A DNA stretch of 64,000 nt from Microthrixaceae bacterium (GTDB lineage Bacteria > Actinomycetota > Acidimicrobiia > Acidimicrobiales > Microtrichaceae), in assembly GCA_020845705.1 (NCBI GenBank), contig JADLFH010000020.1:1-64000 (forward strand). Reading direction: 5' to 3'. Shown here one piece after another: positions 1 to 64,000 of this stretch. A model generated the notes under the pieces. The model had not been told where the DNA came from and did not search any database. It worked only from the letters and a program-made list of their open reading frames with translations. The first letter of the stretch is position 1. Each line of letters begins with the position of its first letter. The position numbers and the translations under genes were made by a program.

Positions 1-315
1 ACCAAGGGACAACTGCCCCGCACGCGCGTCGGCCAACAGTGACGGCAGTTCGTCCACACGGGCGGCGACGGACACGAGACGTTCCGCGTCCCGGGGAGCG
101 AACTTGGTGCGCATCGAAACGAAATGAGCGAACGAACGCCAGCCGCCGCCCTGCCAGCCCCCGACATCGTCGAACTCGGCCAAAGCACCGACCAGCTCGG
201 CTTCCAGCGAGTGGATCTGCGCGGACAACAACCCGATCCGCTCGTCCAACTCGCATCGACGCTCAGCCACGTCACGCGACCCCACAGCCATGAACCCGCC
301 GTCCATGCGATTCAT
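1..315 (-). CDS. DUF222 / 13E12-repeat family protein, N-terminal part
   Basis: The reverse strand is open from ATG at 315 to the window edge, giving 105 residues with no stop. The translation contains GGWRSFAHFVSMRTKFAP and ends in VAARVDELPSLLADARAGQL. The pattern (helical start, GW.S...FV..R, then A..L..LP.L..A...GQLS) is the N-terminal DUF222 domain of actinobacterial 13E12-repeat proteins. Those usually end in an HNH nuclease domain, which would lie outside this window. ATG at 291 is an alternative start. The upstream strip (316-360) is noticeably AT-richer than the rest. These proteins occur in many copies in actinobacterial genomes and some accompany mobile DNA; whether this one is active cannot be seen. 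Confidence 0.72.
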   Translation of the reverse strand, partial: MNRMDGGFMAVGSRDVAERRCELDERIGLLSAQIHSLEAELVGALAEFDDVGGWQGGGWRSFAHFVSMRTKFAPRDAERLVSVAARVDELPSLLADARAGQLSLG

Positions 316-423
316 GGTAGCGAACAGATGTATAGGATGGCAACATAAAGTATGAAGTAAACAAATAGATGTTCGAGCCACAGATCTTCGTCAGCATCTG
401 TTCGGACTCCACGGGGCACCGAT

Positions 424-885
424 CCGAAAGCACCGACACCACCGATGGGGTGGAATAGCTGGAACCAGGTCCGCTGTCACGACCTCACCGAGGACATCGT
501 CAAACGGGCCGACGACGCCATCGCGCGACTCGGCCTCGACAAGGTCGGATACGAGTACGTGGTAGTCGACGGCAAGCTGAGCGCCGACGAGGTCCGCTCT
601 CACGTTGGCATGTGGGCGATGCTCGCCGCGCCGCTGATGATCGGTACCGACATGGACCGCCTCGCACCCAAGGTGCTCGAAGCGATCTCGAACGAGGAGA
701 TCATCGCCATCGACCAGGACCCCCTCGGCAAGCAGGCGCGGCGTATCAAGGTGGGGGAGGGCCGCTTCTGGGACCGCACCGAGGTCTGGGCGCGACCGAT
801 CGAGGGCGGCGACTACGCGGTGGCGCTGCTCAACACCACCGGATCACACGTCGAGATCGTGACGACGCTCGAAGATGTGGGGGCC
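424..885 (+). pseudogene. GH27 alpha-galactosidase relic, internally deleted
   Basis: One open frame joins two parts of a GH27 enzyme that are normally about 190 residues apart. The first part is the canonical N-terminus (APTPPMGWNSWN, continuing to GLDKVGYEYVVVDG). The second is the late barrel and C-terminal region (SHVGMWAMLAAPLMIGTDM, then NEEIIAIDQDPLGKQ and EVWARPIEGGDYAVALLN). The region between, which carries the YLKYDNC nucleophile and the acid/base Asp, is missing at about 573-585, so the product cannot be catalytic. The frame begins upstream of the first ATG (445), with no ribosome site or signal peptide. After about 885 the homology ends and the frame runs on into unrelated sequence. 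The reaction of intact homologues is hydrolysis of terminal alpha-galactosides. A piece of the missing middle occurs at 13.7 kb. Confidence 0.85.
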
Positions 886-1119
886 GGGTCATCGAGGAGG
901 TCACCACCGGACCCATGTGCCCAGACGCGACCGATCCGACAACTGGGCAAAGGGCAGACCACCCATCGCGGCGAAACGTGGGGATCGGATTGCGAGGGAG
1001 CGGGCTCAACCCGACTTCGAGTCGAAAGAGGCGAACCGTTCGCTGATTCCCGTGACGAGGAACACACGGTCATTGCAGCGCATGTCACGGAGCCGGGCCG
1101 GTGGAACCGTGACGATGCC

Positions 1120-1140
1120 ACGGTCACAAGTTGTGACCGT
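1120..1140. promoter_or_regulatory. Operator-like palindrome upstream of the secreted protease
   Basis: A perfect inverted repeat has 10-bp arms ACGGTCACAA and TTGTGACCGT around one central base. It ends three bases before the AAGGAGG ribosome site and 17 bases before ATG 1158. A second overlapping palindrome, GTGACCGTCAC, spans 1134-1144. The short spacer argues for a protein-binding site rather than a terminator. The regulator is not identified. Confidence 0.55.
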
Positions 1141-1157
1141 CACAAGGAGGAAGTGCA

Positions 1158-2576
1158 ATGAACCGTCGGTCGATCAAGATCCGAGCCGCAGTCGTAACTG
1201 GTGCAGCCATGCTGCTCGGCACCGTCGGAGTCGTGTCCGGACCCGCGAGCGCCCAGAACGTTCAACTGCCGACCCTGGACTCCCCAGTGAGGATCCGGAA
1301 CCGAGTCGGCGAGGATGCGATCCGGGCCTTGGGTAGTCGGCTCGATGGCGTGGCCGACAGACTCAGCCTCCGTGGCGACCAGCTGGCGGAGGTGGTGCGC
1401 CGAGATCGGACCCTGTCGGTCGATGCCAGCTCCGAACTGGTGGTGCACGATGAAGCCGCTGATCATGCGCTCTCGGCTGCTTCGGCCGCCGACTGGCCGA
1501 CGACTCCGGTGTTCCCCGATATCAAGACCTTCTCGCTCCACAGCAAGTCGAGCAACGTGAAGCGGACGATATATCTCGACTTCAACGGCCACACGATGAC
1601 CGGCACAACCTGGAACACCGCGGAGAACAGGAACTCGATCACGTTGGCACCCTTCGACCTCGACGGCAAGCCATCGACGTTCACTCGCTCCGAGCTGGCG
1701 GTGATCCAGAACGTGTACCTCAGCGTTCGTGAGGACTTCGGCGTATTCGATGTGGATGTGACCACGGCGGACCCTGGAACTGCCGCCCTCGCCAAGTCCA
1801 GCGCGGGGGACGACACCTATGGGATCCGGATCGTGGTCACACCGACTGACTTCCAGGACTGCGACTGCGGAGGGGCTGCGTATCCGGGCAGTTTCGGCAG
1901 TTCGACGGGGACACCGGGGTATGTTCTTCAAGGAACCGCGAAGACCATCGCCGAGGCGGTGAGCCATGAGGCCGGCCACACCCTGGGCCTCAGCCACGAC
2001 GGCGTGACGACGAAAGACGCCGCCTGCGCGGCGGACTCCAAGAAGTGCAGCTACTACCGGGGTCACGGTGACTGGGCGCCGATCATGGGTGTCGGCTACT
2101 ACGAGCGCATCACCCAATGGAGCAAGGGTGAGTATGCGAACGCCAACAACACCCAGGACGACATTGCGATCATCAAGAAGCTGATTCCCTACGTAGTCGA
2201 CTGGGGTGGAACGATGGCCACAGCCCGGAACTACCCACTCGGCACGAAGGTGTACGCGGATCCGATCAACTGGGCCGGCGACGTCGATGCCTACTCCTTC
2301 ACCGTCTCGGCGACCCGCAGCGTCACCGTGAAGGTTGACAACTGGTACGGCGACACGGTCGACACGAACCTCAATGCGAGGATCCGACTCCTCAACTCCA
2401 GTGGTTCCGTCATCGCCACGGCGTCGCCGACGGCGACCACCAGCGCCGCTCTCACGCTGTCGCTCGCGAAGGGCAAGTACTACGTCTACGTCGATGGCGT
2501 CGGCGACGGCATCCCGTCGACGACTGGTTACAGCACCTACGGCTCCATCGGCCGCTACAACGTCAGCTTCGTCTGA
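1158..2576 (+). CDS. Secreted zinc metalloprotease (metzincin-like) with C-terminal PPC-like domain
   Basis: A 472-residue exported protein. A basic start (MNRRSIKIR) and hydrophobic stretch end near PASAQ, giving a Sec signal peptide of about 33 residues. The zinc site is HEAGHTLGLSHDG at residues 270-282. It fits the metzincin pattern HExxHxxGxxHD, with ligands His270, His274 and His280 and catalytic Glu271. The segment before it contains a DCDCGGAAYPG loop that may be disulfide bonded. From about residue 375 (GDVDAYSFTVSA through KGKYYVYVDGVGDG) the sequence resembles the bacterial pre-peptidase C-terminal (PPC) beta-domain of secreted proteases. The start is fixed by AAGGAGG at 1143-1149. 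An operator-like palindrome precedes it and a strong hairpin follows the stop, so it is probably a single-gene transcript. The substrate is unknown. Confidence 0.88.
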   Translation: MNRRSIKIRAAVVTGAAMLLGTVGVVSGPASAQNVQLPTLDSPVRIRNRVGEDAIRALGSRLDGVADRLSLRGDQLAEVVRRDRTLSVDASSELVVHDEAADHALSAASAADWPTTPVFPDIKTFSLHSKSSNVKRTIYLDFNGHTMTGTTWNTAENRNSITLAPFDLDGKPSTFTRSELAVIQNVYLSVREDFGVFDVDVTTADPGTAALAKSSAGDDTYGIRIVVTPTDFQDCDCGGAAYPGSFGSSTGTPGYVLQGTAKTIAEAVSHEAGHTLGLSHDGVTTKDAACAADSKKCSYYRGHGDWAPIMGVGYYERITQWSKGEYANANNTQDDIAIIKKLIPYVVDWGGTMATARNYPLGTKVYADPINWAGDVDAYSFTVSATRSVTVKVDNWYGDTVDTNLNARIRLLNSSGSVIATASPTATTSAALTLSLAKGKYYVYVDGVGDGIPSTTGYSTYGSIGRYNVSFV

Positions 2577-2597
2577 CTCGAGGCGATCAACCGTCAC

Positions 2598-2631
2598 CCT
2601 GAGGGGTGGGGCCAGGGCCCCACCCCTCAGG
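2598..2631 (+). terminator. GC-rich terminator-like hairpin after the protease gene
   Basis: Perfect 16-bp inverted repeat, arms CCTGAGGGGTGGGGCC and GGCCCCACCCCTCAGG, separated by two bases. It starts 21 bp after the stop codon of the metalloprotease. There is no T-run after it, as is common for actinobacterial hairpin terminators. Confidence 0.75.
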
Positions 2632-2904
2632 CGCGTCTCGTCGGACTTGCTCGCGGATCGGCCCACCACCGCCGAAGGTCCATCGCTTTGACCCCAACGA
2701 GCAGACAGGGCCAGGCCCGGCGGGGCTCACCGCCCGAGAGCCCGAGCGGCACGATCCGGTGGAGGCAGGCGCATCGAGGCGTCGAGACCTGCCCGCTAGG
2801 TCTGTCGGCCAGAATGGGCAAGGCGGTGAAGCGACATGCGCTGATACCGCTCCGGGCCCCTCTCGCGGTTTGGATGCTCCGACATGCTGAAAGGAAGGCA
2901 CGAC
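2632..2904. other. Intergenic stretch with no recognisable gene
   Basis: About 270 bases between the terminator hairpin and the transglutaminase-like gene. Frames are open in places, but none resembles a known protein or has a ribosome site. The only signal I see is the AAAGGAAGG ribosome site at the very end, serving the next gene. Confidence 0.5.
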
Positions 2905-3621
2905 ATGGCGACGACAGCGCCGATCGACCCGGCTTCTGCTCCCACCGCGGCAGACGTGGCCCAGACCGACTTTCTCGACCACGGCCACCCCGGCGTGCAG
3001 CGGTTCGCGCTCGATGCCACGAGCAATGCGGAGCACACCGATGCCGCGCGGGCCTCTGCGATCTTCGCGGAGGTCCGGGACCGGATCTGGTACGACCCCT
3101 ACGACATCTCGATCGATCCGAACGACTACACCGCATCCGCGGTGCTCGCCGGGCGTCAACGCTGGTGTGTGCCCAAGGCGGTTCTGCTGGCTGCCGCCGC
3201 TCGGGCGGCTGGTATCCCCGCAAGGCTCGGCTTCGCGGATGTCCGCAACCACCTCCAGTCGCCCCAACTCGCGGAACGGATGGGGACCGATGTCTTCCAC
3301 TGGCACGGGTATGTGCTTCTCTGGATCGACGGCCGGTGGGTGAAGGCGTCTCCGGCGTTCAACGCCGAGCTCTGCGCCCGCTTCGGCACGGCTCCGCTCC
3401 ATTTCGACGGCACCCATGACGCACTGCTCCACGAGTTCACCGGTGACGGTCGACGCCACATGGAGTACCTCGTCGAGCGCGGTGTGTACGCCGACCTGCC
3501 CTTCGAGCTGATCTTCGCCGACCTCACCGATCTCTACCCCGTTGACCTCGTCGCTGCGCCCGACGACGACCCGGCGTTTCGGCCTCGTTCTCAGCAGGCT
3601 GAGCCCGAAATCCCGGCCTGA
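2905..3621 (+). CDS. Transglutaminase-like cysteine protein
   Basis: A 238-residue protein with no signal peptide, so probably cytoplasmic. The transglutaminase/papain-like core is visible: WCVPKAVLLAAAARAAGIPARLGFAD places the nucleophile Cys88 at the start of the core helix. FHWHGYVLLWIDGRWVKASPAFN gives the catalytic His (about 134) and the third-residue strand. The usual Asp of that strand appears as SPAFN, so the triad is not textbook. ATG 2905 is preferred over the in-frame ATG 2884 because AAAGGAAGG sits about 8 bases before it. Family members act as proteases, amidases or peptide cross-linkers, and nothing nearby defines the substrate. It is followed after 89 bp by a CapA-like gene with its own promoter. 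Confidence 0.75.
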   Translation: MATTAPIDPASAPTAADVAQTDFLDHGHPGVQRFALDATSNAEHTDAARASAIFAEVRDRIWYDPYDISIDPNDYTASAVLAGRQRWCVPKAVLLAAAARAAGIPARLGFADVRNHLQSPQLAERMGTDVFHWHGYVLLWIDGRWVKASPAFNAELCARFGTAPLHFDGTHDALLHEFTGDGRRHMEYLVERGVYADLPFELIFADLTDLYPVDLVAAPDDDPAFRPRSQQAEPEIPA

Positions 3622-3697
3622 GGCTGCCGAGTAGGGGAGGGCGGGGCGGGTGGCGGGTGTTCGGATCGGGAATCGCGATGTCGCTCCGGTGTCGCCG

Positions 3698-3703
3698 TAG
3701 GGT
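3698..3703 (+). promoter_or_regulatory. Leaderless -10 box (TAGGGT) of the CapA-like gene
   Basis: TAGGGT lies 7 bases before GTG 3711. This spacing means transcription would start at or beside the start codon. It selects 3711 over the upstream ATGs 3657 and 3678. Confidence 0.7.
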
Positions 3704-3710
3704 TCGCGTC

Positions 3711-4841
3711 GTGAGGAGAGCATCGGCGCCGAGGCGAAGCCGCTTCGCGGCGGCGGTCCTGGTCGTGGCGCTTGGGCCGGCCGGATGCGTGGACTCGGAG
3801 AGGAGACCGATGTCCAGCCCGCCGCCCCCTGAGGCTTCGACGACGGAGCGGGCGAGCACCACGGAACCTGAAAGCCCCACCACGACCGAGCCGGACTCGG
3901 AGCCCGTGGTGTTGGCCTTCGCCGGGGACATCCACTTCGAGGGCGGGTTGCGGAACGTCTTGCGCTCGGACCCGGCCCGGCTCTTCGCCGGTGTCGGACT
4001 CGTCTTCGAGGATTCCGATCTGGTTGTTGCGAACCTGGAGACCGCCATCACCGAGCGTGGAACGCCTGCCGAGAAGAGCTTCACCTTCCGGGCACCCCGA
4101 GAGGCGTTGGGAGCACTGGCCGACGCGGGTGTGGATGTGATCGGCATGGCGAACAACCATGCGTTGGACTACGGGCCCGAGGGTCTCGTCGACACATTGG
4201 CCGCAGCCGATGAATCGCCGGTGCCTGTGGTCGGCATCGGAGTGGACGAGGCGGCTGCGTTGCGTCCTGCGCTAGTCGATGTGAAGGGTCGACGCATCGC
4301 GGTGCTCGCGGCCACCGACGTGATGGACGCGCACCTCGTCGCCTCATGGACGGCAGTGGGCGCCCACCCCGGTGTTGCCTCGGCCAAGCGCACCGACGAG
4401 CTGGTCGAAGCGGTTCGCTCGGCGCGCGCGGAGGCCGACACCGTTGTGGTGTTCCTCCACTGGGGTATCGAGACCGAGACCTGTCCCTCGGGCCGACAGA
4501 AGACGCTCGCCCGCCGGCTCGTGGATGCGGGCGCAGACGTTGTGGTGGGCGGACACGCGCATCGGGTTCAGGGGGCAGGCTTCATCGGAGGCGCCGCGGT
4601 CGGCTACGGCCTGGGGAACTTCGTGTTCAAAGGGGGTTCGGCCGCTGGTCGCAGCTCGGGGATTCTGCGAGTGACGGTGGACCGCCGAGAGGTGATGGGC
4701 ATCGAGTGGGTCCCGGCGCGCATCGATGCCACGGGAATCCCGAAGGTGCTGATGGGCTCGGATGCGAACGCAGCGACAGACGCGTGGCTCGGGCTTCAGG
4801 GGTGCGCGGGTCTCGCCGACGTACCCACCCGAGGGGGTTGA
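3711..4841 (+). CDS. CapA-family lipoprotein (poly-gamma-glutamate/capsule-type phosphoesterase fold)
   Basis: A 376-residue exported lipoprotein. Starting at GTG 3711 the N-terminus is a clean lipoprotein signal (basic MRRASAPRRSR, hydrophobic AVLVVALGPAG, then Cys26), followed by a low-complexity Thr/Ser/Pro/Glu linker. The catalytic-type domain carries the CapA metallophosphoesterase signatures: FAGDIHFEGG, VVANLETAIT, GMANNHALDYG, VFLHWGIETE, VVGGHAHRVQG and YGLGNFVFKG. Family members (CapA/PgsA of Bacillus capsule systems) are needed for polyglutamate export or anchoring. No capB or capC gene is nearby, so that role should not be assumed here. An upstream TAGGGT box and the signal peptide both decide the start. 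Confidence 0.86.
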   Translation: MRRASAPRRSRFAAAVLVVALGPAGCVDSERRPMSSPPPPEASTTERASTTEPESPTTTEPDSEPVVLAFAGDIHFEGGLRNVLRSDPARLFAGVGLVFEDSDLVVANLETAITERGTPAEKSFTFRAPREALGALADAGVDVIGMANNHALDYGPEGLVDTLAAADESPVPVVGIGVDEAAALRPALVDVKGRRIAVLAATDVMDAHLVASWTAVGAHPGVASAKRTDELVEAVRSARAEADTVVVFLHWGIETETCPSGRQKTLARRLVDAGADVVVGGHAHRVQGAGFIGGAAVGYGLGNFVFKGGSAAGRSSGILRVTVDRREVMGIEWVPARIDATGIPKVLMGSDANAATDAWLGLQGCAGLADVPTRGG

Positions 4842-4884
4842 ACCGGCCGCGATCACGCCAGATCTTGGCGCTGAGTACCCGACG

Positions 4885-5691
4885 TCAAGCCGCGGTTGTG
4901 AGTAGCCGTTCCGCCCAGTGGATGCCCTGTTCGAGCGCCAATGGATAGACCGCGCGGGCCCGATCCGCATCGAAGAGGGTCATCGGATTGGCGCCGGCGT
5001 GCGCCGCGATGTCGCGGTTGGGGCGGATCAGGGTGATCCGTCTACACGGGTGGCGTTCGCGCCAGGCACGCAACTCTCGTAGCAACAGGAGTTCCGCGGC
5101 ACGACCGACGGCACCCATCCGTGCTCCCGCCAGCGGTGCCACCACGATCACCTCCTGCGCGTCGGCCGCGGCGTCGACTGAAGTCGCCGACCACATCCCG
5201 CCGTCCACATACAGCCGCCCATCGACACGGTGCGGTGGCAGCAATCCGGGCACGGCCGATGATGCCGCAACGAGATCCGCCAGCGGATAGTGGCCACCGT
5301 CGAGAATGTGGCGACGGCGGCCACGCACATAGACGGCCGACACCGACACCAGTGGGTGGGTCGCCTCCCCGAACAGGGTGCGCGCGGCATCCGCGAGTAC
5401 GCCCCGGTGGCGGCACGGAACCGCCGGGGCCTCCATTGCGGCGACATCCTCGTAGGCCAAACCGAGCGCCACCACTGAGGCCGCCCACGAGCCGGCCGAT
5501 GTTCCCAACGCCGGCGCGCTCGACACGTCGATCCCGCCGGCCGCAAGACCGTGGGCGACCCCGACGCAGTAGCCGATCCCGAACACCCCACCTCCTCCGT
5601 AGACCATGGAGAGCGGATGCGGCCCGTGGGCCACCGCAGGAGTGCCGATCACGTCGACGTTGCCGGGACGGCTGTGCTTCCAGCGATGCAC
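4885..5691 (-). CDS. Patatin-like phospholipase / acyl hydrolase, copy 1
   Basis: A 268-residue patatin-fold hydrolase, expected to cleave acyl esters of lipids with a Ser-Asp dyad. The oxyanion loop GGGGVFG is at residues 32-38, the nucleophile elbow GTSAG at 63-67 (Ser65), and the catalytic Asp in YVDGG at about 163. It starts at GTG 5691, preceded by GGAGGTGAAG. There is no signal peptide, so it is probably cytoplasmic or lipid-droplet associated. It is about 80% identical by eye to the patatin at 7605-8411, including the ribosome-site region, so the pair arose by duplication. It lies downstream of a WS/DGAT acyltransferase and a cupin on the same strand. The shared location suggests neutral-lipid turnover. 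Confidence 0.88.
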   Translation of the reverse strand: MHRWKHSRPGNVDVIGTPAVAHGPHPLSMVYGGGGVFGIGYCVGVAHGLAAGGIDVSSAPALGTSAGSWAASVVALGLAYEDVAAMEAPAVPCRHRGVLADAARTLFGEATHPLVSVSAVYVRGRRRHILDGGHYPLADLVAASSAVPGLLPPHRVDGRLYVDGGMWSATSVDAAADAQEVIVVAPLAGARMGAVGRAAELLLLRELRAWRERHPCRRITLIRPNRDIAAHAGANPMTLFDADRARAVYPLALEQGIHWAERLLTTAA

Positions 5692-5824
5692 GGGACTTCA
5701 CCTCCGGTGATCACCCCATGCGGATGGTCGGCGAAGTGCGCTTCGCTCGCAAGGACTTCGGCGGCAATTGGGGCAAGTGCCCAAGTGGCTCTGGGTAATC
5801 CCTACTGCGTGCGCAGGTGGGGTG

Positions 5825-6154
5825 TCACGCGAGATACAGCTTGCGAATCCGTTGGTGGACGACCCATCGGGTGTGGTCTCCGGCGAAGAGCTTCACCAGG
5901 ACCCCGGGGCGAAGTTCGATGGCACTACCGTCGACGAACTCGACTGTCCCCTCACCTTCGAGGACCAGGAAGATCTCGTCGACCTCGACATCGGTGTCTG
6001 TGCCTGGACCGGCTTCCCACAGGCCCAACTCGAGCCCCCGATAGGTGGTGAGGGTCTGTGATCCCGTCGCCAACAGGTCGGGAGGATCGGTGCGTTGCAC
6101 CTCCACGAAACGGAGATCGGAGGAGATCAGTCGCTCGGATGCCGCCTCGGCCAT
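5825..6154 (-). CDS. Small single-domain cupin protein (cupin_3-like)
   Basis: A 109-residue beta-barrel cupin. The core VEVDEIFLVLEGEGTVEFVDG, followed by IELRPGVLVKLFAGDHTRWVVHQRIRKLYL, matches the cupin_3/EutQ-like pattern (DE.F.VLEG.....DG...L..GD.......H..RW.VH..LRK.Y). The usual metal-binding His residues of the first motif are largely replaced, so the ligand or reaction is unclear. It starts at ATG 6154 with no ribosome site. A TAGGGT box 6 bases upstream indicates a leaderless transcript, and that box overlaps the TAG stop codon of the WS/DGAT gene. It sits between an acyltransferase and a patatin, but no lipid role is shown by the sequence. Confidence 0.8.
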   Translation of the reverse strand: MAEAASERLISSDLRFVEVQRTDPPDLLATGSQTLTTYRGLELGLWEAGPGTDTDVEVDEIFLVLEGEGTVEFVDGSAIELRPGVLVKLFAGDHTRWVVHQRIRKLYLA

Positions 6155-6160
6155 GGGGGA

Positions 6161-6166
6161 ACCCTA
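6161..6166 (-). promoter_or_regulatory. Leaderless -10 box (TAGGGT) of the cupin gene
   Basis: On the minus strand TAGGGT ends 6 bases before ATG 6154. Its first three bases are the stop codon of the upstream WS/DGAT gene (6164-6166). Confidence 0.6.
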
Positions 6167-7582
6167 GGGCCGACGGTCCAGCAGCTCCGCTGCCGCCGCG
6201 AGCATCCCGTCGCGGAAGCGCTCGGCGTCGGGGACGACATCGCGGTCGACGGTGATACCGATGCCCAACTCGCCGCAGTAGGACAGCACGCCCACGATGC
6301 AGGCGATGTTGCCTACGCCGGTCACGATCGGTTGCAGGCTCAGCAGTCGGGAACCCAGCAGGTAGAGCGGGACAGGCGATCCCGGCAGGTTCGTGACCGC
6401 GAGGTTCACGAACGGCTGGCGGGCGAGCAGCGCGGGGGCCAGGCGACGAAGCGCGGGTACCGGGATCAGGTCGACCACCGAGAACAGCGACAACATGTCC
6501 GCCGACTGCTGGGATGCCTTCCGTTCACACATGTCGGCGTGGATCCGGTCGAGCACATCGGCGGGGTCACCGAGGTCGACCGGCAGCGTTGTCACCACGA
6601 ACGAGAACGCGTTGCCACCGCCCTCGTCGGCTGCGGAGTCGCCAACTGGAACCAGCACCTTTGGCGGCCGCCCACCCATGCGGTTGGCGTTCTCTGGCCC
6701 CACCAGCCGACGGAGCGCGCCACAGACGATGCTCAACACGACATCGTTGAGCGTGACTTCACGGGAATGCGCCAGCTCTCGTAGGGGCTCCATCGGCAAC
6801 GACGACCAGACGAAATCGCGGTTCGCGCCGACGCGACCGGTGAGCTCCAGTCGTGGAGCGGGTCGGGGCCGGGATGTGAGCGAGGAAGCCAACGAGCGGG
6901 TGGCTCGGAGAGCCCGGTTGGGGTCGAGGATCCGGCGGGGATCCAGCATCCGGCGGGTCGTGTTGATCCCGAAGGCGAGCTGGCTGCGATACCGGGCGGC
7001 AAGACCCCCGACCACAAGGCCCAGAGCGTCCGGCTCGCGGGCGGCGCTCCACACCGGAATCGAGTCCGGCGCGCTCGGACCCTCCTCGAAATCCAAGAGG
7101 GCCACCGCGGCGCGCAACAACGACAGCCCGTCGGCGACCACGTGGTGGGTCCTGAGCACGACAGCGATGTCGTCGGTGCCATCGTCGAGCCCGTCGATCA
7201 GCCACATGTCCCACAACGGGTGGAGCGGGTCCAGCGGCCGGCCGATCAGGTCGCCGACGAAGGCCCTCAACCGATCAGGGTCACCAGGTTCGGGCAGCGT
7301 GGCGAAACACAGATGGCGGTCGAGGTCGAAGTCGGCGTCGTCGACCCATACCGGTCGAGCCAGGTCGAGGGGCACCTCTCGGATGCGCTGGCGGAACCGT
7401 GGCATCAGGTGAAGGCGGGAGGCCACGTGTGCTCGAAGGTCCCCTGTTCGCACCTCCCCGTCGGGGCCGCGCAACGGGGCGCCCTCGAAACGGCACAGGG
7501 CGCCGATCTGGAGTTGGGCGCCGCCGGCGGTCGCGCACCACAGCGTGGCGTCCTCCGGGCTGACGGGCTCGGTGGCGTTCAT
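6164..7582 (-). CDS. WS/DGAT acyltransferase (wax ester synthase/diacylglycerol acyltransferase), copy 1
   Basis: A 472-residue acyl-CoA-dependent acyltransferase that makes triacylglycerol or wax esters, usually at the inner membrane surface. The condensing motif HHVVADG is at residues 146-152. Other family segments are LMPRFRQRIREVPLDLARPVWVDD near the N-terminus, PLDPLHPLWDMWLIDGL before the active site, and a C-terminal VNLAVTNLPGSPVPLYLLGSRL. ATG 7582 has no ribosome site but has TAGGCT 6 bases upstream, so the message is probably leaderless. Flanked by two patatin paralogs on the same strand, it pairs lipid synthesis with lipid hydrolysis. Its length fits the family (450-500 residues). 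It is divergent in sequence from the second WS/DGAT at 13.9 kb. Confidence 0.9.
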   Translation of the reverse strand: MNATEPVSPEDATLWCATAGGAQLQIGALCRFEGAPLRGPDGEVRTGDLRAHVASRLHLMPRFRQRIREVPLDLARPVWVDDADFDLDRHLCFATLPEPGDPDRLRAFVGDLIGRPLDPLHPLWDMWLIDGLDDGTDDIAVVLRTHHVVADGLSLLRAAVALLDFEEGPSAPDSIPVWSAAREPDALGLVVGGLAARYRSQLAFGINTTRRMLDPRRILDPNRALRATRSLASSLTSRPRPAPRLELTGRVGANRDFVWSSLPMEPLRELAHSREVTLNDVVLSIVCGALRRLVGPENANRMGGRPPKVLVPVGDSAADEGGGNAFSFVVTTLPVDLGDPADVLDRIHADMCERKASQQSADMLSLFSVVDLIPVPALRRLAPALLARQPFVNLAVTNLPGSPVPLYLLGSRLLSLQPIVTGVGNIACIVGVLSYCGELGIGITVDRDVVPDAERFRDGMLAAAAELLDRRP

Positions 7583-7588
7583 CGGCGG

Positions 7589-7594
7589 AGCCTA
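7589..7594 (-). promoter_or_regulatory. Leaderless -10 box (TAGGCT) of WS/DGAT copy 1
   Basis: TAGGCT on the minus strand ends 6 bases before ATG 7582. It lies in the 22-bp gap after the patatin copy 2 stop codon. Confidence 0.65.
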
Positions 7595-7604
7595 GGGCGA
7601 GGGC

Positions 7605-8411
7605 TCAGGCCGCCGCTTTCGCCATGAGGCGTTCCGCGCAGCGCTCCCCCTGCTCGATGGCCAGGGGATAGACCGCCCTGGCGCGATCCGCGTCGAAGAG
7701 GCTGAGTGGGTTGGTGCCGGCGTGAGCCGCGATGGCGCGGTTGGGGCGGATCAGGGTGATCTGCCGGTCTGGGTGGCGCTTCTTCCAGGCTCGCAGCTCT
7801 CGGGACAGCAGCAGACCTGCGCCGCGACCGATCGGACCCATGTGCGGTCCCGCCAGCGGTGCGACCACGATCACCTCCTGGGCGTCTGCCGCGGCGTCGA
7901 TGGAGGTGACCGACCACATGCCGCCATCGACATAGAGCCGGCCGTCGATGCGGTGTGGTGGGAGCAACCCGGGTACGGCCGAGGACGCAGCGACCAGGTC
8001 CGCCAAGGGGTAGCGACCTCCGTCGAGGATGTGGCGGCGCCGGCTGCGCAGGTGCACCGCGGAGACCGACACGAGGGGGTGTGTCGCCTCGCCCCACAAC
8101 CCGCGGGCGGCGTCGGCGAGGACTCCCGTCTGGCGGCAGGGGACCGAAGGGGCCCGCATGTCGGCCACGTCGTCATAGGTCAATCCGAGTGCGACCGCCG
8201 CGGCGGCCCAGGAACCCGCGGAGGTACCCAGCGCCGGCGCTGTCACCACTTCGATGCCCCCCAGCATCAGCCCGTGGGCTATGCCGACGCAGTAGCCGAT
8301 GCCGAACACCCCACCACCGCCATAGACCATCGACAGGGGGTGGGTCCCTGCGACGAGGGCGGGTGTGCCGATGAGGTCGACGTTTCCTGGTGCGCTGTGC
8401 TCGTGGTGCAC
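7605..8411 (-). CDS. Patatin-like phospholipase / acyl hydrolase, copy 2
   Basis: A 268-residue patatin-fold acyl hydrolase with GGGGVFG, the elbow GTSAG (Ser64), an HILDGG motif near 130 and the catalytic YVDGG (Asp about 162). It starts at GTG 8411 with GGAGGTGAAG upstream, the same arrangement as copy 1. The two copies differ at about 50 positions, mostly conservative or at the ends, while all catalytic motifs are intact in both. It is the promoter-proximal gene of the minus-strand block patatin 2, WS/DGAT, cupin, patatin 1. A GH4 glycosidase is transcribed divergently from the other side of the 131-bp intergenic gap. A cytoplasmic lipase role in storage-lipid turnover is inferred from context. 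Confidence 0.88.
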   Translation of the reverse strand: MHHEHSAPGNVDLIGTPALVAGTHPLSMVYGGGGVFGIGYCVGIAHGLMLGGIEVVTAPALGTSAGSWAAAAVALGLTYDDVADMRAPSVPCRQTGVLADAARGLWGEATHPLVSVSAVHLRSRRRHILDGGRYPLADLVAASSAVPGLLPPHRIDGRLYVDGGMWSVTSIDAAADAQEVIVVAPLAGPHMGPIGRGAGLLLSRELRAWKKRHPDRQITLIRPNRAIAAHAGTNPLSLFDADRARAVYPLAIEQGERCAERLMAKAAA

Positions 8412-8542
8412 GGACCTTCACCTCCGGTGATCGATCCCTGGAATAGTCAGGTAACCGGCGATCCCGTGCAAGGATTCCCTTGGCAGGTGTGACACATACC
8501 CACGGTCTCTGGACCGTCCGGCAGGCCCGGCGAGGAGGAAGA

Positions 8543-9895
8543 ATGAGTGCTCCGAAGGTGACCATGGTCGGTGCAGGAGGCATGTCGTTCGGCCCCGCGA
8601 TGGTCAACGATGTCTGCCACACACCAGGTCTGCGCGGCGCACGGCTGGTGCTCCACGATGTCGACGAAGTCCGCCTCGACCGGGCTTACCGCTTCGCCTG
8701 CAAGCTCAACGCAGCCACAGGCGCGAACGTGGTGGTCGACCGCAGCGCCGATGCAGCGGCCGCGCTCGACGGTGCCGACTTCGTGCTGACCAGCGCCGAG
8801 TTCGGCCGTTTCGAGCACTGGCGTCAGGACTACGAGATCCCCAAGAAGCACGGCGCCCGCCACATCACCGGCGAAAACGGCGGGCCCGGTGCCGTGTTCC
8901 ACTCGCTGCGCTCGATTCGCAACACGCTCGGCATCTGCGCGGACATCGAGAAGTACTCGCCCGACGCTTTCCTGATCAACCTGACCAACCCGATGAGCCG
9001 GGTGACCCTGGCCATCAACCGGGCCACGAAACTGCGCAACGTCGGTATGTGCCATGAGATGCCGCTGGGGGTGAGGCGCCTCGCCTCGAAGCTGCGGATC
9101 AACCACCGTCACGTGGAGGCCAAGGCCTCGGGCATCAACCACTTCACCTTCTTCACCGAGTTCCGCGACCGCCGCAGCGGTGAAGATCTTCTGCCCAGGA
9201 TCAAGGCCATCTACGCGCGGCGGTTCTTCGACTTCCCACCGAAGGTCCAACAGTTGGTGCGTGTGGCGGACCGCACATACCTCGGCGCGATGTTCGCCGA
9301 GTTCCGATACGTGCCACTCGTCGCCCATGTGGTGCGCACCTACGGGGTTGTGCCCTGCTCGGTCGACAGCCACATCGGTGAGTACCTGCCGTTCGCCCTC
9401 GACGTGGCCGAGTGGGCTCCGGTCCCTCTCGACTTCCACGAGCCGACGATGCGCATCGCCGAGCGGGCGGCTTGTCGGGTTGCCGACACCCGGATTCCAC
9501 TGCCGCTCCAGCTCGCCGGCCACTCGCCCGAGGAGGTGATCAACATCATCGACGCCATGTGGAACGACCGACCCACCACGCTCATGGCGGTGAACGTCGC
9601 CAACCAAGGGTTCCTGCCCGACGTGGCCGAGGGGGCGATCGTGGAGGTGGGTGCAACGGTGGACGCCGAGGGCATCCATCCCGACAAGATGGCACCCCTC
9701 GGCGAACCGATCGCCGGTTGGGTCGCCACCCAGGTGGCCTTGCAGGATCTGGTGGTCGATGCCGCTCTGGCGGGCGATCCCCACCTGGCGTTCCAGGCGG
9801 TTCTCCAAGACCCGTGCTCGCCACCCGATGAGGCGGCGTGTCGAGCGATGTTCGACGAGCTGCGGGCCCTCCAGGCCGACAAGCTGCCGTTCTGA
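8543..9895 (+). CDS. GH4-family NAD-dependent alpha-glycosidase (alpha-galactosidase/MelA-like)
   Basis: A 450-residue cytoplasmic glycosidase of family GH4, which cleaves by an NAD+/metal-dependent oxidation-elimination route. The N-terminal Rossmann segment KVTMVGAGGMSFGP binds NAD. The metal-site residues are NLTNPMSR (Asn149), GMCHEMPLG (Cys170, His171) and SGINHF (His200). The set with CH in the Cys motif is seen in alpha-galactosidase and alpha-glucosidase members; the exact sugar cannot be told from this. ATG 8543 is chosen because GAGGAGG lies at 8532-8538. The organism therefore keeps a GH4 enzyme while two GH27 scraps nearby are broken. It is transcribed divergently from patatin copy 2 and convergent with the beta-propeller lipoprotein gene, with stops 2 bp apart. 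Confidence 0.87.
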   Translation: MSAPKVTMVGAGGMSFGPAMVNDVCHTPGLRGARLVLHDVDEVRLDRAYRFACKLNAATGANVVVDRSADAAAALDGADFVLTSAEFGRFEHWRQDYEIPKKHGARHITGENGGPGAVFHSLRSIRNTLGICADIEKYSPDAFLINLTNPMSRVTLAINRATKLRNVGMCHEMPLGVRRLASKLRINHRHVEAKASGINHFTFFTEFRDRRSGEDLLPRIKAIYARRFFDFPPKVQQLVRVADRTYLGAMFAEFRYVPLVAHVVRTYGVVPCSVDSHIGEYLPFALDVAEWAPVPLDFHEPTMRIAERAACRVADTRIPLPLQLAGHSPEEVINIIDAMWNDRPTTLMAVNVANQGFLPDVAEGAIVEVGATVDAEGIHPDKMAPLGEPIAGWVATQVALQDLVVDAALAGDPHLAFQAVLQDPCSPPDEAACRAMFDELRALQADKLPF

Positions 9896-9897
9896 AC

Positions 9898-12126
9898 TCA
9901 GCTGCTGAGGGAAACCTGACGCCCTGGCGTGAGGGTGGCGAGGTCGTTCGCCTGGAGCAGGTCCTCCGACAGCATCCACAGCGTGTCGCCCACGATCACC
10001 GACCTCTCGATGCGGTGCTGGGTGTCGGGGTAGCAGCTCTCGATGGTGCGATCGGGCGCGATCCCCAGTTCCTCGCGGGTCTTGCCTGTGTAGAACTTCA
10101 CCATCGAGTCGTCGAGCTCCGAACAGGTCATCGCAGTGGCTCCGCTCTGGCCCGGTCCGCAGAGCTGGACGAAACCACCTTGGGGCAGAGCGCCCTTGGT
10201 CGGGTCGAGCAGCTCTGCGATCTGCTCCGCGGTGAACTTCGTGCAGTTCGTGATGCCGGCCTCCATCTGGGTGATGCCGATCCGGCCACGCTCGTTCAGC
10301 GTTCGCCCTTCGGTGGAGAGGGCCACGAGTCGGCCGTAACCGGCGAAGGTGGCGTCGTAGTTCATCGTCGGTACGAAGGCGGTGGAGCTGGGCTCCCAGT
10401 AGGTGAAGGCGTGGTGATCCCACTCCACTTCGGAGTGAGCGCCCGGTTGGGACCATCGTCCGACGGCGGTGGGGGCGGCGGGGTTCGACACGTCGAAGAG
10501 CGTCGCGGCCATACCCGTGTCGCGGCCCTCGGCATCCGCGTCGCGACCGATGCCCAGGATCAGGTCGTCGGAAACGGGATGCAGGTAGCCGGAATATCCC
10601 AGGATCTTCAGCTCGCCGGCGAGCTTCGGCGCTGCTGCATCGGTGAGATCGACGACGAAGAACGGATCGGTCTGGCGGAACGTCACCACGTACGCGCGCT
10701 TGGCGATGATCCGGACGCTGTGGATCGTCTCGCCCTTGCCGAGCCCGTCGACTACGCCGACCTCGACCAGCTTCGACCCGTCGGTTGCGAGGCTCGCCAG
10801 GCGGCTGGTCGATTGCTCGTCCTCGTCGACTGACCATGGGAGGCCGGTCGTGGTGGCGATGACGAGATGGTCGTCGACCTCACCGAGGGAGAACGAGTTG
10901 CGGACCACACCCGGCACAACGCCCGAGGCCAGATAGCCGGGCGCGGCGTCGCCGATGGAGAAGCGGTGCACCGCGGTCTTCCAGTCCGACGGCTTCGGCC
11001 ACGAGTCCTCGTCCTCGGCCACCTTCCGCTGGTCGAACCAGGCCTGAGCCGTCACGTAGACCGACTGCGGCGACGCGTAGACCACGTCGCCTGGAGCGAG
11101 CAGCGACGCGGTCGACGGATCGACCCGATCACCCAGCGGCATCGAGACGATCGAGGTCATCTGGACCCCGGCGAAGGTCTGGGGGATCCAGACCGAGTCG
11201 CAGTCGACGAGATCGGCACGCTTGCCGTCGCGCCACATGTGCGGCAACCACTGCTCGAGCGGCGCCTCGGCGACGATTCGCCGGTTCATCTCCGTGGCGA
11301 CGTCCTCGCCGATGCGCGACTGGGGCATCACGAAGGGCAGGCCGAGCGGTGTGGAGCGGAGCACCAGGTGTGCCCGGCCGCCCACGAGGCGGGCCGCGGC
11401 GAGGTCGCCGTCGATCTCGACATCGTCGGTGACCTTCGGCGACGTCGGGTCGGACACGTCGACCATCGACACCTGCGTCCTGCTGACGCCCAGAGCGCGA
11501 AGGGGATCGGCCGAGCCATCGCCTTTCATGTCCGCGGGATCGAAGTAGCGCTGCGAGAGCACCATCACGACGCCGTCACCCAGCAGCATCGACATCGGGG
11601 ACGCCTCCTCGAAGCTGACAGAGCCGAGGACCTTGCCGCCGGGTCCACCGGCGCTGACATCGACGATCACCAGGCGGTTGTCCCGCAGCACGTAGAGACG
11701 CTCGCCGTCGCTCTTGACCATGTCGGCCTCGTCCACGCCGGCTTCCTGGTTGTTGGTTCCGGAGAAGCTCTTCTCCTGGGGGGCCGCCGTGGCCGCTTGG
11801 GGGCCGCCGGCGCTCATGTCCGATGCGGCCGCCACGTCGCCTCGGGCCGCCCCCTCAGCGAGGGGCATCACGCCGTAGCCCCAGCCAAACCCGTACGGCC
11901 CGACGTGTTCGTCGCCGAGGCGGCGGAGCCGGGCCAACAGGTCGTTGCAGGAGTCGGTTCGTTGCACTGCGGACACGAGTTGGATCTTGCCGAGCTCGTA
12001 GGCAGGCTGTTGCGCGAGCGGCGGAGATCCTGTCGTGGTGGTGGCGGACCCATCATCGCCGGGACCCGAACCGCTGCACGCCGCAACCAGGCAGACTGCG
12101 GTGATCAACCCTGTCCTGAAGCGCAT
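9898..12126 (-). CDS. Secreted beta-propeller domain lipoprotein
   Basis: A 742-residue exported protein. From ATG 12126 the N-terminus is a lipoprotein signal: MRFRTGLITAVCLVAAC, lipobox VAAC, Cys17. The upstream in-frame ATG 12162 would bury this signal, and AGCGAGGT precedes 12126. The body matches the bacterial beta-propeller domain family (PF09826 type), with repeated strands such as DGERLYVLRDNRLVIVDVS, GDGVVMVLSQRYFDPADM, MVDVSDPTSPKVTDDVEIDG and RAYVVTFRQTDPFFVVDLTD. A putative transmembrane anchor other than the lipid is not seen. Family function is not established. It is the last gene of a minus-strand row after the CBS and Gmad2 proteins, 84 bp from the latter. Confidence 0.82.
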   Translation of the reverse strand: MRFRTGLITAVCLVAACSGSGPGDDGSATTTTGSPPLAQQPAYELGKIQLVSAVQRTDSCNDLLARLRRLGDEHVGPYGFGWGYGVMPLAEGAARGDVAAASDMSAGGPQAATAAPQEKSFSGTNNQEAGVDEADMVKSDGERLYVLRDNRLVIVDVSAGGPGGKVLGSVSFEEASPMSMLLGDGVVMVLSQRYFDPADMKGDGSADPLRALGVSRTQVSMVDVSDPTSPKVTDDVEIDGDLAAARLVGGRAHLVLRSTPLGLPFVMPQSRIGEDVATEMNRRIVAEAPLEQWLPHMWRDGKRADLVDCDSVWIPQTFAGVQMTSIVSMPLGDRVDPSTASLLAPGDVVYASPQSVYVTAQAWFDQRKVAEDEDSWPKPSDWKTAVHRFSIGDAAPGYLASGVVPGVVRNSFSLGEVDDHLVIATTTGLPWSVDEDEQSTSRLASLATDGSKLVEVGVVDGLGKGETIHSVRIIAKRAYVVTFRQTDPFFVVDLTDAAAPKLAGELKILGYSGYLHPVSDDLILGIGRDADAEGRDTGMAATLFDVSNPAAPTAVGRWSQPGAHSEVEWDHHAFTYWEPSSTAFVPTMNYDATFAGYGRLVALSTEGRTLNERGRIGITQMEAGITNCTKFTAEQIAELLDPTKGALPQGGFVQLCGPGQSGATAMTCSELDDSMVKFYTGKTREELGIAPDRTIESCYPDTQHRIERSVIVGDTLWMLSEDLLQANDLATLTPGRQVSLSS

Positions 12127-12210
12127 CGGTGACCTCGCTCTCGTCGGCTCACACCCCTTCACGCACGATTGGACGACTTGGGGCGTCGTTTGGTTCCCGG
12201 CGGCCGCCTG

Positions 12211-13038
12211 TCAGTCGGCGCCGACGAACCCCACGCGCACCACCGCTGCCTCCCAGACCGAGCCGTCCTCGGCGCTGAGCGTCCGGAACAGGACGGCGCC
12301 CCGGCCGCCCTTCGGCGAAGGGAACTCCAGGGCCGACTTGAACGGGCCCATCTCACCCATCTGGCCCGTCACGAAGCCTTCGGCCAGCGGCTCCATGGAG
12401 CCATCGACTCGTACGTCCACGTTCACGGTCCCCTCGAACGCGTTCGCGCGTCCCTTCAGCGTGACGGGGGAGTCGATTGCGCTGAGGGCGGAAGGTTCGG
12501 TTACCTCGATGTTGGCGGTGGCGCTGCCCAGCACCCACCACGAGTCGTCGTCGGACACCTGCCGTACGAACACCGTGGTGACGGGCCCGTCGGGGCGGGG
12601 ACGGACCTCGATCTCTCCGGAGCGGGAGTCGCCCTGCATGAACTCGCCGATCACGGGGTTGGTGAACCCCACGAAGTCGAGCGCGTAGCTGCGGGCTGCG
12701 GCTACGGGGTCGTCGAAGCGTTGTGGGGAGACGGCCCATGGCCACACCGCCGTGTTGGACCCCTCGGTGGGAGGTGCCGTGGTCGGGGGGGTGGATGTGG
12801 ATGGCGGTGAGGTGGTTGGAGCATCGATGGTTGAAGTGCCCTCCAGCGCCGACGTGGTGGTTGCGTCCGTTGCACCGTCATCGCTTTCGTCGCCGGTCGC
12901 CCAGATGGCGATCGCCGCGACAGCGATCACCACCAACATGCCGGCCACACCGATCCAAACGCGTCCGAAGGTGGGGGTGTCGGCGTCCGCTCCAGAATCG
13001 TCGCCGCCCCCTTCGCCCATGCTTCCGTGAGCTTTCAT
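12211..13038 (-). CDS. Membrane-anchored protein with Gmad2 immunoglobulin-like domain
   Basis: A 275-residue protein. An acidic N-terminus (residues 1-25) is followed by one transmembrane helix (VWIGVAGMLVVIAVAAIAIWA, about 27-47) and a Thr/Ser/Pro-rich stalk. The C-terminal 90 residues, beginning ITLKGRAN-like (SPVTLKGRANAFEGTVNVDVRVDG) and ending FRTLSAEDGSVWEAAVVRV, match Gmad2, an extracellular Ig-like fold found in Gram-positive envelope and spore proteins. The middle segment (SYALDFVGFTNPVIGEFMQGD) is a domain common in actinobacterial surface proteins that I cannot name. ATG 13038 has GAGAGGAGA upstream, and that ribosome site overlaps the CBS gene stop, so translation is coupled. It probably faces the cell exterior; ligand unknown. 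Confidence 0.78.
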   Translation of the reverse strand: MKAHGSMGEGGGDDSGADADTPTFGRVWIGVAGMLVVIAVAAIAIWATGDESDDGATDATTTSALEGTSTIDAPTTSPPSTSTPPTTAPPTEGSNTAVWPWAVSPQRFDDPVAAARSYALDFVGFTNPVIGEFMQGDSRSGEIEVRPRPDGPVTTVFVRQVSDDDSWWVLGSATANIEVTEPSALSAIDSPVTLKGRANAFEGTVNVDVRVDGSMEPLAEGFVTGQMGEMGPFKSALEFPSPKGGRGAVLFRTLSAEDGSVWEAAVVRVGFVGAD

Positions 13039-13050
13039 GACGGTCTCCTC

Positions 13051-13530
13051 TCAATCCAGGTCGGCTCCTGATGCGTAAGCGCCCAATACGTCACGGGCGG
13101 ATACGACACCCAACAGGTCGTCGGGTTCACCCACGAAGAGATGTCGGGTCCACTTCGAGAGCATCTCGGCCGCGACCTCCTCGAGGGTGGTCGATGGGTC
13201 GACGTAGTAGACGTGTTCGACCTCGATGTCCTGCGCGGTCGTCGTGTCGGGGTTCGCCCCCTCAGCCAGCGCCGCGACGATGTCGCGTTCGGAGACCACG
13301 CCGGCCAAGGGTGCGCCGGGCTCGCCCACGCCGACGATGCCGACACCTCGTTCGGCGAGCGAGGCGCAGATCTCCCGCAACGTGGCGCTCGAAGGCACCC
13401 GTTGCACCTCGTCGCCCACCAAGTCGCTGACCGGAAGGGTCCCGGGAGAGCGATTCAGTCGCTCGTCGAAGGGGTCTTCGTAGTCGTCGGAGTTGTCGGT
13501 GTCATCGGCCATGGACGCATCATCGCCCAT
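13051..13530 (-). CDS. Tandem CBS-domain protein
   Basis: A 159-residue cytoplasmic protein made of an acidic leader and two CBS motifs. The first (VQRVPSSATLREICASLAERGVGIVGVG then AGVVSERDIVAAL) and the second (HVYYVDPSTTLEEVAAEMLSKWTRHLFVGE then LGVVSARDVLGAY) form one Bateman module of the kind that binds adenine nucleotides. No catalytic domain is attached, so it would act as a stand-alone sensor. ATG 13530 is preferred because a TAGGGG box lies 7 bases upstream; ATG 13512 is possible. The Gmad2 gene begins 12 bp after its stop and its ribosome site overlaps the stop codon, linking the two. Confidence 0.85.
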   Translation of the reverse strand: MGDDASMADDTDNSDDYEDPFDERLNRSPGTLPVSDLVGDEVQRVPSSATLREICASLAERGVGIVGVGEPGAPLAGVVSERDIVAALAEGANPDTTTAQDIEVEHVYYVDPSTTLEEVAAEMLSKWTRHLFVGEPDDLLGVVSARDVLGAYASGADLD

Positions 13531-13725
13531 CCCCAAGCCCCTAGACAGGGACGATGGACCTGCATTCCGAAGTTGTCGCCTACGACCCCCTCGCGGGTCC
13601 GCTCCGCGTAATCGGCGCTCGTCGCGTCGGGGGGGCGCGCCGGCACCGAAATGCTCCATGCGCCGGCTGTCACCGGAGCGAGGCCCCTCGAGTGGGAGGT
13701 GGAGGGGCGCACCTGGGGGAACTGC
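13531..13725. other. Intergenic stretch before the GH27 scrap
   Basis: No gene or convincing regulatory signal is visible here apart from the TAGGGG-like box of the CBS gene at its left end. Together with the GH27 scrap it forms a 348-bp gap between the CBS gene and the second WS/DGAT. Confidence 0.4.
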
Positions 13726-13815
13726 TTTGGCGGGCTCGACCACGAGGAGATCGACGCTGCCACCTATGCCGAGTGGGGCGTCGACTACCTGGAGTACGAC
13801 TACTGCCACGCCACG
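13726..13815 (+). pseudogene. GH27 alpha-galactosidase scrap carrying the nucleophile region
   Basis: About 29 residues, GGLDHEEIDAATY followed by AEWGVDYLEYDYCHA, match the GH27 core (GSLGHEEIDA...FAEWGVDYLKYDNC). The catalytic nucleophile Asp is at 13798-13800. Homology stops on both sides. The frame happens to run on without a stop into the WS/DGAT start 64 bases later, which would mislead an ORF caller into a 571-residue fusion. It covers part of the segment deleted from the GH27 relic at 0.4-0.9 kb. No start, ribosome site or remaining barrel is present, so it cannot encode an enzyme. Confidence 0.78.
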
Positions 13816-13878
13816 TGGGGGATGTCTTCGACACCTTCAGCCCTGTCGTGGAGAGGCGGGTGCTGGCAGACTCCGTGG

Positions 13879-15366
13879 ATGGAACGGCTGACCGGCGCCG
13901 ACGCGGCGTTTCTCTACATGGAGAACAAGATCGTGCACATGCACGTCACCGGGGTCCTGATCCTCGACCCCTCATCGGTGGCGGGCGGCTACAGCTTCGA
14001 GAAGGTGCGCGAGCACCTCATCGACCGAATCCACCTCATACCGCCGTTTCGGCGGCGCCTCATGAGTGTGCCCCTGGGTATCGACCACCCTGTGTGGGTC
14101 GAGGATCCTGACTTCGATCTCGACCACCACCTGCACCGCCACAAGCTTCGCCGCCCGGGACGGATGATCGATCTCGCGACGTTCGTCGGCGGCTACGCGA
14201 CCCACAAGCTCGACCGATCGCGGCCTCTGTGGGACATGGTGGTGGTGGAAGGACTCCAGGGTGGGCGCATCGCCGTGGTCACCAAGATGCACCACGTTGC
14301 CGTCGATGGCGTGTCGGGGACCGACCTCATCGCGCACCTCGTGGACCTGTCGCCGGAGCCCGCACCGGCAGGTGGCGCCGACGAGCCCTTCGATCCTCAC
14401 CGGGTGCCAGGGATCCCCAGGCTGGCTGCGGGTGCAGTCATCTCCCGCGTGCGCGATCCGCTGCGGACGGTTCGCTCCTTCCGTCGCGCGGCGGCTGCGG
14501 TTGGTCGATTGGGCCAATCGGTCTTGGGCGACGGTGACGGCGCGTCGATGGCCCGGCCGTTCGAGGCCCCAAGAACGTTCTTCAACCAGTCGCTCACCCC
14601 GAGGCGGTCGGTGGCGTTCGCCACGGCGTCGCTCGATGACTGCAAGTTCATCAAGTCGACGTTCGGCACCACGGTCAACGACGTGTTCCTGGCAGCCTGC
14701 GCGGGGGCGCTCCGCACTTACCTCCAGGACAACGGGGAACTCCCCACCCGCCCACTGGTAGCCAGCGTCCCGGTGTCGGTGCACGGCCAGACGAGTGACG
14801 CTCGGGCGACCAATCAGGTCTCGAACATGTTCGTCCGGCTTCCGACCGACATTGCCGACCCCGTCGATCGCCTCCGATCGGTGCGCAGCGAGACGCGCGA
14901 CGCGAAGGCGGCCCACGGGGCGATCGGTGCCGACATGATCGGCGATGTCACCGAGTTGACACCACCGGCGATCTTCAACCTGGCCAGCCGGCTCTACAGT
15001 CGGGGTGGGCTCGCCGAGCGTCTCGCGCCGATCCACAACCTGGTGATCTCCAACGTGCCGGGACCGCCGATTCCTCTCTATGTGGGAGGTGCCCGACTGG
15101 AGGCGATCTATCCGTTCGGTCCGCTCATCGAAGGTGCCGGACTCAACATCTCGGTCCTGTCGAACATGGGGAACATGGACATCGGTGTGATCGCCTGCCC
15201 GGATGTCGCGCCGAACGTCGAGGATCTCGCCGCGGGCATCGCCGGCGGCATCTCCGAGTTGCGGAAGGCAGCAGAAGAGGAACGGGCAAGACGCACACCG
15301 GCCGAGCCTGCGGCGAGGAAGCGTTCGGCGAAGAAGCCCGCGGCGAAGAAACGGCCGGCGAGCTGA
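13879..15366 (+). CDS. WS/DGAT acyltransferase, copy 2, with basic Lys/Ala tail
   Basis: A 495-residue acyl-CoA:diacylglycerol/alcohol acyltransferase. The catalytic HHVAVDG is at residues 138-144, and the typical N-terminus MERLTGADAAFLYMEN, the RPLWDMVVVEGL element and the C-terminal NLVISNVPGPPIPLYVGGARL are all present. ATG 13879 is chosen because it gives the family's standard N-terminus; the longer reading frame upstream crosses a GH27 scrap. No clear ribosome site is visible. The last 26 residues (RTPAEPAARKRSAKKPAAKKRPAS) form a histone-like basic tail not needed for catalysis, which may contact acidic lipid-droplet surfaces or nucleic acid. Its stop codon abuts the stop of the convergent SDR gene with no gap. 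Confidence 0.9.
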   Translation: MERLTGADAAFLYMENKIVHMHVTGVLILDPSSVAGGYSFEKVREHLIDRIHLIPPFRRRLMSVPLGIDHPVWVEDPDFDLDHHLHRHKLRRPGRMIDLATFVGGYATHKLDRSRPLWDMVVVEGLQGGRIAVVTKMHHVAVDGVSGTDLIAHLVDLSPEPAPAGGADEPFDPHRVPGIPRLAAGAVISRVRDPLRTVRSFRRAAAAVGRLGQSVLGDGDGASMARPFEAPRTFFNQSLTPRRSVAFATASLDDCKFIKSTFGTTVNDVFLAACAGALRTYLQDNGELPTRPLVASVPVSVHGQTSDARATNQVSNMFVRLPTDIADPVDRLRSVRSETRDAKAAHGAIGADMIGDVTELTPPAIFNLASRLYSRGGLAERLAPIHNLVISNVPGPPIPLYVGGARLEAIYPFGPLIEGAGLNISVLSNMGNMDIGVIACPDVAPNVEDLAAGIAGGISELRKAAEEERARRTPAEPAARKRSAKKPAAKKRPAS

Positions 15367-16173
15367 TCACATCTTCTCGGTAAGCCGTCCGATCAACCCC
15401 GACCGCCCAGGTGCGAGACGCGACCACACCGAGACCAGATGCGCGTCGGGCCCCACCACGACCCGGCCCTTGTTCCGCTCGATCGCTCTGACGATGCGCT
15501 TCGCCACCGCCGAGGGCGGCCGCATCACGATCGGGGCGAGACGCGACTTGGCCAGCGGCGCCAGACGGTCGGCCTTCGATCCGCGGGCGGTGCTCATGAT
15601 GTTGGTGTTGATCGCGCCGGGGAACACCGTGGTGACCCCGATCGACGCGGTTGCGAGTTCGCTGCGGAGTGCCTCGGAGAAGGATCGCACAGCGCCCTTC
15701 GTCATCGCATAGGGGGCGTTCTGGGCGAAGCCCAACAAGCCCACCATGCTCGACAGGTTGACGATGTGGGCCTCGTCGGCCTTGCGGAGGTGGGGGAGGA
15801 ACGCCCGACAGCCCAAGACGACACCCCACATGTTGATGTCGACGATCCAGCGCAGATCATCGAGGGGTTCGTCCTCGAAGGGCCCAGCCGAGGTGACCCC
15901 GGCGTTGTTCACGAGTATGTGGCAGCCGCCGTGCGCTGAGACGACGACATCGGGCAGTGCCTCCATGGCATCGGCGTCGCGCACATCGACGACGTGGGTG
16001 GAAGCAGCTCGGCCCTGGGCTTCGATGAGTCGAGCCGTCTCGGCGAGCGCCTGTTCGGAGACATCGACCAGAGCCAGGTGGCAGCCTCGCTCAGCCAGTG
16101 CCTCGCTGGTAGCTCGTCCGATGCCGCTGCCTGCGCCCGTGACCACCGCCACTCGGTCAGTGAGGTTTCTCAT
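15367..16173 (-). CDS. Short-chain dehydrogenase/reductase (classical SDR)
   Basis: A 268-residue NAD(P)-dependent oxidoreductase. It has TGAGSGIG (cofactor loop), DVRDADAM, NNAG at about 93-96, the catalytic Ser in NLSSMVG and YAMTK as the Tyr-Lys pair. The C-terminal extension (residues 200-268, ending VWSRLAPGRSGLIGRLTEKM) is typical of SDRs annotated near acyltransferases. The substrate cannot be inferred from motifs. ATG 16173 is decided by GGAGG just upstream, against longer reading frames. It lies 17 bp downstream of the thioesterase gene, so the two form an operon, and is convergent with WS/DGAT copy 2, consistent with a lipid-metabolic setting. Confidence 0.87.
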   Translation of the reverse strand: MRNLTDRVAVVTGAGSGIGRATSEALAERGCHLALVDVSEQALAETARLIEAQGRAASTHVVDVRDADAMEALPDVVVSAHGGCHILVNNAGVTSAGPFEDEPLDDLRWIVDINMWGVVLGCRAFLPHLRKADEAHIVNLSSMVGLLGFAQNAPYAMTKGAVRSFSEALRSELATASIGVTTVFPGAINTNIMSTARGSKADRLAPLAKSRLAPIVMRPPSAVAKRIVRAIERNKGRVVVGPDAHLVSVWSRLAPGRSGLIGRLTEKM

Positions 16174-16190
16174 CGCCGAATCCTCCCACG

Positions 16191-17012
16191 TCATCCACCA
16201 GGCGCGGGACCGGCAACATCGACGGCTCGCGCATACGCGAGGGTGGTCAAGGCGCCTGTCGAGAGGTCGGTGAGACGCACTTCCACCGACCCTTGTTCTG
16301 ATGGCCCCAACCACCGACACGAGCTGCGAACCGGGCCGTCGGAGGTGGTGGCGAGGTAGCGGAGGTCGAGGTCGACCACTGCCACCGGCCCACCCAGGCT
16401 CTTCTCGACCATCTCCTCCACGGCGGCCTCCACCACCAGGGCGACCATAGCCCCTTGCATCGTTCCTGCTGGGTTGCGAACCGCGGAGGTGACATCGATC
16501 TGGACGACACCGGCTGCCGCGTCGAGCACCTCTATCCCGGCCACATCCCGCAGAGGGCCGTCGATGCGAAGGCTGGTGTCGAACAGTTCAGCCACCTCAT
16601 CCAGAGGGAGGATGTGCTTGGGGGGATCGTTCGGCCGAAGAGGCACCTGGGCGAAGGCGACAGCTCCTACGGCCTGGGTACTGCCATCGGCAGCGACCAC
16701 CTCCACATGACAGGTCGAGGATCGCCGTCCCTGTCGAAGAACCTGTGTGGTCGCGATCAAGCCGGGCGCTGCGACGCCGGCAAGGGAACGAACCGTCAGG
16801 TCGGTTGTGAGCAACCACCGGTCGGGATCGGAGTCCATCACGACCCCCGCGATCACATCCACGAGAAACGTCATCGCGCTGATGCGGAGAACGTCGTGGT
16901 GCAGCAGCGCAGGGAACGGCTCCAACGTGAGCTGGAACTCGCCGTTGTGCACCCGGGCACCCACGCCGAGGCGAGCAGGGATCGAGAAGTCGTCGGCTGG
17001 AAGATCGGTCAT
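16191..17012 (-). CDS. Double-hotdog acyl-CoA thioesterase-like protein
   Basis: A 273-residue protein with two hotdog-like halves. The first (HHDVLRISAMTFLVDVIAGVVMDSD, then LTTDLTVRSLAG and VLRQGRRSSTCHVEVVAADG) and the second (NPAGTMQGAMVALVVEAAVEEMV, then VVDLDLRYLATTSDGPVRSSCRWLG) each show the long central helix and flanking strands of PaaI/acyl-CoA thioesterases. A clear HGG catalytic motif is absent; NPAGTMQGAM is the corresponding site. It probably hydrolyses or binds acyl-CoA. The start is ATG 17012 or ATG 17024, with no strong ribosome site to choose between them. It is cotranscribed with the SDR downstream. Confidence 0.75.
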   Translation of the reverse strand: MTDLPADDFSIPARLGVGARVHNGEFQLTLEPFPALLHHDVLRISAMTFLVDVIAGVVMDSDPDRWLLTTDLTVRSLAGVAAPGLIATTQVLRQGRRSSTCHVEVVAADGSTQAVGAVAFAQVPLRPNDPPKHILPLDEVAELFDTSLRIDGPLRDVAGIEVLDAAAGVVQIDVTSAVRNPAGTMQGAMVALVVEAAVEEMVEKSLGGPVAVVDLDLRYLATTSDGPVRSSCRWLGPSEQGSVEVRLTDLSTGALTTLAYARAVDVAGPAPGG

Positions 17013-17065
17013 GGTGGAAGGCATCTTTGTCGAGCCAGGTCGACCCCCGACAAGAATCGAGCACC

Positions 17066-17566
17066 GTGTCGCGCCTGTTCCTCGCAGTCTGGCCCCCGCC
17101 CGAGATCCAGGCGGTTCTCGAAGAACTGCCGAAGCCGACGATCCCAGGGCTGCGTTGGGTGGACCCGACGAACTGGCACGTGACCCTCCGCTTCCTCGGC
17201 GAAGCGGACCCCGACGCCGTGGCCGATCGGCTTGAGCGCGCCGAGCTGCCCAAGGCGCGAGCGGCACTCGGCCCCAAAGTGGCGCAGTTGGGCCGCGGCC
17301 ACCTCGTGGTGCCGGTGGGAGGACTGGAGCGACTGGCAGCATCGGTGCGCGACGCGACCGCTGGGCCGGCACGACAACCCGATGGGCGGCCCTTCACCGG
17401 ACATGTGACGCTCGCTCGCTTGAAGAGCGGATCCATCGAGATCGCGGCTCTGTTCGAGGTGGCCATCGCCGCCGGCTTCGACGTCTGCGAGGTGGCGTTG
17501 GTGGAAAGCTTCCCCCTTGCCGATGGCGCGAGGTACTCCACACTGCGATCTTGGCCGACGGTGTGA
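17066..17566 (+). CDS. thpR: RNA 2',3'-cyclic phosphodiesterase (2H family)
   Basis: A 166-residue cytoplasmic 2H phosphoesterase. The paired catalytic motifs are HVTLRFLG (His38, Thr40) and HVTLARLK in the second half, with the typical opening RLFLAVWPPPEI. Family enzymes open 2',3'-cyclic phosphates on RNA to 2'-phosphates and were first named 2'-5' RNA ligases. GTG 17066 gives the family's normal N-terminus; an upstream TTG at 17027 adds 13 unlikely residues. It is divergent from the thioesterase gene, with 53 bp between the two starts. Confidence 0.88.
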   Translation: MSRLFLAVWPPPEIQAVLEELPKPTIPGLRWVDPTNWHVTLRFLGEADPDAVADRLERAELPKARAALGPKVAQLGRGHLVVPVGGLERLAASVRDATAGPARQPDGRPFTGHVTLARLKSGSIEIAALFEVAIAAGFDVCEVALVESFPLADGARYSTLRSWPTV

Positions 17567-17631
17567 GCCTTGTCGCCGCCTCGTTGTGAAAGGATGCGGA
17601 ACCGACCAACTCGACCGACGGAGGATGAGCG

Positions 17632-18969
17632 ATGGGACCGCTTCGCGGGGCCGAGCGGTTCTCAGCAGCCCGAGGCCGGGTAATCGGCCTGACGCTGCCG
17701 GGAAAAGGGGTGCAACACCGAATGACGAGGTGGTCGATGCTCGTTGTGCTCGGCGTGGTGGCGGCGCTGTCGGCCACCGGATGCAGCGGCGACACGTCGA
17801 ACCGGGGGGAGAAAGCTCCTGCAACCGGCGCCTCGTCAACCGCTGCCACGGTTGCCGAGACCGGTCCATTGGAGCGCTACGCGGGCTACGTCAGTCAGAA
17901 CTACGCCGATGAGTCCCACTGGTTGTGTCGACCTGACACGCCCGACGATTCCTGCCACGGCAACCTCGATGCCACCGCCATCTCCGCCGACGGAACCCTC
18001 ACCGTCGAGAGGTTCAAGCCGGCCGCCGACCCTGCGGTCGACTGCTTCTACGTCTACCCGACGATCTCGAAGGATCCAACGCCGTTCAGCGACTGGTCGG
18101 CATCGGTGGACGAGGAGGGATTCGCGGCCCTGAACCAGGTCGCCCGCCTGCGTTCGACCTGTCGGGTCTTCGCCCCCATCTACCGTCAACGAACTCTCGC
18201 GGGACTCGTCGCGGCGTTCAACGGTGAGGACGGTGGTGCGCAGGGCGACCCGTTCGCGGACGTACTGGACGCTTGGAAGACCTACATGGCCACCGAGAAC
18301 GGTGGGCGGGGTGTGGTGTTGGTGGGACACTCCCAGGGCAGCGGGATGCTGGGTCGACTGCTGGAGGAGGAGTTCGATCCGAACCCAGATGTCCGCGACG
18401 TGCTCGTTGGCGCGTACCTCCCCGGCCTGGGTCTACGGGTTCCCGAAGGTGAGCTGGTGGGCGGACAACTCCAGAACATCCCGGTGTGCAGCACCCGGGG
18501 CGAAGTGGGTTGCGTCTTCAGTTGGGCGACGTTCCGCGCTGCGTCGCCACCTGTCGAAGGGGCCTTGTTCGGGACAGTGCGAGGCGGAGGGGGCGACGGT
18601 GAAGCGGCTTGCGTGAACCCGGCGTCGCCCGAGGGCGACAGCGCCGGGCTGCACGCTTATCTTCCCGCCAACCCGAAGACTTCGATCCTCTCCTCGCTCG
18701 GCACTTCGGGTGGCTCCGAGGGCTGGGTCGAAGGCTCGGAGCTGGAGACGCCCTTCGTCGCCCTTCCAGGATTGCTCAGCGCCGAGTGCGTTCGTCGTGA
18801 CGGCTTCCACTTCCTGTCGCTGGAGCTGCATCCCGATCCCGGCGCCCGCGCAGACGACATAACGGGCGACCTGAGCGCCGAGTGGGGACTGCACCTCGTG
18901 GACATGAGTGTGGTGATGGGCGACGTGGTCGACCGGGTGGTCGAACAGGTCGGGACCTTCACCCGTTGA
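17632..18969 (+). CDS. DUF3089 alpha/beta-hydrolase lipoprotein
   Basis: A secreted hydrolase-fold protein of the DUF3089 family. The body (SCHGNLDATAIS, DCFYVYPTIS, CRVFAPIYRQRT, VLVGHSQGSGMLGRLL) shows the nucleophile elbow GHSQG. VGCVFSWATF and AACVNPA are family marks with paired cysteines. ATG 17632 has GGAGG 7 bases upstream. However, ATG 17722 begins a standard lipoprotein signal (MTRWSMLVVLGVVAALSATGC), so either the true start is 17722 or the signal has a 30-residue leader. Actinobacterial members often lie near lipid genes; the ester cleaved is unknown. Its 3' end overlaps the convergent site-2 protease gene by 11 bp. Confidence 0.82.
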   Translation: MGPLRGAERFSAARGRVIGLTLPGKGVQHRMTRWSMLVVLGVVAALSATGCSGDTSNRGEKAPATGASSTAATVAETGPLERYAGYVSQNYADESHWLCRPDTPDDSCHGNLDATAISADGTLTVERFKPAADPAVDCFYVYPTISKDPTPFSDWSASVDEEGFAALNQVARLRSTCRVFAPIYRQRTLAGLVAAFNGEDGGAQGDPFADVLDAWKTYMATENGGRGVVLVGHSQGSGMLGRLLEEEFDPNPDVRDVLVGAYLPGLGLRVPEGELVGGQLQNIPVCSTRGEVGCVFSWATFRAASPPVEGALFGTVRGGGGDGEAACVNPASPEGDSAGLHAYLPANPKTSILSSLGTSGGSEGWVEGSELETPFVALPGLLSAECVRRDGFHFLSLELHPDPGARADDITGDLSAEWGLHLVDMSVVMGDVVDRVVEQVGTFTR

Positions 18970-20320
18970 CAGCACGTTCGGCGACACCTCTGAGCTGCTG
19001 GTAGTCGGACCGCCCGTGCAGCACGCTCAGCTCACGTGCGGTCGACACGCGTCGCGGGTCCGGTCGGCGTTCCACCGCTGCTGTGAGCCATGACATCGCG
19101 TCGTCGTGCAGGCCACGTTGGGCCATCCCCTCCGCGATCAGGTAGAAGGCCTCGGCCTCGTCACGCCCGCGGTGCGCGGCCAGCGCCGCGGCCACCAGGT
19201 CTTCGGCCCCGCCGTGGTACACCCGGGCCTCGATCACCGCCGGTGAGGTGGAGAGCTCCGGTGGAACGAAGGCGAGAAGCTCGCCGAGCGCTGGGCGGGA
19301 CACATCATCGACGACCCAGTTGCGCTTCGGGTCTCCCAGGCGCTGCAACGCCGAGGAGATCTCCTGGGGGGAGCCGCCATGATGGCGCGCCAGGTGCGCG
19401 TCCAGCCAAGGTGAAGCCCTCCACCCACGGGGGAACTCGCCGGGCTCGCCTAGGGTCCAACCGTGGCGCTCGGCGGTGCGGACCCGGCGGAGTTGCGGCT
19501 CGTTCGCGATCGAGGAGTGATCGATGCCTTGATCGCGGGCGGGGCCGGTGACCATCCGGAGCGCTTGTAGTGCCTGCCAGGCGCCGAGACCGGTGAAGAT
19601 GCCGATGAACACGGTTGACGTAGCGGCGATGACAGGCACGGTCGCCAGGACCTTGCCGACCGCCAGGGGCACGGGGTCCACGAGCGCGTCGATCCGCCAG
19701 TCCAACGCCCACTGCTCGACGCCACTCGACGCTCGACCCGAGTTGGTGGCTCCCATGACCACCATCAAGATCGACGCCGCGAGAGTCCAACGCAGGAACA
19801 GCGTGGTGCCCCCGAGGCCGAGGCGCCCCCGTAGGAACGATTCGACGACGTGGCCGCCGTCGAGGGGCCATAGCGGCAGGAGGTTGAGCCCACCGAGGAT
19901 CACTCCGGCCCACATGATCGCCGACTCGATGTCCGCGAAGAGGTCGGCTGCCGCTCGGTCGGCCAACGGCAACATGGTGACGCGCAACACCCACAGCGCC
20001 AGTGCCGCAGCCGAGATCTGAACCAACGGGCCGGCCAGGCTGATGAGGTTGCGCTGCCAGCGGGCGAGCTCCCGCTGGGAGGAATAGCTCGCCCACCCCA
20101 CCAGGAAGTTCAAGCTGATCGAGACCTCCGCCCCGAAGCGTCGAGCCACCAGGGCGTGGCCCAACTCGTGGACCAGCACGAAGAGTCCGATGCCGACGGC
20201 TGTGTAGAGCCCGCCTCTCCCACCACCCGACAGCGAGTAGAAGATGAACAGGCCGAGGAAGAACCACGGTTCAACCGTCACGGGGATGCCGAAGATGCGA
20301 AATAGCGGCCGGGATCCCAT
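18959..20320 (-). CDS. Site-2 protease family membrane metalloprotease (M50)
   Basis: A 453-residue membrane protein. The zinc site HELGH is at residues 51-55 within the first hydrophobic hairpin, and the third ligand is Asp154 in LNLLPLWPLDGGH, the standard M50 geometry. Further hydrophobic segments lie at about 95-115, 135-150, 180-195 and 225-250. A soluble C-terminal region of about 190 residues ends with TPR-like helices (EAFYLIAEGMAQRGLHDDAMSWLTAAVE). Family members cleave membrane-bound anti-sigma factors or other substrates within the bilayer; no sigma factor is nearby. ATG 20320 has a TACGCT box 9 bases upstream. A much longer upstream reading frame is an artefact of the opposite gene. 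Confidence 0.88.
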   Translation of the reverse strand: MGSRPLFRIFGIPVTVEPWFFLGLFIFYSLSGGGRGGLYTAVGIGLFVLVHELGHALVARRFGAEVSISLNFLVGWASYSSQRELARWQRNLISLAGPLVQISAAALALWVLRVTMLPLADRAAADLFADIESAIMWAGVILGGLNLLPLWPLDGGHVVESFLRGRLGLGGTTLFLRWTLAASILMVVMGATNSGRASSGVEQWALDWRIDALVDPVPLAVGKVLATVPVIAATSTVFIGIFTGLGAWQALQALRMVTGPARDQGIDHSSIANEPQLRRVRTAERHGWTLGEPGEFPRGWRASPWLDAHLARHHGGSPQEISSALQRLGDPKRNWVVDDVSRPALGELLAFVPPELSTSPAVIEARVYHGGAEDLVAAALAAHRGRDEAEAFYLIAEGMAQRGLHDDAMSWLTAAVERRPDPRRVSTARELSVLHGRSDYQQLRGVAERAVNG

Positions 20321-20329
20321 GACGGGTCG

Positions 20330-20335
20330 AGCGTA
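20330..20335 (-). promoter_or_regulatory. Leaderless -10 box (TACGCT) of the site-2 protease gene
   Basis: TACGCT on the minus strand, 9 bases before ATG 20320. It shares a short divergent region with the threonine aldolase gene. Confidence 0.5.
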
Positions 20336-20376
20336 CCGGCGACTATGACACCCCCGGGATCGGCGCTGGGGGCGAT

Positions 20377-20382
20377 TACGGT
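20377..20382 (+). promoter_or_regulatory. Leaderless -10 box (TACGGT) of the threonine aldolase gene
   Basis: TACGGT lies 7 bases before GTG 20390. This favours GTG 20390 over ATG 20345. Confidence 0.6.
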
Positions 20383-20389
20383 CCGGCCG

Positions 20390-21439
20390 GTGAGCCGTAC
20401 TCTGCCGCCCCCACCGCAGACGTCGTTCGCCAGCGACAACGCCGCGGGTGTGTCGCCGGAGGTCATGGCGGCACTCGCGGCGGCGAACCTCGGGTCGGCC
20501 CTCGCATACGGCGACGACCACTGGACCAGACGCGCGGAGGTGGCGATCGCGGAGCTCTTCGAGGCGCCGGTGATCTCGCTCGCATGTTGGGGTGGGACGG
20601 GAGCGAACGTGGTCGGACTGGCCAGCGTGTTGCGACCGTGGCAGGCGGTGATCGCGACAAATGCTGCACACATCGTCACCGACGAGTGCGGTGCACCGGC
20701 GCGCTTCAGCGGCGCGACGGTCGCGCCTGTGCCGCATGTGAATGGAAAGCTGGAGCCTGAGGCACTGGCCGGTTATCTCGATTGGTTCGGAACCGAACAC
20801 CACCCCCAGCCGGCGGTCCTGTCGGTGAGCCAGGCCACCGAACTCGGAACGATCTACACAATCGAGGAGCTCGCGGCCCTCGCTGATGCCGCGCACAGGG
20901 CGGGGATGCTCCTGCATCTCGACGGTGCGCGGATCGCGAACGCGGTGGCGTCCTCCGGATCGTCGATGCCCGAGATGGTGCGCGACACCGGGGTTGACCT
21001 GATGACCTTCGGGTTCACCAAGAACGGTGCGATGTACGGCGAGTTGGTGGTGTACTTGCGTCCGGAGCTGGCCGCCGACGCGCGATTCGTGCGGAAACAG
21101 GCATCGCAGCTCACCTCCAAGTCCCGCTTCGTCGCCGCGCAGGTTCTGGCACTGGTCGAAGGTGGGCTGTGGCTCCGCAACGCCGATCATGCGAATCGCA
21201 TGGCGCGACGGCTCGCTGAAGGAGTCGGGCGTATTCAGGGCGTCGAGATAGCCCATCCTCCCGAGGCCAATGCGGTGTTCGCCAGGATCCCGCAGTGGGC
21301 GATCCCTCCGCTTCAGGAGTGGTCGTACTTCTGGGAGTGGGATTCTTCGCAGTCGCTGGTGCGGTGGATGACCAGCTTCGCGACGACCATCGCCGACGTG
21401 GACGCCTTCGTAGCGGGCGTGGCAGCGGTCATCGGCTGA
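20390..21439 (+). CDS. Threonine aldolase-family PLP enzyme
   Basis: A 349-residue fold-type I PLP enzyme expected to cleave L-threonine or allo-threonine to glycine and acetaldehyde. The N-terminus FASDNAAGVSPEV is the family opening. LHLDGARIANA holds the cofactor Asp178, and FGFTKNGAMYGE carries the Schiff-base Lys211. GTG 20390 is preferred because TACGGT sits 7 bases before it and because the protein then starts where homologues do. The usual length (340-350) fits. It is divergent from the site-2 protease and followed by recC 45 bp later with its own promoter. A beta-eliminating relative cannot be excluded. Confidence 0.85.
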   Translation: MSRTLPPPPQTSFASDNAAGVSPEVMAALAAANLGSALAYGDDHWTRRAEVAIAELFEAPVISLACWGGTGANVVGLASVLRPWQAVIATNAAHIVTDECGAPARFSGATVAPVPHVNGKLEPEALAGYLDWFGTEHHPQPAVLSVSQATELGTIYTIEELAALADAAHRAGMLLHLDGARIANAVASSGSSMPEMVRDTGVDLMTFGFTKNGAMYGELVVYLRPELAADARFVRKQASQLTSKSRFVAAQVLALVEGGLWLRNADHANRMARRLAEGVGRIQGVEIAHPPEANAVFARIPQWAIPPLQEWSYFWEWDSSQSLVRWMTSFATTIADVDAFVAGVAAVIG

Positions 21440-21471
21440 GCGGGGCTCCCGTAGACGTCACAGGGGATCGG

Positions 21472-21477
21472 TAGGGT
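21472..21477 (+). promoter_or_regulatory. Leaderless -10 box (TAGGGT) of the recCBD operon
   Basis: TAGGGT lies 7 bases before GTG 21485, which is therefore chosen over ATG 21494. Confidence 0.68.
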
Positions 21478-21484
21478 CCCCGCT

Positions 21485-24400
21485 GTGTTGCACATGACCG
21501 TCGCGGAGGACATCAGGCGCCTTGCCGCCCGCCTCATCGACGTTCTCGGTGTTCCTCCGCAGGATCCCTTCGACCCGGAGTGGATCGCGGTGCCCACCGC
21601 CGCCATGCGCCGATGGTTGGGTCTCGAGTTCGCAGGTCACCTCGGTGCATCGGGCGCTCACGCCGACGGCGTGGCCGCCAACATCCGATTCGAGTTCCCC
21701 GGTGTCCTGCCGCGCCTGGTGTACGAGGCGGGCCAGAGCGGGGAGTCCCGTGCGAGCCGCTGGCGTTCCGAGGAGCTGCCGTGGGCGGTTCTCGAAGTGC
21801 TCGTGGCCAACAGCAACGACCCTCGGCTGGCGTTGGTCGCTTCCGATGCCCATCGCGCGACTGCCTACGGGCGAGCTCGACAGATCGCAGAGCTGTTCGA
21901 CCGGTACCACACCCACAGGCCGGCGATGATCCGTCGGTGGGCGTCGGGCGACGACCTCGACGCAGCCGGGGCGCGATTGGCCGCCGGACAGCAGTGGCAA
22001 CCGCACCTGTGGAGAGCCGTCCGTGAACACGTCGGCGTGCCCGCACCGCCCGAGGTGATGCCGAAGTATCTAGAGGCTGTGGGCAACGGCGAGCTCGCAC
22101 TCGAGCTGCCTGAGCGACTGTCGGTGTTCGGACTGTCGAACCTTCCGGGGGGTGCGGCCTACCTCGAGGTGCTCGATGCGATCGCCGCTCAGCACGACCT
22201 GCACGTCATGGTGCTCGCCCCCTCTCTCTCGGCGGGGCGATGGGCCGTGGATGCCTTCGGCAAACCGGGCAGCAACCTGCTGCGGGCTGAGGTCGACTTC
22301 GACGACCCGGATCGGAACTCGCTCGGGCGGTCCTGGGGGCAACTCAACCTCGAAACCCTCACCCTGGCCGGCGCCGCGGGATGCCGGCCAGGCCTGGCGC
22401 CTCCTCCTCCACCCGAACCGTCTTGCGGGCGGCCCAGATCACTTCTGGCATCGCTCCAGGCGGCAGTTCGTGATGATCGGCCCTTCGACGCCCTGCCGAC
22501 GGAGGTCACCTCCTCAGGCGATTCGAGCGTGCAGTTCCACGCCTGTCCCGGCAGAACGAGACAGGTCGAGGTGTTGCGAGACGTGATCCTGCACCTTCTG
22601 GAGGCCGAGCCCACCCTGTCCGAGGACGACATCGTCGTCGTCTGTCCTGCCATCGAGCGTTTCGCCCCCACCATCGAGGCCGTCCTCGCTCGATCCGCCG
22701 GCGGGCACGAGCCCCTTGGGGGTGCAACGCCCAGGCTCCGCTACCGGATCACCGATCGGTCGCTTCGGTCGGTCAATCCGATCCTTTCCGCCATAGACGT
22801 GTTGCTCGACATGCCGACCGGTCGTTTCGAGGCCACAGCGGTACTCGACCTGTTGTCGCTGCCGGCGTTGCGGCACCGATTCGGTCTCGGAGAAGACGAT
22901 GTCGCCCGAATCGTCGAGTGGGTCGAGAGGACCACAGTCAGATGGGGCCTGGATGCACCCTCGCGCGAACCGTTCGGGCTGCCGACGGAGGTCGACGGAT
23001 TCACCTGGCAACGCGGCGTCGATCGGTTGCTGCTGGGAGCTGCGGTGCTGGCAGAGGAGGAGTCGGGAGGGGTGTCGATCGGAGGGCTACTCCCTCTGAG
23101 CGTCGAGGGTGACGAGGTCCGGATAGTCGGCCGGCTCGCGCAGATTCTCCATCAGCTCCGCGAGCTGGCGACCGAAGCGGATCGGCCTCGCCCCGTCGGG
23201 GAGTGGATGGAACTGTTCGCAGACGCCGTCGATTCCCTGTTCGCTGTGGACCCAGATGACCGGTGGCAGGTATCGGCAGCTCACCGCGTGCTGGCCGAGA
23301 TCGTCGCGACAGCATCGACCGACGAGGTGCCGTCAGGCGTTCCGCTCTCCTTCGACGAGGTGCGCATGGTGCTGCGTGAACGTCTCGGCGGAACGCCCGG
23401 CCGGCCGGATCACTATCGGGGCGGCATCACATTCACCTCGCTTCGTCCCATGGGATGGCTGCCTCATCGCGTCGTGTGTCTGTTGGGGATGGACGAGGTG
23501 GCGCTCGTCAGCGGTTCATCCGATGGAGACGACCTGTTGGCTCTCGCGGCAGCCGTCGGAGATCGTGACCCCCGAGCCGAGCTGCGTCAGTCGCTGCTGT
23601 CCATGCTCCTCGCTGCGGAGGAACACCTCATCGTGATCCGCGACGGCCGAGACGTGCGGACGAACCAGGAGATCCCCGCCGCTGTAGCTGTTGCCGAACT
23701 GCGCGACGCGATCGTCGCCCTGGTTCCCGAAGCGCAGCGGGACGAGTTCGTGAGATGTGTCGAGGTTCACCACCCTCGCCAGGCCTACGATCAGCGCTGC
23801 TTCGAGCCTGGAGCGCTCGGTGCTGTGGGGCCTTGGAGCTTCGACATAGACGCACTGAAGTGCGCGCAGGCACGTGCTGGGGCCGACTCCGAACTACATC
23901 CCTTCCTCGACTCCCCGTTGCTATTGGCCGAGTCCGACGTGGTCCAACTCGACGACCTCGTCGCCGTCCTCCGCAATCCCCCGAAGGCCTTCGTCGAGCG
24001 GTCTCTCGACGCGAAGATGCCGACGAACAGCGACGCCGTCAGCTCGCTGCTTCCAGTGAACTTCACCGGACTTGCACAGTGGGAGGCTGGGGATCGACTT
24101 CTCCGCTCCCTCCTCGACGGAGCCGGCGTGGAAGAGTGGCGCGAGGGGGAGGTCCGCCGCGGGGCGTTGCCACCGGGGTGCCTCGGTGAAGCCGCGCTCG
24201 TCGAGCTCGCAAGCGAGGTGCAGGAGCTGATGCTCGCCTACGAGGCCTACTCGCCAAACGCCAACGAACAGACCCACGACCTCGAAGTCACCCTCCCCGA
24301 CGGCACCCGCGTCGTGGGGGCCGTCGGTTACGCCTTGCCGCGGGGTTCCGCCACAGGCGACCGGTTCGGGGCGGGTCCCGCGAGCATCCGCTTCGTCCGT

Positions 24401-24916
24401 CCCAAGGATGTGGAATCCCTCGGAGGGCGGCTCGAACTGATGATGCTGGTGGCCGCGCACCCCGAAGAGCCGTGGCGGGCTTTGTCGGTGCGCCGCGGAG
24501 CCGGCTCGTCAAAGAAGCCCACGGTCAGCTGCTTCGGCCCAGCCGCCACTTTCGAGCAGGGGGCTCTTCGGCGGCAGAGGGGCGCGATCGCTGTGCTGGA
24601 GGTGGCAGTCGATGCCTACAGACGGGCACTTCGCGAGCCCATACCGCTGTTCCCCAGGCTCTCGCCGGAGTTGAACCGAGGGAGGGTCGCGTGGAAGGAG
24701 TGGCACGGCGGCGAGATGTCCAGCGGCGATCTGAACGATCCCGCAACCGTTCTGACCTACGGTGCCTTCGACTACGAGGAACTCCTGAGGCTCCCCGCCC
24801 TCAAACACGACCCAGAGGGGCCCGAGGCGTCTCGTGTGAAGCGGTACGCGAAGTGGTTCTGGGGTGCCATCGACGCATCAACCCGTGATCTCGCCACCGA
24901 AGGCGAGGCGTCGTGA
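21485..24916 (+). CDS. recC: Exodeoxyribonuclease V subunit gamma (RecC)
   Basis: A 1143-residue Chi-recognition subunit of RecBCD. It has the fold of a helicase/nuclease with inactivated motifs. Recognisable segments are the N-terminal IAVPTAAMRRWLGLEFAGHLG, FGLSNLPGGAAYLEVLDAIA, HACPGRTRQVEVLRDVILHLLE, DDIVVVCPAIERFAPTIEAVL, GGITFTSLRPMGWLPHRVVCLLGMD and the C-terminal LEVAVDAYRRAL. Its length fits E. coli RecC (1122). It begins a polar operon, recC-recB-recD. Its stop TGA overlaps the recB GTG by four bases (24913-24916), indicating translational coupling. The complex processes double-strand breaks for RecA loading. Confidence 0.93.
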   Translation: MLHMTVAEDIRRLAARLIDVLGVPPQDPFDPEWIAVPTAAMRRWLGLEFAGHLGASGAHADGVAANIRFEFPGVLPRLVYEAGQSGESRASRWRSEELPWAVLEVLVANSNDPRLALVASDAHRATAYGRARQIAELFDRYHTHRPAMIRRWASGDDLDAAGARLAAGQQWQPHLWRAVREHVGVPAPPEVMPKYLEAVGNGELALELPERLSVFGLSNLPGGAAYLEVLDAIAAQHDLHVMVLAPSLSAGRWAVDAFGKPGSNLLRAEVDFDDPDRNSLGRSWGQLNLETLTLAGAAGCRPGLAPPPPPEPSCGRPRSLLASLQAAVRDDRPFDALPTEVTSSGDSSVQFHACPGRTRQVEVLRDVILHLLEAEPTLSEDDIVVVCPAIERFAPTIEAVLARSAGGHEPLGGATPRLRYRITDRSLRSVNPILSAIDVLLDMPTGRFEATAVLDLLSLPALRHRFGLGEDDVARIVEWVERTTVRWGLDAPSREPFGLPTEVDGFTWQRGVDRLLLGAAVLAEEESGGVSIGGLLPLSVEGDEVRIVGRLAQILHQLRELATEADRPRPVGEWMELFADAVDSLFAVDPDDRWQVSAAHRVLAEIVATASTDEVPSGVPLSFDEVRMVLRERLGGTPGRPDHYRGGITFTSLRPMGWLPHRVVCLLGMDEVALVSGSSDGDDLLALAAAVGDRDPRAELRQSLLSMLLAAEEHLIVIRDGRDVRTNQEIPAAVAVAELRDAIVALVPEAQRDEFVRCVEVHHPRQAYDQRCFEPGALGAVGPWSFDIDALKCAQARAGADSELHPFLDSPLLLAESDVVQLDDLVAVLRNPPKAFVERSLDAKMPTNSDAVSSLLPVNFTGLAQWEAGDRLLRSLLDGAGVEEWREGEVRRGALPPGCLGEAALVELASEVQELMLAYEAYSPNANEQTHDLEVTLPDGTRVVGAVGYALPRGSATGDRFGAGPASIRFVRPKDVESLGGRLELMMLVAAHPEEPWRALSVRRGAGSSKKPTVSCFGPAATFEQGALRRQRGAIAVLEVAVDAYRRALREPIPLFPRLSPELNRGRVAWKEWHGGEMSSGDLNDPATVLTYGAFDYEELLRLPALKHDPEGPEASRVKRYAKWFWGAIDASTRDLATEGEAS

Positions 24917-27900
24917 GTCGGCCGTTCGACCTGCGCGGACCCCTTCCGGTGGGACGACTCGCACTCGACGCGAGCGCGGGAACCGGCAAGACCTTCGCGC
25001 TTGCCGCCCTCGCGACCCGGTTCGTGGCGGAGCTCGACTACAAGGCGTCCGACCTGCTTGTGGTCACCTTCACCAGGGCGGCCACAGCCGAGTTGCGCGA
25101 ACGCATCCGGACCCGCTGGATGACTGCCGCCGCCCATCTGCTCGACGCCGGCGACGGAGCTCGCAGGCAGGACGAACGTCGCGACGAGATGGTCGAGCAC
25201 TTGGCGGCAGCAGGGCCCGCCGAAAGTCTCGCCCGGGGGCGGCGCCTGCGGAGAGCCGTGGTCGAGTTCGACTCGATGACGGTCGCCACGATCCATGGTT
25301 TCGCAGCGCAGGCACTGGGTGCGCTCGGCGCCACCGGCGGAGTCGGTACCGACGCCAAGCTCATCGACGACGTCGTGGCCGCCTCCAGCGAGGTGTGTGC
25401 CGATGTGTTGGCGGCTGCGTCCACGGGCGACGTCGCGACCTACGGAGAGCTGCCGAAGTACACGACGTTGGTCCAACGCACCCGCACTGCGCTCCACTCC
25501 CCGGATCTGGTAGTGGCGCCGGGCCCCGGGGAAGCGGGCGTGAGCCTCGCCGACCGGCGCTTCGTGGAGCTCGTCGAAGCATCCGTCGCCGAGCTCGCCC
25601 GACGCCGGAGATGTGCCGGCAACCTCAGCTTCGACGATCTACTCGTCGAGCTGCGCGACGCGCTCGGTGGCCCTCGGCGCGACACGGTGCTCGACGCGCT
25701 CCGCCGTCGGTACAAGGTGGTCTTGATCGACGAGTTCCAAGACACCGACCCCATTCAATGGTCGGTGTTCGAGGCGGTCTTCGCGGATGCGTTCAGCGAC
25801 ACGCCTCTGGTGCTCGTGGGCGATCCGAAGCAGTCCATCTACTCGTTTCGTGGCGCGGACGTACACACCTATCTGGGTGCCGTCGAGGCCCTCGAAGAAG
25901 GCCGGCGTGTCCACCTCGCCACCAACTGGCGATCCGACCAGCGGCTCTTGACGGCGTTGGAGACCCTCTTCGGCGGAGCCACCTTCGGTGAGGGCATCGA
26001 GTTCAGCCCTGTCGTCGCACCGCCGGAACATCAGGAAACGGCCATCCGTGCGGCCGGCACCGGAATCGAGCTGCCCGCAGTGTCGATCCGCCTTGCGCTG
26101 GATCCGTCCCTTCCGCTCACCCAGAACAAGAGGGCCTTCGACGTCGGTGGTGTGGAGCGGGCGATCTACGCGGATCTTGCCCAACAGATCCAGAACCTGC
26201 TCGAGGGCGCGACCATCCCCACCAGCGGCAACCCCGGCGAGTACCGGGCCGTGCGGCCCGACGACGTAGCGGTTCTCACCAAGACGCGGAACGAGGCGGC
26301 CGAGATCCAAGGGGCGCTGCTGGCACAAGGGGTTCCAGCCGTGCTCGCGAGGGGATCCTCCGTTCTCGAGTCGCCGGCGGCCGACCACTGGCGCTTGCTC
26401 CTCGAGGCGTTGGTGCGGCCTTCAGACACCCGCCGAGCCCGCGCCTTCGCGCTGTCGTGGTTCGGTCCGTGGGACGCGACGCGGCTCCAGGCCGCCACCG
26501 ACGCCGAGCTGGCTGAGATCCAATCGCAGCTCCACCGCTGGGCAGAGGCCCTGGCCACCTCGGGGGTGGCGGACTTCGTGGGGCGGGTGTGGTCGGAGAG
26601 TGGGGTCGCTCCACGCGTCCTCGCGCAACCCGGTGGGGAACGTGCGGTGACCGACCTCCAACACATCGGCGAGCTGCTCCAGCACGGCGTAGAGCTTCGT
26701 CATCCCAGCCCCGCGGCTTTGATCGAGGTGTTGGGCGTGGACCCCGTCGCAGAGGAGGAGGCGGAAACCGACGCGGACCTCGCGGCGCGGCGAGTCGAAT
26801 CCGACGCGCGCGCGGTGCAGGTGATGACTATCTGGGTGTCCAAGGGGCTCCAGTTTCCGATCGTCTGCGTACCGACCCTGTGGCGCGGAGCCAGACCCGG
26901 TGCGCGCATCTACCTCGACCCGAACACCGGGAGACGAACCTTCGACGTCCTCAACGCGAACAGCCATTGGCCCGACAAGGCGTCTGCCGAGCGACGCAAG
27001 GCGCTGGTCTCCGCCGAGTCGACCGGCGAGCAGCTGCGGCTGACCTACGTGGCGCTGACCCGGGCTCGACACCACACCATCATGTGGTGGACACGCGTCT
27101 CGAACAACGACTCGAGCCCGGTGTCGCGGCTGCTGTTCGCCCGGCGCCCGGACGGCACCATCTGCCCCGACGCCTGGCACGAGCCAAGGGTGAAGGTTCC
27201 CGAGGGACTACAGGGCGCACTCGAGACGTTGGAGTCGGTGTCGCGTCGTGGTGGCGGGACGATCGCGGTCGAGGCTGTCGGCCCGAGCGTCGCTCGGCCC
27301 CGCTGGGTCGATCCCGATCTCGCCTCCGTCCCCACAGATGTCGCCGCCGCGGAGTTGTCCCGGCTTCCCGACCGTCGAAGCCACCGCTGGTCGTTCACCG
27401 CGATCGCCGCCGGGCTCGATCACGGGTTGGGAGGAACCGATCCCACCGATCCCACCGATCCCTCCGAGGGCGACGCCGGCGCGTCCGACGAGTCGCTCCG
27501 GTCGCTCGGGTTCGTACCCGAGGGCGAAGCCTCACAACCGCATGATGTGGCCGGGTTCGGCGCTCTTCCCGCCGGTGCCGAGTTCGGCTCACTGGTCCAC
27601 GCAGTCCTCGAACAGCTCGACTTCACCGAAGGCGATGTCGCAGCCGTAGTTGGGAAACTCGCACGGTCTCTGCTGGGTCGCCACCCCGGCGCACTGAAGT
27701 TCTCCGAAGCGGATCGCCTTGGCGAAGCCGTCTCGGAGATGCTCGACACACCGTTGGGCGCTGCGTTCGAGGGTTTCCGTCTTCGTGATCTCCAACGGCG
27801 TGACCGTCTCGACGAGATGGCGTTCGATCTGCGTCTCGGCGACGGTGGGGCGGCCCCGAAGTTGGTCGAGGTTGCAGAGGTGGTGTCGGCGCACCTTCCA

Positions 27901-28380
27901 AGAGACGACCGGCTCCGACCCTGGGCCGAGGCGCTGGCGCGGGGCGAAGGTGGCCCTGAGCTGGCCGGACACCTGACGGGATCGGTCGACCTGGTATTTC
28001 GGCATCACGTCGATGGCGTCGCCAGGCATTTCGTCGTCGACTACAAGACCAACCGGCTCGACGGCTACCGGCACGACGAGATGGCCGCGGCGATGGCGTG
28101 GCACCACTATCCACTCCAGGCGCTGCTGTACCAGGTGGCGCTGCACCGCTATCTGCGTTGGCGTGTTCCCCACTACGACCCCGCCGTCCAGCTAGGTGGT
28201 GTCGCCTACCTGTTCGTCCGTGGCATGGTCGGCGACGAGACACCCTGCTACGGCGACGAGGTCGAAGGCGTGTTCCACTGGCGGGTGCCTGCTCGGCTCG
28301 TAGTCGAGTTGAGCGACCTGTTGGGTGGTCTGCGACCGAGGTCGGGGACCTCGCAGCTCGGCATGGAGCTCGAACCGTGA
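24913..28380 (+). CDS. recB: Exodeoxyribonuclease V subunit beta (RecB helicase-nuclease)
   Basis: A 1155-residue 3'-5' UvrD-type helicase and nuclease. Walker A is ASAGTGKT (Lys26). Motif II is VVLIDEFQDTDPIQW, followed by LVGDPKQSIYSFRGAD (motif III), TIWVSKGLQFPIVCVP (motif V) and LRLTYVALTRARH (motif VI). The C-terminal RecB nuclease domain shows FGSLVHAVLEQLD, GSVDLVFRHH and FVVDYKTNRL, the metal-binding Asp and DYK triad, so both activities look intact. It starts at GTG 24913 inside the recC stop and ends at TGA 28378-28380, overlapping the recD GTG. Near residue 840 there is a 9-bp repeat encoding PTDPTDPS. Confidence 0.95.
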   Translation: MSRPFDLRGPLPVGRLALDASAGTGKTFALAALATRFVAELDYKASDLLVVTFTRAATAELRERIRTRWMTAAAHLLDAGDGARRQDERRDEMVEHLAAAGPAESLARGRRLRRAVVEFDSMTVATIHGFAAQALGALGATGGVGTDAKLIDDVVAASSEVCADVLAAASTGDVATYGELPKYTTLVQRTRTALHSPDLVVAPGPGEAGVSLADRRFVELVEASVAELARRRRCAGNLSFDDLLVELRDALGGPRRDTVLDALRRRYKVVLIDEFQDTDPIQWSVFEAVFADAFSDTPLVLVGDPKQSIYSFRGADVHTYLGAVEALEEGRRVHLATNWRSDQRLLTALETLFGGATFGEGIEFSPVVAPPEHQETAIRAAGTGIELPAVSIRLALDPSLPLTQNKRAFDVGGVERAIYADLAQQIQNLLEGATIPTSGNPGEYRAVRPDDVAVLTKTRNEAAEIQGALLAQGVPAVLARGSSVLESPAADHWRLLLEALVRPSDTRRARAFALSWFGPWDATRLQAATDAELAEIQSQLHRWAEALATSGVADFVGRVWSESGVAPRVLAQPGGERAVTDLQHIGELLQHGVELRHPSPAALIEVLGVDPVAEEEAETDADLAARRVESDARAVQVMTIWVSKGLQFPIVCVPTLWRGARPGARIYLDPNTGRRTFDVLNANSHWPDKASAERRKALVSAESTGEQLRLTYVALTRARHHTIMWWTRVSNNDSSPVSRLLFARRPDGTICPDAWHEPRVKVPEGLQGALETLESVSRRGGGTIAVEAVGPSVARPRWVDPDLASVPTDVAAAELSRLPDRRSHRWSFTAIAAGLDHGLGGTDPTDPTDPSEGDAGASDESLRSLGFVPEGEASQPHDVAGFGALPAGAEFGSLVHAVLEQLDFTEGDVAAVVGKLARSLLGRHPGALKFSEADRLGEAVSEMLDTPLGAAFEGFRLRDLQRRDRLDEMAFDLRLGDGGAAPKLVEVAEVVSAHLPRDDRLRPWAEALARGEGGPELAGHLTGSVDLVFRHHVDGVARHFVVDYKTNRLDGYRHDEMAAAMAWHHYPLQALLYQVALHRYLRWRVPHYDPAVQLGGVAYLFVRGMVGDETPCYGDEVEGVFHWRVPARLVVELSDLLGGLRPRSGTSQLGMELEP

Positions 28381-30251
28381 GCTCGGGTGTCCCCTCCTCC
28401 GTCGGGGCGCTAGGCCCGTTCGTGGCCGCGGGCGTGTTCGAGCCGTCAGAGGTCCATCTCGCCGAGGTCATCGACAGACTCGTCGGCGGTTGCAGCTCCG
28501 AGGTCCAGCTTGGCGTCGCCCTCGCTGCGAGGGCGACGCGGCTGGGCCATGTGTGCGCCGAGTTGGCCGAGCCGCAGGATCTGGTGGAGGGGGAGTGGCC
28601 CGGAGGACCCGAGCCCGCACTCGAAAGCACCCTGCCGGCACTCCATTGGCCCGAGCGTGGCTCGTGGGTGGCGGCGGTCGCCGCGGCGGCCGATGTGGTC
28701 GCGCGGGCTGATCTGGACGACAGGGAACCGCAGCGGCTTCCGCTGCGTCCATTGGTCTGGGACGGCCGCCACCTCTACCTCCACCGTTACTGGTGTCACC
28801 AGCGGCGGGTTGCCGATGCGCTCAGCGAACGCGCCGGCAACCCCGTCCCGGCCGGCGAACAACATTTCGACACCCACATGGCCACGGTGCTCGACGCCTT
28901 GTTCGGACCGGTCGAATCGGGCGAGGTCGACCTTCAACGCAAGGCGGCCGCCATCGCGCTCCAACGTCGCCTGGCGATCGTCGCGGGCGGGCCCGGCACC
29001 GGCAAGACCCGGACCATCGCCAGGTTGGCCGCCGCGTTGGGGCTGAGGGCGCAACATGCCGGCGTTGCACCCCCACGGGTGGCACTGGCGGCCCCCACGG
29101 GCAAGGCGGCCGCGAGGATGGGCGAGGCGATCGGTGTCGAACTCGACGCGGCGCTGGGCGAAGGTGTCATCGGTGCGTCGATCTCGGGGTGGCTGGGCGA
29201 GCTGGTCCCGTCCACGATCCACCGTCTCATCGGGGCTGCACCGGGCAGAACGGCTCGCTTCGGCCCCAAACGACACCTGCCTTACGACTGGGTCATCGTG
29301 GACGAGGTCTCCATGGTGTCGCTCCCGCTCATGAGGTACCTGCTCGACGCGATCAGTCCCTCCGCAGGCCTCGTCCTGGTCGGGGATCCAGATCAGCTCG
29401 TCAGCGTCGAAGTCGGGACGGTGATGTCCGACATAGTCGGTCCCACACGGTTCGGCTCCGAAGCCACCGGGCCACTCGAGGGGCTGGTCACGGTCCTGAG
29501 CAGGCCGCGCCGCTTCGGGGCGGCGTCGCCGGTGGCGCTTCTCGCGGAGGCAGTTCGCCGCGGCGACCTCGACGCTGTGCTCGACGCGTTCGCCGGCCAC
29601 GCCGAGTTGCGGCTGATATCGCCGCTGGACGCTGCGGCGCTCGCCGAGCTCGAAGCCGAGATCGCAGACGGAGCGAGGCGGGTGGTGCAGGCTGCGGGAG
29701 GGGACCGCGGCGACGAAGGTCAGGCGGCGCTCGATGCCCTGGGAGCAGTGTCGGTGCTGGCTGCACATCGTGTCGGTCCCTCCAGCGTTGGCGACTGGAT
29801 CCAACGCGTGGAGTCCTCGCTGCGGTCTCGCGGTGAGATCGACCGCGACTGGTACGTAGGTCGGCCGGTCATCGCCACCGCGAACGATCCGCTCACCGGT
29901 GTCTCCAACGGCGACATCGGTGTGGTGGTGGCAGACGGCGGTGTGGGAGGGCTCAGGTCTGTAGCGATGCGCGCGGCCGGCGGGCCACGACAGATCCCGG
30001 TGAGCCGCCTCGATCGAGTCGAAACCGCCTGGGCCACCACCATCCACAAGAGCCAGGGCTCTGAGGTGCTCCACGCGGTCGTGTCACTGCCCACCCGTCC
30101 ATCTCCGGTCACAAGTCGGGAGCTGCTGTACACGGCAGTCACGCGGGCACGCGAGCGGGTCACCGTGGTCGCCGGTCCCGAAGTGCTCGCCGAGGCGGTA
30201 GCCAGGCCGGTGCAGCGGGCGTCGGGGCTCGGGGATCTGCTCTGGCACTAG
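28377..30251 (+). CDS. recD: Exodeoxyribonuclease V subunit alpha (RecD helicase)
   Basis: A 624-residue superfamily-1B 5'-3' helicase. Walker A is AGGPGTGKTRT (Lys210), Walker B is VIVDEVSMVSLPLM, motif III is LVGDPDQLVSVE, and the late motifs are TTIHKSQGSEVLHAVV and LLYTAVTRARERV. The N-terminal RecD domain (LAARATRLGHVCAELA) is also present. GTG 28377 overlaps the recB stop by four bases, which selects it over a longer frame beginning at 28098. RecD completes the heterotrimer. After its stop there are 46 bases with a separate promoter for the next nuclease pair. Confidence 0.95.
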   Translation: MSSGVPSSVGALGPFVAAGVFEPSEVHLAEVIDRLVGGCSSEVQLGVALAARATRLGHVCAELAEPQDLVEGEWPGGPEPALESTLPALHWPERGSWVAAVAAAADVVARADLDDREPQRLPLRPLVWDGRHLYLHRYWCHQRRVADALSERAGNPVPAGEQHFDTHMATVLDALFGPVESGEVDLQRKAAAIALQRRLAIVAGGPGTGKTRTIARLAAALGLRAQHAGVAPPRVALAAPTGKAAARMGEAIGVELDAALGEGVIGASISGWLGELVPSTIHRLIGAAPGRTARFGPKRHLPYDWVIVDEVSMVSLPLMRYLLDAISPSAGLVLVGDPDQLVSVEVGTVMSDIVGPTRFGSEATGPLEGLVTVLSRPRRFGAASPVALLAEAVRRGDLDAVLDAFAGHAELRLISPLDAAALAELEAEIADGARRVVQAAGGDRGDEGQAALDALGAVSVLAAHRVGPSSVGDWIQRVESSLRSRGEIDRDWYVGRPVIATANDPLTGVSNGDIGVVVADGGVGGLRSVAMRAAGGPRQIPVSRLDRVETAWATTIHKSQGSEVLHAVVSLPTRPSPVTSRELLYTAVTRARERVTVVAGPEVLAEAVARPVQRASGLGDLLWH

Positions 30252-30283
30252 CCGGGATCCCCTTGGCTGTCACACCCCCTCGA

Positions 30284-30289
30284 TACGGT
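30284..30289 (+). promoter_or_regulatory. Leaderless -10 box (TACGGT) of the SbcD-like gene
   Basis: TACGGT lies 8 bases before GTG 30298, in the only non-overlapping junction of the repair gene row. Confidence 0.55.
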
Positions 30290-30297
30290 CTGTTCTC

Positions 30298-31434
30298 GTG
30301 GTCCGATTCATCCACACCTCCGACTGGCAGCTCGGAATGACCCGCCACTTCCTGGGTCCTGAAGCGCAGGCCCGCTTCAGCGCCGCACGGGTCGAGGCCG
30401 TGCGCGGCATCGGTCGCCTCGCAGTGTCAGAGCGGTGTGGGTTCGTCGTGGTTGCCGGCGACGTGTTCGACTCGAACCATCTCGAACGTCAGGTGGTGGT
30501 CCGCGCGCTGGAGGCCATGGCAGCCACGCCCGAGGTCACCTTCTACCTGTTGCCCGGGAACCATGATCCTCTCGACGCCGCCTCTGTGTTCCGCTCGCGG
30601 ACCTTTCTCGATCATGTTGCGGAAAACGTGGTGGTCCTCGACTCGAACGAGGTCGTCCAAGCCGGAGAAGGCGTCGAGTTGATCGCGGCACCGTGGACCT
30701 CGAAGCGTCCTCTTGCAGATCCAGTGGCCAACGCCTCCCAAGGTGTGCCGGCTCCCGGTCCCGCCACGCAACGCATCCTGGTCGGACACGGCGCCGTCGA
30801 TCTGTTGTCGCCCAGCACGTCGGATCCCGCGCTGATCTCGGTGAGCGCGCTCGAAGCCCAACTCGCGGAAGGGGCGCTGCACTTCGTGGCCCTCGGCGAC
30901 CGACACTCCACAACCGACATCGGTGACACCGGTCGCATCTGGTACTCGGGTACCCCCGAGCCCACCGACCATCAGGAGAACGACCCGGCGAACGTACTCG
31001 TCGTCACCCTCGACGGCGCCGCAGCCGAGGTTGTTCCGCATCGTGTCGGCACATGGAGCTTCCTCCGTCTCGCCTACGACCTCACCGGCATCGAAGACGT
31101 AGAGCGTCTCGCACAGGATCTCGACTCCAGCCCCGAAAAGATGAACTCGGTAGTGCGGCTTTCCCTGGTGGGCCAGCTCAACCTGGCCGAACACGCCAAC
31201 TTGCAGGCAGTCCTCGACCACCACACCGACCTGTTGGCCTCACTCCAGGTGTGGGCCCCCAGCAGCGACCTCGTTGTCCTCCCCGACGACGAGGACTTCG
31301 CCCAACTTCCGTTGGCGGGCTTCGCACGTGAGGCGCTCGCCGACCTTCGCACGGAACTCACCGATCCCGCCACGGCCGATGTCGCGCGCGACTCGCTGGG
31401 GCTGTTGTACCGGCTCGTGGGAGCGGCGTCATGA
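30298..31434 (+). CDS. SbcD/YhaO-like DNA repair metallo-exonuclease
   Basis: A 378-residue calcineurin-type phosphoesterase. Metal motifs are HTSDWQLGM, VVVAGDVFDSNHLE, LLPGNHDPLD, LVGHGAVDLL and FVALGDRHSTTDIG. The last is slightly unusual (GDRHS instead of GHTH/GHIH). The C-terminal part (LRLAYDLTGIEDVERLAQDLD) is a capping domain like that of SbcD/Mre11. Its partner would be the SMC-like ATPase encoded next, with which it overlaps by ATGA (31431-31434). Together they resemble the actinobacterial Mre11/Rad50-like pair. GTG 30298 starts the standard N-terminus MVRFIHTSD. Confidence 0.9.
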   Translation: MVRFIHTSDWQLGMTRHFLGPEAQARFSAARVEAVRGIGRLAVSERCGFVVVAGDVFDSNHLERQVVVRALEAMAATPEVTFYLLPGNHDPLDAASVFRSRTFLDHVAENVVVLDSNEVVQAGEGVELIAAPWTSKRPLADPVANASQGVPAPGPATQRILVGHGAVDLLSPSTSDPALISVSALEAQLAEGALHFVALGDRHSTTDIGDTGRIWYSGTPEPTDHQENDPANVLVVTLDGAAAEVVPHRVGTWSFLRLAYDLTGIEDVERLAQDLDSSPEKMNSVVRLSLVGQLNLAEHANLQAVLDHHTDLLASLQVWAPSSDLVVLPDDEDFAQLPLAGFAREALADLRTELTDPATADVARDSLGLLYRLVGAAS

Positions 31435-34073
31435 GGCTGCACCGCATCTCGTTGCGCAACTACCGGGGTGTCGAGGAATCCGATGTCCAGTTCGCCGAGA
31501 CAGGTGTCACCATCGTCGAAGGGCGCAACGAAGTCGGCAAGTCCTCGCTGGCAGAGGCGCTCGACCTTCTCCTGTCGGTGCCGGATTCGTCAAAGAGCTC
31601 GCGGGTGCGCTCCATCCAACCTGTGCATCGAGATGTCGGCCCCGAGGTCGAGGTGGAGCTCAGCACCGGGCCCTACCGCCTCGTCTACTCCAAACGATGG
31701 GCGAAACGGCCCGAGACGCGCCTTGAAGTGCTCGCTCCCCGGCATCAGCAGCTCACCGGACGCGAGGCGCACGAACGCGTCGAGGAGATCCTTTCCGAGA
31801 CCCTCGACGCAGAGCTGTTCGCGGCGCTTCGGCTCTCCCAAGGTGGGGAGCTGTCTGCCCCCGGCTTCGATGTCTCGTCCTTGAGCAGGGCGCTCGACGT
31901 GGCGTCAGCCGATGACCGTGCAGGGGATCGGGAGGATGCCCTGTGGGATCGGATTCGTGTCGAGCGTGACCGTTACTGGACTGCCACTGGTCAACCGCGG
32001 GGTGAGCGTAACGAGCTGGCGCGGGCGGTGGCCTCCAGCATGCAGATCGTCGAGGAGCGCCGGGCCGCAATCGAGCGCGCTGAGGCCGACGTGTCCGAGG
32101 TCGCGAGCCTCGATCGCGAGCTGGCCTCCATCGCCAAGCAGCTCGGCGATCAGCGGAGCCACGTCTCAGGCCTGGAGTTGCAGGCCAGCGGCATCGACGA
32201 GCTCCGCCACGAGCTCGACCGTCTGCTCGCACATGAGCAAGCAGCCGAAGCCGACGCTCACAGATGGAACGCCGCGGCCACGCGCCGTGCCGAACTGGTC
32301 GACGACGCCCGGCGTGCCCGCGACGGCCTTCACAAATGCGAGGCCGAGGCCCTCGGTTGCGAACCTGCCCGAGTGACGGCCGCCCGACGGCTCGACGCGG
32401 CACGGGCCGCCGCCGAGGAGTCACAACAGCAGTGGGCTGCCGCCGAGGCAGCGCACCAACTCGCTGCGGCCGACTGCGATTTCCGCCGGCGGGAGATCGA
32501 GATCGACCAGCTGACCGAACGCCGAGACCGTGTGATCGAGGCCCGGGAGCGACTGGCGACAGCCGAGGCCGGCCTTGCCCACAGTGCTGTCGACGACGAG
32601 GTCGTCGCCGAGATCGAGGCGGCGCATATCGCGGTGGTGCGTGCCGAAGCGGTCGCGGCCACCGGTGCCGCGATCGTCGAGATCGAGGCCACGGCCGCGT
32701 TCGCATTGGAGGTCGACGGCGACTCTTCAACGCTCGAGCAGGGCTCCACGTCGGAGCATCGAGTGGGCGACCGGATGGTGCTGCGGTTGGGCGATCTCGC
32801 CACGGTCCGTGTGTCAGCCGGTGAGGAGTCGCGCCTGCTAGCGGGGCGTCTCGACGACGCACGGGCCGAGCTTCAGCGTCGCTGCGAAGCGGCAGGTGTC
32901 GACGGCCTCGCGGCCGCGAGGCGGGTGGCATCGGAGCGTGTCCAAGCTGAACGTGAGAGAGCAGAGGCCCTTGCGGCGATCGACCGCGACCTAAGGGATC
33001 TCACTTTGGAGGAGCTCTCGGCGAAGGTCGACCGCTTGATCGAACGAGTGGCGGCCTACCGTGCCGCCCGTGGCGATCTCCCGCCTCTCCCAGCGGACCT
33101 CGACCGGGCCCAGGCCGAGCTAGGGACCGCAGAGCGACGCCTCGACGGCCTGGGAGCAAGCGCGGAGCGCGCCGATGCGGCACTCAGGAGTGCCGTCGAG
33201 GCGCAGCACGACGCTGCGACCGCCGACGCGAGCACGGCGATCCTGCTCGACCACGCGCGCGCCGGGGTCGAGCGCGCCGAGGCTGCCCTTCTCGCTGCGC
33301 GGGAGGAGTGCGCCGACGAGCAGTTGGATGCGCACAGGCGTGAGGCGGTCGAGCGGAAGGGAGTGGCCGCCGCCGCGGTGGTGGGTGTGCGAGCCGAACT
33401 TCAGGCGGCGGACGCGGATTCCATGGATGTGAGACTGAAGAACGCCCGCGAGGCGCTCATACGAGCGGAGGCGAGCCATGCCGAACGGACCGAGCGACGC
33501 ATTGCGGTGCTCTCCCGGCTCGAGTTCGCGACCGAGCAGGGCCTCGGCCAGCTCGTAGCCGAGGCAGAAGCGGAGCTGGCTCGCCTGGAACGCGCCCACG
33601 CGCAGATAGAGACGCGGGCGCACGCAGCGCTGCACCTCCACGACACTTTTGCCGCCCGCCGAGACCAGGCCCGTGACCGTTACGCGACTCCGTTCCGTTC
33701 GCGGATCGACGAGTTGGGTCGCATCGTCTACGACGTCGGTTTCGCAGTGGAGCTCGACGACGAACTGCGAGTGGCCCGCCGGCGCCTCGGGGGCGTCACC
33801 GTGGAGTTCGACGATCTGAGCACCGGAGCCAAGGAGCAACTCGGGATCCTCTCTCGTCTGGCCTGCGCCATGATCGTCTCGGCCGACGGCGGCGCTCCCG
33901 TCATCTTCGACGACGCCTTGGGATGGACCGACGCCGAGCGACTCGAGCGAATGGGCGCCGCGATCGCGGTGGCGGCTCGCACCTGCCAGGTCATAGTGAT
34001 GACCAGCACCCCGAGCCGCTATTCCACCATCGGCTCCGCGAAGGTCGTTTCCCTCACCCGCCGGGATCTGTGA
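31431..34073 (+). CDS. SbcC/YhaN-like SMC-type ATPase
   Basis: An 880-residue ABC-type ATPase with long coiled coils. Walker A is GRNEVGKSS (Lys37), with Gln in the LSQGGEL segment. The middle (about residues 180-730) is Ala/Glu/Arg heptad-rich coiled coil. The C-terminal lobe has the ABC signature region DLSTGAKEQLGILSRLAC and Walker B VIFDDALGWTD. There is no obvious CxxC zinc hook, so it is closer to YhaN than to classic SbcC. It is coupled to the exonuclease gene by an ATGA overlap, which supports a nuclease-ATPase complex acting on DNA ends after RecBCD. It ends 20 bp inside the convergent engB gene. Confidence 0.9.
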   Translation: MRLHRISLRNYRGVEESDVQFAETGVTIVEGRNEVGKSSLAEALDLLLSVPDSSKSSRVRSIQPVHRDVGPEVEVELSTGPYRLVYSKRWAKRPETRLEVLAPRHQQLTGREAHERVEEILSETLDAELFAALRLSQGGELSAPGFDVSSLSRALDVASADDRAGDREDALWDRIRVERDRYWTATGQPRGERNELARAVASSMQIVEERRAAIERAEADVSEVASLDRELASIAKQLGDQRSHVSGLELQASGIDELRHELDRLLAHEQAAEADAHRWNAAATRRAELVDDARRARDGLHKCEAEALGCEPARVTAARRLDAARAAAEESQQQWAAAEAAHQLAAADCDFRRREIEIDQLTERRDRVIEARERLATAEAGLAHSAVDDEVVAEIEAAHIAVVRAEAVAATGAAIVEIEATAAFALEVDGDSSTLEQGSTSEHRVGDRMVLRLGDLATVRVSAGEESRLLAGRLDDARAELQRRCEAAGVDGLAAARRVASERVQAERERAEALAAIDRDLRDLTLEELSAKVDRLIERVAAYRAARGDLPPLPADLDRAQAELGTAERRLDGLGASAERADAALRSAVEAQHDAATADASTAILLDHARAGVERAEAALLAAREECADEQLDAHRREAVERKGVAAAAVVGVRAELQAADADSMDVRLKNAREALIRAEASHAERTERRIAVLSRLEFATEQGLGQLVAEAEAELARLERAHAQIETRAHAALHLHDTFAARRDQARDRYATPFRSRIDELGRIVYDVGFAVELDDELRVARRRLGGVTVEFDDLSTGAKEQLGILSRLACAMIVSADGGAPVIFDDALGWTDAERLERMGAAIAVAARTCQVIVMTSTPSRYSTIGSAKVVSLTRRDL

Positions 34074-34659
34074 GCCACGCTCGGATCCGCCCGCGAAGCT
34101 CCACGATGTTCACCTGCTTCGAGGCGCTGACCCACAACACGTCCCCGACGGCCAAACCGCAGCCCTCGGCCAGTTCACGACGGCGCTTGTCGCGCTTCGC
34201 GGGCCGCACCTTGTCGTGTTTGGTGGCCACCACTCGAAACGCGAGATCGTTGGCCTCCAGCCACTCCAAAGTGGTCACGTCGAGGGGCGTGGGCCCGACC
34301 TCGGCGTCCACCAGCACCAGCACCACCCGCAGGCCTTCGCGGCCCAACAGGTAGCCCTCGATCATCGGTGCCCACGTTGCCCTCACCTGTTTGGGGGCGT
34401 TCGCGAACCCGTAGCCCGGGAGGTCCATCAACGTCGTGCCGCCGCCCGCGTCGAAGAGGTTCAGCAGTTGCGTGCGTCCAGGGGTCTTGGACACCTTCGC
34501 GAGCTGGTTCCGGTTTGCCAAGGCGTTGATGAGCGACGACTTTCCGACGTTGGAGCGACCGACGACCGCCAGCTCCGCGTTGGTCGGAGGGAGATCGCCT
34601 ACTCGCCTGGCCGACATGACGAAGCGGAGCGGGAGAGGGGGAGCAGCGGCCACTGTCAC
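34054..34659 (-). CDS. engB: Ribosome-assembly GTPase EngB (YsxC/YihA)
   Basis: A 201-residue TRAFAC GTPase for large-subunit assembly. G1 is GRSNVGKS (Lys40), G2 is TPGRTQ, G3 is LMDLPGYGFA, G4 is ATKHDKV and G5 is VSASK. The N-terminal LRFVMSARRVGDLPP corresponds to the conserved F..SA....LP lead-in, so the start must lie upstream of the internal ATG 34617. GTG 34659 (or GTG 34653) fits, with TAGCGG 8 bases upstream. Its 3' end overlaps the convergent SbcC-like gene by 20 bp. It is a housekeeping gene with no operon partner visible. Confidence 0.92.
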   Translation of the reverse strand: MTVAAAPPLPLRFVMSARRVGDLPPTNAELAVVGRSNVGKSSLINALANRNQLAKVSKTPGRTQLLNLFDAGGGTTLMDLPGYGFANAPKQVRATWAPMIEGYLLGREGLRVVLVLVDAEVGPTPLDVTTLEWLEANDLAFRVVATKHDKVRPAKRDKRRRELAEGCGLAVGDVLWVSASKQVNIVELRGRIRAWLTDPGG

Positions 34660-34686
34660 GAGTCTGCCCGCTACGGTGCCCACCGG

Positions 34687-34905
34687 TGTCGATCGATCCG
34701 CGAACCCCTGTCCCGGTCGGCGCCGTACACGAAACGGCTCTGCTCCCAATGGAACCTCGATCAGGCCGCCGCTCTCTTGCTGTGCAGCGCGGCCGAGGCG
34801 TCCCGTCGGGCGATTCCCAGGCGGCGCTGGGTGCCGTCGAGCTGTACTCGTGTTTCCCTGTCGCGGTGCAGCTGTTGGCCGAGGGGTTCGGGCTGAAAGG
34901 GCTGA
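34687..34905 (+). pseudogene. Thiolase-like (acetyl-CoA acetyltransferase family) relic, frameshifted
   Basis: Two adjacent frames each carry a piece of a thiolase-family protein. The first frame, about 34708-34833, gives APYTKRLCSQWNLDQAAALL and then CSAAEASRRAIPRRRWV. This matches the family segment PYTK..CSQWNVDQAAALI..S...A...GIP..RWV. The second frame, about 34821-34898, gives ALGAVELYSCFPVAVQ and then LLAEGFGLKG, matching the DLYSCFPSAVQ..A..LGL segment. In intact proteins about 45 residues separate these, so there is an internal deletion plus a frame change. No start, no active-site regions and no stop in register exist. The relic fills most of the 309-bp gap between engB and the SWIM protein gene. 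Confidence 0.7.
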
Positions 34906-34968
34906 GCACCGGCTTGAGCGGCTTCCTCCACGAAGTGGGAGCCTGTGACGCCTTAAGGGCTGGTCGGC

Positions 34969-36195
34969 TCAGCGAGTTGGAGACGCGGGTGGAGGGTCCA
35001 CCAGATCGCAGATGTCGTGTGACGGCGCGTCGGCGAGATGCAGCTCGCGCCGCTGGCCCCGCTCGCGGAACTTGTACCACCGGCGATCCGGCCCGATTGC
35101 CAGCCACACCGAGCCGCGCATCCGCAGGCTGTCGTAGTTGAGTGACACCGAACGACGTGAGTACCCGAGCTCCACGAGCGCCTCCCGTCCCGCGGAGAGC
35201 GCTGTCTGGTCGGTGGACCAGAGATCCAGGTCGGCAACCATGGCCACCCCTGCGTCGCCTCCGAGATGCCAGGCTTCTACATGGGCGGCCATCTGCGTGG
35301 GACGCATCCCGAGTCGGATGGACAGCTCGCTGAGCTGATGACGATCGAGGCTGCTTGCCCGCCGAGCGAGATCACCCGCGATGCCGGCCGCGAGGCCGAG
35401 CGACGTGCCGTCCGCCAACGCCGAATGCGCTCGCTCCGCAGCGTCCGATGCGAGCGCGTCGATGCCCGCGCGGGTGAGGGAGGTGCCCGACGGGATCTGC
35501 ACATCCCAGCTAGGGGGATGCACGGCACGAGGGGGGAGATTCGCGAGCGCCGATGCCACCTGAGGTGGAAGGGGAGCCAGTGGCCCGCCAAAGGGTTTCG
35601 CCTCCCATGCGGCCTTCGCGTCGATGCCTAGGCTTTCCGTTGGGTCCTGATGTTGGGAGGGTCCGCCACGGCGGGCGCGAACGAGTTGCAGCAGGTCGTC
35701 TCGTGCCATGCCGCGTAGGAGGAACAGCACGAAAGGATCGCGATCCAGCTCGGTTGCGATGAGATAGCAGAGGGCGGCAGCGTGCTTGCACGGTTCGGCC
35801 CAGTCGGGACAACTGCAATCGGGGCGGAGATCCCCCGCCCCTGGGAGCAACCGGACGTCGACGGCGGCCGCGTCCTCGACGACTGCCGGACTCAGCTCAC
35901 CGTCGAAGAGCGCGGCGGCGTGAGCGGACTTGGAGGCGATCGCCTCGGCAACCTGGTCCCATTCAGCGGGGCCCAAAGAGCGCACCGCAACGTCGGTTCG
36001 GTAGATCCGACCTTGCCGGCCGCGAACCCGTGCCGATGCGTAACCGGGGTGCAGGTCGATGGATCCCACCTTGCCGCCCCGGGCGTAGGTGCGCCCTCGG
36101 GAGAGGCGTCCGGGATCGAGGGCAGCCGATTGCTCCAAGGCCTCCACCCACGCTCGCCCCCACCAGGTGGTACCGAAACGCGTGCGTGGGGCCAC
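34969..36195 (-). CDS. SWIM zinc-finger protein, partner of the Snf2 helicase
   Basis: A 408-residue protein. The SWIM zinc finger CSCPDWAEPCKHAAALCYLIATELD (CxCx6CxH) is at about residues 126-137. The N-terminus FGTTWWGRAWVEALEQ, followed by GRTYARGGKVGSIDLHPGYASARVRG, is the usual lead-in of bacterial SWIM proteins encoded next to Snf2 helicases. The C-terminal half is helical and has no named domain. GTG 36195 starts one base after the helicase stop codon and its ribosome site GGAGG lies inside the helicase gene, so the two are coupled. SWIM domains bind DNA or protein; the job of these pairs in bacteria is not settled. Confidence 0.88.
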   Translation of the reverse strand: MAPRTRFGTTWWGRAWVEALEQSAALDPGRLSRGRTYARGGKVGSIDLHPGYASARVRGRQGRIYRTDVAVRSLGPAEWDQVAEAIASKSAHAAALFDGELSPAVVEDAAAVDVRLLPGAGDLRPDCSCPDWAEPCKHAAALCYLIATELDRDPFVLFLLRGMARDDLLQLVRARRGGPSQHQDPTESLGIDAKAAWEAKPFGGPLAPLPPQVASALANLPPRAVHPPSWDVQIPSGTSLTRAGIDALASDAAERAHSALADGTSLGLAAGIAGDLARRASSLDRHQLSELSIRLGMRPTQMAAHVEAWHLGGDAGVAMVADLDLWSTDQTALSAGREALVELGYSRRSVSLNYDSLRMRGSVWLAIGPDRRWYKFRERGQRRELHLADAPSHDICDLVDPPPASPTR

Positions 36196-36196
36196 C

Positions 36197-38920
36197 TCAG
36201 GCTCCTCCGAGCTGGACGAGGGCGGTGAGCTCGGCGTCGTCGAGCTCGCTGATCCAGGCTTCGCCGGAGCCGATGACCGCCTCGGCGAGGGCGGCCTTCT
36301 CGGCCAGCACTTGGGCTATGCGTTCCTCCACTGTGCCCTCCGAGATCGGGCGATGGATCTGCACTGTCCGGTCCTGGCCGATTCTCCATGCGCGGTCCGA
36401 TGCCTGTGACTCCACCGCGGGATTCCACCAGCGGTCGTAGTGGAGCACGTGGTTGGCGCGCGTGAGGTTCAGGCCTGTCCCGCCGGCTTTGAGGGAGATG
36501 ACGAAGATCGGGAACCCGCCTGCCTGGAACCGCTCGACCATCTGCGAGCGTGCGGCGATGGAGAGGGAGCCGTGGAGGAACTCGCTTTCGAGGCCGAGCT
36601 CATCGAGCCGTGCCGTGAGGAGGTTGCCCATCTGGACGTACTGCGTGAATACCAGCGCGGCGTCGCCGGCATCGACGATGGCTTCGAGGAGCTCGTCGGT
36701 GGCGTCGAGCTTGCCCGAACGCCCGCTCAACGGACCCGGCCGGCCCAGGTAGTGGGCGGGGTGGTTGCAGATCTGTTTCAGGGCGGTGAGCATCTTGAAG
36801 ACCAGCCCCCGGCGCTCGATGCCGTCGGCCGATTCGATGCGAGCGAGGCTCTCTTCGACCACAGCGCGATAGAGGCTCGCCTGCTCGCTGCTGAGGGTGA
36901 CGAGGTGGTCGGTCTCGATCTTGGGCGGCAGGTCGGGTGCCACGTCCGGGTCGGACTTGCGACGGCGCAGCACGAACGGTGCGACCAGGCGGCTGAACCG
37001 CGCGAGGGTGGCGGGGTCGCCGTTTCGCTCGATCGGTATCGCGATCTCGCGTCGGAACCGCTCGACGGAACCGAGCAACCCCGGTGTGGTCCAGTCGAGC
37101 AGCGCCCAGAGCTCGGTGAGCCGGTTCTCCACCGGTGTGCCCGTGAGCGCGACGCGTGCATCGGCGGAGAGGCTCCGCAATCCCTTCGACACCGACGCGT
37201 TGGGGTTCTTGATGTGCTGCGCTTCGTCGGCGGCGATGAGCCCCCACGGGATCTCCCCGAGTGCCTCCTGGTCGCGGCGCACGATGCCATAGGTGGTGAC
37301 GACCACGATGGGCCCGGCGACGCCTTCGAGGCTTCGATCAGGCCCGTGATAGCGGCGCACTTCGAGGTCGGGAGCAAAGCGTGCCAATTCGTGTTCCCAG
37401 TTCGGCACCACCGACGCGGGGCAGACCACCAACGTGGGGAACGGATCTCCGGCGTCGCGACGGGCGAGGGCCAGCGCAATGAGCTGCACGGTCTTGCCCA
37501 GGCCCATGTCGTCCGCGAGCACCCCGCCCAGGCCGAGCCCGGCCATCTCCGAGAGCCATCCGAGCCCACGGCGCTGATATGGACGGAGCTCGGTGGCCAG
37601 TGCGGCGGGAGCCTCGTGTTCATGAGGTGCGGCCGCGAGGCGGAGGCGTTCAACGAGCGCGTCGAGGCGGGGTGCTGCTTCCACCGAAAGGGTCTCGCCG
37701 TCCAGGCGCAACTCGCCGCTCAGAGCGGCGGCGATCGCGTCTCCGGTGGAGATGGAGCGCGAACGGCTCATCTTCGCCACCAGGGAGGGGTCCACCAGCA
37801 CCCACTCGTCCCGCAGGCGGACGAGTGGCCGGCTGGACGCGGCGAGCGCGCTGAGCTCGGCCGGGGTCAGGGGTTCGCCGTCGAGGGTGGGCCGATAGGT
37901 GAGTTGGCACAAGGTGGTGAGGTCGAACCGCGACGGACCGTCGCCGGCTCCGGGCGGTGGTTCGACATGGGCGGTGGGTCGGATCGAGCGGGTGGCCGTG
38001 ACAGGAACCAACACCTCGATTCCCGCGGAGCCGAGATGGTTCGCCAGTGGCCCGAGCAGGTCGAGGGCATGGTCGTCTCGAAGGGCGATCTCCGATGGTG
38101 TTGCCTCTTCGAGCAGTTCGGCGAAGGGCGGCCAGATCCGTGCGCCCCTTCGCAGGGCCACGAGCAGATCGGCTTCCGCGTCGGGCCCGAAGCCGCTCGC
38201 GGTGCCATCCCACAGCTCGGCTGCGTCGGCGATCTGGGCAGGGTCGAGCGCGGAACGGACCTGGAGCTGGATCCGGAACGGGTCTTCGCCACCTTCTGGG
38301 AGCAGGAGTCGCACGCCGAGCACAGCCCGATCTGCCCTCTCGGCGGGGATGAGCGCAGCGATGTCGGGTTGGGGGATCGCCTCGGATCCGGCGAATGCGT
38401 GAAAGCGGGTGAGCAGCGCGGCGCCGGCCGTGCGGGGGATGAGGTCGGCAACCGCGTCGGAGAACTCGGCTATGGCAACCGTGGGCGCCATGATGCGAGC
38501 GGGTTCGTGGCCGTGACGGACAATGCAGTGCGCCTCGGGAGGAAGCCAACCGGCCAACGCAACACGAACCGTGAGGTCTTCGCCGTCGAGAGGCCCCAAG
38601 CGCCAGGCGTCGAGGTGGCCGGATGCGCCGGGTCGGATCCGGCCACGGGCGATGAGCCCCACTGCCACCCTGGCCACCGTCGCCCAGGCGTGGACCGAGC
38701 GCGAGACCGGCGAGTCGGTGCCAACTGCGAGGAGATCGTCGAGGATCGAGGCTACGGGAACCAGGCTCGCCTCGACCTCACACTGGGCGACCCCGTCGCC
38801 ACGGGGAACCACCAGGTTGACCGTGATCCGACGGGGAGTGCGCACCGGCCACAACGCGAGCGCACCCAGCCGTGGCGGATCGCCCGTCACGAAGGTGGCG
38901 TTGATGTCTGGTCCCAGCAC
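36197..38920 (-). CDS. Snf2/Rad54-family DNA translocase
   Basis: A 907-residue superfamily-2 ATPase. The helicase motifs are DDMGLGKTVQL (I), ADEAQHIKN (II, DEAQ), ALTGTPVENRLTELWALLDW (III), and in the second RecA lobe VFTQYVQMG, ISLKAGGTGLNLTRANHVLHYDRWWNPAVE and DRAWRIGQ. The N-terminal 400 residues form the accessory domain typical of bacterial Snf2 proteins with a SWIM partner. GTG 38920 is taken as the start because TAGCCT lies 8 bases before it and because a longer frame would overlap the methyltransferase gene. It is a DNA translocase; a DNA-repair or nucleoid role is inferred from family only. Confidence 0.9.
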   Translation of the reverse strand: MLGPDINATFVTGDPPRLGALALWPVRTPRRITVNLVVPRGDGVAQCEVEASLVPVASILDDLLAVGTDSPVSRSVHAWATVARVAVGLIARGRIRPGASGHLDAWRLGPLDGEDLTVRVALAGWLPPEAHCIVRHGHEPARIMAPTVAIAEFSDAVADLIPRTAGAALLTRFHAFAGSEAIPQPDIAALIPAERADRAVLGVRLLLPEGGEDPFRIQLQVRSALDPAQIADAAELWDGTASGFGPDAEADLLVALRRGARIWPPFAELLEEATPSEIALRDDHALDLLGPLANHLGSAGIEVLVPVTATRSIRPTAHVEPPPGAGDGPSRFDLTTLCQLTYRPTLDGEPLTPAELSALAASSRPLVRLRDEWVLVDPSLVAKMSRSRSISTGDAIAAALSGELRLDGETLSVEAAPRLDALVERLRLAAAPHEHEAPAALATELRPYQRRGLGWLSEMAGLGLGGVLADDMGLGKTVQLIALALARRDAGDPFPTLVVCPASVVPNWEHELARFAPDLEVRRYHGPDRSLEGVAGPIVVVTTYGIVRRDQEALGEIPWGLIAADEAQHIKNPNASVSKGLRSLSADARVALTGTPVENRLTELWALLDWTTPGLLGSVERFRREIAIPIERNGDPATLARFSRLVAPFVLRRRKSDPDVAPDLPPKIETDHLVTLSSEQASLYRAVVEESLARIESADGIERRGLVFKMLTALKQICNHPAHYLGRPGPLSGRSGKLDATDELLEAIVDAGDAALVFTQYVQMGNLLTARLDELGLESEFLHGSLSIAARSQMVERFQAGGFPIFVISLKAGGTGLNLTRANHVLHYDRWWNPAVESQASDRAWRIGQDRTVQIHRPISEGTVEERIAQVLAEKAALAEAVIGSGEAWISELDDAELTALVQLGGA

Positions 38921-38928
38921 GATCGACG

Positions 38929-38934
38929 AGGCTA
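38929..38934 (-). promoter_or_regulatory. Leaderless -10 box (TAGCCT) of the Snf2 gene
   Basis: TAGCCT on the minus strand, 8 bases before GTG 38920, in the 59-bp gap after the methyltransferase gene. Confidence 0.58.
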
Positions 38935-38979
38935 GGGGCGCCCACTGACACTTTGTCTCCGACGGCTTGCCGGCAAGGC

Positions 38980-39786
38980 TCAGAGTGTCGGCGCGCGTCC
39001 AACCGCCAAGAGCTGCTTGCCCGTGTCTGCCAGCTCGGGAACCGATGCGAGGTCGCGTTCGAGCTCGATGAGTTGATCGGGATAGCCGGCGTGCGCGGCG
39101 ACCCATTCGCGGCGACCCAGGGTCGTGAATGCCACGAGCAGTCCACCGACGCCCACGTCCAGCAGTCCCGCGGCGCCGAACGCCTCTTGCAGCCTGAGCG
39201 AGTCGAGCAAGTGGTGTTCCACCGCCAGGTCGTCACGAACCCAACAAGCCCGGCGTGAGCGAGCTCGCTCCATGGCCTGGCCTACGTCGCCGGCGCGGAT
39301 CAGCTCTTGGACGAGCGCGACGAGGGAGTCGCACAACACCACCAGGTGGCCGCCGGGCTTCACCCAGCGCGCCATGCGGGCGATGGCGGCGTCGGGATCG
39401 TCGGTGAACTGGACAGAGCCCATCGCCATGACCATCGCCGCCTCGCCCGCGGGTAGCTCGGCATCCTCGATCCGACACCGATGGAGCGTGAACCGATCCG
39501 CCATCCATCGGGCTGAAGCGACATCCGCCATGCGTGGGCTCGGCTCGATCCCGATCACGTCATGTCCCATCGCCACCAGCCGACCTGCCAGGCGACCCGT
39601 CCCGCAGCCTGCATCGATGATGGTCGCGGGAGCGGATGGGAGCAGCGACGTGACCACCTCCCACGCCAGGTCGTCGTAGATGCGGCGGTGCGGGGCGTTG
39701 AACTCGTGGTCGTACGCGTCGGCCAACGGGTCGTAGAACTCCGCTGGATCAACGGTGCGATGCGTTGTGGTCAGGATGTCGCTCAT
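38980..39786 (-). CDS. Class I SAM-dependent methyltransferase
   Basis: A 268-residue methyltransferase. Motif I IIDAGCGTGRLAGRL binds SAM, GIEPSPRMADVA is the acidic second strand, and MAMGSVQFTDD then VKPGGHLVVLCD are motifs IV and VI. The N-terminus FYDPLADAYDHEFNAPHRRIYDDLAW resembles small-molecule and sugar methyltransferases (Methyltransf_11/25). ATG 39786 overlaps the radical SAM gene stop as ATGA, and GGAGGGAG lies upstream, so it is translated with that gene. It is the last gene of a four-gene coupled operon with two Alg13/14-like glycosyltransferase halves. The substrate is probably a product of that operon, by inference. Confidence 0.85.
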   Translation of the reverse strand: MSDILTTTHRTVDPAEFYDPLADAYDHEFNAPHRRIYDDLAWEVVTSLLPSAPATIIDAGCGTGRLAGRLVAMGHDVIGIEPSPRMADVASARWMADRFTLHRCRIEDAELPAGEAAMVMAMGSVQFTDDPDAAIARMARWVKPGGHLVVLCDSLVALVQELIRAGDVGQAMERARSRRACWVRDDLAVEHHLLDSLRLQEAFGAAGLLDVGVGGLLVAFTTLGRREWVAAHAGYPDQLIELERDLASVPELADTGKQLLAVGRAPTL

Positions 39787-40967
39787 TGGCGGGATCTCCC
39801 TCCGGTGGCACGGAGCCGCTCCAAAGAGTTGTGCATCAACGATGCGGGGCGCCAGCGGAGATTCAGGCTGTAGTTGCTGCCACAGCCGACGCACTCCTTT
39901 CGGAAGAAGCGCTCATGCTCGTCGCGGTACTCGGTGGAGTCGACGATCGTTCGGAGGCTCTGTTCGCGAACCGACATGGATGGGTCGTGTCCCCAGCACC
40001 CGCCGACCTGGCCCTGGGAGTGGATCATCAACTTCAGTTGCGACTCGGCGCAGGGCAGCGTGGCTTGCAGGCGATCCTCGAAGTGGTCGATGACGTAGCG
40101 GAGGTCTGCATGAGCCGGTAGCCACCGGCGGTCCATGCGAGCCATCGCGTTCACCTCTTCGAGGGCGGAGCGAAGCTCGTCGCGGTCCACCTGGGCTTCG
40201 CCGGTCACGAGGTCTGTGCGGAAGAGGAACGTGGTGTCGGTCGCGAGGTTCAGGTAGAGGCGCACACCCAGACGCTGTGCCAGGCGGGCAATCTCCGGCA
40301 GCACGCGGGCGTTGGAGCGCATCACGGTGAAGTTCATCCGCACCGCGAGCTTGTAGCGGTCGCGTTGCTCGATCACGCCCTGGAGGTGGCGGATAGTGGT
40401 CTCGAAGGAGCCCTCGACGCCGCGGATCTCGTCATGGGTTGCCGCATCGGGTCCGTCCACGGAGATGTTGAAGCTCCGCACTCCCGCGGCGAGGATGCGT
40501 GTGAGCATCCCGGGGTCGAGGTGGATCGCGTTGGTGTTGAGGTGGATGTCGCGGATGCCCCGGTTCGCCGCGTACGCCACCAGGCCCACTGCGTCGCGTC
40601 GGACCAGTGGTTCGCCGCCGGTGAAGTTGACCTTGAGTATTCCGAGGTCGGCGAGCTGATCGATGACGTTGCACCACTCGTCGGTACGTAGCTCCCCGCG
40701 GGTCGTGGTCGTCCAACATCCGCAACTGCGGCAGCGGAGGTTGCAGTTCTCCGTGAGGAACAGCTCCGCGACGAGCGGTCGCACGTGCAAGCGCGGTGCA
40801 ACGTGTTCTTTCAGCGTGAGGAGTCCGAAGAAGCCGGCGAGTCGAGTCGTGCGTCGCGCTCGATCGAGTCCGCTCCATCGGTCGAAGCCCACAGGTGCCT
40901 CCGCAGGCAGCCTCGCTCCGGCGCGTGGCATCTCGATGGCCACCGCGGAGCCCGCTGCTGGGTTCAT
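39783..40967 (-). CDS. Radical SAM/SPASM enzyme
   Basis: A 394-residue radical SAM enzyme. The [4Fe-4S] motif TENCNLRCRSCGCW gives Cys75, Cys79 and Cys82 (CxxxCxxC). NFTGGEPLVRRD is the SAM-binding GGE segment, HLNTNAIHLD and NISVDGPD follow, and the barrel is complete. The C-terminal SPASM-type region has further cysteines: LPCAES, VGGCWGHD and KECVGCGSNYS. No short precursor peptide gene is visible in the operon, which argues against a standard RiPP maturase, although SPASM enzymes also act on sugars and proteins. ATG 40967 overlaps the Alg13-like stop by four bases. The reaction is unknown. Confidence 0.85.
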   Translation of the reverse strand: MNPAAGSAVAIEMPRAGARLPAEAPVGFDRWSGLDRARRTTRLAGFFGLLTLKEHVAPRLHVRPLVAELFLTENCNLRCRSCGCWTTTTRGELRTDEWCNVIDQLADLGILKVNFTGGEPLVRRDAVGLVAYAANRGIRDIHLNTNAIHLDPGMLTRILAAGVRSFNISVDGPDAATHDEIRGVEGSFETTIRHLQGVIEQRDRYKLAVRMNFTVMRSNARVLPEIARLAQRLGVRLYLNLATDTTFLFRTDLVTGEAQVDRDELRSALEEVNAMARMDRRWLPAHADLRYVIDHFEDRLQATLPCAESQLKLMIHSQGQVGGCWGHDPSMSVREQSLRTIVDSTEYRDEHERFFRKECVGCGSNYSLNLRWRPASLMHNSLERLRATGGRSRQ

Positions 40968-41482
40968 CGGCTCGTCAACTCGACCTTCAGTTCGTGGAGA
41001 AGGCGACTCCACGCACGGTCGAGGTCGGGCTCTGGGGGCAGGGGGCGGGTTGCCAGCAGATGCTGCTCCACATCGCGGTGGTCTGCCACCGCTGCTTCGA
41101 GCGCCAGGGTCAACTCCGCGGGGTCGCCCCAGAGCCCCACGGCGGGTGCATGTTGTTGCTCTCGACGAAGGAAGTGCACCTGATGATCGTTGCCCATCTC
41201 TCCACGAGCTGCCTCACGAGCCACGCAGATGGGCACCTTGCCCAAGCGCTGGACCAGCCGAACGGTGTTTCCGGCATGGGTGATGACGACATCGGCCTCG
41301 GCCATCATCCGCCGCAGCTCGCTGGGAACCACGGCGCGGGCCGATGCGCAGGCGAGGGGAACATCCGATGTCCCACGTTGCACGAACACGTCGTGGGTCA
41401 AGCTCAACGGTGCCACTGCGTGGAGGAGGCGGTCGAAGGGCCAGCGCCCCATGCCGACTGTGACGACGATCTTCAGGATCAC
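40964..41482 (-). CDS. Alg13/PssE-like glycosyltransferase subunit (donor-binding half)
   Basis: A 172-residue GT-B half-protein. The N-terminus KIVVTVGMGRWPFDRLL matches the opening of Alg13, PssE and EpsF-type subunits. MMAEADVVITHAGNTVRLVQRLGKVPICVARE, continuing GEMGNDHQVHFLRREQ, is the UDP-sugar binding region (equivalent of HAG.GTI....K...PR....E..DNHQ.E). Such proteins work only as a complex with an Alg14-like membrane partner, which is encoded immediately upstream. GTG 41482 overlaps the partner's stop (GTGA). The sugar transferred is usually GlcNAc, glucose or GlcA in known pairs; here it is undetermined. Confidence 0.85.
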   Translation of the reverse strand: MILKIVVTVGMGRWPFDRLLHAVAPLSLTHDVFVQRGTSDVPLACASARAVVPSELRRMMAEADVVITHAGNTVRLVQRLGKVPICVAREAARGEMGNDHQVHFLRREQQHAPAVGLWGDPAELTLALEAAVADHRDVEQHLLATRPLPPEPDLDRAWSRLLHELKVELTSR

Positions 41483-41949
41483 ATCAGTTCCCCCACCATC
41501 ACCGTTCGCAGGTGGATGCCCACACGTTCGTCGTGTTGGACGGCGACCAGCGTGGCGTTGCGCGCGCAGATCCGCGCTGCGAGCCCCTGTGTGTCGATGA
41601 TGTTCAGTGTCTCGACCCAAACGCGAGGTATGCGCAGCACTGCGGCCACGAGGAACCACGGGACCGCAAGGGCTGTGCCCGCGGATAGCAGGAGATCAGG
41701 TCGGCTTCGCCGGAGCGACCGCCACGCAAAGAGCGACTCGGCCAGCAGTGTGTGCGGTTTGCGCAGCGCAGGTTCGGGCCGAAAGACGACCTCCTCGCCT
41801 TGGAGCTCTTCGCATGTGTCGAGCGAGTCCACGACCACGTGACGCCTCCTCCCGCTGTAGGCGCGGGCAAGTGCCAACACGTCCAACAGCACGCCTCCCG
41901 CGCTGCTGACCACCAGCAGTCCGCCTCCTCTCGTCTCCCCAGTGGCCAT
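41479..41949 (-). CDS. Alg14/PssD-like glycosyltransferase subunit (acceptor/membrane half)
   Basis: A 156-residue partner of the Alg13-like protein. LLVVSSAGGVLLDVLALARAY is the Alg14 N-terminal loop. LLLSAGTALAVPWFLVAAVLRIPRVWVETLNIIDTQGL corresponds to the STG...V...A..lG....E........S segment, partly hydrophobic and membrane-facing. ATG 41949 has AAAGGACGG upstream. It is the first gene of the operon Alg14, Alg13, radical SAM, methyltransferase, all joined by four-base overlaps. The divergent DegT aminotransferase starts 100 bp away. Family pairs extend lipid-linked glycans on the inner face of the membrane. Confidence 0.83.
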   Translation of the reverse strand: MATGETRGGGLLVVSSAGGVLLDVLALARAYSGRRRHVVVDSLDTCEELQGEEVVFRPEPALRKPHTLLAESLFAWRSLRRSRPDLLLSAGTALAVPWFLVAAVLRIPRVWVETLNIIDTQGLAARICARNATLVAVQHDERVGIHLRTVMVGELM

Positions 41950-42004
41950 CACCCGTCCTTTCGCGCCCCTTGGCGCGTTTCCGTGGCACAACCGATTCCG
42001 ACCC

Positions 42005-42010
42005 TATGAT
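42005..42010 (+). promoter_or_regulatory. -10 box (TATGAT) of the DegT aminotransferase gene
   Basis: TATGAT gives a transcript start near 42017. The GGGAGG ribosome site (42036-42041) then lies in a short leader before ATG 42050. No convincing -35 is seen. Confidence 0.55.
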
Positions 42011-42049
42011 GGCAGAGGCGCGGAGTTGACCGGCTGGGAGGCAACCGAG

Positions 42050-43168
42050 ATGCGTGACGATGCTGTAGGAATTCCGCTGGTCACACCGGCGGGTTGGGGG
42101 GCGGGCGATGCGGAGGTGGCCCCGTTGGCGGCCGAGTTGGTGGGCATCCTCACCACCGGTCGGTATCGGGTCGGCGACGGGTTCGCGGCCGAGGCGGCTC
42201 GTCTGCTGGCGCAGGAGCTCCAGCTGCCGTCCGATTGGCGCGTCGTGACCTTTCGTTCCGGAACCGATGCGCTCGCCCGGGCTCTGGCGGGCTACGGAAT
42301 CGGCGCGGGTGACCGTGTGGGTGTACCCGACCTCGCCTACCACGCGGTTGGCGGAGTGGTGTTGATGGCGGGGGCCACGCCTGTCGCCCTCGACGTGCGC
42401 GACGACGACTGGAACCTCGATCCCCGTGCCGTGGCCGAGACGGTCGAGTCGCTCGACGCCGTAATCGCGGTCGACAACTACGGCACTCCATGCGACCGGG
42501 TGACGCTAGGGGGGCTCTGCCGCCAGGCCGGGGTGCCGTTGATCCTCGACGCCTGCGAGAGCCTCGGCTCGGCACATCCCGACGGCGGCCCGGCTTCATC
42601 GGTCGACGCGGTGGCGGTCAGCTTCAGCTTCACCAAACCCGTCCATGCCGCCGGCGCAGGGGGGGCACTGGCTGTTCCCGCCGGTGTTGCGGAGAGAATC
42701 CTCGCCTCCGAGGAGCTTTTGGCGCGCCAGGTGCAGCTGCCCGAGCTGAACGCTGCGGCGCTGGTCCACTCGTGGCCGAAGTTGACCACCAACGTGTTGC
42801 GGCTTCGACAGCAGTACCGCGCGTACCGCGAGCTGCTCGAGCCCATGGGTCTGCAAGCCCAGGTGGAACATGTGCGCGGCACGCGGCTCCACGCGCCGTT
42901 CCTGTTGCCCAACTCGGTGAGTGCTGAGGCGCGCGGAGCACTTGTGGCCGGCCTCGCCCAAGCCGGGATCGAGGCACGGCCGATGTTCCCGTCACAGTCG
43001 CGGCTGTTGGGGTTGGGAGAGCCACCGCCGGTCTCGGCGCAGGTCGACCGCAGGGTGTTGTGCCTGCCCACCGGTGCGGGATTGGCTGTCACCGATGTCG
43101 CCGGCCGGGCCGCCTCGGTGATCGAGGGGTGGCTCGACGCACAAACCCCGGCGAGCTTGACCGCCTGA
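42050..43168 (+). CDS. DegT/DnrJ/EryC1/StrS-type PLP aminotransferase
   Basis: A 372-residue sugar-aminotransferase-like enzyme. VVTFRSGTDALARALAGYGIGAGDRVGVPDLAYHAV is the PLP phosphate-binding start (SGT.AL...L). VDNYGTPCD and LILDACESLGS hold the cofactor Asp, and FSFTKPVHAAGAGGALAV carries the Schiff-base Lys196. Family members mostly transaminate nucleotide-linked keto sugars. GGGAGG precedes ATG 42050, which is chosen over an upstream ATG at 41942. The gene is divergent from the Alg14/13-radical SAM-methyltransferase operon and plausibly supplies an amino sugar to it. Its stop abuts the convergent PlsC-like gene. Confidence 0.85.
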   Translation: MRDDAVGIPLVTPAGWGAGDAEVAPLAAELVGILTTGRYRVGDGFAAEAARLLAQELQLPSDWRVVTFRSGTDALARALAGYGIGAGDRVGVPDLAYHAVGGVVLMAGATPVALDVRDDDWNLDPRAVAETVESLDAVIAVDNYGTPCDRVTLGGLCRQAGVPLILDACESLGSAHPDGGPASSVDAVAVSFSFTKPVHAAGAGGALAVPAGVAERILASEELLARQVQLPELNAAALVHSWPKLTTNVLRLRQQYRAYRELLEPMGLQAQVEHVRGTRLHAPFLLPNSVSAEARGALVAGLAQAGIEARPMFPSQSRLLGLGEPPPVSAQVDRRVLCLPTGAGLAVTDVAGRAASVIEGWLDAQTPASLTA

Positions 43169-44188
43169 TCAGCGCTGGGGCTCCGCGTTGTCCCTGACCC
43201 AGGTGTCTACCTCGGCCCACCTGTCATAGAGCCAGGCCACCAACTCGTCGCGGCCTTCTGGGATCTCCTCGCTGGGGATTCGCCAGAGCTCGTAGCGGAT
43301 CGGATGGCCGAACGGTGCGATTCGCCACAGGTCCTTCGGACCTGCCAAGCCCTCGAAGCCCGTGTGGGCGACGATGACGACATCGGTCCCGGCGGGTCGT
43401 CTCGACAACGCCTCGATGGGACCCCCGGTGCGGGGCGGCATGGTTGCGGTGAGCTTCTCGGCTCGTTCGGCTGCGTCGGGGCTCGAGACTCGGAGCCGTT
43501 CGATGGCACGATCGCGCTTCGCCTCGGTGAAGCGCGATCCCTCGGGGAAGATGATGAACGACTCGCTCGGCAGGGTCCCCGCCGCCAGCTCGCCTACGGC
43601 CCGGATGGCCTCTTGTGTGTTTCCGCCGGAGCGGTCCACGAAGTAGTTGGGGAATCGGTGGCCGATGAGGTCGAGAGCGGGGTCCCACAACAGCTCGTCC
43701 TTGAGGACGTAGCGACAACCCAGCCCCACGTCGTCGGCGAGTTGGATCGGGATGAGAGTGTCGATCATCGAGGCGTGGCGCGACAGGACCAAGACGGGCC
43801 CGGGACCAAGGCGACTGCCTCCGACCACCTCCAATCGCATGCGCAGGAACCGGTCGAGGTTGCGCAGATTGCTACGCGCCCAAGCGACCTGCACCTGGCG
43901 GTGGGTCTCCTGAAACCATCGTGTGCGGAGGAGCAGGCCGAATCCACTCACGATCCACATGACCGCCGCGACTGTGATCGCGATGAGCTCCCACGCGAGA
44001 TAGGAGTAGCCGAACGCGAACACGCGCGCCGTGGGCAGGCGTGGCCGCGCCCGTGCCACGTCGAAGACGGCGGCCGCGGGGAGCAGCACCACCGCCAAGG
44101 GAAACAGGATGATCGCCGCCAACAGGACGGAGGGCACGGTCACCATCCGCCGTCCCAGGCGCGAGTCTCGGAGTGAGCGGGCCGACAT
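43169..44188 (-). CDS. PlsC-like 1-acyl-glycerophosphate acyltransferase family protein
   Basis: A 339-residue membrane acyltransferase. Two N-terminal hydrophobic helices (VPSVLLAAIILFPLAVVLLPAAAV, then YLAWELIAITVAAVMWIVSGFGLLL) precede the acyltransferase core. The core has motif I SRHASMID (Hx4D), the middle element NYFVDRSGGNT and motif III FIIFPEGSRF. Family enzymes transfer acyl chains to lysophosphatidate or other lipid hydroxyls. The long membrane N-terminus resembles the LCLAT/YihG group. ATG 44188 is the most plausible start; the only upstream signal is AAGAAT 6 bases before it, which is weak. It is convergent with the DegT gene with no gap. Confidence 0.85.
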   Translation of the reverse strand: MSARSLRDSRLGRRMVTVPSVLLAAIILFPLAVVLLPAAAVFDVARARPRLPTARVFAFGYSYLAWELIAITVAAVMWIVSGFGLLLRTRWFQETHRQVQVAWARSNLRNLDRFLRMRLEVVGGSRLGPGPVLVLSRHASMIDTLIPIQLADDVGLGCRYVLKDELLWDPALDLIGHRFPNYFVDRSGGNTQEAIRAVGELAAGTLPSESFIIFPEGSRFTEAKRDRAIERLRVSSPDAAERAEKLTATMPPRTGGPIEALSRRPAGTDVVIVAHTGFEGLAGPKDLWRIAPFGHPIRYELWRIPSEEIPEGRDELVAWLYDRWAEVDTWVRDNAEPQR

Positions 44189-44287
44189 CGCGTCATTCTT
44201 GCAGCTCGGATACCGAGCGCTCTGGCTCCAGTGCTCAGCCCGACCTACCATCCCGTCGCCAGGGGCGTTGGAACAGTACGGCGGGGG

Positions 44288-45118
44288 GTGGTCGTGGGGT
44301 TGAGGCGACAGCAGTTCTTGACGGGTGTGGCCGTCGTCGCGGGGGGCTTCGTCATCCTGGGGGCGTCATCTCCCTCGATTGCCAGGACCGAGGCCGACCG
44401 CCCGCACACCGCTGTTGTGGCCGAGCCGGTGCAGTCGTTGCCCATGGCGCTGGCGGACCTGTTGGTGTGGACGACTGCTGTGTCGAATGCCGCCGCTCCA
44501 GCACCTACGGCACCCGCCGGGGGTGTCACCACGCCGCGAGCAACCTCCGCGCCGGCTGGACCGACGACGGCGGCACCCACGACCGCCGTGGTGGTGGGTC
44601 CGCGGCCGGGGACCCAAGCGGTGGTCACGAAACCCAGCGGCGGTGGAGCGGACCGCATCGATGAGGCGACGGCGCGGGTCCGTGCCCGCTTCGACTGGAC
44701 GAAGTGGCTGCCGGGATGGCGCGTCGATCTGTTGGGCGAGCGGCGTGGTTACAAGGGAAGCACCTTTCCGGATGAACGACTGGTGCAGGTCTACGTGCGC
44801 CCCTCCATGACGGCTGATCAGATCGCCCATGTGCTCGCCCACGAGCTCGGCCACGCCGTCGATGTGACCTACTTCGACGACACCGTCCGCTCCGCGATCC
44901 AACTCGCGCGGGGGCGAAGGGCCGACGCCCAATGGTGGGTGGAGTCAGGGACGACTGACTTCGCGTCCGGGTCCGGGGACTGGGCGGAGATGTTCTCGTG
45001 GTGGGCGTCGGGGGGTCGAGGGCGCTGGCTGTCGACGGTGGGCAGGCCTCCGTCGGCGAGCGAGATGGTCTGGATCGAGGCGACAGTCCGTGCCGTGGTG
45101 GGAGCGGGCGGGAGCTGA
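44288..45118 (+). CDS. Secreted HELGH-zincin-like protein
   Basis: A 276-residue exported protein. A Sec signal (LRRQQFLTGVAVVAGGFVILGASSP) is followed by an Ala/Thr/Pro-rich linker to about residue 120. A compact domain then has the zinc motif HVLAHELGHAVDVTYFDD (HELGH at 185-189) and a downstream DWAEMFSWW, whose Glu may be the third ligand. The C-terminus is short. Family placement is uncertain; the motif is that of gluzincin-like putative metallopeptidases. GTG 44288 (or 44294) is taken as the start because it gives a clean signal peptide; ATG 44231 would add 19 residues. It ends 3 bp before the convergent hypothetical gene. Confidence 0.75.
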   Translation: MVVGLRRQQFLTGVAVVAGGFVILGASSPSIARTEADRPHTAVVAEPVQSLPMALADLLVWTTAVSNAAAPAPTAPAGGVTTPRATSAPAGPTTAAPTTAVVVGPRPGTQAVVTKPSGGGADRIDEATARVRARFDWTKWLPGWRVDLLGERRGYKGSTFPDERLVQVYVRPSMTADQIAHVLAHELGHAVDVTYFDDTVRSAIQLARGRRADAQWWVESGTTDFASGSGDWAEMFSWWASGGRGRWLSTVGRPPSASEMVWIEATVRAVVGAGGS

Positions 45119-45121
45119 CCT

Positions 45122-45736
45122 TCAGCACGGGCCGGTGGGCTGGCGCCCGGCCCACTGGTAGTGGCCACTGGGGATATCGGCCAAGCCCAGCAGATATCGA
45201 CCGAACGATGGTGGGTCGAACCAGCCAACCTGCGCGGGGCCCAGACCGAAGAAGCGTTCGCCGTCTGCGATGACCTCGGCGTGAAGCTCGTCCCAGGTGG
45301 CCCAGTCCGAATTCGCGGAGCTGTCTGCCGGCTGAAGCGGCTCTTCATCGGTTGGCAGGCCGAGGATGCGACGGCAGTAGTCCTCGACGCGACCTCCTGG
45401 AGCCGCCTCGCCGAGCTCGAGCTGGTCGCCCTCGGCTGTGGTCAGGGCTGACGCCACGGAGCCGTCGCGCAGGAGTGCGTAGGTCAGGCGTATCCGGAAC
45501 TTGGCGTCGGGACGCTCCAGATCGCGGGCGCGACCCGTGGCGACCAACGCGACGCCGTCCCAGGACCGCGGCGCACAGAACCCGATGAGATCGTCCAGAT
45601 CCTCGAAACCGCCCCCGCTCATGAGCTGCCAGCCCTGCGTCGAAGTGCGGAGCCCCACGAGCGCGGGGGCCTCCATTGCGGCGACGGCGTCGCACGCATC
45701 GGAGAGTGTTCGGATGATGGTTGGATGCGACGACAT
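45122..45736 (-). CDS. Hypothetical protein, 204 residues
   Basis: I do not recognise a family. The protein is soluble and acidic, with no signal peptide. It has a central strand-rich segment (WDGVALVATGRARDL, FRIRLTYALLRDGSVASALTT) and a C-terminal part with WATWDELHAEVIADGERFFGLGPAQVGWFDPPSFGRYLLG. ATG 45736 has GAGGAG upstream. Codon use looks like the neighbours'. It lies downstream of the PolB-type exonuclease gene on the other side of 68 bp, and is convergent with the HELGH protein gene. Nothing in the sequence indicates a function. Confidence 0.7.
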   Translation of the reverse strand: MSSHPTIIRTLSDACDAVAAMEAPALVGLRTSTQGWQLMSGGGFEDLDDLIGFCAPRSWDGVALVATGRARDLERPDAKFRIRLTYALLRDGSVASALTTAEGDQLELGEAAPGGRVEDYCRRILGLPTDEEPLQPADSSANSDWATWDELHAEVIADGERFFGLGPAQVGWFDPPSFGRYLLGLADIPSGHYQWAGRQPTGPC

Positions 45737-45804
45737 GGCGCGGCTCCTCGTGATGGTGTGTGAGGAGCGGCCGGAGTGGTCGGGCGGTCGCGACCCGAGT
45801 GGGA

Positions 45805-46425
45805 TCAGTGTGTCACGGGGGTGTGACAGCGAAGGCGAAGCCGATCCGCTGAGGCCAGAGCGTGGGGGAGCCGGCGATCCACGAGCTGGCGTGCAAGTCG
45901 CGCGTCGCTGGCGACATAGGCGGCCACCTGATCGCCGGAAAGGGTGTGGAGCGCAGCCACATCGACCATCACCGACGGGAGCCCCACCGTGTTCGCCATC
46001 GACTTCAGCGCGCAAGACAGGCCGAGGGTGCGGCCGACATCGGCACGGTAGAGGCGATAGCCGTCGAGGTGGTCGTGTTCGTGCCATCGGCCACGCTGGG
46101 CGTGGGTGAGCCCAGGCATCGGATCACGAAGTCGGATCGAAGGATCGTCCTCGGTGTGCAGTGCCACCTCGATGCCTAGCAACGCCGCTCGACGGGCGAT
46201 GAAGGGCAGGTCGAACCCCGAGCCGTTCCAGGTGACCAGCACACCGGGGGCGAGCGCGGCGAGGTGGGCGTCCAGAGCCAACAGCAGGCTCGCCTCGTCC
46301 CCATCGAAGACGACGTCTCCCGACGTGGTGGACACGGCCGCCGCGATGACCGCGGAGACCGAGGGGTCCAGCCCGCCTGCCGAGGTGTCGGTTTCGATGT
46401 CGAGTCCATAGCGCGGTGGAACCAC
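45805..46425 (-). CDS. PolB-type 3'-5' exonuclease (DnaQ-like fold)
   Basis: A 206-residue DEDDy exonuclease-like protein. With GTG 46425 as start, Exo I is LDIETD (Asp9, Glu11), Exo II is WNGSGFDLPF (Asp72), and Exo III is YVASD (Tyr169, Asp173). All four acidic residues and the Tyr are present, so activity is expected. It resembles the proofreading domain of family B polymerases but stands alone. TACGAT 7 bases before GTG 46425 supports that start over ATG 46455, which adds ten residues. A role in DNA or RNA trimming is inferred. Confidence 0.82.
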   Translation of the reverse strand: MVPPRYGLDIETDTSAGGLDPSVSAVIAAAVSTTSGDVVFDGDEASLLLALDAHLAALAPGVLVTWNGSGFDLPFIARRAALLGIEVALHTEDDPSIRLRDPMPGLTHAQRGRWHEHDHLDGYRLYRADVGRTLGLSCALKSMANTVGLPSVMVDVAALHTLSGDQVAAYVASDARLARQLVDRRLPHALASADRLRLRCHTPVTH

Positions 46426-46432
46426 TGGTCTG

Positions 46433-46438
46433 ATCGTA
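46433..46438 (-). promoter_or_regulatory. Leaderless -10 box (TACGAT) of the exonuclease gene
   Basis: TACGAT on the minus strand ends 7 bases before GTG 46425. It lies inside the longer reading frame that begins at ATG 46455. Confidence 0.55.
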
Positions 46439-46508
46439 TGGCGGGGGGCTGACATGTTCGGCCAAGCCGGGGATGGGCGCCGCCACCGGCGAAGTCAAGG
46501 GTGCGGGG

Positions 46509-46560
46509 GTGTCCCTCCACCGTGTCCCTCCACCGTGTCCCTCCACCGTGTCCCTCCACC
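46509..46560. repeat. Tandem repeat, 4 perfect copies of 13 bp
   Basis: Four identical copies of GTGTCCCTCCACC lie head to tail, directly before the palindromic element, in the divergent gap between the exonuclease and HIT genes. There is no spacer pattern, so this is not CRISPR. Confidence 0.92.
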
Positions 46561-46619
46561 GAACTTGCGTACGGATCCACCCTCCGAGGACGGAAACGTA
46601 CGCAAGTTCACGGGATCTG
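46561..46619. repeat. Palindromic element, copy 1
   Basis: Inverted repeat with 12-bp perfect arms GAACTTGCGTAC (46561-46572) and GTACGCAAGTTC (46598-46609), followed two bases later by GGGATCTG. The same layout recurs at 51004-51062. It sits between two divergent promoters, so it is unlikely to be a simple terminator. Confidence 0.88.
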
Positions 46620-46658
46620 TAGGGTCCTCCGCTCCGATGAGGGATCCGCCCGGCGCCA

Positions 46659-46664
46659 TAGGGT
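46659..46664 (+). promoter_or_regulatory. Leaderless -10 box (TAGGGT) of HIT gene 1
   Basis: TAGGGT ends 6 bases before GTG 46671. Confidence 0.65.
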
Positions 46665-46670
46665 GCGCAT

Positions 46671-47096
46671 GTGGGATGCGTCTTCTGCGCGATCGTCGAT
46701 CGGCGGACCCATGCGTCGTCGGTATTCCGTGACGAGGTTGCCACAGCGTTCCTCGATTTCAGGCCGCTGTTTCCCGGCCATGTGCTCGTGGTGCCCAACG
46801 TGCACGTCGAGACGCTTGCCGACTTGTCCGCCGAGCTCGTGGGTCCACTGTTCGAGCGGGTCGCTCGGGTTGAACGCGCGGTGGAGTCATACCTCGGCGC
46901 GGAGGGGGTGTTGGTCGCCATCAACAACCGGGTCAGCCAGTCCGTGCCGCACCTGCACGTTCATGTGGTGCCCCGGACCAGAGGGGATGGGCTCCGGGGC
47001 TTCTTCTGGCCGCGGGTGCGCTACCGCTCGGCCGAACACGCCGAGCAGGTCGCGGCCGGCATCGCGGAGGCCTACGCGGAGTTCGGCAACGTTTGA
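46671..47096 (+). CDS. HIT-family nucleotide hydrolase, copy 1
   Basis: A 141-residue histidine-triad protein. The N-terminal CVFCAIVDRR includes a CxxC-type Zn pair, HVLVVPNVHVETLADL is the middle strand, and PHLHVHVVPR is the catalytic HxHxH triad. Family members hydrolyse adenosine or dinucleotide phosphates (Hint or Fhit-like). GTG 46671 is decided by the TAGGGT box and by the N-terminus. It is followed by metG with an independent promoter. A second, different HIT protein lies at 54.1 kb. Confidence 0.9.
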   Translation: MGCVFCAIVDRRTHASSVFRDEVATAFLDFRPLFPGHVLVVPNVHVETLADLSAELVGPLFERVARVERAVESYLGAEGVLVAINNRVSQSVPHLHVHVVPRTRGDGLRGFFWPRVRYRSAEHAEQVAAGIAEAYAEFGNV

Positions 47097-47137
47097 CGGT
47101 ACCGACACGGGTGCCCGGCGTCGTCACATCCCCCAGT

Positions 47138-47143
47138 TAGCCT
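47138..47143 (+). promoter_or_regulatory. Leaderless -10 box (TAGCCT) of metG
   Basis: TAGCCT ends 7 bases before ATG 47151. Confidence 0.65.
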
Positions 47144-47150
47144 CGGAGTC

Positions 47151-48860
47151 ATGGCCCGTCACCTCATAACGAGTGCTTTGCCGTACATCAACGGCGTGAA
47201 GCACCTGGGCAACCTCGTCGGCTCGATGCTGCCCGCCGACGTGTTCGCGCGCTACCTGCGCTCGGCCGGCCATGAGGTGCTGGCGATCTGCGCGACCGAT
47301 GAGCACGGAACCCCCGCAGAGCTCGCCGCTGCCGCAGAGGGCATGAGCGTGGTCGACTACTGCGATCGCTACCACGAGGTTCAGCGGTCTCTGGGCGAGC
47401 GCTACCTGTTGTCATGGGACTGGTTCGGCCGCACGTCGCGTCAACAGAACCACGAGATTACGAACCACCTCGCGGCCCGCCTGAAGGCCGAGGGGTTCAT
47501 GGAGATCCGCAGCATCGAGCAGGTGTACTCGGTGCTCGACGAGCGGTTCCTGCCCGACAGGTACGTGATCGGAACGTGTCCCAACTGCGCATACGAAAGG
47601 GCCAGGGGTGATCAGTGCGAGAACTGTGGGAAGCAGCTCGATCCGACTGACCTCATCGAAGCCCGCTCGGCGGTTTCGGGTTCGTCCCAGCTCGAGGTGC
47701 GTGAGTCGAGGCACGTCTTCCTGAGGCAGGCTGCGTTGGCCGATCGCATTCGTGCTTGGGTCGACGAGCAGCGCGACTGGCCGCAGCTCACGCGCTCCAT
47801 CGCCTACAAGTGGCTCGACGAAGGTCTTCAGGACCGCTGCATCACACGTGACCTCTCCTGGGGCGTGCCGGTGGATCCGGTGGAGTTCCCCGAGGTCGCA
47901 GGCAAGGTCTGGTACGTGTGGTTCGACGCTCCCATCGGCTACATCGCCGCCACGAAGGAGTGGGCAGACGACGATCCCACCGGCGGACGCGACTGGCAAC
48001 GGTGGTGGCGCACCGACCTGGGGGCCGATGATGTCCGCTACACGCAGTTCATGGGCAAGGACAACGTGCCCTTCCATACGCTGAGCTTTCCGGGCACGCT
48101 GCTCGGCTCGGGCGAACCATGGAAGCTGGTAGACCAGCTCAAGTCCTTCAATTGGCTCACCTACTACGGCGGCAAGTTCTCCACGTCGCAGGGCCGCGGC
48201 GTGTTCATGGACCAGGCACTGGATCTGCTGCCGGCCGACTGCTGGCGGTGGTTCCTCATGGCCAACGCACCAGAGAGCGACGACGCGGACTTCACGTGGG
48301 ATCTGGTGGCCGAGGCGGTCAACAAAGACCTGGTTGCCACGCTCGGGAACTTCCTCAACCGCACTGCAACGCAGATCACACGTCACTTCGGCGAGGTGGT
48401 GCCCGAGGGCGGTGAGCCGGGAGCCATCGAGGCAGCGTTCGTCGCCCGGGTCGAAGCGGGACTCACGAACTACTGCGATCTGATGAATCGACTGGAGTTC
48501 CGCAAGGCCACAGCGGCTCTGAGGGCGACTTGGGCCGAGGGCAACGTGTATCTCGAGGAGCGCGAGCCCTGGCGGGCGATCAAGGTGGACCGCGACCTCG
48601 CCGCGATGACGTTGCGAAGCGCCATCGGGTTCGCCCGGGTCGTGGCGGTCGCCTCCGCGCCGTTCATACCCGTCGCGGCCGGGTCGGTGGCCGCGATCGT
48701 TCCCGATGCGAAGCTCGAAGGTGCGCTCGATCCGAGCCTCGCCACAACAATCCTGGAGGTGGCTCCGGGAACACGCTTCGAGGCGCCTGGGCTTCTGTTC
48801 GGAAAGCTGGAGGATGAACAGCTCACCGCCTGGGCCGAACGATTCGGCGGCGAAGGCTAG
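47151..48860 (+). CDS. metG: Methionyl-tRNA synthetase
   Basis: A 569-residue class I aminoacyl-tRNA synthetase. The HIGH-type motif is HLGN (residues 18-21) in ALPYINGVKHLGN. A zinc knuckle CPNCAYERARGDQCENC lies near 144-160. The KMSKS equivalent is KFSTS (342-346), followed by FLMANAPESDDADFTWD. KFSTS instead of KMSKS is a variant; the second Lys of KMSKS is Thr here. There is no C-terminal EMAP tRNA-binding domain. ATG 47151 is leaderless-type. No other MetRS is seen in the window. Confidence 0.95.
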   Translation: MARHLITSALPYINGVKHLGNLVGSMLPADVFARYLRSAGHEVLAICATDEHGTPAELAAAAEGMSVVDYCDRYHEVQRSLGERYLLSWDWFGRTSRQQNHEITNHLAARLKAEGFMEIRSIEQVYSVLDERFLPDRYVIGTCPNCAYERARGDQCENCGKQLDPTDLIEARSAVSGSSQLEVRESRHVFLRQAALADRIRAWVDEQRDWPQLTRSIAYKWLDEGLQDRCITRDLSWGVPVDPVEFPEVAGKVWYVWFDAPIGYIAATKEWADDDPTGGRDWQRWWRTDLGADDVRYTQFMGKDNVPFHTLSFPGTLLGSGEPWKLVDQLKSFNWLTYYGGKFSTSQGRGVFMDQALDLLPADCWRWFLMANAPESDDADFTWDLVAEAVNKDLVATLGNFLNRTATQITRHFGEVVPEGGEPGAIEAAFVARVEAGLTNYCDLMNRLEFRKATAALRATWAEGNVYLEEREPWRAIKVDRDLAAMTLRSAIGFARVVAVASAPFIPVAAGSVAAIVPDAKLEGALDPSLATTILEVAPGTRFEAPGLLFGKLEDEQLTAWAERFGGEG

Positions 48861-48863
48861 GTT
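48858..48863 (+). promoter_or_regulatory. Leaderless -10 box (TAGGTT) downstream of metG
   Basis: TAGGTT begins inside the TAG stop codon of metG (48858-48860) and ends 7 bases before GTG 48871. Confidence 0.6.
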
Positions 48864-48870
48864 GGCCTCG

Positions 48871-49812
48871 GTGTCCCCATCCCCGCGACCCGGGCGCCTG
48901 AAGGGCTGGTTTCGGCGGACCGGAGCGATGACGAGTCGCTTCGGTCTGCTCGCGGCGATCATCGCGCTGTGCGGTGTCGCCTTGGGTGTCGCGGTCGGCT
49001 ATCCGATCTCCCAGCTCGACATCTCCACAGACGAAGCGGTTGTGTTGGACCAGAACTCGATCCGTTCCTTCGATCTCGAGGCCGCATTGCTCGGCGCCGA
49101 GGACCTGCCCGACGGCTGGTCGTTGAGCGAGAAGGACCTTTCGACCTTCACCATGATCGGCCAGCCGATCTGCGGTCAGACCCCCGTGATCGACAACCAG
49201 ATGGGTCAGAAGCTTGCCCGCACCTATGAGAACACCCGCGACGGGGCTCTGTTGTTGACCGAGGCGATCCGGGTTCGTCGGGTCGCCGATTCAGTCGGCT
49301 ACGTGAACGAGATGGGCAAGACGTTCGAGGGTTGCAAGCGGGGTTTCTACCGGCAGAACCAAGACGGGACCTCCACGAAGGTGGAGCTGCGGGCGGGGCA
49401 GCCGGACCCTCCCATCAGCGACTACCAGAGCCGCATGCTTCAGCCTCCGAAGGGCGAGCACACTCAGCTGCTGGTCTTCATGGCGGTGGGTGACGTGATC
49501 GTGTCGCTCCAGTACGTCGGGCCGAGTGTGCCACCGCGGGAGCTGCTCTCCGATGCCCAGCGAAAGCTGCTGGTTCGGCTGACTCCCGACCAGTTCGGCA
49601 CCAAGCGCACGGTTCCAGGCGAGCAGACGCTGCCGAGCGAACCGACGACCACCTCCACAACGACGACGACACTGCCGCCCACCACGCTGCCACCCACGAC
49701 GACCACCCGTCCCAAGAAGCGAAGCAGTTCGGCAACGACCAAAGCACCCGCGACGGCTCCGCCGGCAACCGCTGCCCCTGCTACGGGCGCTACGGGGGGC
49801 CCGGGGCAATAG
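48871..49812 (+). CDS. Membrane-anchored hypothetical protein with Thr/Pro-rich tail
   Basis: A 313-residue protein with one N-terminal transmembrane helix (FGLLAAIIALCGVALGVAVGYPI, about residues 24-46). An extracytoplasmic domain of about 190 residues contains LPDGWSLSEKDLSTFTMIGQPICGQ and a second Cys in FEGCKRGFYR, a likely disulfide. It ends in a low-complexity stalk of Thr, Pro and Ala (TTTSTTTTTLPPTT). The middle domain resembles actinobacterial PknH/sensor-type extracellular domains in its ...DG.. and Cys spacing, but I cannot assign it. GTG 48871 is fixed by TAGGTT 7 bases upstream; an in-frame ATG 48928 is a weaker alternative. It follows metG by 10 bp. Confidence 0.72.
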   Translation: MSPSPRPGRLKGWFRRTGAMTSRFGLLAAIIALCGVALGVAVGYPISQLDISTDEAVVLDQNSIRSFDLEAALLGAEDLPDGWSLSEKDLSTFTMIGQPICGQTPVIDNQMGQKLARTYENTRDGALLLTEAIRVRRVADSVGYVNEMGKTFEGCKRGFYRQNQDGTSTKVELRAGQPDPPISDYQSRMLQPPKGEHTQLLVFMAVGDVIVSLQYVGPSVPPRELLSDAQRKLLVRLTPDQFGTKRTVPGEQTLPSEPTTTSTTTTTLPPTTLPPTTTTRPKKRSSSATTKAPATAPPATAAPATGATGGPGQ

Positions 49813-49842
49813 GCGAGCGTCGCCGTTAGCCGTCTGGTTCGT

Positions 49843-50580
49843 TCACTCGCGCCGGAGCATCATGGCGGCACACAGACCGAGAACCGCGGCGCTGGCGATT
49901 GTCATGGCGCTCGACCATGCCGCCCCCAGCCCGAAGTCCCACTGATCGGTGTAGAGGACCGCTGAGGCGATCAGGCAACCCGCGGCGACCAGAGCCAGCG
50001 CGGACACCAGGGCTCGCAGACGTGAGCCGAGTGCCACGACGGCTATCAGTCCCACGGCAGCGCTCGCGTAGAGCAGCCATTCCTCCAGAGGCGCATCCGA
50101 GAGCAGGTCGTTGTCGATCATGACGAAGAACGAGGGCACTGCCAGGGTTGCGGCCAGGGCGGCCAGTCCGACCACGGTGCCGGCGGCCCAGTTCCAGCGG
50201 AGGCCCATCGACTGGGCGGGGGGGCCCTGGGGGAGCGGAGTGGACCAGGTGGTCTGAGGCGCTTCGGGCATGGGCGGGCGGATCGTCGGTGCCGGCGCGC
50301 CCGTCAGGGTGATGGGGGCGTCGAAGCCTGGCTGGGGTGCCGGTGGGTGGAACATCGAGGGCCGCGGCGGCTCAGGTGGCGGCTGGATGTCGGGGGCGGG
50401 AGGGTCGGTGGCCGGTGGGGCCTGCGGGGCCGGCGGTGCCTGCGGGGACGCGAACGCGAGATCGCCCCACGCCGGAGCGCTGGGGGCTTCCGGCTGGGAG
50501 ATCGGTGCCGGCTCGGGCACAACGGGTGCTGGAGAGGGCGGGTTGCGGTTCGGGGACGTTCCATCCCATTGGTCGCTCAT
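49843..50580 (-). CDS. Proline-rich membrane protein, four predicted helices
   Basis: A 245-residue protein. The first 125 residues are Pro/Ala-rich and disordered. The remainder has four hydrophobic segments (AAGTVVGLAALAATLAVPSFFV, WLLYASAAVGLIAVVALGS, ALVSALALVAAGCLIASAVLY, and SSAMTIASAAVLGLCAAMML). No enzymatic motif is seen. ATG 50580 is preferred over 50628 because GGGAGA lies shortly upstream, with a TAGCGT box further back near 50617. Function unknown. Confidence 0.7.
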   Translation of the reverse strand: MSDQWDGTSPNRNPPSPAPVVPEPAPISQPEAPSAPAWGDLAFASPQAPPAPQAPPATDPPAPDIQPPPEPPRPSMFHPPAPQPGFDAPITLTGAPAPTIRPPMPEAPQTTWSTPLPQGPPAQSMGLRWNWAAGTVVGLAALAATLAVPSFFVMIDNDLLSDAPLEEWLLYASAAVGLIAVVALGSRLRALVSALALVAAGCLIASAVLYTDQWDFGLGAAWSSAMTIASAAVLGLCAAMMLRRE

Positions 50581-50679
50581 CGCGTCGTGTCTCCCGATCG
50601 ATTCCTGTTCAGGGAACGCTATCGCCATGGCGAGATGCGAACCTCCCCTGCGTGGCCGGGTAAGGTGCGCCCCTCAATC

Positions 50680-50754
50680 CGGGCTGTGGCGCAGTTTGGT
50701 TAGCGCGCTTGACTGGGGGTCAAGAGGTCGGGAGTTCGAATCTCCCCAGCCCGA
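50680..50754 (+). tRNA. tRNA-Pro (anticodon GGG)
   Basis: A complete cloverleaf of 75 bases without encoded CCA. The acceptor stem pairs CGGGCTG with CAGCCCG, and the D-stem is GCGC/GCGC. The anticodon stem is CTTGA/TCAAG around the loop CTGGGGG, so the anticodon is GGG, reading proline CCC. The T-arm is GGGAG TTCGAAT CTCCC. Confidence 0.96.
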
Positions 50755-50758
50755 CGGT

Positions 50759-50788
50759 ACGAAGCCCCTGCAACTGCAGGGGCTTCGT
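50759..50788 (+). terminator. Terminator hairpin of the tRNA-Pro gene
   Basis: Perfect 14-bp inverted repeat, arms ACGAAGCCCCTGCA and TGCAGGGGCTTCGT, separated by two bases. It starts five bases after the tRNA and is followed by a short T/G-rich stretch. Confidence 0.85.
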
Positions 50789-50909
50789 CGTTGTTGGGCA
50801 GACGTTTTCGATACCGAGAGATCTTGACGTGTGGTTCAAAGGGGGTGGGGATGCCGACTGGTTTGCGTCGGAGTGGTTTGGGGGTCGTTGGCGGAGGAAC
50901 GAACCTCTC

Positions 50910-50982
50910 TGCCTCAAATTGGGCCATGAGGCAGTGAGGGTCGGGAACCGGTCCGCCTTGCCTCAAGAATCGATTTGAGGCA
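50910..50982. repeat. Array of TGCCTCAA / TTGAGGCA half-sites, array 1
   Basis: Four half-sites in alternating orientation: TGCCTCA (50910-50916), TGAGGCA (50927-50933), TGCCTCAA (50959-50966), TTGAGGCA (50975-50982). They form two adjacent hairpin-capable palindromes. The same motif recurs at 62.1-62.2 kb. Confidence 0.85.
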
Positions 50983-51003
50983 GGTGGGGCCGGTCTCTTT
51001 TGC

Positions 51004-51062
51004 GAACTTGCGTACGGATCCGTCGCCGGAGGCCGGATCCGTACGCAAGTTCGTGGGATCTG
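51004..51062. repeat. Palindromic element, copy 2
   Basis: Inverted repeat with 19-bp perfect arms GAACTTGCGTACGGATCCG (51004-51022) and CGGATCCGTACGCAAGTTC (51034-51052), an 11-base loop, then GGGATCTG after two bases. It matches copy 1 at 46561-46619. Confidence 0.9.
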
Positions 51063-51353
51063 CCCAGTCGTCGGCGACCCCATCCCTGGGGACGGAGGCA
51101 TCCAGGGCCCGCCTGTTGCGCCGAGTCGGCTTGTGACCTGAGCGTGCTCTCAGGGCTGACGGGGCACATGACGGTCGCTGAACGGAGACTTGTGATAGCT
51201 GGATTCGACGGTTCCCGCCGCCGTTTTGCCGGCGTCTCACCCGCTTCGGAGGCGCCGGCTCCAGCGATTCTCCGTTTCCTCGCCGTGTGCTGCGCACGGC
51301 CGGTGGGGAGTGCTCCACGCGCGATACTGCCGGCGGACGATGGGGGTGCGTGT
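51063..51353. other. Intergenic stretch before the glycosyltransferase gene
   Basis: About 290 bases of the 599-bp gap after tRNA-Pro. I see no gene. The only signals are a GATACT -10-like hexamer near 51322-51327 and a GGGGG ribosome-site-like run just before GTG 51354. Confidence 0.4.
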
Positions 51354-52145
51354 GTGAAGTTGTACGGGCTGGCGCTTGTGAAGGATGAGGCCGACGTGAT
51401 CGGTCAGAGCCTGCGCCATGCGATGGAGTTCTGCGATCGCATCGCGGTCCTTGACAACGGCAGCTCCGACGACTCATTCGCCGTCGTAGAGGAGATCGCT
51501 TCGGAGAACCCCGGCCGGGTGTTGGCGTGGGGGGTGGATCCTCAGCCCTACCACCGTGGTCTTCGTTCCCTCATGTACGGGGAGTTGAGCGCAGAGCTCG
51601 GGGAGGAGGACTGGTTCCTGCAACTTGATGCAGACGAGTTCCTCATGGAGGATCCGCGGCCTCATCTGGCCGCGGTCGGTCGCCGGGGATTCGATCAGGT
51701 GGCGACCTGGCAGGCTCAATTCCAGTTCACCGATGTCGACCTTGCCCGATGGGAGGAGGGACTCGATGACCGCGACCTGCCGATCGAACAACGTCGCCGT
51801 CATTTCGTGGTGGACTGGCGGGAAGGTCGATTCTTCCGGAACGGGCCTGGGCGCGAGTGGCGTGGCACCACTACGAACCTGCCGGAATGGGTGACTCGGG
51901 CACCGCATGCACGTCTGGTGAATCGCCATTACCAGTTCCGCGATCCCGATCAGATCCAGCGTCGCCTCGAAATACGCGCAGCGGTGCGCTCCGAGCACGC
52001 TTTCACCCATGTCACCGATACGGAGTGGCGCCACCACGTGGTGGCCGCGTCGGGTCTACGGATTTGGCATCCCGGTGAAGCCCTTCGCCCCCGGCCTTGG
52101 CGGTACTACCTGCGCCGGGCCCGTTCGATGTCGGGAATGGGGTGA
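51354..52145 (+). CDS. Glycosyltransferase family 2-like protein
   Basis: A 263-residue GT-A fold protein. The N-terminus GLALVKDEADVIGQSLRHAMEFCDRIAVLDNGSSDDS and the metal-binding WFLQLDADEFL (DxD) are those of the GT2 subfamily of short sugar transferases and their relatives. A C-terminal half with many aromatic and Arg residues follows (NRHYQFRDPDQIQRRLEIR). No membrane segment is visible. GTG 51354 is the likely start; longer frames upstream cross the palindromic element. A glycan role is inferred from fold; donor and acceptor are unknown. Confidence 0.8.
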   Translation: MKLYGLALVKDEADVIGQSLRHAMEFCDRIAVLDNGSSDDSFAVVEEIASENPGRVLAWGVDPQPYHRGLRSLMYGELSAELGEEDWFLQLDADEFLMEDPRPHLAAVGRRGFDQVATWQAQFQFTDVDLARWEEGLDDRDLPIEQRRRHFVVDWREGRFFRNGPGREWRGTTTNLPEWVTRAPHARLVNRHYQFRDPDQIQRRLEIRAAVRSEHAFTHVTDTEWRHHVVAASGLRIWHPGEALRPRPWRYYLRRARSMSGMG

Positions 52146-52173
52146 CGGCGGAATCGGTCATTCGCGCACGGCA

Positions 52174-53364
52174 TCACACCGAGTTGCGCCGGCCCCAGAG
52201 GTAGTTGACGTTCAGGTAGTAGTTGGAGACGAGCGCGACGAGGAAACCGACACCGTCATGGGCTATCCGGGCAGCGTCCTCGCCCAAGGCCCGATCACCC
52301 CAGTTCGTCGACTCGAGGAACTGGAAGACCGATACGTGGACGATCACGCCCAGAGCCGAGACCAACTCGAAGAGAACGAGCCCGACGACCAGCGAGCGCC
52401 CACGGAAGCGGCGCTCCCAGAAGGTGAAGTAGTTGTTGAGTAGGAAGTTCCAGACGATCGAGACCTGGATCCCCACCAGCAACGACCATCGGAGCGGCCG
52501 TCCGAAACCGACGCTGATCGCTCCGAAGTCGAGGGATTCCACCAGGGCGAACGCCACCAGGTTGACCACCACGCCGGATGCCCCGACAAGGCTGTAGAGC
52601 ACGAACTGGCCCTTCACCTGCCGGCCCACCCACAACTCAACCACCGCGAGCAGATAAGAGCGGATGACCGACGGGCTCATCTTCGTCTCACCCGCGACCC
52701 GGTTCCGGAACGTGAAGCCCACCTCCGCGACTCGCAGTCGATGGCGTCGTCGGCCGATGAACTCGAGGAGGATCTTGAAGCCCTGTGGGTTGATGTGGGG
52801 CGCCATCTCGTCGAAGGTCGCCTTCGACAGGGCGAAGTATCCGCTCATCGGGTCCGTCGTGGGCACCCGCAGGAACAGTCGTGCGATCAACGTCGCCACC
52901 CACGACACCACCCGGCGGCCGGCTCCCCACTCGCCATAGCTCCCGCCGTCGGTCGCACGCGAACCGACCACCAGATCCGCTTCGCCGTCCCGCACGCGGC
53001 GGACCATCTCCGGAAGGATCGCCTCGTCGTGTTGGAGATCGGCGTCGATGACGGCGAGCACCTCGCCGCGCGCTGCGCCGAGTCCCGCCATCACCGCGGG
53101 GGAGAGGCCGTGGTTGTCGAAGCGCCGCACGACCCGAACACGCGGGTCGGCGTCCGCTATGGCACCCGCGACCTCCCAGGTCCGGTCGGGGCTGTCGTCA
53201 TCTACCACGATGATCTCGTGGGGAAGATCGCCGAGCGCCTCGTTGAGAGCGTCGACCAATGGCCCCACGTTGTCAGCCTCGTTGTAGGTGGGCGTCACCA
53301 CCGACACCACCGGATGGTCCGTGGCCCGGCGCGCAGGATGGGAGGGTTTCGTGTCTGCGCTCAC
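52174..53364 (-). CDS. Dolichol-phosphate-mannose-synthase-like GT2 fused to GtrA-type membrane domain
   Basis: A 396-residue membrane protein. Residues 18-240 are a GT2 domain: VSVVTPTYNEADNVGPLV, IIVVDDDSPDRT, VLAVIDADLQHDEA (DxD), VVGSRATDGG and DPMSGYFALSK. Residues 255-390 form a GtrA-like domain with four hydrophobic segments (QFVLYSLVGASGVVVNLVAFALV, SLLVGIQVSIVWNFLLNNYFTFWE, LVVGLVLFELVSALGVIVHV, VGFLVALVSNYYLNVNYLW). Such fusions make polyprenyl-phosphate sugars and may flip them across the membrane. GTG 53364 has TAGAGT 9 bases upstream. It is divergent from the SRAP gene, with 40 bp between starts. Confidence 0.92.
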   Translation of the reverse strand: MSADTKPSHPARRATDHPVVSVVTPTYNEADNVGPLVDALNEALGDLPHEIIVVDDDSPDRTWEVAGAIADADPRVRVVRRFDNHGLSPAVMAGLGAARGEVLAVIDADLQHDEAILPEMVRRVRDGEADLVVGSRATDGGSYGEWGAGRRVVSWVATLIARLFLRVPTTDPMSGYFALSKATFDEMAPHINPQGFKILLEFIGRRRHRLRVAEVGFTFRNRVAGETKMSPSVIRSYLLAVVELWVGRQVKGQFVLYSLVGASGVVVNLVAFALVESLDFGAISVGFGRPLRWSLLVGIQVSIVWNFLLNNYFTFWERRFRGRSLVVGLVLFELVSALGVIVHVSVFQFLESTNWGDRALGEDAARIAHDGVGFLVALVSNYYLNVNYLWGRRNSV

Positions 53365-53373
53365 AAGTAATCG

Positions 53374-53379
53374 ACTCTA
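53374..53379 (-). promoter_or_regulatory. Leaderless -10 box (TAGAGT) of the GT2-GtrA gene
   Basis: TAGAGT on the minus strand ends 9 bases before GTG 53364. Confidence 0.55.
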
Positions 53380-53391
53380 CGGACCGGGAGG

Positions 53392-53397
53392 TAGGTT
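53392..53397 (+). promoter_or_regulatory. Leaderless -10 box (TAGGTT) of the SRAP gene
   Basis: TAGGTT ends 7 bases before ATG 53405, 12 bp from the opposing TAGAGT box. Confidence 0.65.
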
Positions 53398-53404
53398 CCG
53401 GCGC

Positions 53405-54100
53405 ATGTGCGGACGTTTCGTGGCTGCATCGCCGCCTGCTGAGATCGCGGCCTACTTCGGGGTGGACGAGGTGGCCGATACGCCCCTCGAACCGAACTTC
53501 AACGTGGCTCCCACCAGCGATGTCTACGTCGTCTACACCGAGGGAACGACCCGTCGCCTCGATCCCTTGCATTGGGGACTGATCCCGTCCTGGGCGAAGG
53601 AGACGTCGGTGGGCAACCGGATGTTCAACGCCCGGGGCGAGACCATCGCCACCAAAGGCGCTTTCAAGTCGAGCTTCGCGAGGCGACGCTGCATCGTCCC
53701 CGTGGACGGCTTCTACGAATGGAAGGTGGTGGCAGGCCAGAAGCGCAAGCAGCCGTACTACATCCACCGCCCCGACGGAGAGCCCTATGCCTTCGGGGGT
53801 CTGTGGGCGCAGTGGAGCGGCTCGGACAGTTCAGGCGATGACGTGGTGATCCGCTCGGCGACGATCATCACCTGCGCACCCAACTCGAAGATGGCGGAGC
53901 TGCACGATCGGATGCCATTGATCCTGGCTCCGGCCGTGTGGGACGAGTGGCTCGACCCGTCGAACACCGATATCGAGCACTTGAGTCGACTCGTCGTGCC
54001 GGCACCGCCGGAGCTCATCGTGTTCCACCCCGTCTCGGCCGAGGTGAACAACGCCCGCCACCGGGGCGCGCACCTCATCGACGAGGTGGAGCTCGACTAG
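53405..54100 (+). CDS. SOS response-associated peptidase (SRAP/YedK-HMCES family)
   Basis: A 231-residue protein that forms a thiazolidine cross-link with abasic sites in single-stranded DNA, protecting them. After removal of Met the catalytic Cys2 is exposed (MCGRFVAAS). NARGETIATKGAFKSSFARRRCIVPVDGFYEWK contains the conserved Asn-Ala-Arg-x-Glu segment and the FYEW motif, and VFHPVSAEVNNARH the active-site His. ATG 53405 must be the true start because Cys2 has to be N-terminal, and the TAGGTT box fits. It is divergent from the GT2-GtrA gene and convergent with HIT gene 2, with one base between stop codons. Confidence 0.93.
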   Translation: MCGRFVAASPPAEIAAYFGVDEVADTPLEPNFNVAPTSDVYVVYTEGTTRRLDPLHWGLIPSWAKETSVGNRMFNARGETIATKGAFKSSFARRRCIVPVDGFYEWKVVAGQKRKQPYYIHRPDGEPYAFGGLWAQWSGSDSSGDDVVIRSATIITCAPNSKMAELHDRMPLILAPAVWDEWLDPSNTDIEHLSRLVVPAPPELIVFHPVSAEVNNARHRGAHLIDEVELD

Positions 54101-54101
54101 A

Positions 54102-54536
54102 TCAGTCGGGGACCGATTCGCCGTGACCCGCGTCGCGAAGCGCCTGGCGGATCGATCCGGCAGCGGCGTCGAGTGCTTCGGATGAGGCGCCGTGATCCGC
54201 GTTCGCGAAGCTGAGGTCTGTCTCGCTGCGGATGGGAACCAGGTGGATGTGGCAGTGTGGGACTTCCAAGCCTGCCACGATCAGCCCGACCCGGGCGCAT
54301 TCGAAGTTGGACTCCAACACCTTGGAGATGTGTTGGGACACCTCGCACGCGTGGAGCCAGGTTGCGGACGCGACATCGGTCCAGCGGTCGACCTCCTCGA
54401 TCGGTACCACGAGCACATGGCCGGGACGAATCGGTGCGATGGTGAGGAAGGCGACGACTGTCTCGTCGCGCCAGACGAACCGTCCGGGCAACTCGCCTCG
54501 GATGATCCTGCTGAAGAGGGTCCCGCTGTCTGCCAT
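54102..54536 (-). CDS. HIT-family protein, copy 2
   Basis: A 144-residue histidine-triad protein. LFSRIIRGELPGRFVWRDETVVAFLTIAPIRPGHVLVVP is the HIT N-terminal half and VPHCHIHLVPIRSETDLSF carries the HxHxH triad. It is closer to the Hint/PKCI type than the HIT protein at 46.7 kb. ATG 54536 has TAGGCT 8 bases upstream. It is divergent from pgsA; the two starts are 24 bp apart and the -10 boxes overlap. In Mycobacterium and relatives a HIT gene lies beside the phosphatidyl-inositol phosphate synthase gene, so the linkage is old. Confidence 0.9.
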   Translation of the reverse strand: MADSGTLFSRIIRGELPGRFVWRDETVVAFLTIAPIRPGHVLVVPIEEVDRWTDVASATWLHACEVSQHISKVLESNFECARVGLIVAGLEVPHCHIHLVPIRSETDLSFANADHGASSEALDAAAGSIRQALRDAGHGESVPD

Positions 54537-54544
54537 GGCCACCG

Positions 54545-54554
54545 AGCCTAGGAT
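54545..54554. promoter_or_regulatory. Overlapping divergent leaderless -10 boxes (HIT 2 / pgsA)
   Basis: TAGGAT at 54549-54554 on the plus strand lies 6 bases before GTG 54561 (pgsA). TAGGCT at 54545-54550 on the minus strand lies 8 bases before ATG 54536 (HIT). The two hexamers share the central CTAG. Confidence 0.68.
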
Positions 54555-54560
54555 GGACCG

Positions 54561-55199
54561 GTGCCCGAGCTGTTCGAACATCCCGAGGGCACCAGCACCG
54601 GCGAGTTCGAGATCGACCGCATCCTCACGGTGCCGAACCTCATCACCAGCTCGCGTGCGTTGTGCATACCGCTGTTCGTCTACCTGCTGTTCGCCCGCGA
54701 CAGCCGCGGTTGGGCCGGAGTGCTGTTGGGCACCCTGGGAGCGACCGACTGGGTCGACGGCCACGTCGCTCGCCGCTTCAACCAGACCTCCACCTTCGGG
54801 AAGATGTTCGACCCGTCGGTGGATCGACTTCTGATGGTGGTCGCGATCCTCAGCATCGTGGTCGATGGTTCGGCCCCCCTGTGGTTCTCGCTCACGATCG
54901 TGTCCCGCGAAGTCCTGGTGTCGATCTGGGTGATCATCACCCTGGCGCTGAGCGGCAAGCGCATGAACGTCACGTGGTGGGGCAAGGTGGGCACGTTCGC
55001 CAACCTCTGTGCCTTCCCGTGGTTCCTCTTCTCAGCCGAACGGTCGTGGAGCCCGGAGGTGCGTGACCTCTGGGAGTTGCTCGCGTACGCTGCTGCAATC
55101 CCCGGCGTGGTGTTCAGTCTCCTCGCGGGGTGGCAGTACCTTCGGTTGGGAGTTGAGGCCATCGGCGAGAGTCGGGAGGATCGGGTCGGAACGGGCTGA
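54561..55199 (+). CDS. pgsA: CDP-alcohol phosphatidyltransferase (PgsA-like)
   Basis: A 212-residue inner-membrane enzyme with several hydrophobic helices. The diagnostic motif is complete: Asp63 and Asp66 in ATDWVDGHVARRF, Gly80, Asp84 and Asp88 in FGKMFDPSVDRL (D-x2-DG-x2-AR-x8-G-x3-D-x3-D). It transfers a phosphatidyl group from CDP-diacylglycerol to an alcohol such as glycerol-3-phosphate or inositol phosphate; the acceptor is not clear. GTG 54561 is chosen by the TAGGAT box. It is followed by a subtilase gene 37 bp downstream. Confidence 0.9.
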   Translation: MPELFEHPEGTSTGEFEIDRILTVPNLITSSRALCIPLFVYLLFARDSRGWAGVLLGTLGATDWVDGHVARRFNQTSTFGKMFDPSVDRLLMVVAILSIVVDGSAPLWFSLTIVSREVLVSIWVIITLALSGKRMNVTWWGKVGTFANLCAFPWFLFSAERSWSPEVRDLWELLAYAAAIPGVVFSLLAGWQYLRLGVEAIGESREDRVGTG

Positions 55200-55236
55200 G
55201 CGCACTGGACCCGGGCGGGTCGCGGGAGGTGAGCGC

Positions 55237-57147
55237 ATGATGTGGAAATCGGGATTTGGCGAAGGTGTCCCGCGGCGCGCCAGGGGGCGTCTCGTCGTGC
55301 TTGGCACCGTGCTGTGCGCGCTGGGGCTGCCTACCGTGGCGCTGGGTGCGGACGAGTCCCCAAGCCCCGGCGACGAGACGATCGTGTTGGTTGTCGGACG
55401 TGCCGAGGGCGTGTCGACCCGCGACATAGGCGACGCCCTCGATGAACTCGCCGTCGAATCCGTGGAATCGGTTCCCAGGTTGGGAGCCACCACAGTCACG
55501 CTCGATGCGTCCGACGCAAAGGAGGCGATGGAGGAACTTGGCGATCGTGCGACGTTCGTAGAACGGAGCGTCACCTACCGTGCGCTTGATTTCGAGCCCA
55601 CCGACCCTCTCTATGGGGTCCAGTACGAGCTCCCCCAGGTCGGCTTCCCCGGTGGGTGGGTTCGGACCACGGGTGCAGGGCAGAAGATCGCCGTGCTCGA
55701 CACGGGGGTGAATCCGAACGAGGACCTCGTCGATGCCTCAGGCGCGTCGATCGTCGCCGGGTACGACTTCATCGACGACGATGCCGATCCCGCCGACCCG
55801 TCGCCCCCAGAGGCGGGCGCCCACGAGCACGGCACCTTGGTGGCCACCGTGGCTGCGGGCCGAGCGAACGGTGTCGCGGCGGTTGGAGCATGTCCAGGCT
55901 GTTCGGTCATGCCAGTGCGGGTGCTCGACGAGGCAGGTGAGGGCTCCGACGTGAGCATCGCCCAGGGGATCGAGTGGGCGACGGATCACGGTGCCGATGT
56001 GATCAACCTCAGCCTGGGAGGCCCCAGCTCGTCCACGCTCGTGGCTACCGCCATCGAAAACGCCCGCGCCGAGGATGTGGTGGTGGTCGCGGCGGCGGGC
56101 AACCTCAACGAAGGCGAGTCCGGCGAAGCCGCCATGGTGCCGTTCTACCCGGCGGCATACCCCGGTGTGTTGGCGGTCGCCGCAACTTGTTCCCCGACTG
56201 CCCACGCGCTTGTGAGCGGCCCCTGCGAGGGGATCGCCGATGGGGCGGTCGCCCCGTTCTCCCATCGCGGTGAGGACTGGGTGGATGTCGCCGCCCCAGG
56301 GGTGAACATCGCCACGGGAACGGCCGGTGCCGTCTACTTCCGTGGTACGTCTTCGGCTGCCCCGCTCGTCTCCGGAGCAGCCGCGCTGCTTCGTGCCGCA
56401 CATCCGGGTTGGAGCGAAGAACAGGTACGCGACGCCCTCATCGATACCGCGTCGCCGATACAACCCGAGGGTGAGGTTGCCGGCGGCGAGATTCGCGTGG
56501 CGAGCGCGATAGTGGCCGAACCTGCACCCGGCACATCCCCGGGCGGGCCCGGAGGCGGCGGGGGTGGCACCTTCAGCTCTCAGAGCGACCTGACGCCACC
56601 GGGCGGCCGGGTCCTGGGGGAGGCGATGACGGTTTCGGGCATCACCTCCAGTTCGGTCACCGCGACCGACGACGTGAAGGTCGCCTCGGTGACCCTCGAG
56701 GTCTCCGGCCGAGCCGTGGGTACAGCATGGGCGCCAACCAACGGGGTGTGGGTGGTGCCCTGGGATTCCCGCGAGTTCTCGGACGGATCCACGGGACTGC
56801 AGGCGGTGGTGACAGACAGCTCGGGCAACAGCACACGCACCGATGGCGTGTATCTCACCGTCGACAACCACGCCCCCGAGATTCGCCTGGTCGGTCCAGC
56901 GTTCGGCACCCGTGTGAGGGGACCCTTCGGCGTGCTGAGCCTCGCGACCGATGCCGGTTCGGGGGTGAAGGTGACGTTGTTCGCCGCGGGCGCGTCCCTG
57001 GCCGGCATGTCGCGCGCTCCCCTTGCAGGGACGTTCGTGCCCACCCGTCGCAACGGGCCGCTGGTGGTACGCGCCTTCGCAGTCGACAACGCGGGGCACG
57101 TCTCGGTGTCGAACCCCGTCGTCGTCGTCGTGAAACGGGGGAGGTAG
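55237..57147 (+). CDS. Secreted subtilisin-like serine protease (S8)
   Basis: A 636-residue exported protease. A signal peptide (RLVVLGTVLCALGLPTVALGAD) precedes an I9-type propeptide (about 48-115) and the S8 catalytic domain. The triad is Asp155 in IAVLDTGVN, His198 in AHEHGTLVAT and Ser372 in RGTSSAAP. INLSLGG and VVVAAAGNLN are the usual strands. After a Gly/Pro linker (about 430-445) comes an Ig-like or cadherin-type domain of about 190 residues to the C-terminus. ATG 55237 has GGGAGGTG upstream. It is downstream of pgsA, but its substrates cannot be told. Confidence 0.92.
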   Translation: MMWKSGFGEGVPRRARGRLVVLGTVLCALGLPTVALGADESPSPGDETIVLVVGRAEGVSTRDIGDALDELAVESVESVPRLGATTVTLDASDAKEAMEELGDRATFVERSVTYRALDFEPTDPLYGVQYELPQVGFPGGWVRTTGAGQKIAVLDTGVNPNEDLVDASGASIVAGYDFIDDDADPADPSPPEAGAHEHGTLVATVAAGRANGVAAVGACPGCSVMPVRVLDEAGEGSDVSIAQGIEWATDHGADVINLSLGGPSSSTLVATAIENARAEDVVVVAAAGNLNEGESGEAAMVPFYPAAYPGVLAVAATCSPTAHALVSGPCEGIADGAVAPFSHRGEDWVDVAAPGVNIATGTAGAVYFRGTSSAAPLVSGAAALLRAAHPGWSEEQVRDALIDTASPIQPEGEVAGGEIRVASAIVAEPAPGTSPGGPGGGGGGTFSSQSDLTPPGGRVLGEAMTVSGITSSSVTATDDVKVASVTLEVSGRAVGTAWAPTNGVWVVPWDSREFSDGSTGLQAVVTDSSGNSTRTDGVYLTVDNHAPEIRLVGPAFGTRVRGPFGVLSLATDAGSGVKVTLFAAGASLAGMSRAPLAGTFVPTRRNGPLVVRAFAVDNAGHVSVSNPVVVVVKRGR

Positions 57148-57162
57148 GTGCCGGCCAGCGGA

Positions 57163-57168
57163 TAGGTT
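57163..57168 (+). promoter_or_regulatory. Leaderless -10 box (TAGGTT) of the guanylyltransferase gene
   Basis: TAGGTT ends 7 bases before ATG 57176. Confidence 0.62.
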
Positions 57169-57175
57169 CACGGCG

Positions 57176-59665
57176 ATGAAGGCCGTGATCATGGCCGGTG
57201 GTGAGGGAACCCGTCTCCGCCCGCTGACATCGAACTCACCGAAGCCGATGATGCCGCTGGCGAATCGCCCGATGATGGAACACATCGTCGAGCTGTTGCA
57301 CCGCCACGGAATCGACGACATCGTGGTGACGGTCGCGTATCTGGCGAACTCGATCCGCACCTACTTCGGGGACGGCTCGGAACTGGGCGTCCGGATGGTC
57401 TACGCCACCGAGGAGACCCCGCTCGGCACGGCGGGCTCGGTGCGCAACGCCATGGCCGAGCTCTCAGACGACACGTTCATGGTCATCTCGGGCGACGTGC
57501 TCACCGACATCGACCTGGGTGCGATCGTCGAGTTCCACAGGGCACACGACGCGCTCGCAACGATCGGTCTGGTACGCGTCGACAACCCGCTCGAGTTCGG
57601 CATCGTCGTCACGCGCGAGGACGGAACGATCGAGCGCTTCTTGGAGAAGCCCACCTGGGGGGAGGTCTTCACCGACACCATCAACGCAGGCATCTACGTG
57701 CTGGAACCGCGCATCTTCGACCAGATCCCACCGGAGACCGCCTGCGATTTCTCCTCGGACATTTTCCCGAAGCTGCTGGCTCAGGGCGAGAAGATCGTCG
57801 GCGCCATTGCCGATGGCTACTGGGAGGATGTCGGCACTCTCGACGCGTACGTCCGCGCGCATCAGGACATCCTCGACGGACGCGTGAAGCTGACCTTGTC
57901 CGGCTTCGAGGTGTCAGACGGGGTGTGGGTGGGAGAAGGGGTGGAAATCCACCCCGACGCCCTCGTGTCGGGTCCCGCCGTGATCGGGGACAACTGCTTC
58001 ATCGACAGCGGCGTACGCGTCGGTGAGTACGTGGTGTTGGGCACTGGTGTGCGTGTGGGTCATGACGCCGCGTTGGAGCGCAGCGTCGTTGGGGAGAACG
58101 CCTACCTGGGCGAGGGGGTGCAGCTCCGCGGGTCGGTGGTGGGGCGTGCATCGGACCTGCGGCGCGGGGTCCGCTGCGAGGAGGGCGCCGTCTTGGGTGA
58201 CGAGGTCTTCGTCGGCGAGGACGCTGTAATCACCTCGAACGTGAAGGTGTACCCGTTCAAGACCGTCGAGGCGAGGGCGGTGATCAACTCGTCGATCGTC
58301 TGGGAGACGAAAGGCGCTCGAAGCCTCTTCGGCCCCGACGGTGTAGTGGGCCTTGCGAACGTTGACATGACCCCGGAGTTGGCCACGAAGGTCGCCCTCG
58401 CTCTTGCCACCTACCTGCCCAGGCGTTCCCGTGTGGTCATCTCGCGCGACTCGTCGCGCTCGGCTCGGATGCTCAAACGCGCCGTCATGGCCGGATTGAA
58501 CGCGGGCGGGGTGGACGTGTTGGACCTCGAAGTGGCGTCCGTCCCGGTGACCCGCTTCGTCAGTCGCCTGGCGAACGTGACTGCCGGCATCACGGTGCGG
58601 CTCGTCGAGGAGGCCCCCGAGAACGTTTCAATTCGCTTCTTCGGCGACGGCGGAGCCGACATCACGGCCGAGCAGCAGCGCAAGATCGAGCGGCTCTTCG
58701 CACGTGAGGACTTCCGTCGGGTTCGACCGGCCGACATCGGCGACATCGACCTTCCGCCCCGGGCGCTGGAGCAGTACGCCGTGTCGCTCGAATCGATCAT
58801 CGACATCGCGGCGATCGCGGAGCGTCGCTTCAAGGTTGTGATCGACTACGGATACGGCTCGGTCGCCCATGTGATGCCGAACGTCCTGGCCAAGCTGCGC
58901 GCCGAGGTGCTCGCGGTGAACCCGTTCGCCTCGACCGCAGGGATGGTCGCGTTCGACGTGGGTGCGCACGCAGCGAATGTCTCCTCGCTCGTAACCGCGT
59001 CCGGGGCGCACCTGGGTGCGATCATCGATCCTTCCGGTGAGATCCTCACCCTCATCGACGACACCGGCCATGTGCTGTCGTCCTCCGAAGCCCTCTACGT
59101 GGTGCTCGACTTGGTAACCGACCGGTTGCTGGGCGACACCATTGCATTGCCGGTGGCAGCAAGCGCGAAGGTTGCTGCTCTGCTGGAGTCGCGCGGTTTC
59201 AAGGTGTTGTGGACCCGCATGGGTGCCGCCGCGCTTGCCGAGGCCGCCAACCAACCCGGGGTCGGTTTCGCCGCCGACCTCACCGGGGGCTTCATTCTTC
59301 CAGGATTCCTCCCCGCATTGGACGGTGCCGCCGCGTTCCTGAAGGTGTTGGATCTGCTCGCCATTCGCCGGCGTCCGCTCTCCGAGCTGGTGGGCCAGGC
59401 CCCGCCGATACACATAGTGCACGACGAGGTGATCACGCCGTGGGAGGCGAAGGGCGTGGTCATGCGGTCGTTGGTGGAGCAGAGCAAGGGCCGTGACGTG
59501 GTGCTCGTGGACGGGGTGAAGATTCAACACGACCTCGGCTGGGTGCTCCTGTTGCCCGATCCCAACGAACCGGTCACCCACATTTGGGCCGAAGGGGACA
59601 ACGTCGGCGATGCCAAGTCCCTTGCCCAGGAGTACTCCCGTCGGATCCGTCAGATGCAGCGCTGA
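57176..59665 (+). CDS. Mannose-1-phosphate guanylyltransferase-like protein with degenerate phosphomannomutase domain
   Basis: An 829-residue fusion. Residues 1-235 are a nucleotidyltransferase: MAGGEGTRLRPLT, KPMMPLANRP, VISGDVLTDIDL, FLEKP, NAGIYVLEP and WEDVGTLD. Residues 250-370 are left-handed beta-helix repeats (hexapeptides such as VIGDNCFI). Residues 390-829 align with phosphomannomutases (SRDSSRSARMLKRAVMAGLNAGG, DLTGGF), but the phospho-Ser loop T-S-H-N-P is absent; the matching place reads GITVRLVEEAPENVSIRFFG. That half is therefore probably not a mutase. The N-terminal half should make GDP-mannose or a related sugar nucleotide. ATG 57176 is leaderless-type. Confidence 0.87.
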   Translation: MKAVIMAGGEGTRLRPLTSNSPKPMMPLANRPMMEHIVELLHRHGIDDIVVTVAYLANSIRTYFGDGSELGVRMVYATEETPLGTAGSVRNAMAELSDDTFMVISGDVLTDIDLGAIVEFHRAHDALATIGLVRVDNPLEFGIVVTREDGTIERFLEKPTWGEVFTDTINAGIYVLEPRIFDQIPPETACDFSSDIFPKLLAQGEKIVGAIADGYWEDVGTLDAYVRAHQDILDGRVKLTLSGFEVSDGVWVGEGVEIHPDALVSGPAVIGDNCFIDSGVRVGEYVVLGTGVRVGHDAALERSVVGENAYLGEGVQLRGSVVGRASDLRRGVRCEEGAVLGDEVFVGEDAVITSNVKVYPFKTVEARAVINSSIVWETKGARSLFGPDGVVGLANVDMTPELATKVALALATYLPRRSRVVISRDSSRSARMLKRAVMAGLNAGGVDVLDLEVASVPVTRFVSRLANVTAGITVRLVEEAPENVSIRFFGDGGADITAEQQRKIERLFAREDFRRVRPADIGDIDLPPRALEQYAVSLESIIDIAAIAERRFKVVIDYGYGSVAHVMPNVLAKLRAEVLAVNPFASTAGMVAFDVGAHAANVSSLVTASGAHLGAIIDPSGEILTLIDDTGHVLSSSEALYVVLDLVTDRLLGDTIALPVAASAKVAALLESRGFKVLWTRMGAAALAEAANQPGVGFAADLTGGFILPGFLPALDGAAAFLKVLDLLAIRRRPLSELVGQAPPIHIVHDEVITPWEAKGVVMRSLVEQSKGRDVVLVDGVKIQHDLGWVLLLPDPNEPVTHIWAEGDNVGDAKSLAQEYSRRIRQMQR

Positions 59666-59719
59666 CGCCCTCGCGACGTTGCGCGTGCGAAGGCGTCTGA
59701 ACTGCTTCGGGCGGTCCGG

Positions 59720-59725
59720 TAGGGT
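59720..59725 (+). promoter_or_regulatory. Leaderless -10 box (TAGGGT) of gcvH
   Basis: TAGGGT ends 9 bases before ATG 59735. Confidence 0.6.
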
Positions 59726-59734
59726 CGCGAACCT

Positions 59735-60115
59735 ATGAGCATCCCAGAGGATCTTCGGTACTCAAGCGACCATGAGTGGGTGCGGAACGAAGGCGACCTG
59801 CTACGGGTCGGCATCACCGACTTCGCTCAGGACAACCTCGGCGACGTGGTGTTCGTTCAGTTGCCCGAGGTCGGCGCCGTGCTGTCCGCCGGATCGTCGT
59901 TCGGTGAGATCGAGTCGACCAAGTCGGTGTCCGACCTGTACGCCCCCGTGGACGGGGAGGTGGTAGAGGTGAACAGTGAGTTGGAGAACCGTCCCGAGCT
60001 CGTCAACTCCGATCCTTACGGGGACGGCTGGATCTGCGTCGTGAGACCCGCCGATCCCTCCCAGGTCGGCGGGATGCTCGACCCGGCCGCGTATCAGGCC
60101 CTCATCCAAGACTGA
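59735..60115 (+). CDS. gcvH: Glycine cleavage system H protein
   Basis: A 126-residue lipoyl carrier. The lipoylation motif is FGEIESTKSVSDLYAP, with the lipoyl Lys at residue 63. Flanking segments HEWVRNEGDLLRVGITDFAQDNLGDVVFV and ENRPELVNSDPYGDGWICVV are those of GcvH. It shuttles the aminomethyl group between the P, T and L proteins. It heads the row gcvH-garA-ftsR, with garA three bases after its stop. gcvT lies 2.8 kb downstream; P and L genes are outside the window. Confidence 0.96.
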   Translation: MSIPEDLRYSSDHEWVRNEGDLLRVGITDFAQDNLGDVVFVQLPEVGAVLSAGSSFGEIESTKSVSDLYAPVDGEVVEVNSELENRPELVNSDPYGDGWICVVRPADPSQVGGMLDPAAYQALIQD

Positions 60116-60118
60116 GCG

Positions 60119-60568
60119 ATGGTGGACGAGCTGGTCTGCTCGCGATGCGGTACCGGGAATCCGGTGGACGCGAACTTCTGCACCACGTGCGGCGCCTCCC
60201 TTCCCCAGGACGGCGAGCACACCGAGACGCTGTTGGTGGCGAGTCCGCCCGACGGCGACATCCCGATGATCGTGGTGGTTAGAGGGCAGAACGCCGGGTC
60301 CCGCTACGCCCTTTCCACGGCAGTCACGACGATCGGTCGTCATCCCGACAGCGACGTGCTGCTCGACGACGTAACCGTGTCGCGGCGACACGCCGAGGTC
60401 CGGCGCACGGCCGGCGGTGGCCTGGAGCTTGTCGATGTGGGTTCGCTCAACGGGTCCTACGTGAACGGTGAGCGGGTTGAACGTGCTGAGCTCGCCGAGG
60501 CCGATCTTCTCCAGGTGGGGAAGTTCCGGCTCGTCGTGGTGGTCGGGAGCAGTGGTGCCGGCGATTGA
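60119..60568 (+). CDS. garA: FHA-domain signalling protein (GarA-like) with N-terminal zinc ribbon
   Basis: A 149-residue protein. Residues 7-28 are a zinc ribbon (CSRCGTGNPVDANFCTTCG). Residues 50-140 are an FHA domain: GSRYALSTAVTTIGRHPDSDVLLDDVTVSRRHAEV, followed by LVDVGSLNGSYVNGERV. The latter matches Mycobacterium GarA, the FHA regulator of 2-oxoglutarate metabolism controlled by Ser/Thr kinases. The N-terminal phospho-Thr segment of GarA (ETTSVFR) is not obvious; the nearest is TETLLVAS after the ribbon. It starts three bases after gcvH and overlaps the ftsR start. Confidence 0.88.
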   Translation: MVDELVCSRCGTGNPVDANFCTTCGASLPQDGEHTETLLVASPPDGDIPMIVVVRGQNAGSRYALSTAVTTIGRHPDSDVLLDDVTVSRRHAEVRRTAGGGLELVDVGSLNGSYVNGERVERAELAEADLLQVGKFRLVVVVGSSGAGD

Positions 60569-61583
60569 CGGTCCCTCGCATCTGGCCATCGGCGAGGTGC
60601 TGACCTTGCTGAAACTCGACTTTCCGGACGTGACGATCTCCAAGATCCGCTTTCTGGAGAGCCAGGGCTTGATCGACCCGGAGCGCACGGCATCGGGGTA
60701 CCGCAAGTTCTACGAGGACGACATCCGACGCCTTCAGTGGGTTCTGCGTCAGCAGAAGGAGCGGTACATGCCGCTGAAGGTCATCAAGGCGAAGCTTGAC
60801 GCGGGCGAGGACCACAGCGACGGACTGCAACCCACCCTCTTCGGAGACGCCGAACCCCCTCCACCGCTCGTCGGATCCGGCGCAACGGAATCGGCCGGCG
60901 TGGGACGGGCCGAGGGTGCAACGGGTGCAACGGGTGCAACGGGTGCAACGGTCGACACCCCCCACGATGTCGCCACCTCCGATGTCGTCACCGGGGCCGA
61001 GCCGCGGGAGGTGCCCGAGGTTGGGTCGTCCGAGGTGCCCACTCGCCATCCGGCCGCGGCCAGAGTCGCCCCGCGGTCGCCGGATCGGCCCTCGGGGTCG
61101 GACTCGGCTGCATGGTTGGCGGCGCTTCAGGAGGGCCCGAATCGCCCGCCGACCCCGCGTCGGGTCGAGTCGCTCATGGACCTCGCCGGGGATTCCTCCG
61201 GCGACACGTTCTCCGAGGCCGAGGTGGCCGAGGCGGCGAAGTTGCCCTCCGAGCTGTTGGCCGCGCTTGTCGACTTCGGGCTCGTGGGCTCACGGGTGGT
61301 TGGAGGGGAACGCCGTTTCGATTCAGCGGCCGTGGAGGTGGCCCGAGCTGCGGCGGTGTTCATCGACAAGGGGATAGAGGTCCGCCACCTCCGCGGCTAC
61401 AAGTTGGCGGCCGAGCGCGAGGTGGCCCTCTTCGAGCAGCTCACGCTGCCCCTCCTGCGGCTGAGGAACCCCGCGTCACGTCAGCAGGCGGCAAATGAAC
61501 TGGCGTCGTTGACCGAGGCCGGTGCGGCGCTTCGGATCGCCCTGTTGCGCCAGGCGCTCGGCCCCCTCGTCAAGCCACGCTGA
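60555..61583 (+). CDS. ftsR: MerR-family regulator FtsR-like
   Basis: A 342-residue regulator. The N-terminal MerR-type winged helix is HLAIGEVLTLLKLDFPDVTISKIRFLESQGLIDPERTASGYRKFYEDDIRRLQWVLRQQKERYMPLKVIKAKL. The ISKIRFLESQGL core matches FtsR of Corynebacterium and Rv1828. The middle (residues 90-180) is a low-complexity linker with a 9-bp repeat. The C-terminal part (LPSELLAALVDFGLVGSRVVGGERRFDSAAVEVARAAAVFIDKGIEVRHLRGYKLAAE) resembles a second helix-turn-helix-like unit seen in these proteins. GTG 60555 (or GTG 60552) overlaps the garA stop, so it is coupled. FtsR activates ftsZ in Corynebacterium; the same role here is inferred. Confidence 0.88.
   Translation: MPAIDGPSHLAIGEVLTLLKLDFPDVTISKIRFLESQGLIDPERTASGYRKFYEDDIRRLQWVLRQQKERYMPLKVIKAKLDAGEDHSDGLQPTLFGDAEPPPPLVGSGATESAGVGRAEGATGATGATGATVDTPHDVATSDVVTGAEPREVPEVGSSEVPTRHPAAARVAPRSPDRPSGSDSAAWLAALQEGPNRPPTPRRVESLMDLAGDSSGDTFSEAEVAEAAKLPSELLAALVDFGLVGSRVVGGERRFDSAAVEVARAAAVFIDKGIEVRHLRGYKLAAEREVALFEQLTLPLLRLRNPASRQQAANELASLTEAGAALRIALLRQALGPLVKPR
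60915..60950 (+). repeat. In-frame 9-bp tandem repeat in the ftsR-like gene
   Basis: Four copies of GGTGCAACG encode a Gly-Ala-Thr repeat in the linker of the regulator. Loss or gain of copies would keep the frame. Confidence 0.9.
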
Positions 61584-61601
61584 GGTCCAGCGGGGTGGAG
61601 G

Positions 61602-61607
61602 TAGGGT
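61602..61607 (+). promoter_or_regulatory. Leaderless -10 box (TAGGGT) of the DUF151 gene
   Basis: TAGGGT ends 7 bases before GTG 61615, and so selects that start over ATG 61522. Confidence 0.65.
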
Positions 61608-61614
61608 GGGCCAC

Positions 61615-62130
61615 GTGAGTAGCGAGCCCATCGCGATGGAGTTGATCGGTGTCCGGGTCGAGTTGCCGACCAACACTCCGATCGTGTTGCTGCGCGAGAC
61701 AACGGGCGCGCGGCGGTATCTGTCCATCTTCATCGGGGCGCCGGAAGCCACCGCCATAGCTTTTGCTTTGGAGCAGGTCGACACTCCCCGACCTCTCACT
61801 CACGACCTGATGAAGAACGTGCTCGACACGCTGGGGGTGACGGTTGTGCAGGTCGTGGTAACCGAGTTGCGCGACCAGACCTACTTCGCCGAGTTGGTGC
61901 TCCAGGCGTTCGGCGAAACCCATGTGATCTCCAGTCGTCCCTCAGATGCCTTGGCGCTCGCCGTTCGTGTGGGGTGCCCCGTATTGGCGTTGCCCGAAGT
62001 CTTGGACATGGCGGGCTACCCGGAGGATCCCGAGGATGTCGATGACGACGAGAACGTGGATCCCGACGAGATGGTCGAGGAGTTCCGGCACTTCATCGAC
62101 TCGGTGAACCCCGACGACTTCGCCTCCTGA
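61615..62130 (+). CDS. Bifunctional nuclease family protein (DUF151)
   Basis: A 171-residue protein of the BFN/DUF151 family. The N-terminal MELIGVRVELPTNTPIVLLRETTGARRYLSIFIGAPEATAIAFALE and the RPLTHDLMKNVLDTLGVTVVQVVVTELRD segment are the family core, and SRPSDALALAVRVGCPV is the conserved ending. An acidic C-terminus (EDPEDVDDDENVDPDEMVEEF) follows. The Mycobacterium homologue is Rv1829, in the same position. The plant/bacterial BFN proteins have been described as nucleases, but the true role in actinobacteria is unsettled. GTG 61615 is leaderless-type. Confidence 0.9.
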   Translation: MSSEPIAMELIGVRVELPTNTPIVLLRETTGARRYLSIFIGAPEATAIAFALEQVDTPRPLTHDLMKNVLDTLGVTVVQVVVTELRDQTYFAELVLQAFGETHVISSRPSDALALAVRVGCPVLALPEVLDMAGYPEDPEDVDDDENVDPDEMVEEFRHFIDSVNPDDFAS

Positions 62131-62144
62131 ACGGGGGGCCCTCC

Positions 62145-62242
62145 TGCCTCAAAGACCTCCGATCTCTCCTGCCTCAAACTGATTCTTGAGGCACACGGGT
62201 GCGGTTTCCGGCCCCCTCCGCCTCATGAAGAGGTTTGAGGCA
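62145..62242. repeat. Array of TGCCTCAA / TTGAGGCA half-sites, array 2
   Basis: Five half-sites: TGCCTCAAA (62145-62153), TGCCTCAAA (62170-62178), TTGAGGCA (62186-62193), GCCTCA (62220-62225), TTTGAGGCA (62234-62242). They lie between the DUF151 gene and the MerR gene and match array 1 at 50.9 kb. Confidence 0.85.
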
Positions 62243-62321
62243 CAGCGGCCCGGGCGGTGCTGTGAGAGGTGCGCCAAGCCACCCCGCAATCACGCAGTGG
62301 CGCTGAGAATCGTGTGGGTCG

Positions 62322-62350
62322 TTGCCACTGGCAGGCTTGGGTCCTACGCT
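62322..62350 (+). promoter_or_regulatory. Candidate sigma-70 type promoter of the MerR gene
   Basis: TTGCCA (62322-62327), a 17-base spacer and TACGCT (62345-62350) form a good -35/-10 pair. The -35 is overlapped by the palindrome TGCCACTGGCA (62323-62333). The transcript would start near 62357, giving a leader with GGGAG before GTG 62398. Confidence 0.6.
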
Positions 62351-62397
62351 TCACCGTCGTAATTCCCCCCATGTGATCCAACACTCAGGGAGCATGC

Positions 62398-62877
62398 GTG
62401 ACCACTCAGGGCAGCGACATCGGATTCAGCGGAAAGAAGGCGGCCGAGATCGTCGGCATCTCCTACCGCCAACTCGACTACTGGGCACGAACTGATCTGA
62501 TCAGGCCATCGGTGGCGGACGCGGCCGGCAGCGGAAGCCGTCGCAGCTACAGCTACCGGGACCTCCTCGAGCTGAAGGTGGTGAAGCAGCTTCTCGACGG
62601 CGGGGTGAAGCTGGAGCAGGTCCGTGGCGCTTTCCGCTACATCCGCGATCATCTGGGCGAGGATGTCGCCTCCGCCAACATCGTGTTGAGCGGCAGCGGC
62701 ACCGTGGTGGTGAAGTCCGACGACGAACTCATCGACGCCGTCAAGCACGGCCAGGGTGTCCTCAACCTGATCCTGGCGTTGGGGCCGCTGAAGGACGAAC
62801 TGGACGCCCGGGTGGTGGAGCTTCGACGTGCCGAGGCGGATGGCCGCATCCAATCGGCTGACGCCGAGGCCATCTGA
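62398..62877 (+). CDS. MerR-family regulator (Rv1830/ResR-like)
   Basis: A 159-residue regulator. The winged helix is SGKKAAEIVGISYRQLDYWARTDLIRPS, with the wing GSRRSYSYRDLLELKVVKQLLDGGVKLEQVRGAFRYIRD. The C-terminal part (LDARVVELRRAEADGRIQSAD) forms the dimer helix. Its position after the DUF151 gene matches Rv1830, whose product (ResR/McdR) affects growth and division and whose promoter accumulates drug-tolerance mutations. GTG 62398 has GGGAG upstream. A candidate -35/-10 promoter and a palindrome precede it, suggesting autoregulation. Confidence 0.87.
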   Translation: MTTQGSDIGFSGKKAAEIVGISYRQLDYWARTDLIRPSVADAAGSGSRRSYSYRDLLELKVVKQLLDGGVKLEQVRGAFRYIRDHLGEDVASANIVLSGSGTVVVKSDDELIDAVKHGQGVLNLILALGPLKDELDARVVELRRAEADGRIQSADAEAI

Positions 62878-62887
62878 GCCGTCCTAC

Positions 62888-62893
62888 TAGGGT
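62888..62893 (+). promoter_or_regulatory. Leaderless -10 box (TAGGGT) of gcvT
   Basis: TAGGGT ends 8 bases before ATG 62902, in the 24-bp gap after the MerR gene. Confidence 0.62.
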
Positions 62894-62901
62894 CGACACC
62901 C

Positions 62902-63960
62902 ATGGTCGACCTGCGTATCTCACCGCTCGACGCGCTCCATCGCTCCCTCGGGGCGAAGATGGTGCCCTTCGGTGGGTGGGACATGCCCCTTCACTATCGG
63001 GGTGGCACGCTGGACGAACATCGGGCGTGTCGCGGAGGGGCAGTCGTCTTCGACGTGAGCCACCTTGGCACGGTCCGTGTAAGCGGGGCCGGCGCTTTCG
63101 ACGCGCTCCAGGCGACGCTCACCAACGATCTCAACAAGATCGCCCCGGGCCGGTGCCAATACACGCACCTCCTCGACGACGACGACGGCTCGGTCGCCGA
63201 CGACATCATCGTGTGGTGGCGCGACGACGAGTGCTTCGACGTCATGCCGAACGCCTCGAACACCGACCGTGTTCGGGCTGCATTCGGCGGGGGAGAGGAT
63301 GTGACCTCGACGCGGGCGGTCCTCGCGGTGCAGGGCCCGACCGCGCGTGAGCAGCTCGCCGGGGTGATGCCCGAGGCCGCCGCGGTGGGACGGTTCCGGG
63401 TCGCGACCTTCGACTTCGACGGCACCGAGTGCCTGGCGGCCGGCACCGGCTACACCGGTGAGGACGGAGTGGAGTTGGCTGTACCGGCAGACCGGGCCGC
63501 AGACGCGTGGGAGGCCATCACCTCCCGGGGTATCGAACCCGCTGGATTGGGCGCGCGTGACACCCTTCGGCTGGAAGCAGGGCTGCCGTTGCACGGCCAT
63601 GAGCTGGGTGCCGGCATCACCCCGCTGAACGCCCGACTCGAATGGGTCGTCTCCTGGACCAAGGGCGACTTCCGCGGACGTGGCGCGTTGGAGGCGCAAA
63701 AGGCGAAGGGCGTCACTCCGCTGTTGCACGGCCTGGTAGTCGAGGGCCGCAGGCCTCCACGGGAGGACCAGACCGTGACCCTCGATGGCGCAGCGGTGGG
63801 CCACATCTCCAGCGGCAACTTCTCGCCCGTGCTCGAGTGTGGCATCGCGCTGGCGTTCCTCACCCGTGAGCTTGAACCCGGTACCGAGGTGACGATCGAC
63901 ATTCGTGGCACGGCGGTGCCCGCCGAGGTCGTCACCCCGCCCTTCGTGACGAAGGCCTAG
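62902..63960 (+). CDS. gcvT: Aminomethyltransferase (glycine cleavage T protein)
   Basis: A 352-residue tetrahydrofolate-dependent enzyme, the T protein of the glycine cleavage system. Key segments are LGAKMVPFGGWDMPLHY, VFDVSHLGTVRVSG, FDALQATLTNDLNKI, GYTGEDGVELAV, ARDTLRLEAGLPLHGHEL and GHISSGNFSPVLECGIALAFL. The folate-binding and catalytic Asp region is in DVSHLG; the canonical DVSHMG has Leu here in place of Met. Length is a little shorter than the E. coli protein (364). It lies near gcvH in the same orientation but is transcribed from its own TAGGGT box. The last 40 bases of the window after its stop hold nothing recognisable. Confidence 0.95.
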   Translation: MVDLRISPLDALHRSLGAKMVPFGGWDMPLHYRGGTLDEHRACRGGAVVFDVSHLGTVRVSGAGAFDALQATLTNDLNKIAPGRCQYTHLLDDDDGSVADDIIVWWRDDECFDVMPNASNTDRVRAAFGGGEDVTSTRAVLAVQGPTAREQLAGVMPEAAAVGRFRVATFDFDGTECLAAGTGYTGEDGVELAVPADRAADAWEAITSRGIEPAGLGARDTLRLEAGLPLHGHELGAGITPLNARLEWVVSWTKGDFRGRGALEAQKAKGVTPLLHGLVVEGRRPPREDQTVTLDGAAVGHISSGNFSPVLECGIALAFLTRELEPGTEVTIDIRGTAVPAEVVTPPFVTKA

Positions 63961-64000
63961 ATCCCGAACTGGGCGCGAATCCCAACCGATTCGGGCGTGC

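What the first reader, a model, noticed from the sequence alone, without database searches (positions are those of the whole stretch)
38980..43168. Alg14-Alg13-radical SAM/SPASM-methyltransferase operon with a divergent DegT aminotransferase
Four minus-strand genes are joined by four-base ATGA/GTGA overlaps (41479-41482, 40964-40967, 39783-39786), so they are translated together. Alg14/Alg13-like halves form a membrane glycosyltransferase complex. It is combined with a radical SAM enzyme with SPASM-like C-terminal cysteines and a SAM methyltransferase. A DegT-family PLP aminotransferase, typical for amino sugars, starts 100 bp away in the other direction. No precursor peptide gene is visible. 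The combination suggests biosynthesis or modification of an unusual glycoconjugate, and I do not know a described pathway with this set.
Basis: partly seen in the sequence, partly recalled or inferred. Interest (0 to 1): 0.72.

Follow-up and report, generated by a model that had tools for sequence, protein, structure and literature searches.

The report
Conserved radical-SAM aminosugar glycosylation cassette
Five neighbouring genes in an uncultured actinobacterium belong to a rare, self-contained set of six enzyme functions that recurs in scattered soil actinobacteria and probably builds an amino sugar, methylates it, attaches it to an acceptor and alters it with a radical enzyme; I found no described pathway with this set.

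Summary
In detail: four minus-strand genes with three 4-base overlaps (Alg14-like, Alg13-like, radical SAM, methyltransferase MTb) and a divergent DegT aminotransferase. Three details change. The DegT start is 42050. The radical SAM enzyme has the four-cysteine 'twitch' pattern, not the seven-cysteine SPASM one. The Alg14 half lacks the GGH histidine found in Alg14, MurG and Agl24.

The genes are a real functional unit. All 13 compared loci carry Alg14, Alg13, radical SAM, MTb and DegT within about 12 kb, in unrelated surroundings: two genera of the window's class, Micromonospora, Actinoplanes, Actinoallomurus, Kribbella, Nocardioides and a Solirubrobacterales MAG. Most also hold a second methyltransferase (MTa) and an NAD-dependent sugar-enzyme (SDR) half fused to DegT; Micromonospora loci consist of exactly these six genes. 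The window lacks MTa locally, but its genome carries one on another contig. Among 395 class genomes, radical SAM, MTb and MTa each occur only in the same two. No precursor-peptide gene is conserved.

Best reading: SDR and DegT make a 4-amino sugar, probably from UDP-glucuronate; the methyltransferases methylate it; the divergent split glycosyltransferase transfers it; the radical enzyme oxidises or rearranges it. Substrate, acceptor and order of steps are inferred. New variant of a known kind.

The parts
41479..41949 (-). Alg14/PssD-like glycosyltransferase half, 156 aa, divergent subfamily (GGV at 41890-41898 where canonical members have GGH)
40964..41482 (-). Alg13/PssE-like glycosyltransferase half, 172 aa; start overlaps the Alg14 stop by 4 bases (GTGA); motifs VTVGM and HAGNTVR instead of VTVGT and xxGPG[TA]V
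39783..40967 (-). Twitch-type radical SAM enzyme, 394 aa; start overlaps the Alg13 stop by 4 bases (ATGA)
40722..40745 (-). Radical SAM cluster motif C75-X3-C79-X2-C82, invariant in 13 sequences
39882..40052 (-). Auxiliary Fe-S ligand set C306-X12-G-X4-C324 ... C359-X2-C362, invariant in 13 sequences
38980..39786 (-). Class I SAM methyltransferase MTb, 268 aa; start overlaps the radical SAM stop by 4 bases (ATGA)
42050..43168 (+). DegT/DnrJ/EryC1/StrS aminotransferase, 372 aa, PLP lysine K196 present; stand-alone here, fused to an SDR in 11 relatives
41950..42049 (.). 100-base intergenic stretch between the two divergent transcription units

Best explanation
This is a dedicated glycoconjugate cassette. 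Shown: Alg14, Alg13, radical SAM, MTb and DegT travel together in 13 of 13 loci; MTa is present in 12 of the 13 genomes (11 in the cassette; one unlinked, here on contig C22), and an SDR half is fused to DegT in 11. Inferred, in order: (1) the SDR oxidises a UDP-sugar at C4, most likely UDP-glucuronate, with or without decarboxylation to a 4-keto pentose; (2) DegT transaminates the keto group to a 4-amino sugar; (3) MTa and MTb methylate amine or hydroxyl groups; (4) the split Alg14/Alg13 glycosyltransferase transfers the sugar to an acceptor at the membrane; (5) the twitch radical SAM enzyme abstracts hydrogen from a sugar carbon and its auxiliary cluster takes an electron, giving an oxidised, decarboxylated or epimerised sugar. 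In this genome the cassette is split: MTa is on another contig and the SDR was not identified.
For: Co-localisation in 13/13 loci with unrelated flanks; six Micromonospora genomes hold exactly the six genes at one genomic site. Identical distribution of radical SAM, MTb and MTa in 2 of 395 class genomes; MTa was found in the own genome by this family logic and is its only full-length match there. MTa is fused to Alg13 in four lineages. Two distinct SDR types are fused to two DegT subfamilies, as expected for consecutive steps. PLP lysine and SDR YxxxK invariant. UDP-glucuronate leads: the SDR model is closest to MoeE5 (solved with UDP-glucuronate) and UDP-glucuronate decarboxylase; a UDP-glucuronate decarboxylase gene lies beside the cassette in Kribbella and Nocardioides; the radical SAM model is closest to BlsE, which acts on a glucuronide (PMC3715490); WelK, a glucuronosyltransferase, is among the best glycosyltransferase models.
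Against: No product, substrate or acceptor is known. Each glucuronate lead is weak alone: radical SAM sequence similarity stops at the core domain, and the best SDR fold matches are 17-24% identical. The Alg14 half lacks the essential histidine, so its acceptor, or even its activity, is open. No SDR ortholog was found in this genome, which is 75% complete. Most cassettes show no flippase, polymerase or transporter nearby, so the destination is unknown.
Confidence: 0.5

Rival explanations
1. Blasticidin-like order: the Alg14/13 pair first transfers glucuronate to an acceptor, the radical SAM enzyme then decarboxylates or oxidises the attached glucuronide, and SDR/DegT and the methyltransferases act on the bound sugar.
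For: The best fold match of the radical SAM model is BlsE (E 6.8e-14, TM 0.71 by target length), also the best phmmer match. BlsE decarboxylates cytosylglucuronic acid (PMC3715490). WelK, a glucuronosyltransferase, is among the best glycosyltransferase models.
Against: BlsE is not a close relative: 57 bits against a cut-off of 400, similarity confined to the core domain, and SkfB scores higher with the family profile. The SDR half resembles enzymes acting on free UDP-sugars.
Confidence: 0.22
2. It is a decoration module of an ordinary capsule or exopolysaccharide repeat unit, made on undecaprenyl diphosphate.
For: PssD/PssE similarity; bacterial sugar transferase PF02397 beside the cassette in the Solirubrobacterales MAG and a relative of it in Actinoallomurus (cluster C8); in the own genome MTa lies near a gene I read as a polysaccharide flippase.
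Against: No such genes were recognised among the neighbours examined around the Micromonospora, Actinoplanes and window cassettes. The GGH loop proposed to contact the acceptor diphosphate is altered in 13/13 (PMC8993221).
Confidence: 0.17
3. RiPP maturation: the twitch radical SAM enzyme modifies a peptide and the rest tailors it.
For: Twitch and SPASM enzymes are common in RiPP pathways; SkfB is the top hit of the profile search.
Against: No short ORF is conserved beside the cassettes (611 candidates compared; shared ones are fragments of longer genes or limited to two or three loci). Pfam shows no extra peptide-binding domain on the radical SAM protein. The partners are sugar enzymes.
Confidence: 0.05
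4. Fortuitous neighbours without a common role.
For: Patchy distribution; DegT belongs to different subfamilies in different lineages.
Against: 13/13 co-localisation in unrelated contexts, Alg13-MTa fusions, correlated divergence (Mantel p 0.0005-0.02), identical phylogenetic profile of the unlinked MTa.
Confidence: 0.02

Closest known systems
PssD/PssE (Cps14F/Cps14G) and Alg14/Alg13 split glycosyltransferases
   Same: Two-gene split GT-B-type glycosyltransferase in the same order, about 150 + 165 aa.
   Different: GGH to GGV in Alg14 and HAGNTVR in Alg13 in all 13; 44 bits against cut-offs of 110 and 120. The own genome has two other PssD genes (C12, C70) with the canonical GGH.
BlsE, cytosylglucuronate decarboxylase (blasticidin S)
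   Same: Closest fold in the PDB; its pathway also joins UDP-glucuronate, a radical SAM enzyme and a methyltransferase (PMC3715490, PMC5572114).
   Different: 22% identity, core domain only in sequence; far below the TIGR04466 cut-off.
BtrN and other twitch-domain radical SAM enzymes (MoaA, SkfB)
   Same: One auxiliary cluster site; four Cys ligands as in BtrN, an aminocyclitol dehydrogenase (PMC6231123, PMC9012708).
   Different: BtrN was not recovered by sequence; the substrate here is unknown.
ArnA/ArnB and CalS9/CalS13 aminopentose pathways (recalled from knowledge, not tested)
   Same: UDP-glucuronate decarboxylation followed by DegT 4-amination; CalS13 is among the PDB hits of the relatives' DegT half.
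   Different: As far as I know those pathways have no radical SAM enzyme and no Alg14/13 pair; here SDR and DegT are fused in most lineages.

Membership tests
Radical SAM superfamily | CX3CX2C motif and GGE motif in a radical SAM core | tested here: met
   C75-X3-C79-X2-C82 and G117-G118-E119 invariant in 13 sequences; Pfam 2.2e-22
SPASM domain proteins | Seven-Cys motif CX9-15GX4C-gap-CX2CX5CX3C-gap-C | tested here: not met
   Only CX12GX4C and CX2C are conserved, four Cys; motif as given in PMC6231123
Twitch domain proteins | Truncated SPASM domain with ligands for one auxiliary cluster | tested here: met
   Four invariant C-terminal Cys by sequence; the cluster itself cannot be tested here
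BlsE family (TIGR04466) | Score above the curated cut-off of 400 bits | tested here: not met
   57.5 bits
Alg14 / MurG / Agl24 | GGH motif with essential His | tested here: not met
   GGV in 13 of 13 cassette Alg14 sequences, GGH in 5 of 5 canonical actinobacterial PssD sequences; His essential per PMC8993221
PssD/PssE equivalogs (NF041549, NF041548) | Score above cut-offs of 110 and 120 bits | tested here: not met
   44.3 and 43.7 bits
DegT/DnrJ/EryC1/StrS aminotransferases | Family profile and PLP-binding lysine | tested here: met
   125.9 bits against 19.8; Lys invariant in 13 sequences
DegT sugar aminotransferases | Activity on a keto sugar nucleotide | not testable with these tools
   Best PDB relatives are mostly sugar aminotransferases
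RiPP biosynthetic clusters | Precursor peptide gene nearby | tested here: not met
   No short ORF conserved across cassettes
Wzx/Wzy-type polysaccharide loci | Flippase, polymerase and initiating sugar transferase in the locus | tested here: inconclusive
   None recognised beside the window cassette or in Micromonospora loci; a PF02397 sugar transferase does occur in some relatives

The most novel reading that the evidence does not exclude
A previously undescribed pathway in which a split Alg14/13-type glycosyltransferase that has lost the supposedly essential acceptor-side histidine hands an amino sugar to a non-canonical membrane acceptor, and a twitch radical SAM enzyme then remodels the sugar while it is attached: radical chemistry on a lipid- or acceptor-linked glycan.
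Probability: 0.25. Interest if true: 0.78.

Novelty: new variant of a known kind. Interest (0 to 1): 0.58.

Why it matters
The cassette is compact, bounded in Micromonospora to six genes, and present in cultured strains (M. tulbaghiae DSM 45142, M. humi DSM 45647, Kribbella monticola, Actinoallomurus spadix), so a new sugar and its pathway could be found by gene deletion and mass spectrometry. It offers a twitch radical SAM enzyme tied to sugar metabolism, and a glycosyltransferase subfamily that departs from the best-studied catalytic motif of Alg14 and MurG. It also shows that one member of such a cassette can sit on a different contig and still be recognised by its phylogenetic profile.

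Tried and rejected
RiPP reading: no conserved precursor-like short ORF in or near the cassettes. Defence-system reading: PADLOC matches are generic radical SAM and methyltransferase domains. Plasmid-borne cassette: no match in 72,556 plasmid records. SDR in the own genome: only weak superfamily matches on contig C62 and none for the Micromonospora-type SDR. Substrates of the methyltransferases from PDB relatives: only generic hits. Literature for the gene combination: nothing relevant. The BtrN structure paper is not held, so its ligand spacing was not verified and is not used as evidence. Two of the extra Micromonospora loci (L097, L099) proved to be copies of L042 and L037 and are not counted twice.
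Full report
Observation. The window belongs to a metagenome-assembled genome of 2.9 Mb in 193 contigs, 75% complete. I set the DegT start at the ATG at 42050. Domain searches give a radical SAM core, a class I methyltransferase, a DegT aminotransferase and, below curated cut-offs, PssD-like and PssE-like glycosyltransferase halves.

Is it a unit? A scan of 84,980 species genomes returned the same-genus MAG and ten more loci whose radical SAM protein is 59-67% identical to the query: Micromonospora, Amorphoplanes (Actinoplanes), Actinoallomurus, Kribbella, an uncultured Nocardioides and a Solirubrobacterales MAG. A class-level search added one more genome, G394. In all 13 compared loci, window included, the radical SAM gene lies within about 12 kb of Alg14, Alg13, MTb and a DegT gene. 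The flanks differ between lineages. In six Micromonospora genomes the six genes sit as a block at one genomic site. The gene is rare: 2 of 395 genomes in the class and 8 of 281 in the Micromonospora family.

Eleven of the 13 loci carry a second methyltransferase, MTa, next to Alg13 or fused to it (four lineages), and in the same eleven DegT is the C-terminal half of a 675-698 aa protein with an NAD-dependent epimerase/dehydratase (SDR) half. The window and its same-genus relative lack both locally. A search of the window's own genome with MTa found one full-length copy, 50% identical, on contig C22. It occurs in none of 40 relatives, and among 395 class genomes MTa, MTb and the radical SAM gene each hit only the same two genomes. 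I read this as a split cassette. The same-genus relative G001, itself 75% complete, shows no MTa. The SDR was not identified in the own genome. The SDR half of G394 is not recognisably the same family as that of the other lineages, and the DegT proteins fall into two groups, so SDR and DegT were joined, or replaced as a pair, more than once; this fits consecutive steps. Identity matrices of the six families are correlated (Mantel p 0.0005-0.02).

The radical SAM enzyme. Thirteen sequences share C75, C79, C82 plus C84, C306, C324, C359 and C362. C306-X12-G-X4-C324 fits the first half of the SPASM motif; the rest is reduced to CX2C. A full SPASM domain needs seven cysteines (PMC6231123), so this is a twitch domain. 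The AlphaFold model (pLDDT 80.5, pTM 0.84) matches BlsE best, then SkfB, PqqE, SuiB, DesII and MoaA. Sequence similarity covers only the core, so the reaction cannot be assigned by homology. In BtrN, PqqE and SuiB, which all perform two-electron oxidations, the auxiliary cluster is the likely electron acceptor (PMC9012708). Oxidation of a sugar carbon, alone or with decarboxylation, is my preferred guess.

The glycosyltransferase. Canonical actinobacterial PssD proteins, including two from the own genome, read S[ST]GGH; all 13 cassette Alg14 proteins read GGV. Alg13 has VTVGM and HAGNTVR where the two canonical partners compared have VTVGT and GPG[TA]V. The GGH histidine is reported in all Alg14, MurG and Agl24 homologs and is essential for activity; the loop is proposed to contact the acceptor diphosphate. 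The same paper notes that MurG-like proteins of pseudomurein makers also lack it and suggests a different acceptor sugar (PMC8993221). The cassette enzyme is therefore a distinct subfamily, probably with another acceptor.

Which sugar? Four leads, each weak alone, point to UDP-glucuronate and its pentoses. The SDR model (pLDDT 92.7) is closest to MoeE5, solved with UDP-glucuronate, and to human UDP-glucuronate decarboxylase. A UDP-glucuronate decarboxylase gene flanks two cassettes (366 bits to the human enzyme in Nocardioides; a clear sequence relative in Kribbella). BlsE acts on a glucuronide (PMC3715490). WelK is a glucuronosyltransferase. With DegT this suggests a 4-amino-4-deoxy sugar, methylated by MTa and MTb.

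Verdict. The cassette is a real, conserved, self-contained set that I could not match to a described pathway. Its parts are from known families. What it makes, what that is attached to and the order of steps remain inference. I file it as a new variant of glycoconjugate/aminosugar biosynthesis.

Limits. The genome collections were sampled, the loci were all found through the radical SAM protein, gene calls in relatives come from my own codon-usage script, and the host genome is incomplete, so absence statements about it are weak. The literature library holds open-licence papers only.

Noticed in passing
L057 (own genome contig C22), 9989-10777 (-): The unlinked MTa gene overlaps the end of a gene I read as a wax-ester-synthase/DGAT-like acyltransferase and lies 1.2-3.5 kb from genes I read as a GNAT and an O-antigen-type flippase (names by eye; the adjacent FAD oxidoreductase is confirmed by Pfam).
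   Followed up: partly
own genome G000: C12:6-434 and C70:81622-82050: Two further PssD-like genes with the canonical GGH motif, so the window pair is a third, divergent set.
   Followed up: yes
L039:15583-16542 and L041:16574-17575: A UDP-glucuronate decarboxylase gene beside the cassette in both Kribbella and Nocardioides.
   Followed up: partly
L034 and L036: In Actinoallomurus the cassette lies downstream of a penicillin-binding protein, an FtsW/RodA protein and a GT2, and upstream of a sugar transferase-like gene and two ABC transporters.
   Followed up: no
L048:5330-8192: In G394 the cassette runs on into genes for an arylmalonate-decarboxylase-like protein, a sulfotransferase and an FrhB/FdhB-like protein.
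   Followed up: no
window 445-1161, 4885-8411 and 13651-15366: By eye: two similar patatin-like ORFs flanking an acyltransferase-like ORF, and two separate ORFs resembling glycoside hydrolase family 27; not checked with profiles.
   Followed up: no
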